Below, in pieces: positions 1-34,189 of a stretch of 34,189 nucleotides of DNA. The DNA is from Candidatus Dadabacteria bacterium (lineage in GTDB: Bacteria; Desulfobacterota_D; UBA1144; Nemesobacterales; Nemesobacteraceae). A model generated the notes under the pieces. It made no database searches. It was not told the origin of the DNA and worked only from the letters and a program-made list of their open reading frames with translations. The position numbers and the translations under genes were made by a program. The stretch spans positions 1 through 34,189 of the forward strand of contig JAPOQQ010000064.1 of the NCBI GenBank assembly GCA_026710625.1, read 5' to 3'. How positions within the stretch are numbered: position 1 is the stretch's first letter; the number at the start of each line of letters is the position of its first letter.

Positions 1-234
1 CCTCCTGTTGTGGTGGTAGGTACAGGTATCATGTGGGAATGGATTTTGGATTCAAGTCGGACGCATTCCTTAACGGCTGTTTTATGTATGCAATCAGGTG
101 GTTACAATACATCCAGCGCAAAACGTTGGGACAGTAGTGAATCCGTATCATATTACTGTATACCTGTGGCTTTTGCCAAACTCTACGGGTTGAAACCGCT
201 CCGCAAACTATTCTCTTTTTACGTTCAAAGGAAG

Positions 235-240
235 TATAAT
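235..240 (+). promoter_or_regulatory. Candidate -10 element (TATAAT) just upstream of the flavin oxidoreductase
   Basis: A perfect TATAAT lies 9 nt before the ATG at 250, so transcription would begin about 3 nt before the start codon (near-leaderless). No convincing -35 is seen at 16-18 bp spacing. The only SD-like run, AAAGGAAG at 227-234, is 15 nt from the ATG, too far to be typical. A chance TATAAT cannot be excluded. Confidence 0.3.
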
Positions 241-249
241 GTTTCGGAA

Positions 250-1347
250 ATGGAACTAGGATACTTCACTATGCCTCTTCATCCGTCCGGTTCTTCCCTT
301 TCCGATACGCTCGAAGCGGACATAGAGCAGATGGTTTTTCTCGACGAAATCGGTTTCAGGGAAGCCTGGATAGGAGAGCACTTCACTGCGGGCTGGGAGA
401 ACATACCGGCCCCCGATCTTTTTATAGCTAAAGCCGCTGCGCTTACGGAGCGGATAATCTTCGGTACGGGAGTTTCATGCCTGCCTCAGCATGACCCTTT
501 TATGCTGGCGCACAGGATAGCGGTTCTTGATCACCTGCTTAAGGGAAGATTCTACTGGGGAGTGGGAGCCGGGAGCTTTATTGGAGACTTCGAGGCATTC
601 GGCATAAACCCGAGAACAGGAGAGCAGAGACAGCTTATGAACGAGTCCCTTGAGATGATACTTAACCTCTGGAACGATCCGCGCCCGGGTACCTACGCCA
701 ACTCCCGGTGGAAGTTCGCTGTTCCCGATCCTGTGGAAAAGGTCAATCTTGGGGTGCACACGAAACCTTACCAGGAGCCCCATCCTCCCATAGCGGTTGC
801 GGGAATCTCGGAGAATTCCGCGAGCCTGAGGACTGCCGGGGAGCGTGACTGGATACCCATGAGCATAAATTTCGTTATCCCCGATGTGCTTAAATCTCAC
901 TGGGCGGGATATGAGCAGGGTGCAGACACTGCCGGCAGAACGCCGCAGAGGGCGAAATGGAGAATCGCAAGGGACGTCTATGTCGCGGAGACAACCGAAG
1001 AGGCGAGAAAAGAGGTAATAGAGGGCACGCTCGCAAGAGATTTCCGGGATTATTTTTTCACTCTAGTTCCCATGATAAGAGACAACCTGAATCTGTTTAA
1101 GGTTGACAAGTCAATGTCGGATCGGGAAGTAACCATAGACTACATGATCGAGAACATGTGGCTTGTGGGAAGTCCTGAAGATGTCGCCCGAAAAATAATC
1201 GAGCTTCATGAATTCGTCGGGGGATTCGGGGTACTTCTGGTCATGGGGCACGAGTGGAATCCTAAGGAAAAATGGCAGAAATCAATGAGGCTGCTCAAAG
1301 AAGAAGTTCTTCCGATTGTAAAAAAGAATCTGCAACGGGGAACCTGA
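250..1347 (+). CDS. LLM-class flavin-dependent oxidoreductase (bacterial luciferase-like monooxygenase)
   Basis: This 365-residue protein looks like a luciferase-like (F420/FMN-dependent TIM-barrel) monooxygenase of the limonene-monooxygenase-like branch. Visible family landmarks are the N-terminal MELGYFTMPLHPSG, the motif FREAWIGEHFT near residues 35-45, the GTGVSCLPQHDP strand-turn region, and RFYWGVGAGSF, which resembles the RvxlGvGaG stretch of the family. The open frame runs back to position 10, but the extra 80 residues look nothing like the family. The ATG at 250 gives the conserved N-terminus and normal length, so I start there. Substrate cannot be told from sequence; members oxidise terpenes, alkanes, sulfonates or similar compounds. 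The gene is convergent with cysH, with 16 nt between the stops, and stands alone as a transcription unit. Confidence 0.85.
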   Translation: MELGYFTMPLHPSGSSLSDTLEADIEQMVFLDEIGFREAWIGEHFTAGWENIPAPDLFIAKAAALTERIIFGTGVSCLPQHDPFMLAHRIAVLDHLLKGRFYWGVGAGSFIGDFEAFGINPRTGEQRQLMNESLEMILNLWNDPRPGTYANSRWKFAVPDPVEKVNLGVHTKPYQEPHPPIAVAGISENSASLRTAGERDWIPMSINFVIPDVLKSHWAGYEQGADTAGRTPQRAKWRIARDVYVAETTEEARKEVIEGTLARDFRDYFFTLVPMIRDNLNLFKVDKSMSDREVTIDYMIENMWLVGSPEDVARKIIELHEFVGGFGVLLVMGHEWNPKEKWQKSMRLLKEEVLPIVKKNLQRGT

Positions 1348-1363
1348 GAGTGCCCGCGGCTCT

Positions 1364-2092
1364 TTAGGACTGCGGTTCGTGACTGAAGTGAATTCCGCAT
1401 TCTTTGTCCGAGCCCTGCTCCCACCACCACCTGCCGGCCCTCGGATCTTCTCCCTCCTCGATGGCCCTCGTGCAGGGAGCGCATCCTATGCTTGGATATC
1501 CCATGTCGTGAAGCTTGTTGTAGGGAACGTCGTTTTTCCTTACGTAGTCCCACACCTGGTCGGCGGTCCAGTCGAGAATCGGGTTTATCTTGAGCATCTT
1601 TCCGTGCAGGTAGTCGATCTCAAACTTGCTTGACTCTGCGCGCTGCTCCGTCTGATCCGCCCTTATGGAAGTAATCCAGGCGTCGAGGGTTTTTAAGTAT
1701 CCGTTCAGGGGGTTGGTTTTCCTTACCTGGCAGCAAAGTCTTCTGTTCTCGACGCTTTTGTAAAAAAGATTCACCCCGCGGCTGGTCACCATTTCCTCCA
1801 CTTCGGCCGTGTCGGGGAAAAGCACCTCGATGTTGATATTGTACTTCTCTCTTGTTCTGTCCATGACGTCGTACGTATGCGAATGAAGCCTCCCGGTATC
1901 AAGAGTGAAGATTCTTGCCCCGGGGTCCGTTTTTGCGAACATGTCAACAAGCACCATTCCCTGGACCTGAAAGCTGGTCGCAAGTGCCACCGAGCGGCCG
2001 AGGTCCTTAGAAACCCAGGCGAGGATATCTTCGGGAGAACTTTGCTCAAACTCGCGATTGAGATTTTTTACGTCTTCTTCAGAGAACTTCAT
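1364..2092 (-). CDS. cysH: Assimilatory adenylyl-sulfate/phosphoadenylyl-sulfate reductase, [4Fe-4S] type
   Basis: This 242-residue cytoplasmic enzyme reduces APS or PAPS to sulfite with thioredoxin as donor. The PP-loop region begins near residues 34-45 (VALATSFQVQG). The iron-sulfur ligands of the APS-reductase type are all visible: Cys120-Cys121 in RLCCQVRK and Cys204/Cys207 in IGCAPC. The catalytic cysteine lies in the C-terminal ECGIHF motif (Cys232). The CC...CxxC set is typical of [4Fe-4S] enzymes that use APS, unlike the cluster-free E. coli PAPS reductase. Its ATG directly follows the stop codon of the PiT-family permease upstream, so the two are almost certainly co-transcribed. No sat or cysC homologue lies in the window. 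Confidence 0.93.
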   Translation of the reverse strand: MKFSEEDVKNLNREFEQSSPEDILAWVSKDLGRSVALATSFQVQGMVLVDMFAKTDPGARIFTLDTGRLHSHTYDVMDRTREKYNINIEVLFPDTAEVEEMVTSRGVNLFYKSVENRRLCCQVRKTNPLNGYLKTLDAWITSIRADQTEQRAESSKFEIDYLHGKMLKINPILDWTADQVWDYVRKNDVPYNKLHDMGYPSIGCAPCTRAIEEGEDPRAGRWWWEQGSDKECGIHFSHEPQS

Positions 2093-3100
2093 TTAACCCA
2101 GAAAACTCAGGTACGACGACAGACCGTACTTTATGTATATGAGGGATACGTAATAACTTACCCCTACGGTTACCACAGGAACAACAAACCAGAAAAAACC
2201 GATTTTTACAACATGGCTGTTTTTGGAAGTCCGGGCGAATCCGTGCTGTGCGCACGAAAAACCCACAACCCCGGCCGTTACTATCTCGGCGATCGAAACC
2301 GGAATTCCGTATAACGAAGCGAGCAGTATTATCACTGCTGCCGTAAACTCAACCGAGATAGCCCTTATGATGCATATCTCCGTTATTTTCTTTCCCAGCG
2401 TCTCAAGAACCCTGCCTCCCAGCAGAATTGCTCCCACTCCCATTGCGACACCGGCAAGAATCGCGCCCGGATAGGAGTCTATTAGCCCCAGGCTTACTAT
2501 GGGGCCTATGGCGTTTGCGGAATTGTTGGCGCCTCCTGAGAAGGCAATAAAAGTTCCGGATATGGTAATCAGCACAGTCAGGATAACGTTGACTCTTTTT
2601 TCCGAGAAATTACTTGCGAGATAATGGACTATCTTGAAATAGAAAAACTTTGCCACGGCGAAATTTATTAACCAGGCGACTATCGGCGCCAGAATCCACC
2701 ATTTGAGTACCCGGATGAAGCTGTCGGAATTAAGCGTCTGAGTATAAAGACCGATTCCCACTATGGCGCACACTATGGCGTGGGTGGTGGCTATGGGCGT
2801 GCGGACTACATTGGCCCAAGCGATGAAGCCTATCCCCAAGAGCAGAATTATAAATATGAAGCCTATATCGGAGGATAGGGTCTCGGCCGGCACTATTCCC
2901 TTACCTACGGTCTCCACCACGGGAGCTCCGGCCGTAAGCGCCCCTAGGAGGGCGAAGATGGCTATGAGCCATACGGCCTGTCTTTTCGACCTTACACCGG
3001 CACCGTATGATGTTGCCATGGATGCCGCGGAATTGTTGGCTCCTATGTTAAGGGCCAGAAATCCCGAAAGCACAAGTGTTACAACAAGTAAAACGCTCAA
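2093..3100 (-). CDS. PiT-family permease, probable CysP-like sulfate transporter (or phosphate transporter)
   Basis: This 335-residue integral membrane protein has about ten hydrophobic segments. It carries the duplicated PiT signature: LNIGANNSAASMATSYGAG near residues 17-35 and SGGANNSANAIGPIVS near 188-203. PiT proteins move phosphate, but the B. subtilis CysP branch moves sulfate. Here the gene immediately precedes cysH, and its stop codon abuts the cysH ATG, which favours sulfate import by context. That substrate assignment is inference. The start is TTG at 3100, set by a strong SD (GGGGAG, complement of 3109-3114) 8 nt upstream; the alternative starts lie inside the first membrane segment. 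Confidence 0.85.
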   Translation of the reverse strand: MSVLLVVTLVLSGFLALNIGANNSAASMATSYGAGVRSKRQAVWLIAIFALLGALTAGAPVVETVGKGIVPAETLSSDIGFIFIILLLGIGFIAWANVVRTPIATTHAIVCAIVGIGLYTQTLNSDSFIRVLKWWILAPIVAWLINFAVAKFFYFKIVHYLASNFSEKRVNVILTVLITISGTFIAFSGGANNSANAIGPIVSLGLIDSYPGAILAGVAMGVGAILLGGRVLETLGKKITEICIIRAISVEFTAAVIILLASLYGIPVSIAEIVTAGVVGFSCAQHGFARTSKNSHVVKIGFFWFVVPVVTVGVSYYVSLIYIKYGLSSYLSFLG

Positions 3101-3200
3101 TAAATTATCTCCCCGCCTAAATGTCGGCGGCAGTAATTACGTAAAAACCAAATAGCATTCCGGTTTGTCCGAAAAACAAAAGGGTTTTGCGTGGAGTTTC

Positions 3201-3743
3201 CTAGAGAAGTTCCGAAACCCTGAATATGGAAAAAAAGCTACAGCCCCGCTCAAGGAAAGCTTTTTCTGTCTCCTCTCCCCTGTCGACGACGCAGAGAACC
3301 CCGCGGACCTCGGCTCCGGCGGACTCTACGAGATCAATGGCTCTTCGCACGGAACCACCAGTCGTAATCACGTCCTCAACTATGGCCACACTGTCTCCTT
3401 GGGTAAGTCCGCCCTCTATCATGTTTCCGGTACCATGTTCCTTTTCCTTCTTTCTTACTATGAATCCGCGAAGCGGCATGCTCCGCTCATAACTTCTGGA
3501 AATGATGGCTCCCACCATCGGATCGGCGCCCGTGGATGGTCCTCCGACGGCCGTTACATCCCCCTGAGCGGCGATTTTGTCCAGGAATATCTCCGATATC
3601 AGATGGGCGCCTTCAGGGTCCAAGGTCGTGAGCCTGGCGTCAATGTAGTAGGAACTCTGCTTTCCCGATGCTAGGGTGAAATTTCCGAGCAGGATTGATT
3701 TGCTTTTGAGAATTAGTTTTAATTTTTCCCTGCTCTTGTTCAT
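3201..3743 (-). CDS. pyrE: Orotate phosphoribosyltransferase
   Basis: PyrE transfers phosphoribose from PRPP to orotate to make OMP in pyrimidine synthesis. The 180-residue form begins at the ATG at 3743. The open frame extends upstream to 3932, but those 63 residues are polar, unlike the family, and overlap the divergent glycosyltransferase gene. The PRPP-binding motif VAIVEDVITTGGS is intact in the second half. The N-terminal GNFTLASGKQSSYYIDARL is the classical orotate-site region, and VGGPSTGADPMVGAI follows as in characterised OPRTases. No pyrF lies beside it. The gene is transcribed divergently from the GT-C gene, with about 50 bp between starts. Confidence 0.94.
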   Translation of the reverse strand: MNKSREKLKLILKSKSILLGNFTLASGKQSSYYIDARLTTLDPEGAHLISEIFLDKIAAQGDVTAVGGPSTGADPMVGAIISRSYERSMPLRGFIVRKKEKEHGTGNMIEGGLTQGDSVAIVEDVITTGGSVRRAIDLVESAGAEVRGVLCVVDRGEETEKAFLERGCSFFSIFRVSELL

Positions 3744-3795
3744 CTTCCGGGATTCCGAACCGAATGAAACATTATTTTCGTAATTGTACCTATTG

Positions 3796-5214
3796 ATGCG
3801 GAAAATCAATAAATCTAACTGGTTCCTTTTTCTGTGCGGAATTGCCGTTTTTCTCCTGCTCGGAGCTATAGCGAAAATCTCCCCGGAACTTTCCTCCGGG
3901 GCTTTTGAGAAAGACCTGATCCCGGTTTTCATATCGCTTCTGATTGCCGCCTCGGCTGTTTACTTCGTGGCTGTGGGAAGTTTCAGAAAAAACCGCGCGT
4001 GTTCGCTTCTTCTCATAATTCTTTTCGGTCTCGGGTTCCGCGTTCTCTTTCTTTTTTCAACCCCGATACTTGAAAACGACTACCACCGCTACTTCTGGGA
4101 CGGCGCCGTTGTTGCAAGCGGAATGAATCCCTACGAGTACTCTCCAGAGGAAGTGGCGAAAGGCGGGGGAAACGAAAGACTTAAGGAACTCAAGCGCCTC
4201 TACGGCGATACGCTTGAGAAAGTAAATCATCCCCACGTAAAAACCATCTATCCGCCTGTCGCGGAATTCTTCTTTGCCGTATCCTACAAAATATCTCCCA
4301 TGGGTGCCACGACGTGGAGGATTCTGCTCATGGTGTTTGATCTGGTTACGCTAGGGCTTCTGCTTGCTAGCCTGAAGAAGCTCGGCATCCCTCGTCAATA
4401 TTCCATTATCTACTGGTGGAACCCGCTTCTGGTAAAAGAAATATTCAACTCCCTGCACATGGATGTCCTGGCGTTTCCGTTCGTACTGGGAGCGATTCTG
4501 CTTTTTCTCTGCGAAAAGAAAAGACTCTGGGCGCTCGTCCTTTCGTTCGCAGTGGGAATCAAGCTCTGGCCGGCACTTCTTTTCGGAATGTTTTTAAGCC
4601 CCCTTAAGGAGAAACGGCGAACGTTGCTGCAGGTCTTTATTTTCGCCATCGCGGTCTTAATCATATTTTTTCCCCTGGTTGTATTTAAGCTGGATTCGAC
4701 TTCCGGCATCGTAGCGTACGGAAAAAGCTGGCAGAACAACAGCCCGTTCTTCGCGGCGGTTCTTTCGGGATGGGAGTTTGTTCTGGAGGCGTTTGATATT
4801 CACCCTGGACATGCGCAGGCGCATTCAAGAATCGGTCTCGTCGCGATTTTTCTTCTCTGGAAGTTTTACGTGGCATTTGTATGCAGGTCTTTAGGTCTCC
4901 ACAGGAAGGCTCTTCTCATAATTGGAGGGGTGTTTCTGTTGATCCCGGCGCAGTTTCCTTGGTACTACACGTGGCTTCTTCCGTTTCTCTGCATAGCTCC
5001 AAGCCCGGGGTTTCTTGCTCTAACCGCACTGCTCCCGCTTTATTACTTTCAGTACTATTTTCCCCTTCATTCCGAGGAAGGTGGAATATTTGCAGATGCG
5101 GTGATATGGATAGAATTTGCGCCCGTATGGGTCCTTCTCGCTTGGGAATGGTGGAGGTTTCGGGCTTCGAAAAAAGCCTCAGCCATCCGAACAGACATTG
5201 TTGATAGCGGCTGA
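3796..5214 (+). CDS. Polytopic membrane glycosyltransferase, GT-C fold (GT87/mannosyltransferase-like)
   Basis: This protein of about 472 residues has roughly 10-12 membrane segments. After the first two or three segments comes an acidic loop, ENDYHRYFWDGAVVASGMNPYEYSP. This is the hallmark of GT-C lipid-linked-sugar glycosyltransferases such as alpha-mannosyltransferases of the DUF2029/GT87 type, where the Asp is a catalytic candidate. A later YPPVAEFFFA segment and WWNPLLVKEIFNSLHMD are also typical. It probably transfers a sugar from a polyprenyl-phosphate carrier on the periplasmic face; acceptor and sugar are unknown. The ATG at 3796 is preferred over an in-frame TTG at 3784; neither has a clear SD. 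The gene converges on threonine synthase, 42 nt apart. Cluster context gives no functional hint. Confidence 0.75.
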   Translation: MRKINKSNWFLFLCGIAVFLLLGAIAKISPELSSGAFEKDLIPVFISLLIAASAVYFVAVGSFRKNRACSLLLIILFGLGFRVLFLFSTPILENDYHRYFWDGAVVASGMNPYEYSPEEVAKGGGNERLKELKRLYGDTLEKVNHPHVKTIYPPVAEFFFAVSYKISPMGATTWRILLMVFDLVTLGLLLASLKKLGIPRQYSIIYWWNPLLVKEIFNSLHMDVLAFPFVLGAILLFLCEKKRLWALVLSFAVGIKLWPALLFGMFLSPLKEKRRTLLQVFIFAIAVLIIFFPLVVFKLDSTSGIVAYGKSWQNNSPFFAAVLSGWEFVLEAFDIHPGHAQAHSRIGLVAIFLLWKFYVAFVCRSLGLHRKALLIIGGVFLLIPAQFPWYYTWLLPFLCIAPSPGFLALTALLPLYYFQYYFPLHSEEGGIFADAVIWIEFAPVWVLLAWEWWRFRASKKASAIRTDIVDSG

Positions 5215-5256
5215 GAACAAGGAATCATTCAGGTTGCCGAACGACTCTTATGATGA

Positions 5257-6594
5257 TTACTGGACCGGAATTCTGCTTTGTATTGCGTCTCTCACGGCCT
5301 TGTAGTCGTTTGGAAGTTCCACCGGAACATTGCTTAGCTCAGAAGATATCCCCTCAATGGCGGATCTGTGGTAGCCGGCTTTGAACTCAACGAATTTAAG
5401 CCCGTGAGCAGTGGAAACCACCACTATTTTTTCCTTGGGAGAGAGAACCTTCTTATCAAGCAGTTTCAAAAAGACTGCGAGTGCAACTCCCGTATGGGGG
5501 CAGTTAAACGTGCCCGTTCTGTCCGCCATCGCCGAGGCGTGGGAGAGCTCGTCTTCCGATGCCTGCTCCACGATTCCGTCGAATCGCCTGAGGATCGAAA
5601 TCGCTTTGTTAATGCTTACGGGGTTTCCGATCTGTATGGCGTTTGCGAGGGTTTTCTTCGCTCTCACGGGGCTAAATTCTTCGAAGCCATTAAGAAAGCT
5701 CAGGTAAAGGGGGTTTGCGTTCTCCGCCTGCGCACAGACTATTCTCGGAAGTTTTTTTATGACGCCGAGATCATACATCATCAGGAATCCTTTCCCGAGC
5801 GCTGACACGTTGCCGAGATTGCCGCCTGGAATTATCACCCAGTCCGGAATCTCCCAGTTAAATTGCTGGCAAAGTTCTATGCTTATGGTTTTCTGTCCCT
5901 CTATGCGCAGGGAATTAATAGAATTTGCGAGATAGATGTTATGATCGCTGGTGATTCTCTGGACCATCTCCATGCAGCCGTCAAAGTCCGTATTCAGGGA
6001 AAGAACCAGAGATCCATTCGATATGGGCTGGATCAACTGGGCAATGGATACCTTGTCTTTGGGGAGGAAAACTATAGAAGGAATACCTGCTGATGCACAG
6101 TAGGCCGCCAAGGCAGCCGAGGTATCGCCCGTTGAGGCACAAGCTACCGCCGGGATGCTCACGTTGTCGCTTATCATCTGTTTTACGGCCGAGACGAGCA
6201 CGGTCATCCCCAGATCCTTGAAGGATCCCGTGTGACTGTTGCCACACATCTTTATCCAGAGATCTTCAGCGCCGACCTGCTTTCCGAACCTCTCGGCCCA
6301 GAAAAGGTTCGTGCATCCCTCGTACATTGAAACTATGTTCTCGTTTTCAAGCGAGGGCAGAACCCACTCCTTCTTCCCCCAGACGCCGCTTCCAAAGGGC
6401 CAGACCTGCTTTCTGTACCTGCTGTCAAAAAGCTCTTTCCATTCCTCGGGCGTCTTCCGCCCTAGAAATTCCATGTCGTGCTGGACGTCAAGAAGGTTGT
6501 CGCACTTCCTGCATCTGTAGATGATTTCATCAAGGGGATAGGTTTCAGAGCAGTTCTCGTCGATGCATCTGAAATGGGCTCGGTACTCACTCAT
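5257..6594 (-). CDS. thrC: Threonine synthase (PLP-dependent)
   Basis: The 445-residue enzyme converts O-phosphohomoserine to threonine. The N-terminus holds a zinc-ribbon-like set of cysteines (residues 10, 15, 28 and 31, FRC...C...YRCRKC), as in the archaeal/plant-like class of threonine synthases. The PLP lysine is in SHTGSFKDLG (Lys126). The later GGNLGNVSALGKG is the phosphate-binding glycine loop, and CASTGDTSAALAAYCA is also characteristic. I choose the ATG at 6594 over the in-frame ATG at 6612, because a TTGACA/TACTTT promoter (6604-6632) would place the upstream ATG inside the promoter spacer. No homoserine kinase gene is adjacent. Confidence 0.93.
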   Translation of the reverse strand: MSEYRAHFRCIDENCSETYPLDEIIYRCRKCDNLLDVQHDMEFLGRKTPEEWKELFDSRYRKQVWPFGSGVWGKKEWVLPSLENENIVSMYEGCTNLFWAERFGKQVGAEDLWIKMCGNSHTGSFKDLGMTVLVSAVKQMISDNVSIPAVACASTGDTSAALAAYCASAGIPSIVFLPKDKVSIAQLIQPISNGSLVLSLNTDFDGCMEMVQRITSDHNIYLANSINSLRIEGQKTISIELCQQFNWEIPDWVIIPGGNLGNVSALGKGFLMMYDLGVIKKLPRIVCAQAENANPLYLSFLNGFEEFSPVRAKKTLANAIQIGNPVSINKAISILRRFDGIVEQASEDELSHASAMADRTGTFNCPHTGVALAVFLKLLDKKVLSPKEKIVVVSTAHGLKFVEFKAGYHRSAIEGISSELSNVPVELPNDYKAVRDAIQSRIPVQ

Positions 6595-6603
6595 TGAATT
6601 AAC

Positions 6604-6632
6604 AAAGTACATTTTGCCGTTTTTCCTGTCAA
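6604..6632 (-). promoter_or_regulatory. Sigma70-type promoter of thrC, near-leaderless
   Basis: On the minus strand TTGACA (complement of 6627-6632), a 17-bp spacer and TACTTT (complement of 6604-6609) precede thrC. The expected transcription start near 6597 would leave only a few nucleotides before the ATG at 6594. No SD is visible there, consistent with leaderless translation. Confidence 0.5.
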
Positions 6633-6714
6633 CGCTTGGTAAACCCCAATGCAGAATTTTCCATCGCCCTTATTCAGGGAATCGAGGTTCAAGGACTCGT
6701 GTTGTTAACCGGTT

Positions 6715-6918
6715 ATGGTGCCGAATAAAGAAGGGGTGATTCTTGCCGTTTGCGGGGAAAGGGGCGAAATGGAAGGCTTAACTCCCAGGTCCGAACTAGC
6801 ATCACTATTTGCAGAAAACGAGATTTTTATGGCTGAGCAAAGAGTGAGAAAACACTATCCAAAAGCTGATCTTGAAAAGATACCAGTTGGAAGTGTTCTA
6901 ATATTTCCAAAAGATTAG
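6715..6918 (+). CDS. Small hypothetical protein, 67 residues
   Basis: I do not recognise this short frame. It encodes 67 mostly polar residues and ends VGSVLIFPKD; no signal peptide or membrane segment is seen. A stop codon lies two codons before the ATG, so the frame cannot extend upstream. There is no convincing SD (TAACCGGTT precedes the ATG). Amino-acid composition is balanced enough to be a real small protein or the remnant of a longer one. It sits between the divergent thrC promoter and a 200-nt region without a clear gene. Confidence 0.35.
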   Translation: MVPNKEGVILAVCGERGEMEGLTPRSELASLFAENEIFMAEQRVRKHYPKADLEKIPVGSVLIFPKD

Positions 6919-7124
6919 AGCGGGAGCACGACTCCAGCCGTAGACTGTGTTACTATGCCCGTGAGGGTACAAGCAAAGTGTCGATAACGATGCGTATTAG
7001 GTATAGCGGCCAGCCAACGCAGAGTACTAACCCACGTATCTCCTAACTTGAGAATCACTTTGAAATCCCAAATCCCCGCATTCATTGACACTGACAGAGG
7101 CTTTCGGTAGTCTGGAAGAATCGG
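6919..7124. other. 206-bp spacer without a supported gene, possible degraded coding sequence
   Basis: All + frames are interrupted by stops here. On the minus strand one frame stays open across the whole spacer and continues antisense through the acylphosphatase gene. Its part outside acyP (about 63 codons, ending VVLPL) is hydrophobic and protein-like, but has no start or SD of its own. It may be a relic. No tRNA, terminator or strong promoter is evident. Confidence 0.3.
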
Positions 7125-7418
7125 ATGGAACGAAGAGCCGTTATCCTGGTAAAGGGAAGGGTACAGGGAGTTTATTTCAGAGCCTCGACGGCCCAAACAG
7201 CGACTGAGCTTGGCATCAAGGGACATGTCGAGAACCTTATGGATGGAGACGTCAGAATAGTCGCTGAAGGAACGACCGAGAACCTCGAAAAGCTGATTAA
7301 GTGGTGCGGAGAAGGGCCGTCCCACGCAAAGGTCGAGTCGGTTGAATTCAAGTGGCTTCCACCTGAGGGCGGGTTCATCGATTTTCGTATAAGCAAGACT
7401 CAAAGGAGATCAGATTGA
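7125..7418 (+). CDS. acyP: Acylphosphatase
   Basis: This 97-residue protein has the usual acylphosphatase length and hydrolyses acyl-phosphate bonds such as those of carbamoyl phosphate or 1,3-bisphosphoglycerate. The signature VKGRVQGVYFRAST contains the catalytic arginine (residue 19), and the second signature GIKGHVENLMDGDVRI contains the catalytic asparagine (residue 37). It heads a compact + strand run: its TGA overlaps the TTG start of the next gene, indicating translational coupling. Confidence 0.95.
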   Translation: MERRAVILVKGRVQGVYFRASTAQTATELGIKGHVENLMDGDVRIVAEGTTENLEKLIKWCGEGPSHAKVESVEFKWLPPEGGFIDFRISKTQRRSD

Positions 7419-8056
7419 TAATAAAATGCATCCCGGGCGGGATATTCATTGAAAACTGTTACATCATAGGGGATGAAGATACGAACGAGGCTATGCTAGT
7501 TGATCCCGGAGAGCAGATAGCGGAGATATCCGAGGAAATCGAAAGATCGGGGCTCGAGGTAAAAAAAATAGTTAACACCCACGCGCACCTGGATCACGTG
7601 GCCGGTGTCGAGACTTTCAAGAAAATGCTTGGCATACCCTTTTACATACACGAAAAAGAACAACCCGTGCTTGATGTGCTTCCCGAGGCGAAGATGAGAT
7701 TCCCCGGATTTGATTTTGTCGAAGTTCCCGAGGTAGATGGTTACGTGAAGGAAGGAGAAACCCTTTCTGTGGGGAATCTCAGGGGAGAAATACTCCTTGT
7801 TCCGGGACACACCTGGGGGCATATATGTTTTGTTTTCGGAGAATCGATAATAGCTGGAGACACTGTTTTCGCCGGAAGCGTAGGCAGGGTGGATCTCACC
7901 GGGGGAACAACCATGACGGAGCTTGTCGAGTCGATCCGCTCCGAGATTCTTAAATATCCCGACCATTACGAAATCCATCCGGGACACGGCCCTCAAACGA
8001 CAGTGGGAATTGAAAAAAGGACCAATCCTTTTCTCGTGGGAACTTTTGCTATTTAG
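7415..8056 (+). CDS. Metallo-beta-lactamase-fold hydrolase (glyoxalase II-like)
   Basis: The 213-residue protein carries the full zinc-ligand set of the glyoxalase II branch: THAHLDHVAG near residues 52-61, the later GHTWGH histidine, GDTVFAGSVGR with the bridging aspartate, and the C-terminal HPGHGPQTT. It probably hydrolyses a thioester such as S-lactoylglutathione or a related thiol adduct, but the short C-terminus lacks the glutathione-binding extension of classical GloB. Start is TTG at 7415, overlapping the acyP stop (TTGA), with a strong SD AAAGGAGAT at 7402-7410. The nearby ATG is out of frame. Confidence 0.9.
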   Translation: MIIKCIPGGIFIENCYIIGDEDTNEAMLVDPGEQIAEISEEIERSGLEVKKIVNTHAHLDHVAGVETFKKMLGIPFYIHEKEQPVLDVLPEAKMRFPGFDFVEVPEVDGYVKEGETLSVGNLRGEILLVPGHTWGHICFVFGESIIAGDTVFAGSVGRVDLTGGTTMTELVESIRSEILKYPDHYEIHPGHGPQTTVGIEKRTNPFLVGTFAI

Positions 8057-8063
8057 AGGAGAT

Positions 8064-8339
8064 ATGAGACCGGAAAGATTCATCAGGTTGGCTGTGTACT
8101 CGGTGGTTGCCGTGGTGGTGGCCTTGATGTTTTTCAACGAGATTTCCAAGGTCTATTTTCTCAAGAACGAAAACAAGAGGATAGAGAAGAAGATAGAGGA
8201 CTTGGAAGCGCAGAACAGTGCGCACAGGGAGGAAATAAAGGCCCTGAAGCAAGACGAAAGATACATTGAGAAAATACTGAGAGAGGAACTGGGGATGATA
8301 AAAGACAAAGAAAAGATATTCAGGTTCAAAGAAGAATAA
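8064..8339 (+). CDS. ftsB: Septum formation initiator, FtsB/DivIC family
   Basis: This 91-residue single-pass protein has a short cytoplasmic N-terminus, one membrane segment (about residues 10-27, LAVYSVVAVVVALMFF) and a predicted coiled coil (about 35-70, rich in Glu/Lys heptads). It ends with the family signature YIEKILREELGMIKDKEKIFRF. FtsB bridges FtsL and FtsQ in the divisome. The ATG at 8064 has an SD (AGAGGAGAT) directly upstream, 7 nt after the hydrolase stop. An in-frame upstream extension inside the previous gene is not supported. Confidence 0.88.
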   Translation: MRPERFIRLAVYSVVAVVVALMFFNEISKVYFLKNENKRIEKKIEDLEAQNSAHREEIKALKQDERYIEKILREELGMIKDKEKIFRFKEE

Positions 8340-8398
8340 CTTGGCAGCTTTCATTCTTTGTTTAAAAGTTGCTCTGAAACAGTATCTGCTTTAAACGG

Positions 8399-9232
8399 AT
8401 GGATGATATGAAGCGAGAGCAGATATTCCGTCAGACCAAGAGGCTTGGACAGAATTTTCTGAACGACCCGAACATACTCCGTAAGATCTGCGCCACCGCA
8501 AAGCTCCAAAAAGAAGATCACGTGATTGAAATCGGGCCCGGCAAAGGCAGCCTCACGGAGCATCTCGCACACGGTGCCGGCAGAGTAACGGCAATTGAGA
8601 AAGACAAGAGGCTGAGAACTTTTCTTGACGAAAAATTCGGGGAATCTGCAAATGTCAGATTTGTTTACGAAGACATCCTTAAAACCGGTTTCAGCCGTTT
8701 TTCCGACGGGGAAAAAACGAAGCTAGTCTCCAATCTTCCCTATAACATATCCACCCAGATTCTGCTTAAGCTTCTCGATGAAAGAGAGCTTTTCTCGAGG
8801 ATAGTAGTGATGCTGCAAAAGGAAGTGGCACAGAGGATATCCTCTGCGAAGGGGCGGAAGAGCTACGGCTCCCTCTCGGTACTTCTCCAGAGCTGTTTCA
8901 GCGTAAAGCTTGCCTTCAAGGTTTCTCGACATGCTTTTTATCCGGTTCCCGAGGTGGATTCAGCGGTGGTGGTTCTTGATCCGCTGAAAGATCCCGTGTT
9001 TCCAGTATCAAACGAGAAGACTTTCAGAACTGTTACTAGGCACGCGTTTTCCTCTCGGAGAAAGACCATAAGGAATTCGCTGGGCAACTTTTTTGAGAGG
9101 AAGATGGTTGAGCGGGCGCTTTCGGACTCGGGCATCGATCAGGGAAGAAGGGCGGAATCGCTTTCGGTTGAGGAATTCGCAAAGTTAGCGGACAGTTTTC
9201 GGGAAATAAAAGGGGACAGTATACAAAGCTGA
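8399..9232 (+). CDS. rsmA: 16S rRNA (adenine1518/1519-N6)-dimethyltransferase
   Basis: RsmA (KsgA) dimethylates two adjacent adenines in the 3' hairpin of 16S rRNA during small-subunit maturation. The 277-residue length is normal. Landmarks: QTKRLGQNFLNDPNILRKI (family N-terminus), the SAM motif VIEIGPGKGSLTEHLA, and the catalytic NLPYNIST. FYPVPEVDSAVVVLDP and FSSRRKTIRNSL mark the C-terminal domain. Two in-frame ATGs (8399, 8408) are close together; neither has a good SD, so the exact start is open. It follows ftsB by 59 nt and is probably the last gene of that unit. Confidence 0.95.
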   Translation: MDDMKREQIFRQTKRLGQNFLNDPNILRKICATAKLQKEDHVIEIGPGKGSLTEHLAHGAGRVTAIEKDKRLRTFLDEKFGESANVRFVYEDILKTGFSRFSDGEKTKLVSNLPYNISTQILLKLLDERELFSRIVVMLQKEVAQRISSAKGRKSYGSLSVLLQSCFSVKLAFKVSRHAFYPVPEVDSAVVVLDPLKDPVFPVSNEKTFRTVTRHAFSSRRKTIRNSLGNFFERKMVERALSDSGIDQGRRAESLSVEEFAKLADSFREIKGDSIQS

Positions 9233-9368
9233 CCGCAAATCTGAGATGAGTGTGTAATTTCCAGAACTTTATTCACGTCGACGTGTCAAATATTTACTAC
9301 TGACTACTATCAACAGCATTACAAAAAAGTAAGAGCGATAGAAAGCTTTAGTCGATTGCCTTTGTTTG

Positions 9369-9400
9369 AAATCTTGTTTAACGAGATTTTTTCTCTTTTT
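9369..9400 (+). terminator. Rho-independent terminator-like hairpin after rsmA
   Basis: A 9-bp stem with one G-U pair (AAATCTTGT at 9369-9377 with ACGAGATTT at 9381-9389) and a 3-nt loop is followed by a T-rich tract TTCTCTTTTT. It separates the housekeeping unit from the rloAB cassette. The stem is AT-rich, so efficiency may be modest. Confidence 0.45.
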
Positions 9401-9472
9401 TCTTGACAGACAACTTCAATATACGCATGTTAATATTGTTAAATGAGCTAGAATCGCATAAGTAGATGTCAA

Positions 9473-10795
9473 ATGATTATAAGTTTTTCAGTAGAGAACT
9501 GGATGTCTTTTCGTGACCCTGTTTCTTTCTCAATGGTTGCCAGCCGAGAAAGACAGCATGGAGACCGGATTCCCAAGGTCGAAAAATACCAGATGAGGAT
9601 TTTGCCTGTCGCGGCAATCTACGGCGCCAACGCGTCGGGCAAGACGAATTTCTTTAAAGCTCTCAATTTTGTTAGGAATCTGGTTCTTGAAGGAACAGGC
9701 CATGACAAGCCGATTCCCGTGGAGCCCTATCGGCTTGCCAATGGGTATACGGAAAAACCCTCCCGCTTCAGGATAGAGTTGCTGATTGACGGAACAATCT
9801 ACGAATTCAGCTTTGCCGCGACCAGAAGGGCCGTTGTCGAGGAGAAGCTCATAGAGATTACCAGCACAAGCGAGAAGACGCTTTATAACCGGCAGGGCAA
9901 CGAACCGAATCTTCACAGTTCACTCGGCAGAAAACAGTTTCTCCTTTTTGCTTTTCAAGGCACCAGGGACAATCAACTGTTCCTGACGAACTCTGTATCC
10001 CAGAAGGTTTACGACTTCAAACCGGTTTATGACTGGTTCGGGAATTCCTTGGGGTTGATTGCTCCGGATTCAATATACCAAAGATTCGGATATCTGCTTG
10101 ATGAAAACCATCCGATGCGCGGCGCGATTAACAAGATAATCCCACAACTTGATACGGGCATCTCTCATCTGGGTTTCGAAAAAATACACTTTGACAGCAT
10201 CCCTTTCGAAGAGGGTTTCAAAAATGACCTGAATGAAAAAATTGAAGAAGGCGGATACATTGATGCTCGCCTCGGCAATGAGCGTTTTGTCTTTACACGA
10301 ACGGACGGAGAGATTGTGGCAAATAAACTGGTCACGTTCCATCCCAGAACTGACGGAACGGACGCTAAATTTGAATTCCATCAGGAATCAGAAGGTTCCC
10401 GAAGGGTAATTGATCTGCTACCTGCCTTTTTGGGCGAACCGCCTTTTGGCTTGAACAGAGTATATGTCGTTGATGAGCTGGATCGAAGCCTGCACCCATT
10501 GTTGACGAGGAAACTGATTGAGACCTATCTGGCTGGCTGCAACGCGCAGAGCCGCGCGCAGTTACTGTTCACCACGCACGATGTTTCCCTCATGGATCAG
10601 CATCTGTTCCGCCGCGACGAAATGTGGGTTACCGAGAAAAACTCCGAGGGAAATTCCGACCTTTTTTCCTTTAATGACTACAAAAATATCCGCTATGACA
10701 AGGATATCCGCAAAAGCTACCTGCAGGGCCGATTAGGCGGCGTTCCCCGGTTCTTTTTGAGCGGTACTGAGGTTAACCCCGAGGATGACGGGTAA
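9473..10795 (+). CDS. rloA: AAA family ATPase, RloA/AbiLi-like component of a putative defence system
   Basis: This 440-residue ABC/SMC-like AAA ATPase has Walker A GANASGKT at residues 51-58, a signature-like ESEGSRR at 306-311, Walker B VYVVDELD at 330-337 followed by RSLHP, and an H-loop TTHD at 367-370. This is the OLD/RloA (AAA_21) architecture in which a nucleotide-driven sensor regulates a nuclease partner. The next gene starts inside its stop codon (TAATG) and encodes RloB. Together they match the AbiLi/AbiLii (RloAB) pair known for phage abortive infection; role here is inference. It lies as a stand-alone cassette between rsmA and the carboxypeptidase gene. TAGAAT at 9449-9454 is a weak -10 candidate. 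Confidence 0.8.
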   Translation: MIISFSVENWMSFRDPVSFSMVASRERQHGDRIPKVEKYQMRILPVAAIYGANASGKTNFFKALNFVRNLVLEGTGHDKPIPVEPYRLANGYTEKPSRFRIELLIDGTIYEFSFAATRRAVVEEKLIEITSTSEKTLYNRQGNEPNLHSSLGRKQFLLFAFQGTRDNQLFLTNSVSQKVYDFKPVYDWFGNSLGLIAPDSIYQRFGYLLDENHPMRGAINKIIPQLDTGISHLGFEKIHFDSIPFEEGFKNDLNEKIEEGGYIDARLGNERFVFTRTDGEIVANKLVTFHPRTDGTDAKFEFHQESEGSRRVIDLLPAFLGEPPFGLNRVYVVDELDRSLHPLLTRKLIETYLAGCNAQSRAQLLFTTHDVSLMDQHLFRRDEMWVTEKNSEGNSDLFSFNDYKNIRYDKDIRKSYLQGRLGGVPRFFLSGTEVNPEDDG

Positions 10796-11340
10796 TGCCT
10801 CCGAAAAAACGGAGAAGATTTGTACGCCCGCTGGGCAAGCGCCGTTACAGGAAAATGTTTGTGCTCGCCACCGAAGGTAGCAAAACGGAGTCACAATATT
10901 TTGCAATTTTCAATGACCAGAATCTAGTTGTGCATATCAAGTTTCTCAAGGAAAAAGGCGGCAGTGCGCCTCCACAGGTGCTTGAGAGAATGAGAAATTA
11001 TTTAGATAGCGAAGACCTTGAAAATTCGGATGAGGCATGGCTTGTTGTCGATAAAGACCAATGGACAGATTATCAGCTTTCACAACTTCACGAATGGGCA
11101 CAGGAGGCTGATAATTATGGTTTCGCTTTGAGCAATCCCAAATTTGAATTCTGGCTGCTTTTGCATTTCGAAGATGGCAGAGGTGTCAGCAATTCTAGGA
11201 CTTGTTCCCAAAGATTGGAACGTCACATTCCGGGGTACGACAAAGACATCAATGTAAGAAAAATATCCGAGGATATGATTAAAAAAGCTATCGAGCGCGC
11301 GAAGAAGCGAGATACGCCGGCTTGCCGCGATTGGCCGTGA
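10795..11340 (+). CDS. rloB: RloB-family protein (TOPRIM-like putative nuclease), ending at an in-frame TGA
   Basis: The 181-residue product is an RloB/AbiLii-like protein. The N-terminus is basic. The strand VLATEGSKTESQYF (Glu27) and AWLVVDKDQW (Asp86, Asp88) fit a TOPRIM-like metal site. SNPKFEFWLLLHF (residues 113-125) is a hallmark of the family. Its ATG overlaps the rloA stop by one base. The frame stops at TGA (11338-11340) right after CRDWP, yet the same frame continues for 21 codons to a second TGA at 11404-11406, encoding NTGTTVYRLVENIL and more. That resembles the usual RloB C-terminus, so this is either a recent nonsense mutation or a read-through site. Confidence 0.8.
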   Translation: MPPKKRRRFVRPLGKRRYRKMFVLATEGSKTESQYFAIFNDQNLVVHIKFLKEKGGSAPPQVLERMRNYLDSEDLENSDEAWLVVDKDQWTDYQLSQLHEWAQEADNYGFALSNPKFEFWLLLHFEDGRGVSNSRTCSQRLERHIPGYDKDINVRKISEDMIKKAIERAKKRDTPACRDWP

Positions 11341-11476
11341 AACACCGGAACAACTGTTTACAGGTTAGTTGAAAACATCCTGAAATCACGTAGCAGTCAA
11401 GAATGATTACTGAAACATCGCTACTATGGAAAAGGAATTTCCAGAGCAGGAAAATCTAGTGGAATAGGTCTGTAAA

Positions 11477-12880
11477 TCAGTAGACAAGTTCCCGAAGAAG
11501 CAGGTTCTGAAGTTTCTTTACCCTTGCTCCCATGCCGTTTGATATGATGGAAAAAACATAAACCCGCCCGTTTTTTGCGAATACGTAGCCGGATAGGGAT
11601 CTGGCTCCTTCAAGATATCCGGTTTTCGCATAGACTTTGCCCTTGAGGGCGCGAAATCTTTTCTTGAGAGTTCCGTCAACTCCGGCGATTGGAAGGGACG
11701 CGACAAACTCCTCGGAAATGTCCGGATTGTCATAAGCCCTGGCGAGTGCCTGCGTTATATCTTCGGGGGATACTCGATTCAGCCTTGAGAGACCGGAGCC
11801 GTCGGCCACGGAGAAGCTTCCATTGAGACCGATTTTTCTCAGGTGATTTTCAATCACGCGCGTTCCGGATTCCCATGAGCCCGGGGTGCCGGAGAATTCA
11901 GCGCCGATCGCCTTCACTATGCTCTCTCCTATTATGTTTACGCTTTCTTTGTTGTATTCATGAATAATAGTGCTCAGATGTTCTGAGTAATGGGTGAATA
12001 TTTTGCCGGTCCACCGGGGCACTCTCCTGCGCTCTATGGGTCCGCTTACCTCGATTCCTTCCTTCTCGAGAACTTGTTTGAGTGTCGCTCCGAAGTAAAA
12101 AAACGGATCTGGCACCGAAAGTTCCAGGGTTTCGGCTTTTTTTCGGGAGGAGACGTATCCGGAGATCTTGAGTTCGTTTCGTTCGTTGTATACTGCTCTA
12201 ACGCCCGACCTTTTCAGCCTGGTGGAAACCCTGTTTCTAATCGGGAAGGGAAACTCCGCGGGTTCAGTTCTCACCTTTGCCGGGACTCCCTGCACCCTGG
12301 ATGCAGAAATTTTTATCTTGGCCGAGTTGTAATTAAACGAAATTGCCGTTACAGGAGGACAAAATCCTTTGTCGAACCATTCAGGGTCCCAGCCCTGTCC
12401 GTAGAGGATGTCGTCAAAATATGAACCGTCAAGATATATGCCACCGTCGATTCTGGTTATCCCGAGTGCTTTAATCCGCCCGGCAATCTCCCGAAGTTTC
12501 CCGATGTCTATCGTGGGATCTCCGAACCCTTTTACGTAAAGACCGCCGTGGCCGACTCCCGAGTGTATACCTCCGCCCAGATAAAACTCCGTTTTGAACC
12601 GGAAATTTTTTCCGAGGAGGGAAAGAGCTGCTATGGAGGAAAGTATTTTGTTGTTGGAAGCGGGGATGAATTCTTTTTTGCTGTTATAGCGGAAAACCGT
12701 CCTGCCGGTATCGGCTGAGCGGACCATGATCCCGATTTTCCTTTGCGACGGGGGGCTTTTTGAGATAAAGGAGAGGATTTTTTTGTGGTTTACATCAGCA
12801 TAGGAGGAGGCGGCCGGCAGAAAGGCAAAGAGTAAAACCAGGGTGCGCAAAATCAAGATTTTTCTTCCGGAATTTGTCAT
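11477..12880 (-). CDS. dacB: D-alanyl-D-alanine carboxypeptidase/endopeptidase, PBP4 type (peptidase S13)
   Basis: This 467-residue exported enzyme trims or cleaves peptidoglycan cross-links. An N-terminal signal peptide covers about residues 1-28 (hydrophobic core LRTLVLLFAFLP, cleavage near SYA). The three penicillin-binding motifs are present: SNNK with catalytic Ser75 and Lys78, SVN at 313-315, and KTG at 419-421. The family motif DGSGLSR is near 360-366. The large insertion between SxxK and SxN is the usual S13 domain II/III region. It starts 17 nt after the polA stop on the same strand, so the two are probably co-transcribed. Confidence 0.93.
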   Translation of the reverse strand: MTNSGRKILILRTLVLLFAFLPAASSYADVNHKKILSFISKSPPSQRKIGIMVRSADTGRTVFRYNSKKEFIPASNNKILSSIAALSLLGKNFRFKTEFYLGGGIHSGVGHGGLYVKGFGDPTIDIGKLREIAGRIKALGITRIDGGIYLDGSYFDDILYGQGWDPEWFDKGFCPPVTAISFNYNSAKIKISASRVQGVPAKVRTEPAEFPFPIRNRVSTRLKRSGVRAVYNERNELKISGYVSSRKKAETLELSVPDPFFYFGATLKQVLEKEGIEVSGPIERRRVPRWTGKIFTHYSEHLSTIIHEYNKESVNIIGESIVKAIGAEFSGTPGSWESGTRVIENHLRKIGLNGSFSVADGSGLSRLNRVSPEDITQALARAYDNPDISEEFVASLPIAGVDGTLKKRFRALKGKVYAKTGYLEGARSLSGYVFAKNGRVYVFSIISNGMGARVKKLQNLLLRELVY

Positions 12881-12897
12881 TGCTGCATTCTTTTAGG

Positions 12898-15585
12898 TCA
12901 GTGGGCTTCAGCCCAGTTCTCTGCGGCGCGCATCTCCACTCTGAGCGGCACCTTAAGCTCCCAGGCGTTTTCCATGTCGTTTTTTATATGAATTCTCAGT
13001 TCTTCAAGTTCCGTTTCGTGAACCTCGAAAAGAAGCTCGTCGTGAACCTGAAGAATCATCTTGGAGCGAAATCCTCCTTCCTCAAATCTTCTGAATATGC
13101 GGATCATCGCCAGATTTATTATATCCGCCGCGGACCCCTGTATCGGAGTGTTTATGGCTTCCCGCTCACCTCTGCTCCTTTCCACTCTGTTCCCCGACAC
13201 AAGCTCCGGTATGGGCCTTCTTCTTCCGACAAGCGTCTCTGTGTAGCCCCTGCTTCTGGCTTCTTCAACCGATGACTGCATATAGGTCTTTACTTCCGAA
13301 TATCTGTCAAAATACCTGTTTATGTAATTTCTCGAGACCGAGACCGTGGTACCGAGCTGTTTTGAAAGACCGAAAGCGCTTATCCCGTATATTATCCCGA
13401 AGTTTATAGTCTTGGCGAGATTCCGCATCTCGGAGGTAATCCGGTCTTCGCCTGCGTTGAAGATTTCGCAGGCCGTTGCGACATGCACGTCCTTGTCAGC
13501 TCGAAGCGCCTCAAGCAGGGTTGGATCCCCCGAGAAATGGGCGAGCAGGCGAAGTTCTATTTGTGAGTAATCGGCCGACAGTACAACGCAGTCGTCTTTT
13601 GCCACGAACGATTTTCGGATTCTTTTCCCATCCCCGGTTTTTATCGGGATGTTCTGAAGATTGGGATCGCTCGAGCTCAGCCTTCCGGTTGAAGTGCCGG
13701 CAGGATTAAAAGAGGTGTGAATCCTTCCCGTGGCCGGATTGATAAGCCTCGGGAGTTGATCAATGTAAGTGGACTTCAGTTTGGAGAGAAACCTGTGCCT
13801 CAGTATGAGACGGGGCACCTCGTGGATTGTCGAAAGATCTCTCAGCACTTCTGAATCAGTGGAAAAAGCGCCTTTGGCGGTTTTCTTTCTGGCGGGAAGC
13901 CGCAGTTTCTCGAAAAGCACCTCGGAGAGCTGCTTCGTTGAGTTTATATTAAACTCTCTTTCGGTTTTTTCGTATATCTCGGCCTCGATGGAACCGAGGT
14001 CCTTTTCAAATTCCTCTGACATCTCCTCGAGAATCGCGGTGTTGACGCTTACGCCCGTAAACTCCATGTCGCAGAGAACAGGAAGAAGTCCGAGAACGTT
14101 CTCCCTGTAGAGATCCCAGAGTTCCTCCTGCTTGAGAGCTTCAAGAAATTTCCTTGAAAGAATGAGCGTCACGTCGGAGTCTTCGCAGGAATATCTTGTC
14201 GCCGTCTCGATATCAACTTCGGCGAAGTTCTTCTTGGATTTTCCCTTGCCCGTAACGTCATCGTAGGAGATCATCCTGTGGCCAAGCTCCATTCTTGAAA
14301 GTTCGTCAAGTTTGTAGCTTCCCCGGGAAGCGTCAAGCAGGTGAGCCGCAAGCATAGTGTCGAAGTAAATTCCCCTGAGCCTGACTCCGTGGTTTCTGAG
14401 CACTAGCATCTCGTATTTTATGTTCTGTCCTATTTTGCTTATGTCTTCGGATTCAAAAACGGGTTTCAGCATCGAAAGCGCGACGTCAAGTTTCATCTGT
14501 TTTTCGGCTTCCATAATGTCGCTGTGTCCCACGGGAACGTAAAAAGCCCGCCCCGGGACGGGGCAAAGCGAAAAGCCCACTATGCGAGCGTTCATCGGCA
14601 GTTTGGAATCCGTCTCGAGATCTATTGAGAGTTCTCCCGCTTCTTCTACCATGCTTATGACCCGGCCGAGAGATATCTCATCGAAAACAGTTTCGTAGGA
14701 ATCGTATCTTACCGCTTCGCTTTCGCCTGGAGTGCGGGATGCACCAATTTCGTCTAGGAGTTTTCCGAATTCAAGTTCTGAGAATATTTCCTGAAGATCT
14801 TCGGCCGCGTATCCACCGTACCTGAAGCCCTCGATTCCGGTTCCTACTTCGACGTCAGTTTTTATGGTAACTAGCTCGCGGCTAAGGTACGCGTCGTCTT
14901 TGTGCTTTATTAGTCTCTGTGCGACACTGGGGCGAAGTTCTTCCAGGTTGCTGTATACGCCGTCAAGATCCCCGTACTCGGATATAAGAGACGAAGCGGT
15001 TTTCTCCCCTACGCCTGCCACTCCCGGAATGTTGTCAACCTTGTCTCCCACAAGAGCGAAGAAATCAATCATCTGTCCGGGCTCGATTCCGTACTTCTGG
15101 CGCACTTCCTGCACTCCGGTTACGCGTTCCCTCATTGTGTCAACAAGAGTCACGTTCTCAGACACCAGCTGGCAGAAATCCTTGTCTCCGGTGACCAGAA
15201 CCACCTTCGATGTCCCCTGCGCCGTGGCTATGGTCCCTATGATGTCGTCGGCCTCGTACCCCTCCATTGCAAGCATCGGTATTGAGAATGCCCGTACCAG
15301 TTCGAAAATCTTAGGGAACTGGAGCTGGAGGCTTTCTGGAGCCTCGTCCCTGTTGGCCTTGTACTCAGGGTATATTTCGTTTCTGAACACTTCTCCCTTG
15401 GAATCGAACACCATCCCCAGGTACCTCGGTTCGTATTCCCTGAGAAACTTAAGAAGCATGTTCACAAATCCGTAGACGGCGTTGGTTGGGAACCCATCGG
15501 AGGTGGAAAGATCGGCCCTTACGCCGTAATACGCCCTGAATATGTATGAACTGCCGTCAATCAGATAGAGCGGGTGTTGGGACAT
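12898..15585 (-). CDS. polA: DNA polymerase I
   Basis: The 895-residue protein has all three Pol I modules. The 5'-3' exonuclease/FEN domain is at about 1-290 (EADDIIGT, VTGDKDFCQL, KVDNIPGVAGVG). The 3'-5' proofreading domain at about 300-490 keeps its acidic residues: Asp322 and Glu324 in IDLETDS, Asp409 and Asp469. The polymerase domain at about 490-895 has motif A DYSQIELRL (Asp672), motif B RNLAKTINFGIIYG (Lys725, Tyr733) and motif C VHDE (Asp849). Proofreading therefore looks intact, unlike many Pol I lineages that lost it. It acts in Okazaki-fragment maturation and repair. It is first in a two-gene unit with dacB. Confidence 0.97.
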   Translation of the reverse strand: MSQHPLYLIDGSSYIFRAYYGVRADLSTSDGFPTNAVYGFVNMLLKFLREYEPRYLGMVFDSKGEVFRNEIYPEYKANRDEAPESLQLQFPKIFELVRAFSIPMLAMEGYEADDIIGTIATAQGTSKVVLVTGDKDFCQLVSENVTLVDTMRERVTGVQEVRQKYGIEPGQMIDFFALVGDKVDNIPGVAGVGEKTASSLISEYGDLDGVYSNLEELRPSVAQRLIKHKDDAYLSRELVTIKTDVEVGTGIEGFRYGGYAAEDLQEIFSELEFGKLLDEIGASRTPGESEAVRYDSYETVFDEISLGRVISMVEEAGELSIDLETDSKLPMNARIVGFSLCPVPGRAFYVPVGHSDIMEAEKQMKLDVALSMLKPVFESEDISKIGQNIKYEMLVLRNHGVRLRGIYFDTMLAAHLLDASRGSYKLDELSRMELGHRMISYDDVTGKGKSKKNFAEVDIETATRYSCEDSDVTLILSRKFLEALKQEELWDLYRENVLGLLPVLCDMEFTGVSVNTAILEEMSEEFEKDLGSIEAEIYEKTEREFNINSTKQLSEVLFEKLRLPARKKTAKGAFSTDSEVLRDLSTIHEVPRLILRHRFLSKLKSTYIDQLPRLINPATGRIHTSFNPAGTSTGRLSSSDPNLQNIPIKTGDGKRIRKSFVAKDDCVVLSADYSQIELRLLAHFSGDPTLLEALRADKDVHVATACEIFNAGEDRITSEMRNLAKTINFGIIYGISAFGLSKQLGTTVSVSRNYINRYFDRYSEVKTYMQSSVEEARSRGYTETLVGRRRPIPELVSGNRVERSRGEREAINTPIQGSAADIINLAMIRIFRRFEEGGFRSKMILQVHDELLFEVHETELEELRIHIKNDMENAWELKVPLRVEMRAAENWAEAH

Positions 15586-15685
15586 GAAAGAAACCGCTTA
15601 CGCGTTATTTATTAAGTATACCCAACCGCTCTTGCGGGGGAGAATCAGCTTGTTGATGTGGTCTTGGCCAGTACCGGAGACGATG

Positions 15686-16267
15686 TTATTTTTCCGCACT
15701 GTAAACAAACGCTGGAGGAAAATTGGACCAGACGGTTTTCGACTTGACGACGCTTGTGAACTTGTTTCGCAGGATTGAGCGGAATCTTCTGGCGTTTGGA
15801 ACCATCATGCTGACTGAATAGCTGAAGGTGATCATCCTGCCTCCAGGCTTAAGTACATTCCAGATCACGTCAAGCAGCTTGTCCTGGGTTCCGTGGTCAA
15901 ATACGGCCCAAGGAAGACTTGAAATAATGCAGTCGCAGGAATCTGCTCCATGCTGCTCGAGATATTTTCTCATGTTCTCCGCAGAGTCCCTGTAGACTGT
16001 GGCGGAAGGACATCGTGATTTGGTCGCTTCGCAGAACTCGGGATTGATCTCTATTGCGAAAAACAGCGTCTCAGGGTTCTTCTTCTCAAGAATCTTCTCG
16101 GTGAAAACCCCGGTTCCCGGGCCCAGTTCTACCACGGTCCCCATTTCGCTGAGCCGTGCGGCCTCGGTGACAAGTTCCGATAGTTCTTCATTTGAAGGAG
16201 TTATGGAACCTGTGCTCTTGGGGTCTCTGAGAAACTGCTTTATGTATCCGTATATTCCAAGTTTCAA
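15686..16267 (-). CDS. Class I SAM methyltransferase, phospholipid N-methyltransferase (PmtA)/RsmA-like
   Basis: This 193-residue methyltransferase has motif I VVELGPGTGVFTEKIL and an acidic motif II FFAIEINPEF. The N-terminal FLRDPKSTGSITPSNEEL resembles bacterial phosphatidylethanolamine N-methyltransferases of the PmtA type, as does IISSLPWAVF at the motif IV position. Lipid methylation is the best guess; an rRNA or small-molecule substrate is not excluded. Start: TTG at 16267 has an SD GGAG (complement of 16274-16277) 6 nt away. It fits a 25-nt leader from the strong promoter at 16299-16326. The earlier TTG at 16294 would coincide with the transcription start. Confidence 0.75.
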   Translation of the reverse strand: MKLGIYGYIKQFLRDPKSTGSITPSNEELSELVTEAARLSEMGTVVELGPGTGVFTEKILEKKNPETLFFAIEINPEFCEATKSRCPSATVYRDSAENMRKYLEQHGADSCDCIISSLPWAVFDHGTQDKLLDVIWNVLKPGGRMITFSYSVSMMVPNARRFRSILRNKFTSVVKSKTVWSNFPPAFVYSAEK

Positions 16268-16298
16268 CGGGGTCTCCGATAAAACGCAAATCAAACTA

Positions 16299-16326
16299 AT
16301 TATAGTAGTTTAGAACGTTTTGTCCA
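16299..16326 (-). promoter_or_regulatory. Strong sigma70-type promoter of the PmtA-like gene
   Basis: On the minus strand TGGACA (complement of 16321-16326), a 16-bp spacer and a perfect TATAAT (complement of 16299-16304) precede the gene. The predicted transcription start is near 16292. It favours the downstream TTG start at 16267. Confidence 0.65.
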
Positions 16327-16373
16327 TTCTGGTGCGCCTGAAAAATGGGCCCTCGGGTTGGGCCTGGGAAGGA

Positions 16374-16403
16374 TTGTATTTCGTAATTCCGGTATTATAT
16401 AAA
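16374..16403 (+). promoter_or_regulatory. Candidate promoter of the ffh operon
   Basis: TTGTAT (16374-16379), an 18-bp spacer and TATAAA (16398-16403) lie about 48 bp before the ffh ATG, in the divergent region shared with the PmtA-like gene. TATTAT at 16393 overlaps and is an alternative -10. Confidence 0.45.
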
Positions 16404-16450
16404 CTGTAATCGGGGCCCCCGGAGATCTGAAACCGGCAGGCGACGCAGCA

Positions 16451-17785
16451 ATGTTTGAAGGAATCTCACAGAAACTCGGCACCACCCTCAAGAGGATAGG
16501 AGGCTATGGAAAGCTGAGCGAAAAGAACATAGAGGATGCGCTTCGCGAAGTGCGTCTCAGCCTTCTTGAAGCGGATGTCAATTTCAGGGTGGTTCGCCAG
16601 TTCACCGGACTTGTCAAGGAAAGAGCCCTGGGTCGGGAAGTCGAAAGAAGTCTCAATCCGGGACAGCAGTTTGTAAAAATAGTCAAAGAAGAACTTACCG
16701 GTATTCTGGGACTGGAAAACGAACCCCTGAATCTAAACGTCGCGCCTCCCGTGATAATAATGCTGGTTGGGCTTCAGGGTTCGGGAAAAACCACCACGGC
16801 GTCGAAGCTTGCCAAGTTCCTTAAGGAGCGCCACGGCAAGACCCCACTGCTGGTTCCCGCCGACATCTACCGTCCCGCAGCGATAGAGCAGCTCAAGGTA
16901 CTCGGAGAAAAAATAGATGTAAGCGTCTACGATACCGTGGCCGGTTCGGACCCCGTGGACGTATGCGCGGACGCGGTCTCGGCCTCCGCGAAACAGGGGG
17001 CAGACGCGGTGATCATAGATACAGCCGGACGTCTTCATCTTGACCGCGAGCTAATGGATGAACTGGGGAGCATAAAAAAGAAGGTAAATCCCCATGAGAT
17101 TCTCCTCGTTGCCGACTCGATGACGGGACAGGATGCCGTGAACGTTTCGCAGAGCTTTGATGAAGCCGTTGATCTCGACGGCGTGGTTCTCACGAAGATG
17201 GATGCGGACGCGAGGGGAGGGGCAGCCCTTTCGATAAAGGCTACCACAGGCAAGCCTATAAAGTTTTTCGGAACGGGAGAGAAAGCCGATGCGCTTGAGG
17301 TCTTTCACCCCGAGAGAATAGCCTCGAGAATTCTGGGAATGGGAGATGTCCTCAGCCTCATAGAAAAGGCGGAAGACGCTTTTGAAGAGGAAAGAACGAA
17401 AAAACTCGCAGAGAGAATATCGAAAAAGCAGTTCTCCCTCGAAGACTACAGGGAATCGATACTGGCCATGAGCAAACTCGGTTCAATAGAAAGCATAGCT
17501 CACATGGTCCCGGGGATGAAAAAAGTCACCGATAACCCCCAAGCGATGGCGAAGGCGGAGGAGGAGATAAAAAAGAGCCTTGCGATAATCAACTCCATGA
17601 CGGTGCCCGAAAGAAGAAATCATGCTATCCTAAACGGCAGCCGCAGAAAGAGAATCGCAAGGGGAAGCGGAACTACGGTGCCTGACGTGAACCGCATGAT
17701 AAAAAACTACATACAAATGCGAAGCATGATGAAAAACATGGGGAAAATGGGTAAACTAGCAAAAAGAATGATGAAATTCAGATGA
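16451..17785 (+). CDS. ffh: Signal recognition particle GTPase Ffh
   Basis: Ffh binds 4.5S RNA and signal sequences and delivers ribosomes to FtsY. The 444-residue protein has the N domain (about 1-90), the G domain with P-loop GLQGSGKT (107-114), DTAGR and TKMD, and the [12 protein letters not shown] insertion characteristic of SRP GTPases. The C-terminal M domain (about 300-444) is methionine-rich, with the RNA-binding helix around [17 protein letters not shown]. It opens the ribosome-maturation cluster; rpsP begins 43 nt after its stop with its own SD. No 4.5S RNA gene was found in the window. Confidence 0.97.
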
Positions 17786-17828
17786 CGGGAGCATATCTTT
17801 AGCTCCGAATTCAGGAGGTAACAGCAGT

Positions 17829-18062
17829 TTGGTCAAGATAAGATTGAGCAGGATAGGATCTAAGAAGAGGCCGTTTTACAGGATAGTCGCCGCGGATGTC
17901 CGTTCCCCGCGCGACGGAAAGTTTCTTGAAATACTGGGACATTACGATCCGCGAAAAAAACCTCACGAACTCAAGGTAGACGTGGAAAGAGTGAAAGCGT
18001 GGGTGGATAACGGCGCCAAGGCAACCAACAGGGTGAGCAAGCTCATATCGCAGGTTACGTAG
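17829..18062 (+). CDS. rpsP: 30S ribosomal protein S16
   Basis: The 77-residue protein starts [40 protein letters not shown], a textbook bS16 N-terminus. The start is TTG at 17829, placed by a strong SD AGGAGGT at 17813-17819, 9 nt upstream. The gene sits between ffh and khpA, the widespread order for this cluster. A short hairpin (GGAGC 17788-17792 with GCTCC 17802-17806) lies in the ffh-rpsP gap but lacks a T tract, so it is more likely a processing or stability element than a terminator. Confidence 0.96.
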
Positions 18063-18123
18063 CACATTTTCTTCCACGCAAAATTCATACACAAAGATTC
18101 TAGTTTCAGGAGGAATGCTCCTT

Positions 18124-18363
18124 ATGAGTCAGCTCAAAGATTTTGTCGAATTCATGGCTAAATCCATTGTCGACAACCCCGAGGAGGTTCAGGTGACAGA
18201 GGTGGCGGGCGAGAAAACTACGGTTATTGAGCTTAGAGTGGCCTCCGAAGACTTGGGGAAGGTAATCGGAAAACAGGGAAGAACCGCAAAGGCGATTCGC
18301 AGCATATTGAGCGCCTCGGCCGCGAAGATGAAAAAGCGCGCCGTCTTAGAGATCCTTGAATAG
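18124..18363 (+). CDS. khpA: KH-domain RNA-binding protein KhpA
   Basis: This 79-residue protein is almost entirely a single KH domain with the GxxG loop in [20 protein letters not shown]. KhpA is a conserved RNA chaperone encoded between rpsP and rimM in many bacteria, as here. Two ATGs compete. The one at 18115 lies only one base after the SD AGGAGG (18108-18113), so the second at 18124, ten bases away, is preferred. Only two bases separate its stop from the rimM start. Confidence 0.92.
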
Positions 18364-18365
18364 CA

Positions 18366-18899
18366 TTGCCGGAAAGCGCGAAACAAAACCTTGTTCTTTA
18401 CGGGAAGATAACCAAAAGACATGGTCTTCACGGTGAAGTGAAAGTGTTCGCCTTCGGCGGGCATCCCGAAACCCTCTCCGGGGTAGGGAAAGTCTATGTA
18501 GAAGTTCCCGACCGGAAAGAACCCCGAAGATTCGATCTGTCCCAGGTAAAAATCCAGAAAAACGTCGCGATTGTTAAGCTAAAGGACATCGATACCCCCG
18601 AGGCCGCCGACGCACTTAAAAATTCCCATGTCCTGGTCGAAAAAAACGATTTGCAGCCCCCGGGAGAAGATGAATATTACTGGGCTGACCTCATCGGGCT
18701 TCGGGTCCGCACCTCCCACGGAGATAATATCGGGGAGGTAAAGGATCTTATCGATTCGGGCGGATACGACATTCTCGTGATAAAGAGTCCGGAACGGGGA
18801 CGGGAATTTCTGGTTCCGTTTGTCAAAAGGTTCGTGACTGCGGTGGATCTTGACGGTTCGATGGTCACCGTGGAACCGGTGGAGGGACTCCTCGAGTAG
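18366..18899 (+). CDS. rimM: Ribosome maturation factor RimM
   Basis: RimM assists 30S head assembly and binds uS19. The 177-residue protein has the N-terminal RimM domain (YGKITKRHGLHGEVKVFAF, about 12-30) and a C-terminal PRC-barrel (EYYWADLIGLRVRT...GEVKDLIDSGGYDILVI, about 103-140). It ends LVPFVKRFVTAVDLDGSMVTVEPVEGLLE as expected. The start is TTG at 18366, two bases after the khpA stop. No strong SD is present, so translation probably depends on coupling. trmD follows 15 nt downstream. Confidence 0.95.
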   Translation: MPESAKQNLVLYGKITKRHGLHGEVKVFAFGGHPETLSGVGKVYVEVPDRKEPRRFDLSQVKIQKNVAIVKLKDIDTPEAADALKNSHVLVEKNDLQPPGEDEYYWADLIGLRVRTSHGDNIGEVKDLIDSGGYDILVIKSPERGREFLVPFVKRFVTAVDLDGSMVTVEPVEGLLE

Positions 18900-18914
18900 T
18901 CCGGTGATACTGCG

Positions 18915-20213
18915 ATGAAGTTTGACATAGTGACAATTTTCCCCGGTTTTTTTGATTCCGTTTTTTCGTCCGGAGTGATAAGCAGGGCCGTTGAGAAAAA
19001 GGCGGTGGAGATAAACGTCCACGACCTGAGAGCTTATTCAGCGGAGAAACATGGAAAAACGGATGATACTCCGTACGGAGGGGGAAGCGGAATGCTCATG
19101 ACCCCAGAACCGATAGGGAATGCCATCGGTCGTATAAGGGAAAAAGGGCTTCGCTCCGCCGTAATTCTCACGACCCCCAAGGGAGAGGAATTTGATGATC
19201 GCAAGGCTCAGGAACTTTGCGGGTTTGAACAGCTGATAATCCTCTGCGGTCGGTACGAAGGGGTGGACGACAGGGTGAGCGAACTTTACGTCGACATGAA
19301 GATATCAACCGGGAAGTACATAAATTCCGGGGGAGAATACGCATGTTCTCTGATAGTGGATGCCGTATCAAGATACCTTCCAGGAGTTCTCGGAAACACT
19401 GAGTCTCTTGCCTCTGAGTCTCTTACAAACGGGCTTCTTGAGTATCCTCAGTATACGAAGCCGCGTACATACAAGGGAAAGAAGGTCCCCGAGGTGCTTC
19501 TTTCAGGAGATCACGAAAAAATAAGGAGATGGAGGAGGCGGGAGAGTATAAAAAGCACTTTCATGCAGAATCCCGCTTGCCTTGATGATGCGCAGCTCTC
19601 CGAAGAAGAAGACGCCTTTCTGAAAAAACTTAAGGCCGAGGATTCCCCCGGTTTTAGGGTTTACATAGCCCTTGTGCATTATCCGGCGTATAACAGTCGT
19701 CTCGAAGTTGTCTCGACTGCTTTTAAGAGCATAGACGCGCACGACATATCGAGGGATGCTACTACGTACGGAGTCAAGAAATTCTATCTGATAAACCCTG
19801 TCGAAGAGCAGCGCCGACTTGCGGGCAGACTCGTTGATCACTGGATCGAGGGAGAGGGAAGGAATTTTAACGAGACCAAAAGCAAGGCTTTCGGCATCAT
19901 AACCATAATGAGTACTATCGAGGAGGCCGTCGAGCAGATAGAGAAGATTGAAGGGGAAAAACCCAAAATAGTAGTTACTGACGCCCGCTTTTCAGACGAC
20001 ATGACTGGCTACCGGGCGCTTCGGGAAAGAATATTCGAAAACACGGAGCCTTTTCTGATTCTTTTTGGTACGGGGTGGGGACTCACGCTTGAAACGATAA
20101 AAGCGGCCGATTATGTGCTGAAACCTATAAACGGCTACAGTGGATTCAACCATCTTTCGGTAAGAAGTGCAGCCGCCATAGTGCTTGACAGGCTGCTTTC
20201 CTGCGGAGCCTGA
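18915..20213 (+). CDS. trmD: tRNA (guanine37-N1)-methyltransferase TrmD fused to a second SPOUT-like RNA methyltransferase domain
   Basis: The 432-residue protein is about 180 residues longer than ordinary TrmD. Residues 1-240 are TrmD (TIFPGFF, PYGGGSGMLM, CGRYEGVDDR, and DAVSRYLPGVLG with the conserved Arg153). Residues about 248-432 match the SAM-dependent RNA methyltransferase family (Methyltrn_RNA_4): VYIALVHYPAYN, HDISRDATTYGV, LFGTGWGLT and FNHLSVRSAAAIVLDRLL, the last two forming the knot-like SAM site. In delta-proteobacteria this domain is normally a separate gene next to trmD. Two TrmD positions look unusual: the catalytic Asp169 of E. coli aligns with Glu168, and the SAM-loop IGDYVLSGGE reads TGKYINSGGE. 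TrmD makes m1G37, which prevents frameshifting; the second activity is unknown. Confidence 0.92.
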   Translation: MKFDIVTIFPGFFDSVFSSGVISRAVEKKAVEINVHDLRAYSAEKHGKTDDTPYGGGSGMLMTPEPIGNAIGRIREKGLRSAVILTTPKGEEFDDRKAQELCGFEQLIILCGRYEGVDDRVSELYVDMKISTGKYINSGGEYACSLIVDAVSRYLPGVLGNTESLASESLTNGLLEYPQYTKPRTYKGKKVPEVLLSGDHEKIRRWRRRESIKSTFMQNPACLDDAQLSEEEDAFLKKLKAEDSPGFRVYIALVHYPAYNSRLEVVSTAFKSIDAHDISRDATTYGVKKFYLINPVEEQRRLAGRLVDHWIEGEGRNFNETKSKAFGIITIMSTIEEAVEQIEKIEGEKPKIVVTDARFSDDMTGYRALRERIFENTEPFLILFGTGWGLTLETIKAADYVLKPINGYSGFNHLSVRSAAAIVLDRLLSCGA

Positions 20214-20286
20214 TTCGTTGAGGCTGGTTGGGACCGGTGCTTCGAAGAGGCTCTGAGAGCGACTGAAAAAAAGCCCTTTTAATATT

Positions 20287-20315
20287 TTGACAATCCCCAA
20301 GAGGTTCTGTATATT
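20287..20315 (+). promoter_or_regulatory. Sigma70-type promoter of rplS
   Basis: TTGACA (20287-20292), an exact 17-bp spacer and TATATT (20310-20315) lie in the trmD-rplS gap. Predicted transcription starts near 20322, giving a 24-nt leader with SD AAGGAAG. rplS can therefore be expressed apart from the upstream cluster. Confidence 0.7.
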
Positions 20316-20345
20316 CAACATCCCGCGAAAAGGAAGATTGAGAAA

Positions 20346-20690
20346 ATGGGAATTATAGCAGAAGTTGAAAAAAAGCACCTGAGAACGGACCTGCCGGAAT
20401 TTCGGGCCGGAGACACGGTATCGGTCCACTACAACATTAAGGAAGGTGAAAGGAGAAGGATCCAGGTTTTTGAGGGCACCGTGATAGCCAAAAAAGGTTC
20501 CGGTTTCAGGGAAACTTTCACGGTAAGGAAGGTTTCCTACGGTATTGGTGTCGAGAGAATTTTCCCCCTGCATTCCCCGCTTATAGGGAAAATAGAAGTA
20601 AAAAGAAAAGGTCGCGTAAGAAGAGCCAAGCTTTACTACCTAAGAGGTCTTTCAAAGAAAGCCAGCAGAATAAGAGAGAGAACCTCCTAG
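20346..20690 (+). CDS. rplS: 50S ribosomal protein L19
   Basis: The 114-residue bL19 shows the family core [35 protein letters not shown], then [53 protein letters not shown]19 sits at the 30S-50S interface. The gene ends the ribosome-maturation cluster, but a 132-nt gap and its own promoter separate it from trmD. Its TAG stop overlaps the stop of the convergent CDP-alcohol phosphatidyltransferase gene, the two sharing the palindrome CTAG. Confidence 0.97.
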
Positions 20691-21430
20691 TCCGCGGCTT
20701 TTGCAGTTCCGTCAGTCCCGCCGTTTCCGGCATCATCCATCTTGCCCATTACATGAGCCATTCTCTCTATTGAAGTGTAGAAGGAAAAGAGTAAGAGAAT
20801 GATGACTGAGAGTTTCAGAAGGTAATCCCTGTTTCCAAGTCCCATAAGGAAGGTAACTATGTTGCCAAGGAAGTTAAACGCCGCTAGGACCCCCAAGTAA
20901 ACTACCCTCTCGGCTCTCTGCATTGTTCCCACCTCGCAGTCTATTCCAAGTCCCTCGGCTCTGGCCTTTGTGTAGCTGACCATCATGGAACAGCTGACTA
21001 GAAGGAAAACGATATAAATGAAAAAAGTGTCTCTGAAAAAGCTCAGAAGACCCAGGTAGATAAGAACTTCTGAATATCTGTCCACGCAGGAGTCAAAAAA
21101 AGCTCCCTTGGGTGAATTAAGGCCTTGGGCTCGTGCAACTCTTCCATCGAAAATGTCAAAAGTCGAACCGGCCAGCAGCAGGACTCCGGCTATGAAGATC
21201 ATGCCCAGATGGAAAAACCACCCCGCAAGCGCGGAAACCACTAGGGTGGTAATGGTGAGTACGTTGGGGCGAAACTTCCTTTCTATAAGAAAGTCCTCTA
21301 TGGGTTTCATGAGAAAAACCCACCAAGACTTGATCCCGCCTGAGAGAAGCTTGGAGGAGTCCGGTTTTCTCCCGGTCTTAGATCTCTCGTCAGCCTCCTC
21401 GGGGGTAGGTGTTGACCGTTCGTTTTCCAT
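20687..21430 (-). CDS. CDP-alcohol phosphatidyltransferase family protein
   Basis: This 247-residue membrane enzyme carries the CDP-alcohol phosphotransferase signature, D-x2-DG-x2-AR-x8-G-x3-D-x3-D, as [31 protein letters not shown] (about residues 92-122). Around it are some six hydrophobic segments. The first 30 residues are polar and low in complexity, and the C-terminus is a Gly/Asp-rich tail. It condenses a CDP-activated lipid with an alcohol such as glycerol-3-phosphate or inositol phosphate; the alcohol cannot be named from sequence. It is convergent with rplS. The next gene upstream on this strand, the SPOR protein, ends 71 nt away. Confidence 0.85.
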
Positions 21431-21501
21431 AAAAAAATAATACCCTGTAATTTCCTCGGTAGTCTATCGCGAGCAGACGGCATACAGCCGTCCTCTGCCG
21501 T

Positions 21502-22029
21502 TCAGTCGTTAACAGTTACGTAGAACTTGAAGTCCCTTTCTCTTTCCTTTATTTCATTTCCGTATTCCCGCGCCTGTTCCTTGGATTGAAAGGTTCCTAT
21601 CCTCACTCTATAGAAAGTTGTGATTTCAGAAGGCGAATACTCCTTTATAAAAGCAGGATATCCCCTGTCTTTGTAGAATCTCACGGTTCGGTTAGCGACT
21701 TTCTTGCTCAGGAAAGAGCTGATCTGAATGGTGTATTTATGGTCAGGATTGATCATCGCCGACAGGTACTTGTCACGGGCGGCTGTGTCTTTTCCATCCG
21801 GAGCGATGGCCGGTTTTTCCGCTTCGCTGCTTGGGGTTTTCTCTCGTGAGGCAAACGAAAACAGTTTTTCCAGCAGTCCGGGAGATTTTTCCGCCGAGAC
21901 AGGCTCGTCCGCGGGGATGAATTTTTTCCCCACCACGACTCCGAGGGAAAACACCACTGTGAAAACAACGAGAAAAACCAGAGAAAGCCGCAGAACCCGG
22001 GGATTTTTTTCTTTTTTTTCTTCAGCCAT
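21502..22029 (-). CDS. SPOR-domain membrane protein
   Basis: The 175-residue bitopic protein has a charged cytoplasmic start, one membrane segment (about residues 14-34, LSLVFLVVFTVVFSLGVVVG) and a low-complexity linker rich in Pro/Ser/Glu. Residues 97-175 form a SPOR domain (YTIQISSFLSKKVANRTVRFYKDRGYPAFI...FYRVRIGTFQSKEQAREYGNEIK). SPOR domains bind denuded peptidoglycan glycan strands at division sites, as in FtsN and DedD. It follows argS by two bases, an arrangement also seen in related delta-proteobacterial lineages (recalled, not checked here). It may be a divisome protein acting with FtsB and the Tol system encoded in this window. Confidence 0.85.
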   Translation of the reverse strand: MAEEKKEKNPRVLRLSLVFLVVFTVVFSLGVVVGKKFIPADEPVSAEKSPGLLEKLFSFASREKTPSSEAEKPAIAPDGKDTAARDKYLSAMINPDHKYTIQISSFLSKKVANRTVRFYKDRGYPAFIKEYSPSEITTFYRVRIGTFQSKEQAREYGNEIKERERDFKFYVTVND

Positions 22030-22031
22030 TT

Positions 22032-23705
22032 TTACATGCTTCTGGGAGCGTTTATTCCGAGAAGACCGAGACCGTTTTCTATTACCACCTGTACGCAGCG
22101 TGCTAGGTAAAGCCTTGCGGAAGCCATGCCGGCGTTCTCCGAGTCCAGAATTCTCGTCTTATTGTAATAAAAATGAAACTCGGCCGCCAATTCCTGAAGA
22201 TAATAAACCACTTTGTGCGGGGAAAGCGACTCGGCCGCCGAACGGACTACCTCTGGGAACCTGAGAAGTATTTTCATTATGCTTCGTTCTTCATCGTCTG
22301 AAAGGAGATTAAGATATTCCTCCGAGGCACTCACTCCCGCTTTCTCGGAGTTTCTTATCAGACTTGAAATCCTAGCGTTTGCGTACTGAACGTAGTAAAC
22401 GGGATTTTCGCTGGATTCCTTTTTCGCCAGTGAAAGATCAAAATCAAGGTGGCTGTCGGAGCTTCTCATGAGCAAAAAGAATCTCGTGGCGTCACACCCG
22501 ACTTCGCGAAGCACTTCGCGGAGCGTAACGAAATCTCCCGTTCTTTTCGACATCGGGACTTCCACACCGTCTCTCACGAGTCTCACGAATTGTATAAGGA
22601 GCACATGCAGAGAAGATTTATCTAGGCCGAGAGCCTTCATGGAAGATTTAAGACGCGATACGTGGCTGTGGTGATCGGCTCCCCAGACGTTTATTAGCTT
22701 GGAAAATCCTCTTGAATATTTATCCACATGGTAAGCTATGTCGGATAGAAAGTAAGTCGGAGCACCGTCTTTTTTTATTATTACCCAGTCCTTGCCGTCC
22801 CCGTACAGGGAAGCCCTGAACCAGAGGGCCTGCTCCTTTCTCTCAACTGTCCCAAGGTCCTCGAGTTTGGCAAGAGTGTTGCTCAGTTTTCCCTCTTCAG
22901 AACCGTGGCCGTGTATTTGGATTTTCTCGCTGTACCAGTTGTCAAAATTCACCCTAAGGTCCAGAAGGTCAGTTTTTATTTCCTCAAGAAGCCTTAAGTA
23001 AGCAAACTCCCTGCAGAACTCGATAGCTGCTGATTCATCCCCGGGCACTTCAGGGCATTCTTCCGACTTTTTAATTTCCCCGGCGAGTTCTGAGATGTAC
23101 TTGCCGCGATAACCGTCTTCTGGAAGCTCTCTTGCGAGTCCGTAGGACCGTGCGAGAGCCGAGTATACCGACTCTCCAAGCATATCCATCTGTCTGCCTG
23201 CATCATTTATGTAGAATTCTCTGGTCACCTCGTATCCGCAAAAGGAAAGTATTCTGCACACCGAGTCTCCGACAACGGCGTTCCGGGCGTGGCCAAAATG
23301 AAGGTAGCCCGTAGGATTGGCGCTTACGAATTCAACTATCACTTTCTGTCCAGAACCCTCGCAGGAGGCTCCGTACTTTTCGCCGAGACGGAGAATCTCT
23401 TTAAGTTGTGATTCGAACAGGGTTTCGTTAACGAAAAAATTTATGAATCCCGGTCCCGCAATATCAAGTCTTTCTATGAAGCTGTGCTGGCGCTGCTCTA
23501 TGGCCTCAACTATTTTCTGTGCGATTTCACGGGGGTTTTTGCCCTTCATACTTCCTATAACGAGCGCCGCATTCGTGGAGAAATCTCCGAATTCTTTTTT
23601 TCTCGGTACCGATACCTCGAATTCTGTTTCGTTTCCCATTGGGCTTCCAGGTAACGCGAGCGAATCCACGGACTCTTTTATGATTTTCAGTATTTCGTCC
23701 TTCAT
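22032..23705 (-). CDS. argS: Arginyl-tRNA synthetase
   Basis: This 557-residue class I aminoacyl-tRNA synthetase charges tRNA-Arg. The HIGH motif appears as HFGHARNAVVGD after SANPTGYLHFGH, and the KMSKS-like loop is VPMSKRTGDFVTL, typical of bacterial ArgRS. The N-terminal additional domain (about 1-110) and the C-terminal DALR anticodon-binding domain (about 440-557, YVQYANARISSLIRNSE onward) are both present. The ATG at 23705 has no strong SD. The SPOR-domain gene follows by two bases and the histidine phosphatase gene precedes it by 18, within a minus-strand operon starting at tolQ. Confidence 0.97.
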   Translation of the reverse strand: MKDEILKIIKESVDSLALPGSPMGNETEFEVSVPRKKEFGDFSTNAALVIGSMKGKNPREIAQKIVEAIEQRQHSFIERLDIAGPGFINFFVNETLFESQLKEILRLGEKYGASCEGSGQKVIVEFVSANPTGYLHFGHARNAVVGDSVCRILSFCGYEVTREFYINDAGRQMDMLGESVYSALARSYGLARELPEDGYRGKYISELAGEIKKSEECPEVPGDESAAIEFCREFAYLRLLEEIKTDLLDLRVNFDNWYSEKIQIHGHGSEEGKLSNTLAKLEDLGTVERKEQALWFRASLYGDGKDWVIIKKDGAPTYFLSDIAYHVDKYSRGFSKLINVWGADHHSHVSRLKSSMKALGLDKSSLHVLLIQFVRLVRDGVEVPMSKRTGDFVTLREVLREVGCDATRFFLLMRSSDSHLDFDLSLAKKESSENPVYYVQYANARISSLIRNSEKAGVSASEEYLNLLSDDEERSIMKILLRFPEVVRSAAESLSPHKVVYYLQELAAEFHFYYNKTRILDSENAGMASARLYLARCVQVVIENGLGLLGINAPRSM

Positions 23706-23723
23706 GAGTTTTTGCGGCCTGAC

Positions 23724-24347
23724 TTACTCGACGGGAGGGTGCAGGTGATCGATATCGTTAAAGGATATTATAACGAACCTGTCGTCGTATATTTCAACGA
23801 CGCTTTTTGAGGCTTCATTTACTATGTAATCGCGCAATTTCTTAAGAGAGTTTCCGGTAAAACTGCAAAGCAGTGTACCTATAACCATATTGTGGCTTAC
23901 AACCACTATGTTCTCCGACCCCAAACGGCTTTTGATTTCTGCTATGGCGTCAAGGGCCCTTTGCTGAACGCCTTTTAATGACTCTCCGCCTGGTAACTGC
24001 AGAGTTTCCGGGTCTTTGCGCCAGTGCTCAAGCACGTCAGAATACTTCTCCCTTATGTAGGAGAAATCAAGCCCCTCGAAAATTCCCTGATCCATCTCCC
24101 GGAGATCATCCCTGATATCAATCTCAATTGAGTGGTATGCGGCGATTTTCTCCGCCGTTGTCTTCGCCCTTACAAGGTCGCTTGAGTATATGCGGTCTAT
24201 ACTTTCGTCCTTAAGGGAGAAAGCCACTTTCTCCGCCTGTTCTATTCCGGTGGGGTTAAGCGGAACATCGCTTATCCCCTGGCATCTTCCGGTTTCGTTC
24301 CAGTCTGTTTTTCCGTGTCTTACGAGTATAAGTCGCATGCGAATCAC
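23724..24347 (-). CDS. Histidine phosphatase family protein (phosphoglycerate-mutase-like)
   Basis: The 207-residue protein has the catalytic RHG motif near its N-terminus (LILVRHGKTDWNETGRCQG, His11). The second arginine is in YSSDLVRAKTTAE, the acid/base glutamate in LREMDQGIFEG, and the second catalytic histidine in VVVSHNMVIG. It belongs with the CobC/GpmB-like phosphatases; substrate is unknown, with alpha-ribazole phosphate and phosphoserine as options. The GTG at 24347 overlaps the tolA stop (GTGA), implying coupling; an ATG three codons later is possible. It sits inside the tol-argS run. Confidence 0.88.
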   Translation of the reverse strand: MIRMRLILVRHGKTDWNETGRCQGISDVPLNPTGIEQAEKVAFSLKDESIDRIYSSDLVRAKTTAEKIAAYHSIEIDIRDDLREMDQGIFEGLDFSYIREKYSDVLEHWRKDPETLQLPGGESLKGVQQRALDAIAEIKSRLGSENIVVVSHNMVIGTLLCSFTGNSLKKLRDYIVNEASKSVVEIYDDRFVIISFNDIDHLHPPVE

Positions 24348-25201
24348 TTTTTGCTTTCACAGGAGATAACAAAGAAATCCGACTTTATCCTTTCTCTCAA
24401 CTCACTTGGCGGAGGAGGAAGAGGCGAAGCGTCGTTTACGGCCTTTATGCAGTAAGAATCGAACTTCACGTTTCCGGAACTCCTTTCTATTCCCACATCG
24501 TACACCTCGCCGGTTTCTGTCATGTAAAAATTTACCTGAGCCGCGAGAAGGATACCGGAATCTATGTTAAGTGGCAGAATCAGGTTTCTCTGTATTCGTT
24601 TCGATATTGTTCTGTAATAGACGTCAAGCACAAGTGATATGACTCCCGGGCCGGATTTTTTGGAAACCGGTTCAACAGACGCTTGTTCGGCACTTTTCTT
24701 GATGCTGCTTAGAACAGATTCCTTTTTGATGTTCCTGATCACTTCTTTTTTCCCGGATTCAAAAGCTTTTTTCTCGGCTTCTTCTTCTTCTTCCTTTTCC
24801 GTTTCAGGTTTTGTGCGCGGTGGTGTCTCCTGGCTTGCTGCTGCAGGTTCTTTTGGTTCCTCGTCTGGTTTTGTCTGTGGCGGGGGGGGATCCGGGCTTT
24901 TTTCTTTTTCCGTCGCTACCGCGTCCGCTTTTTTCTTCTGAGGAGGTTTTACCTGTTCTTTGGGAGTTTTTTTGATTTTCTTTGGGGGTTTCTCCGGTTT
25001 CCGGGGACGGCTGGGAGTCCTAACAACTGATTTTTTCTCGCTGGCGCGCGGAACATGGGTCGAGAGTGACACTTCTATTGATTGCTCGGGGGAAACTTGC
25101 CCGTGCCTTCCGACTCCAAGAGCAAGCAGACAGACAATCAGCAGATGAAGACCTAGGGAAATAAAAAGCCCTTTATGAAACTGATTCTTTTCTCCCTTCA
25201 T
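24344..25201 (-). CDS. tolA: TolA/TonB-like energy-transducing envelope protein
   Basis: The 285-residue protein has one N-terminal membrane anchor (about residues 12-29), a long Pro/Lys/Glu-rich periplasmic linker (about 55-175) and a C-terminal TonB/TolA-like domain. That domain reads YYRTISKRIQRNLILPLN...AAQVNFYMTETGEVYDVGIERSSGNVKFDSYCIKAV. TolA or TonB couples the proton-driven TolQ/ExbB-TolR/ExbD motor to the outer membrane. The partner just upstream resembles TolQ more than ExbB, so TolA is favoured. TonB remains possible because no tolB or pal is present here. It follows tolR by 16 nt. Confidence 0.8.
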   Translation of the reverse strand: MKGEKNQFHKGLFISLGLHLLIVCLLALGVGRHGQVSPEQSIEVSLSTHVPRASEKKSVVRTPSRPRKPEKPPKKIKKTPKEQVKPPQKKKADAVATEKEKSPDPPPPQTKPDEEPKEPAAASQETPPRTKPETEKEEEEEAEKKAFESGKKEVIRNIKKESVLSSIKKSAEQASVEPVSKKSGPGVISLVLDVYYRTISKRIQRNLILPLNIDSGILLAAQVNFYMTETGEVYDVGIERSSGNVKFDSYCIKAVNDASPLPPPPSELRERIKSDFFVISCESKK

Positions 25202-25217
25202 CTTTTTACATGTCCGC

Positions 25218-25661
25218 TTATTTATCCCTTATGTTTTTTGACTCCGTGATCAGGCTTAGCTTTTCAACGCCAGTTTTCTTTATCTCGTCTATGACCTTTA
25301 CCACGAATCCGTATTTGACTGATTTATCTGCTCTGAGAAAAACCCGTCCGCTCTCGGGCGTGGTTCCCTCCGTCGCCATTAATTTGCCGAGAGCGGTGGC
25401 GATTTCTGAAAGCGGGTAGCTGGCGTCTTCGAGAAATATATTTCCGGACCCTGTCACGGTCACGGTTATCTGCTTCTGGTTTTTGACCGGGATTTTAGAA
25501 GATGCCGTTTGCGGAAGGTTTACCCTGATCCCTTGATAAAGTATTGGAGTGGTGACCATGAAAATAACCAGGAGAACCAGCATTACGTCAACAAAGGGAG
25601 TGACGTTTATCTCTGAGAGGACTGACCTGCGCCAGCCAGTGTTGAATTTTCCCGCTGCCAT
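25218..25661 (-). CDS. tolR: Biopolymer transport protein TolR/ExbD
   Basis: The 147-residue protein has the family hallmark SEINVTPFVDVMLVLLVIFMVTTPIL. Asp25 lies at the start of the single membrane helix, the residue that carries protons in TolR/ExbD. The periplasmic domain follows, with PLSEIATALGKLMATEGTTPESGRVFLRADKSVKYGFVVKVIDEIKKTGVEKLSLIT. It works as a dimer inside the TolQ pentamer. Its ATG is 16 nt after the tolQ stop, within the tolQ-tolR-tolA unit. Confidence 0.92.
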   Translation of the reverse strand: MAAGKFNTGWRRSVLSEINVTPFVDVMLVLLVIFMVTTPILYQGIRVNLPQTASSKIPVKNQKQITVTVTGSGNIFLEDASYPLSEIATALGKLMATEGTTPESGRVFLRADKSVKYGFVVKVIDEIKKTGVEKLSLITESKNIRDK

Positions 25662-25677
25662 GAGGCGAAATTCCCCG

Positions 25678-26394
25678 CTACCTGTTTAGATATCTTTCCG
25701 CTGTGTTGAGAAATCCGGCACAGAAATGCTCCATTTCCACCTCCATGGCCCTTACCCGGTTGACAAAGTAGTTGTAGGCTATTGTAGCGGGGATGGCGGC
25801 CGCAAGACCGATGGCGGTTGCTATAAGCGCCTCCGCGATTCCCGGAGCCACGACCTCAAGAGAGGGAACACCTTTGCTTCCCGCAAGTCCTATAAAGGAG
25901 TTCATAATGCCCCACACGGTTCCGAACAATCCTATGAACGGAGCTGAACTGCCGGTGGTTGCAAGGAAAACCAGAGACTTTTCAAGCTTTGATGCCTCTT
26001 TGGTCATTGCCCTGTTAAGTGCTCTTTCTACCGAGTCTACGGATTCGGAACGGGAAGAAATGTCTCCCGGCCCCTTAGGATCGAGTTCCCCTCGGCTTTT
26101 CTTTTTCTCCGTTTTAACCACTTCCGCATAGCCTGCTCTGAACAGTTCAGCAACCGGACCACCGACTTTCTCTGAGAAAGAGAGAAGCGCCCTCATGTCT
26201 TCGTTTGAATGATAAAGGTTGAGAAACGTGGCTGATTTCTTGGAAGAACTTCTTAGAAGACGGAATTTCGTGTAGATAATCGCCCAGGAAAAAACCGACA
26301 TGAAAATTAAAAGCAGAAGCACAGCCTTGACCACGGGCCCGGTGCTTACAAGCAGCATTAATATGTTGTTTGTTCCTTCCGTGAACAGATTCAT
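25678..26394 (-). CDS. tolQ: TolQ/ExbB proton channel subunit
   Basis: The 238-residue inner-membrane protein has three hydrophobic segments (about 18-40, 150-170 and 185-210) and a large cytoplasmic loop between the first two. The loop carries a charged Lys/Ser/Gly-rich insertion (about residues 95-120). The signature LVFLATTGSSAPFIGLFGTVWGIMNSFIGLAGSKG is typical of TolQ, as is PGIAEALIATAIGLAAAIPATIAYNYFVNRV. It heads the tolQ-tolR-tolA-phosphatase-argS-SPOR run. The roughly 250-bp region upstream is divergent towards an exported protein gene. Confidence 0.9.
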   Translation of the reverse strand: MNLFTEGTNNILMLLVSTGPVVKAVLLLLIFMSVFSWAIIYTKFRLLRSSSKKSATFLNLYHSNEDMRALLSFSEKVGGPVAELFRAGYAEVVKTEKKKSRGELDPKGPGDISSRSESVDSVERALNRAMTKEASKLEKSLVFLATTGSSAPFIGLFGTVWGIMNSFIGLAGSKGVPSLEVVAPGIAEALIATAIGLAAAIPATIAYNYFVNRVRAMEVEMEHFCAGFLNTAERYLNR

Positions 26395-26649
26395 AAAGGG
26401 CGCTTAGGCGAAATTCGAAAATTCTGGTTTCATCGGTAATTTTTTCAAGCCATGTCGCGGGCGGCATGCGGCCGGATAACCCAATGCCGGGCGAAAAGAT
26501 AACCGCCGATAGAAATCAGATGGGAAACCCTAATCATAATATTTTACCCGTTTTGGGGAATTAAACATAACTTTGCTGTCAGGTACAATTGAAAGACCGC
26601 GGGGGGTTTGCGAACATCCGTGAATAATGCGCTCAATGGAGGGATCAAG

Positions 26650-27096
26650 GTGTCAAGAAAGCATTGTTTCTCAGCTATTTTTATCCTGGTTTTTTTCCTC
26701 GTGACTGCCGCGGCGGTTCGCGCGGAGGAAGACAGATACACGGTCGTGGTGGAAGAAAGTTTCTATACCGTGGCGCCCGAGAACCGCGAGGAATTTCTCA
26801 GGGTATACAGAACCCGTCTTTTTCCTTTCTGGCAGGAAATGAAAAAGATGGGCATCACCGTTGACGATTACAGGATGTATTCACAGAGAATACATACCGT
26901 AAAGCCGCTTTGGACCTACAAAACCGTGGTAAAATTCAAAAACTATGCGGCGATAGACAGGTGGCTTGAGGTGAGGGACGAAGTATATGGGAAATTATTC
27001 CCCGGAGAGAAGGGTTACAAGGAGCCGAGAAAAATAATAGACTCCATTTCCGGGAATCACTGGGATGAATTCATAAGGGAAATACCGCTTGACTGA
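26650..27096 (+). CDS. Exported protein of unknown function, possible dimeric alpha/beta-barrel (NIPSNAP-like) fold
   Basis: The 148-residue protein begins with a signal peptide (hydrophobic core AIFILVFFLVTAAA, likely cleavage after VRA near residue 25). The mature part starts with YTVVVEESFYTVAPENREEFLRVYRTRLFPFWQEMKKMG, and later has WTYKTVVKFKNYAAIDRWLEVRDEVY. Strand-helix patterns of this sort resemble the antibiotic-monooxygenase/NIPSNAP ferredoxin-like fold; that is inference. The GTG start at 26650 is chosen because GGAGGG (26638-26643) lies 6 nt upstream and the signal peptide begins there. Earlier in-frame starts (26608, 26620) lack SDs. It stands alone, divergent from tolQ and convergent with ruvB. 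Confidence 0.75.
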   Translation: MSRKHCFSAIFILVFFLVTAAAVRAEEDRYTVVVEESFYTVAPENREEFLRVYRTRLFPFWQEMKKMGITVDDYRMYSQRIHTVKPLWTYKTVVKFKNYAAIDRWLEVRDEVYGKLFPGEKGYKEPRKIIDSISGNHWDEFIREIPLD

Positions 27097-27119
27097 ATGT
27101 CTTCAGACTTTTGCCCAGA

Positions 27120-28145
27120 TCAGAGAAGTTTTGGCTGACCCTCGCTCAGGCTGAGTCCCAAGTGCCTGTAAGCGAGCTTCGTAGCCTTTCTTCCCCTAGG
27201 GGTTTTTTCCACTAGCCCCTCTCTTATCAGGAAGGGTTCGTAGACGTTTTCTATCGTATCCTTGTCCTCGCTCACCGCGGCTGAGATAGTGTCTATTCCT
27301 ACGGGACCCCCTCCGAATTTCTCGATTATGGCGGTGAGTATTGCCCTGTCGAGGTTATCAAGACCCCTTGAATCTATCTCAAGCATCGAAAGTGCATCCC
27401 TGACCACGGTTTCGGTTATGCGTCCGTCCGATTTCATCTGTGCGTAGTCCCTTACCCTCTTAAGAAGCCTGTTGGCTATCCTGGGGGTTCCTCTTGCTCT
27501 CGAGGTCATCTCGCGGGCCCCTTCGTCCGTTATTTCGACCCCAAGAATCCCGGAGGATCTTTTCACTATGCTCGAGAGTTCTTTCGTGCTGTAGTAGTCA
27601 AGCCTGAGTTCGACCCCGAAGCGGGAACGGAACGGGGAGGTGAGAAGCCCCGTTCTGGTCGTCGCTCCTATGAGGGTGAACCTGTTGAGGTTTATTTTCA
27701 CCGATCTTGCCGTCGGGCCTTCTCCTATCATGAGGTCGATTTCGAAGTCCTCCATGGCGGAATAAAGATATTCCTCGACGACCCTGTTTATCCTGTGTAT
27801 TTCGTCGATGAAAAGCACGTCCTTTTCGTTGAGATTGGTAAGCATGGAAGCGAGATCTCCGGTTCTTTCGAGAACAGGTCCCGAGGTAAGATGCAGCCCC
27901 ACGCCGAGTTCATTTGCGAATATGTGGGCGAGGGTGGTTTTCCCAAGTCCTGGGGGACCGGAGAGAAGGACGTGATCGAGGGCCTCGCCCCTTGCCTTGG
28001 CGGCGCCGATGAATATGGCGACCTGCTCCTTAATGCTCGGTTGCCCGATAAAGTCCCGAAGAAAAGCAGGACGAAGATTTACGTCCGTAAGCTTGTCTGT
28101 TTCCGTGTATTCGGGCGAAACGGTTTTTCTTGTGTTCTGTGACAT
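27120..28145 (-). CDS. ruvB: Holliday junction branch migration ATPase RuvB
   Basis: RuvB is the hexameric motor that drives branch migration with RuvA. The 341-residue protein shows Walker [14 protein letters not shown], Walker [12 protein letters not shown], sensor 1 GATTRTGLL, the arginine-finger region [13 protein letters not shown], and the C-terminal winged helix ending [26 protein letters not shown]. Its ATG directly follows the ruvA stop codon. It is the last gene of the yebC-ruvC-ruvA-ruvB operon and is convergent with the exported protein gene. Confidence 0.98.
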
Positions 28146-28730
28146 CTAGTTTCTGATCACTTTAAGAGAGTCCCGAAGCACATTCTCTATGGAACTTGAG
28201 ACCTCAATGATTTTTTTGATTTCGGGGGTTTTTTTCTCCACTTCGGCCCTTGTGTAGCCTAGATTAAGCAGCGCGGAAATCGTGTCGTTAAGCATGGTGT
28301 TTGGTATCGAGGACTTTTCGTCCGCCGCAAGGTCGTCAAGCTTGTCCTTAAGCTCGTTTACTATCTTGGTAGCGGTTCTAGTGCCGATACCGCGGATTTT
28401 TCTTTGCGCCAAGTCCCCGTTTATTATGCACCTTACAAGCTCTGAAACGGAAATGTTCGAAAGCACGTTTGTGGCCGCTTTCGGTCCTATGCCGGAAACG
28501 CTGATGAGCTTTTCAAAGAGTTTTTTTTCCGCTTCAGTGAGAAACCCGAACAACTCAATACTGTTCTCCCTCTGGCTTGTATGTATTTTGAGTTCAACTT
28601 CCTCCCCCACGGCCCCGAGATCATAGTAAGTGGAAAGTGGGACGGTAACGCCGTAACCGACCCCGTTTACGTCAATGACAACGGTCCCGATTTCCTTACA
28701 AGCGATTGCGCCTCTAAGCAGATAGATCAT
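28146..28730 (-). CDS. ruvA: Holliday junction DNA-binding protein RuvA
   Basis: The 194-residue protein has the OB-fold N-terminal domain ([33 protein letters not shown]). Two helix-hairpin-helix motifs (LISVSGIGPKAATNVLS and KIRGIGTRTATKIVNELKDKL) bind the junction. The C-terminal domain III (NDTISALLNLGYTRAEVEK) contacts RuvB. The ATG at 28730 restores the conserved MIYLLRG start. The frame extends further upstream into ruvC, but that extension is not family-like. The start lies 17 nt inside the end of ruvC, so translation is probably coupled. Confidence 0.96.
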   Translation of the reverse strand: MIYLLRGAIACKEIGTVVIDVNGVGYGVTVPLSTYYDLGAVGEEVELKIHTSQRENSIELFGFLTEAEKKLFEKLISVSGIGPKAATNVLSNISVSELVRCIINGDLAQRKIRGIGTRTATKIVNELKDKLDDLAADEKSSIPNTMLNDTISALLNLGYTRAEVEKKTPEIKKIIEVSSSIENVLRDSLKVIRN

Positions 28731-29280
28731 TTGCAGTGAATCTCTTTTTCCTGCGCCGGTTTCTTGCACTGCCAATAGTGCCGTCCGGCAGCCCGTATTT
28801 CGAAAGACTTAAGTGGCAGATCGCGATCGCGAGTGCGTCTGACTCGTCCGTGCTTTGAAATTCGCTGACTCCGAGCATGTAGGAAAGCATTTTCTGCATC
28901 TCTTCCTTGCCTGCTCTTCCTTTGCCGGTCAGGGCGAGCTTTACCCTAGTGGGTGCGTACTCGCTTACCGGGATTCCTCTCTGCGCCGCCGCCAGGATCG
29001 CTATGCCCCTCGACTGGCCGAGCTTTATGGCGCTTCTCGCGTTTTTGGCGAAAAACATTTCCTCGACTGATACGACCGAGGGAGCGTAATCGTCGATTAC
29101 CCTCAGGATTCCGACATAGATATCGTTCAGTCTTTCAGAAGCGGAGTTTCCGGGTGCAGGAGTGATTGTTCCACTGGCTACGTAGCTTAACCGGTTTCCT
29201 GCGCCGTCCACGACCCCGTAGCCGCAGGATCTTGATCCGGGGTCGATTCCCATGACCCTGGTGTCGGAAATCTTATCCAA
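28714..29280 (-). CDS. ruvC: Crossover junction endodeoxyribonuclease RuvC
   Basis: RuvC resolves Holliday junctions as a dimer. The 188-residue protein keeps all four acidic catalytic residues in register with E. coli: Asp13 in MGIDPGS, Glu73 in SVEEMFF, and Asp145 and Asp148 in [14 protein letters not shown]. The C-terminal tail ([16 protein letters not shown]) is basic. The start overlaps the end of yebC by 8 nt and the end overlaps ruvA by 17 nt, a tightly packed operon. Confidence 0.97.
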
Positions 29281-30019
29281 TTGCCTCGAGTAACTGCTCG
29301 TCTATGTCGAAGTTGGCGTACACGTTCTGAACATCGTCGCTGTCTTCAAGCGCTTCCATCAGCCTTATCATGTGTTCTGCGTCCCGGCCCTCGATTCTAA
29401 CGTTTGTCTGCGGTATCATGGTGACTTCGGCTGATTCGTACTGTATTCCGGAGTCGGAGACCGCTTTCTTTATGGTTTCGTAGTTATCCGTGGGGGTTAT
29501 AACCACTATATCGCTGTCCTCGGTGCGCACGTCGTCAGCCCCCGCGTCTATCACCAGATCGAAGAGCGTATCCTCATCAACCGAGTCTCCGGCAAACGCG
29601 ATTCTTCCCTTAAGATCGAACATCCACGCAACACAGCCGTTCTCCCCGAGCCCTCCGCCGTGTTTTGTGAATATTCTTCTTATTTCGGAGACGGTCCTGT
29701 TTCTGTTGTCAGTAAGGGTCTTTACGTATACGGCACTTCCGCCGGGTCCATACCCTTCGTAAAATATCTCGTTGTAGACTACTCCCTCGATGTCCCCGGT
29801 GCCCCGTTTTACGGCCCTCTCTATCGTGTCGTTGGGCATGTTGGCGCCCTTCGCGGTCGCTACAGCGGTGCGAAGACGCGGGTTGGATTCCGGGTCGCCT
29901 CCCCCTTCCTTAGCGGCAACCGTAAGCTCCCTGATAAGCTTGGTGAATATTTTTCCCCGCTTGGCGTCAACTGCGGCTTTTCTGTGTTTTATGTTTGCCC
30001 ATTTGGAATGACCTGCCAT
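29273..30019 (-). CDS. yebC: YebC/PmpR-family protein (TACO1-like)
   Basis: The 248-residue protein begins [32 protein letters not shown], followed by [30 protein letters not shown] and [28 protein letters not shown], the unmistakable YebC signature. Members were described as transcriptional regulators. Recent work assigns TACO1/YebC-like proteins a role in translation of proline-rich stretches. The SD is an AGGGGGGTGAG run 5 nt before the ATG. TATACT (complement of 30066-30071) is a -10 candidate without a clear -35. It heads the ruv operon. The IS110 element inserted about 100 bp upstream of its start. Confidence 0.95.
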
Positions 30020-30223
30020 ATTAGCTCACCCCCCTGTTTCTCCATTTCTGCATATTCTTCCTCAAAGTATAACCGAAAATTCCCTCAAATTGCCACAGCG
30101 CTTCGAAAACTCCCACGATGGACTTCCTGTCTTTCATCAAGCCTAAATTTTATGTATAGAGCGAATTTTTTTTAAGATTCCTCCTCGTTTTTCTCTTTGA
30201 CGATTTCATTTCTCCGTTTTTGT

Positions 30224-31471
30224 TCACGCGGTATCCCGTAAAGGTTTGTTGAACTCCTTGTCAAACAACTCTCCTTTTTCCAGGATGACGCGGGCGACGA
30301 ACAAAAGACGATCGCACACGGTACGAACGGATCTGCAGTAACCATGACCCTTTCCCCGAAGCTCTTCGTATTTTGTCCTGCTTACTGGATCATGCTTTAC
30401 GGCTATTCCTCCCAGAACATGAAACGCGGCTGAGAGGCTCCTGCACACAGCCCTTCGCTTTATGACCAGCTTTGTCTTGCCAGATTGTCTCGTCACCGGA
30501 GCCACACCCCCGAGACATCGAAGCGCCGCGAAGTCCCGTCGGCGCACAAGACTCCACGCCTCGGCAATCAGCGTCGCGAGCACTACAGTCCCCACACCTG
30601 GAATGGATCTGAGTATCTCGATATCGGTTGGCCCTTCTCCCTCGGTCCTGAGTTTTGAGTTCATGGTCTCAATAACTCGCCTGATAGAGTCCTGGGTCTG
30701 CTTGAGCTGACGGTCTACCACCTTCATGCGTTCAATGATAGTTCTTATATGCTCAATACAGCTTTGTACTGTTGCCTCGCTGAGTTCTATCTTCTTGCCA
30801 CGCAATATCCTGAGCGCTTCCTTCGCGTCAATACGCCTCACCCTGTTGCGTCTGAGAAGTTTCTGTACCGTTGAGACCCTTTTTCTCTTTGCCGCACAAG
30901 GACAAGGCATAAGTTCCCATAATTCCAGATGCCATGGTCTTACCGCGCTGCCCAGAAGTTCGCCGAACTGTGGGTAATACCTCCACAGCAGTGCGCGAAG
31001 ACGGTTTACGCAACGGATGCGTTCCGAAACGAGTTCCTCCCTGGTTCTGTTGAATTCCCGCAGGATTATGACATTGGAATCCTGGAGTTCAATGCGGCGG
31101 AAGTGAGAACGATCCGTTCTGAGCGTCGAGGCAAGCACCAAGGCGTCTTTTCTGTCATCCTTGGCTCCTGAGACGCAGAACCTGTCCCTGAAACGATCAA
31201 GCTGCTTCGGATTTATGGAATAAACCATAAAGCCCTGCTCACAAAGACTTTCCACGACAGGGCCGTGATTTACCTCTATAGCCACGGCTATGTCATAGGC
31301 CTCAGAGTCTGAGATTTTTCTCATCCACTGGGTCATTTCCAAAAGACCGCCTCCTGAGTGTGTGAAGTTTTTTTCTCCGATGACGGAACCTTCGTGATCA
31401 ACGACGCAGACCTGGTGAGAACTTCGTCCCCAGTCAATACCTGCAAAAAATAGAGATTCATGATTGTTCAT
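30224..31471 (-). CDS. IS110-family transposase (DEDD serine recombinase, bridge-RNA guided)
   Basis: The 415-residue recombinase has the RuvC-like DEDD domain: Asp13 in FAGIDWGRSSH, Glu66 in VAIEVNHGP, and Asp106 and Asp109 in GAKDDRKDA. A long coiled-coil linker covers about residues 225-275. The Transposase_20 domain at about 285-400 (LRSIPGVGTVVLATLIAE) carries the catalytic serine candidate Ser330 in VAPVTRQSGKTK. IS110 enzymes use a structured RNA from the element's own non-coding end to pair with target and donor. The start ATG at 31471 has a strong SD AGGAGGT (complement of 31482-31488), just after the 3' closing stem of that RNA. The gene appears intact. Confidence 0.95.
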   Translation of the reverse strand: MNNHESLFFAGIDWGRSSHQVCVVDHEGSVIGEKNFTHSGGGLLEMTQWMRKISDSEAYDIAVAIEVNHGPVVESLCEQGFMVYSINPKQLDRFRDRFCVSGAKDDRKDALVLASTLRTDRSHFRRIELQDSNVIILREFNRTREELVSERIRCVNRLRALLWRYYPQFGELLGSAVRPWHLELWELMPCPCAAKRKRVSTVQKLLRRNRVRRIDAKEALRILRGKKIELSEATVQSCIEHIRTIIERMKVVDRQLKQTQDSIRRVIETMNSKLRTEGEGPTDIEILRSIPGVGTVVLATLIAEAWSLVRRRDFAALRCLGGVAPVTRQSGKTKLVIKRRAVCRSLSAAFHVLGGIAVKHDPVSRTKYEELRGKGHGYCRSVRTVCDRLLFVARVILEKGELFDKEFNKPLRDTA

Positions 31472-31529
31472 GTAAATTAATACCTCCTATAAATTCGGGT
31501 TAACCGTGATGCTTGTCGGATCCAGTACT

Positions 31530-31544
31530 GGCGCTCTCTGGCGC
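31530..31544 (-). repeat. Inter-guide spacer repeat, donor-loop copy
   Basis: On the + strand this is GGCGCTCTCTGGCGC, differing from the target-loop copy at one position. It separates the left and right donor guides in the bridge RNA. The shared spacer shows that the two loops have the same internal architecture. Confidence 0.8.
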
Positions 31545-31599
31545 GAACTTCCTGTTGGGCATTTATCACGGCGCTTGACCGAGGCGCTTGTCCATCGTA

Positions 31600-31614
31600 G
31601 GCGCTCTTTGGCGC
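31600..31614 (-). repeat. Inter-guide spacer repeat, target-loop copy
   Basis: On the + strand this is GGCGCTCTTTGGCGC, nearly identical (14/15) to the donor-loop copy at 31530-31544. In RNA sense it is GCGCC-AAAGA-GCGCC, placed exactly between the left and right target guides. GCGC is self-complementary, so it can form a short hairpin inside the loop. Confidence 0.8.
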
Positions 31615-31740
31615 AGGAAGGAGTTAGGCAGCTCTCGGTCAGGCAACCCGTGAATTAATTAAACTCGATTTTTGTTTTTTCGCTCGATTTAAGTTTTTAG
31701 AAGAGTACTGGACAGGGAGTGCTGTTGAGACCTAAATCTA

Positions 31741-31770
31741 TTGACATTTTTTCTCATTCGTGTATTTACT
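31741..31770 (+). promoter_or_regulatory. Distal candidate promoter of rho (P1)
   Basis: TTGACA at 31741-31746 is followed after 18 bp by TTTACT at 31765-31770 (4/6). It lies 28 bp outside the IS110 left end, so the insertion spared it. Transcripts from here would carry the structured segment 31811-31889. Confidence 0.4.
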
Positions 31771-31810
31771 AAAATGTGGTTGTAGCCGCAGAGTCCTAGT
31801 GTTAAGTGCG

Positions 31811-31889
31811 CTTGTCAGGCGGGAGCGGGGTTTTCATGGAAAAGCGGTGTGGGTTTTCTGCGGAGCAAAGGTTCTTTTCTCCTGACAAG
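31811..31889 (+). other. Structured segment of the rho upstream region
   Basis: A perfect 9-bp inverted repeat, CTTGTCAGG (31811-31819) and CCTGACAAG (31881-31889), encloses 61 nt. Within it TTTTC-ATG-GAAAA can form a small hairpin. The segment lies between the two candidate rho promoters. It could be a leader regulatory structure or a separate small RNA. The whole 358-bp gap from the IS end to rho (31714-32071) has no supported protein gene. Confidence 0.45.
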
Positions 31890-31903
31890 TTCGGTTTTAG
31901 ATA

Positions 31904-31932
31904 TTGACAAGCTTGTTGCGCGGCAATACTAT
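31904..31932 (+). promoter_or_regulatory. Proximal promoter of rho (P2)
   Basis: TTGACA at 31904-31909, exactly 17 bp, then TACTAT at 31927-31932 (4/6). The predicted start is near 31939, giving a leader of about 130 nt before the rho ATG. This is the best promoter match upstream of rho. Confidence 0.6.
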
Positions 31933-31939
31933 TAACTGT

Positions 31940-31958
31940 ATCAGTTGTACTGATTTTT
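31940..31958 (+). promoter_or_regulatory. Hairpin followed by five Ts at the predicted 5' end of rho mRNA
   Basis: ATCAGT (31940-31945), loop TGT, ACTGAT (31949-31954), then TTTTT. The stem begins within about a base of the predicted P2 transcription start. It could cap and protect the 5' end of the mRNA, or act as a weak terminator for readthrough from P1. Confidence 0.4.
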
Positions 31959-32071
31959 CACTTTGAACTCTTAAGCGCGTGCTATTGTCGCATTCCTGAC
32001 ACTTCAAAAGATTTCGATTATTTTTTGAACCAAGAGTTTTAACAATGCCTTAATTCAAGGAGTTTCACTGT

Positions 32072-33397
32072 ATGGCAAAAGTCTCTAAAGCGGAAGCTGC
32101 AGATGCTGTCCAGAAAAAAGAGGAGCAGAAAAACGGAAACGGCAAGCTGCTCTACCTAAATGATCTCAGGGCGAAAAAGCCCTCGGACCTGATAAAGCTT
32201 AGCAGGCAGGCCGGTATTGAAGATACCGCCAGAATGGCGAAACAGGATCTTATCTATTCCCTGCTCAAGGCACAGAGTGAAAGCCATGGTTCCATAATAG
32301 CCGAGGGGGTACTTGAAATCCTGGCCGAAGGTTATGGTTTCCTAAGATCTCCCAAATACAGCTATCTGCCGAGTCCGGACGACATATACGTTTCGAAATC
32401 CCAGATAAGATCTTTCAGCCTGAAAACCGGGGATACGATAAGAGGTCTTGTGAGGCTCCCGAGAGAAGGGGAGAAGAACCTGGCCCTTCTCAAAATAGAG
32501 GAGGCAAACTACGACTCTCCCGAGGTATGCAGGCAGAGAACGCCTTTTGAGGGACTCATTCCCCTTCACCCGGAAAGGAAAATAGATCTTGAATATGAAA
32601 AAGGCGAGTTCTGCTCGAGGGTGATGAATCTTTTCGTGCCCGTGGGGAAGGGGCAGAGAGCCGTGATAGTGGCTCCTCCCCGCACCGGCAAGACCATAAT
32701 AATCCAGAGAATAGCCAATGCGATAACCGAGAATCACCCCGAAATTGAGCTTTTCGTTCTGCTCATAGACGAGCGCCCGGAGGAAGTCACCGACATGCAG
32801 AGGTCGGTCAAGGGAGAAGTCATAAGTTCGACTTTCGACGAGCCGGCCCAAAGGCACATACAGGTCGCCGACATGGTGATCGAGAAGGCTAAAAGGTATG
32901 TCGAACACGGAAAGGATGTCGTTATCCTGCTAGACAGCCTTACCAGGCTTGCAAGAGCGAGCAACACGGTGACTCCCGCAAGCGGAAAAGTACTCTCCGG
33001 AGGAATAGAGGCAAACGCTCTTCAACGACCCAAGAGATTCTTCGGGGCGGCGAGAAACACCGAGGAGGGAGGGAGCCTTACTATAATAGCTACCGCCCTT
33101 ATAGATACCGGAAGCCGCATGGACGAGGTTATCTTCGAGGAGTTTAAGGGAACGGGGAACCTGGAGGTATACCTTGACCGCCGCCTTGCGGAGAGAAGGG
33201 TGTTTCCTGCAATAGATCTTCAAAGGTCGGGAACCAGAAAGGAAGAGCTTCTTATCCCGGAGTCCGAACTTAACCGCATATGGCTTCTTAGAAAAATCCT
33301 CAATCCGATGAACACCACTGAAGCAATGGAATTTCTGCTTGACAAGCTTCGGGGAACTAAAAGCAACACGGAATTTCTGAATATGATGCACCAGTAA
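32072..33397 (+). CDS. rho: Transcription termination factor Rho
   Basis: The 441-residue Rho hexameric RNA helicase has an extra charged N-terminus of about 30 residues. The RNA-binding cold-shock-like domain follows ([38 protein letters not shown], about 79-114). The ATPase core has Walker A APPRTGKT (201-208), [28 protein letters not shown] and [13 protein letters not shown]. The secondary RNA-binding Q/R-loop regions [26 protein letters not shown] are intact. SD AAGGAG lies 9 nt before the ATG. The long upstream leader fits the autoregulated rho genes of other bacteria, though no leader peptide is identified here. Confidence 0.97.
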
Positions 33398-33610
33398 GAC
33401 GATCTGGTGCCTGAACCGACTCAGAAGAACCACGATACTTCCACATAAACCTTCTTTCTCTCTATCTGTGCATCCTTTACTGAGGATGATGCTCGGATAT
33501 TAAAAAGTGGAATTTTTGAAGGCAAAGATCTGTGTCGCGCTTTACAATCAGCTTGTTGTTGATTTCGAATGTACTACTTGGAAGGGAAAGGGTGGAGATC
33601 TGCCCTTTTT
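33398..33610. other. Spacer between rho and the IS5 remnant, no gene seen
   Basis: No supported coding frame. A 6-bp hairpin (CATCCT 33471-33476 with AGGATG 33483-33488) lacks a T tract and is not a convincing terminator. The missing catalytic half of the adjacent transposase is not found here in any frame. Confidence 0.4.
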
Positions 33611-34093
33611 CTATCGTTGCGTACTCTTGCCCGCGCTGGCTTTTTGCCTGACCCTACGTACTATGGGTTCAGTAATCTTGCCTTTGCTCACCGTTAATCC
33701 GCGTTCTGATAAACACTCCCCGGTAAGACGGAGCAACTCTTCGGTCATTTGATGTTTCAGTAGAAAGTGGCGGAATTTGCAGATAGTAGTCTCGTCCGGA
33801 ATCCTCTGCATTGACACCCCGGCAAAACGGCGCATGGACTCAATATCATAAAGGCTTTCTTCCATTGCCGGATCCGACAAGCCGTACCATTGCTGCATCA
33901 GATAAATTCGCAGCATAACCTTGGCCGGAATAGGTCGGCGTCCCTTACGCGACTTCGGATATTTGCTTAGTATAGGTTCAAGCAGCAGTTTCCACGGCAA
34001 TATCCCGTCCATTTTTTCAAGGAACCGCTGTTTACGGGTTACTTTCTTTTTGTTTTTGTAGGCTAAATCAGAAAAACTGGGCTTATTCGGCAT
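33611..34093 (-). pseudogene. Truncated IS5-family transposase (N-terminal DUF772 domain only)
   Basis: The 160-residue product matches the N-terminal half of IS5-group transposases: LRIYLMQQWYGLSDPAMEESLYDIESMRRFAG, then IPDETTICKFRHFLLKHQ and LLRLTGECLSERGLTVSKG. Full-length relatives then continue into the DDE catalytic core with a GTIVDATI-like motif. Here the frame diverges (GKITEPIVRRVRQKASAGKSTQR) and stops, so all three catalytic acids are missing. The ATG at 34093 has a GAGG SD 9 nt upstream; the one at 34102 is an alternative with no spacing. The upstream end may lie beyond the window, and no terminal inverted repeats could be paired. Confidence 0.75.
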
Positions 34094-34189
34094 TACCCCC
34101 ATCCTCGCTTCTCTGTAATACTATACCACAGCGACTTGATTGAGATTTATCGCATTGAGTTAGGCCTTTAAATCATAGATACTTAACCC

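What the first reader, a model, noticed from the sequence alone, without database searches (positions are those of the whole stretch)
31496..31650. A fully readable IS110 bridge RNA: four guides matched to both junctions
Seen directly: four short stretches in the transposase's upstream non-coding region correspond to the DNA at the two element ends and the two flanks. The right target guide ACGATGGAC is the exact complement of core plus right flank GTCCATCGT. The left donor guide ACAGGAAGT is identical to right end plus core. The right donor guide AGTACTGGAT pairs with core plus left end GTCCAGTACT (one G-U). The left target guide CTTCCTG matches left flank CTCCCTG with one G-U. Two stems of 8 and 7 bp enclose the target and donor loops, and a 6-bp stem closes the whole. 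Order and strand of the guides agree with the IS621-type bridge model. This is an apparently undescribed, reprogrammable-type guide RNA with a GT core.
Basis: partly seen in the sequence, partly recalled or inferred. Interest (0 to 1): 0.85.

Follow-up and report, generated by a model that had tools for sequence, protein, structure and literature searches.

The report
IS110 bridge RNA, CC core

Summary
Window 30122-31711 is an IS110-group insertion sequence: an open 415-aa DEDD transposase with a structured RNA upstream (31493-31654, minus strand). Fifteen Dadabacteria rows plus four alphaproteobacterial ones share the fold (17 of 40 pairs with two-sided changes, 0/500 shuffles). Taken together, target guides follow their own copy's flanks (0 of 20,000 permutations reach the observed fit, left or right). 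Donor guides covary with the element ends (15 of 16 and 16 of 16 exact). Uninterrupted sites in related genomes confirm insertion.

Two details are wrong. The core is CC, not GT: CC directly precedes the left end in 25 of 28 ends and follows the right end in 12 of 12, while GT before that CC occurs only in the window. The claimed left target guide CTTCCTG is out of register: it uses a base paired in a conserved hairpin. In this copy the left target match is weak (348 of 10,135 background sites do as well).

It is a new member of a known kind (IS621-type bridge RNA). Its interest lies in the CC core, the closed three-way-junction RNA, and natural retargeting within one genus.

The parts
30122..31711 (-). 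Whole IS110-group element, counted with one copy of the CC core (core copies at 31710-31711 and 30120-30121)
   Evidence: Left ends start CC|AGTAC and right ends stop AAGT|CC in relatives; empty sites; coordinates
30224..31471 (-). DEDD/Transposase_20 transposase (recombinase), 415 aa, open reading frame
   Evidence: PF01548 120.4 bits, PF02371 46.6 bits; NF033542 'IS110 family RNA-guided transposase' 163.8 over cut-off 140; D13, E66, D106, D109, S330 invariant in 7 of 7
31493..31654 (-). Bridge RNA, structured part (match of model R1, 185.5 bits; the window row is one of those the model was built from)
31645..31650 (-). 5' side of closing stem CGGGTT (partner 31496-31501)
   Evidence: 4 bp of it in the consensus
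31576..31641 (-). Target-binding loop, stem TGACCGAG/CTCGGTCA
   Evidence: helix 2: 9 of 14 pairs with two-sided change
31615..31625 (-). Left target guide region AACTCCTTCCT; family register puts its CC (31616-31617) on the core
   Evidence: comparison of copies; weak match in this copy
31601..31614 (-). Hairpin inside target loop, GCGC-CAAAGA-GCGC
   Evidence: helix 3, 2 of 4 pairs with two-sided change
31590..31601 (-). Right target guide CCTACGATGGAC; CCTACGATGG pairs with core plus right flank CCATCGTGGG (9 Watson-Crick, 1 G-U)
31504..31571 (-). Donor-binding loop, stem CCGTGAT/ATCACGG
   Evidence: helix 5: 99.0% of cells paired but hardly variable (0 of 7 pairs with two-sided change, 1 of 7)
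31545..31555 (-). Left donor guide ACAGGAAGTTC, identical to right end ACAGGAAGT; over the CC core it reads UC (one G-U, one G-C)
31520..31529 (-). Right donor guide AGTACTGGAT; AGTACTGG pairs with core plus left end CCAGTACT
31712..31720 (-). Left target flank ACTCCCTGT (then core CC)
30112..30121 (-). Core CC plus right target flank ATCGTGGG
30135..30140 (-). -35-like TTGATG near the right end; in the circular form 17 nt from TACTCT (31702-31707) at the left end (inferred promoter)
   Evidence: judged by eye

Best explanation
This is an IS110-group insertion sequence whose upstream non-coding left end encodes a bridge RNA. The RNA is a three-way junction closed by a short stem. The first arm is an internal loop holding a left and a right target guide on either side of a small hairpin; the second is an internal loop holding a left and a right donor guide, built the same way. 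In the excised circle a promoter would form across the joined ends (-35-like hexamer in the right end, about 17 nt, TAC-type hexamer in the left end) and make the RNA (inferred). The recombinase (RuvC-like DEDD plus Tnp serine) would hold the RNA, pair the donor loop with the circle junction and the target loop with the chromosome, and exchange strands at a CC dinucleotide common to both (inferred by analogy with IS621). Insertion leaves one CC at each junction. Shown here: anatomy, conserved fold, the guide-to-flank and guide-to-end relation across copies, the CC core, empty sites. Not shown: transcription, binding, activity.
For: Fold: 40 pairs, 97.8% of cells paired in 15 Dadabacteria rows, 10 pairs with two-sided change, 1/500 shuffles as many; 19 rows with four alphaproteobacteria: 96.3%, 17 such pairs (0/500), 61 two-sided cells against 19.9 in shuffles (0/500). 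The four alphaproteobacterial loci were matched by the model at 64.4-74.3 bits, the next best match in the same DNA being 8.5. Target guides: own-guide fit summed over 16 left and 11 right flanks is 122.0 and 68.5, against permuted 69.4 (sd 8.6) and 44.9 (sd 4.6), 0 of 20,000 each. Donor guides: left donor guide 9/9 identical to own right end in 15 of 16, right donor guide 5/5 complementary to own left end in 16 of 16, over four right-end and three left-end sequence types. Core. Empty sites: the L026 site in L110 (99.3% over 998 bp) and the L009 site in L121 (98.0% over 999 bp) with one CC; the window's site uninterrupted in 8 of 11 genus loci, the other 3 not aligning across it. Transposase.
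Against: The window's own left target guide fits poorly in the family register. At 7 of 16 left and 5 of 11 right flanks at least one foreign guide type ties with or beats the own guide. 3 of 28 left junctions have TC or AC instead of CC. One covariation measure does not exceed shuffles (further pair types: 480/500, 66/500). No expression or activity data. No large 5' stem loop like that of IS621 was seen. The AlphaFold model was too poor to use (mean pLDDT 46.6).
Confidence: 0.95

Rival explanations
1. One reading: bridge RNA with a GT core and left target guide CTTCCTG.
For: In the window GTCC stands at both junctions, so the empty site fits a GT core equally well; CTTCCTG pairs with CTCCCTG over 7 nt with one G-U, and only 17 of 10,135 CC sites do so in that register (91 in any register).
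Against: GT before the CC occurs in 1 of 28 left junctions. Two other empty sites show only CC or TCC shared. The last G of CTTCCTG is paired in the loop hairpin in 19 of 19 rows. Other copies use the register ending in CC or C.
Confidence: 0.05
2. A structured leader of the transposase mRNA (regulatory hairpins), with the guide matches being chance or inherited sequence.
For: The structure lies just upstream of the start codon (31471), where leader RNAs sit.
Against: Guides vary with flanks (0 of 20,000 permutations) and with element ends; a leader role would not predict this. A dual role is not excluded.
Confidence: 0.03
3. A resting or decaying copy: real bridge RNA, but this copy no longer moves to matching sites.
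For: Only one transposase with both domains was found in this incomplete genome, besides fragments, some at contig ends; imperfect left target guide.
Against: Transposase open over 415 aa with five catalytic residues, both ends, stems and donor guides present; a sister copy is present or absent between nearly identical flanks in related genomes, so the lineage has moved recently.
Confidence: 0.25

Closest known systems
IS621 bridge RNA and recombinase (IS110 group; PMC11208160, PMC11208158)
   Same: RNA upstream of the gene; target loop then donor loop; left guides read the bottom strand, right guides the top strand; DEDD plus serine residues; promoter formed across the circle junction (here inferred)
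   Different: CC core instead of CT, where IS621 and its orthologues keep an almost invariant second T; transposase 415 aa against 326 and only distantly similar (phmmer E 1.4e-4); closed three-way junction, no large 5' stem loop seen
ISEc21 seekRNA (IS110 type; PMC11187229)
   Same: Upstream non-coding region; bottom-strand match precedes top-strand match; that paper also describes natural retargeting
   Different: Not compared by sequence here; different target; the present case is seen across many copies in one uncultured genus
Alphaproteobacterial IS110 copies: L132 (pNGR234a), L133 (Methylocystis bryophila p1), L134 (Labrenzia THAF187b), L135 (Sinorhizobium meliloti HM006)
   Same: Same RNA fold, CC at both junctions, right end GTGGGGAGT|CC matched by the left donor guide 9/9 in three and 8/9 in L133
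   Different: 43-47% transposase identity; left end TGTAC or TGTTC instead of AGTAC; in L132 and L133 the transposase is annotated in pieces
IS1111 group
   Same: DEDD transposase family with guide RNA
   Different: There the RNA lies mostly downstream of the gene, with longer subterminal inverted repeats (PMC11208160 section 12); here it lies upstream

Membership tests
IS110 family (DEDD recombinase) | DEDD_Tnp_IS110 and Transposase_20 domains | tested here: met
   NF033542 over cut-off
IS110 family (DEDD recombinase) | Catalytic D11, E60, D102, D105, S241 of IS621 (numbers from PMC11208158) | tested here: met
   D13, D106, D109, S330 line up with IS621 in the HMMER alignment (counted by hand with an offset of 2 in the chain numbering); E66 assigned by motif, 3 residues off in that alignment; all five invariant in 7 of 7
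IS110 group bridge RNA | Structured RNA in the left end with two guide loops | tested here: met
IS110 group bridge RNA | Target guides pair with both strands of own target | tested here: met
   as a set; in the window right side strong, left side weak
IS110 group bridge RNA | Donor guides pair with own ends | tested here: met
IS110 group bridge RNA | Short core shared by both junctions, no further duplication | tested here: met
   CC
IS110 group bridge RNA | RNA expressed, bound and required for recombination | not testable with these tools
   no RNA or activity data
close IS621 orthologue | Core with T at second position | tested here: not met
   core CC
close IS621 orthologue | 5' stem loop before the target loop | tested here: inconclusive
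   only small hairpins predicted in the 63 nt folded from each of 11 copies
IS1111 group | Guide RNA downstream of the gene | tested here: not met
   RNA lies upstream

The most novel reading that the evidence does not exclude
These elements form a separate bridge-RNA lineage spanning Dadabacteria and Alphaproteobacteria. Its recombinase exchanges strands at CC and its RNA is a closed three-way junction. Such enzymes would extend programmable recombination beyond cores ending in T. The core-reading loop of IS621 (E60-A61-T62-G63, whose G63 contacts the core T) reads E-V-x-x here, which might explain the changed core.
Probability: 0.35. Interest if true: 0.55.

Novelty: new member of a known kind. 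Interest (0 to 1): 0.4.

Why it matters
It is a clean test of bridge-RNA rules far from IS621. One genus carries a dozen different target guides that, as a set, follow their own insertion sites, and donor guides that track changed element ends. It offers a natural CC-core set for testing how strict the core is, and it corrects a reading that would have sent an experiment to the wrong exchange point.

Tried and rejected
Rfam: no match at E up to 5 for 29900-32000. AlphaFold on 5 sequences: mean pLDDT 46.6, not used; no fold search was run. A better target for the window's present guides (CTCCTTCCATCGTAG, up to 2 mismatches, 13 genomes): 16 sites, against 30 for the reversed-pattern control, so nothing above chance; one site in the own genome, G000:C123:1577-1591, differs only at the outermost left base and at a position that would be a G-U, and may be worth a look. 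Empty site for the L025 copy: 8 alignments, none across the junction. Background for single sites came from the window outside the element and fetched genus loci (the script named 21; 10,135 CC sites on both strands), not the whole genome. A 5' stem loop: only weak hairpins. IS1111 membership and the GT core were considered and rejected for the reasons given. Literature: full-text searches; no held paper has both 'Dadabacteria' and 'IS110'. One search returned no paper at all. Most subscription journals are not held and supplements were not read.

Full report
What is there. The window comes from a genome whose nearest named relatives found are Candidatus Dadabacteria (5 loci). Between rho (32072-33397, plus strand) and yebC (29273-30019, minus strand; Pfam) lies an IS110-family element on the minus strand. 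Its 415-aa transposase (30224-31471) has both family domains and passes NCBI's cut-off for 'IS110 family RNA-guided transposase'. By sequence its only solved relatives at E up to 0.001 are ISCro4 (9t56) and IS621 (8wt6), both weak. D13, D106, D109 and S330 line up with IS621 D11, D102, D105 and S241 (residue numbers read in passages of PMC11208158). E66 is the likely equivalent of E60, though the printed alignment places it three residues off. All five are invariant in the 7 sequences aligned.

Checking the observation. An RNA of 181 nt over the region folds at -58.1 kcal/mol, z -2.5, 2 of 200 shuffles as good.

Relatives. The transposase finds matches in 11 of 57 genomes of the phylum. The RNA model built from 15 rows finds the RNA in 11 of 57 genomes, all in the window's own genus (stricter filters at that size, so weak matches may be lost). 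Four alphaproteobacterial plasmid copies with 43-47% transposase identity, which I chose from the 15 listed of 978 plasmid records with a match, also carry it at 64.4-74.3 bits, the next best match in the same DNA being 8.5. This fold therefore reaches beyond the genus.

Conserved fold. In 15 Dadabacteria rows 97.8% of 598 cells pair, and 10 of 40 pairs have two-sided changes (1 of 500 shuffles reaches that number; none reaches the covariation score of 0.185). With the four distant rows 96.3% of 757 cells pair and 17 pairs have two-sided changes, which 0 of 500 shuffles reach; this second alignment was fitted to the model, so it leans towards the structure. One measure, the number of further pair types, does not exceed shuffles (480/500 and 66/500). 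The target arm carries most of the covariation; the donor stem (helix 5) is nearly invariant and so says little by itself. The RNA is a three-way junction: closing stem, target arm and donor arm, each arm with an internal loop around a GYGC hairpin. Sliding partners by 1-3 columns drops pairing to 22-37%.

Target guides. I listed 17 insertion sites with 12 guide types. L008 shares L007's site and was merged with it; L019's left flank was dropped because the contig starts there; right flanks were missing for six sites (L011, L018, L028, L002, L044, L045). Small register shifts were allowed alike for own and foreign guides. Own guides scored 122.0 on 16 left flanks (permuted mean 69.4, sd 8.6) and 68.5 on 11 right flanks (mean 44.9, sd 4.6), 0 of 20,000 permutations each. 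Guide types are related to each other, so the permutation is not a strict probability. Site by site, the own guide beat all 11 foreign types at 9 of 16 left and 6 of 11 right flanks; at the others at least one foreign type tied or won. Clear cases are L025/L026 (same guides, two different sites, both matched) and L016.

The window's own target. Right side: score 9.5, foreign best 5.0, 1 of 10,135 background sites as good. Left side: score 6.5, foreign best 5.0, 348 of 10,135 as good, and reached only in a register shifted from that of the other copies; no background site equals both sides. The left guide here is thus the least certain part. Either the insertion tolerated mismatches on the left, or guide or flank changed afterwards. 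Searching 13 genomes for a site fitting the present guides better gave 16 hits against 30 for the control.

The core. Of 33 printed left-end pattern matches I set aside 5 that are not element ends (two inside the RNA, three elsewhere). Of the 28 left, 25 have CC directly before AGTAC or GGTAC, 2 have TC (L002, L020) and 1 has AC (L047); L007 and L008 are the same site. GT precedes that CC only in the window. Twelve of 12 right ends stop at GAAGT and continue CC. A looser look found 4 further left ends (L005, L055, L060, L093), all after CC, and 3 further right ends (L003, L025, L026), all before CC. Two empty sites bear this out. G023 holds the L026 site uninterrupted as TTTGTTTCC-TACACTTA (99.3% over 998 bp), and G026 holds the L009 site as ATTATACC-TGATATG (98.0% over 999 bp), each with one CC. 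At the window's own site GTCC is shared by both junctions, so that site alone cannot tell GT from CC. It is uninterrupted in 8 of 11 fetched genus loci, gap-free around the join only in L071 and with diverged sequence in the others; 3 did not align across it. In IS621 the core is CT with an almost invariant T, and GT, AT and TT cores were tolerated (PMC11208158 section 8, read whole).

Donor guides. Over 12 Dadabacteria and 4 alphaproteobacterial copies, the left donor guide equals the own right end over 9 nt in 15 of 16 (L133 has 8 of 9), and the right donor guide is complementary to the first 5 nt of the own left end in 16 of 16. The ends differ (ACAGGAAGT, GTAGGAAGT, GTAAGAAGT, GTGGGGAGT; AGTAC, TGTAC, TGTTC), so this is covariation and not mere conservation. 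Copies without a right end at hand (L002, L011, L018, L028) were left out; L002 has lost three bases in this guide.

Expression. Joined as a circle, the ends put a -35-like TTGATG 17 nt before TACTCT in the window. In printed junctions of 11 Dadabacteria and 4 alphaproteobacterial copies a similar hexamer stands at about that distance (judged by eye, no scan). IS621 and ISEc21 are reported to form such a junction promoter (PMC11208160, PMC11208158 and PMC11187229, passages). Transcription here is inferred.

Comparison with what is known. PMC11208160 (abstract; sections 6, 7, 12, 19, 38; first part of section 43; passages) reports bridge RNAs predicted in 85.7% of IS110-group elements and covariation of guides with targets and donors. 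PMC11187229 (passages only) reports natural retargeting. So the kind, the guide logic and natural retargeting are published. What is added is this lineage, its CC core, and a within-genus set of retargeted copies with empty sites. I could not see the published supplements, so I do not claim that CC cores or this fold are unpublished.

Verdict. A real IS110 bridge RNA, well supported by comparison, with the core and the left guide register wrongly assigned in the finding; a new member of a known kind.

Noticed in passing
window 33611-34102 (-): Another transposase fragment (Pfam DUF772) near the window's end; IS5-type by recall.
   Followed up: partly
L028 (G017:C1), left flank at about 1238-1257: The flank itself contains CCAGTACCCCCC, a second left-end-like sequence, as if the element had inserted beside or into another copy's end.
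   Followed up: no
L011 and L033 (G026:C1 1418368-1419231 and 1411630-1412070): 5' and 3' parts of what looks like one copy, separated by about 6.3 kb: an element probably split by a later insertion.
   Followed up: no
L019, L021, L028; L132, L133: Copies with C-rich left target guides sit in runs of C.
   Followed up: partly
L063, L064 and G022:C21: Three contigs of one genome begin with the same 51 bases of the element's left end: the assembly seems to break at unresolved copies, so copy numbers are lower bounds.
   Followed up: no
L020 and L002: Left junctions with TC instead of CC; in L020 the right guide also fits best one base out of step, as if exchange had slipped by one.
   Followed up: no
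L005, L055, L060: Three left-end remnants in three genomes share the flank GTCTGTAAC before the end, so they may be one old insertion inherited by related genomes.
   Followed up: no
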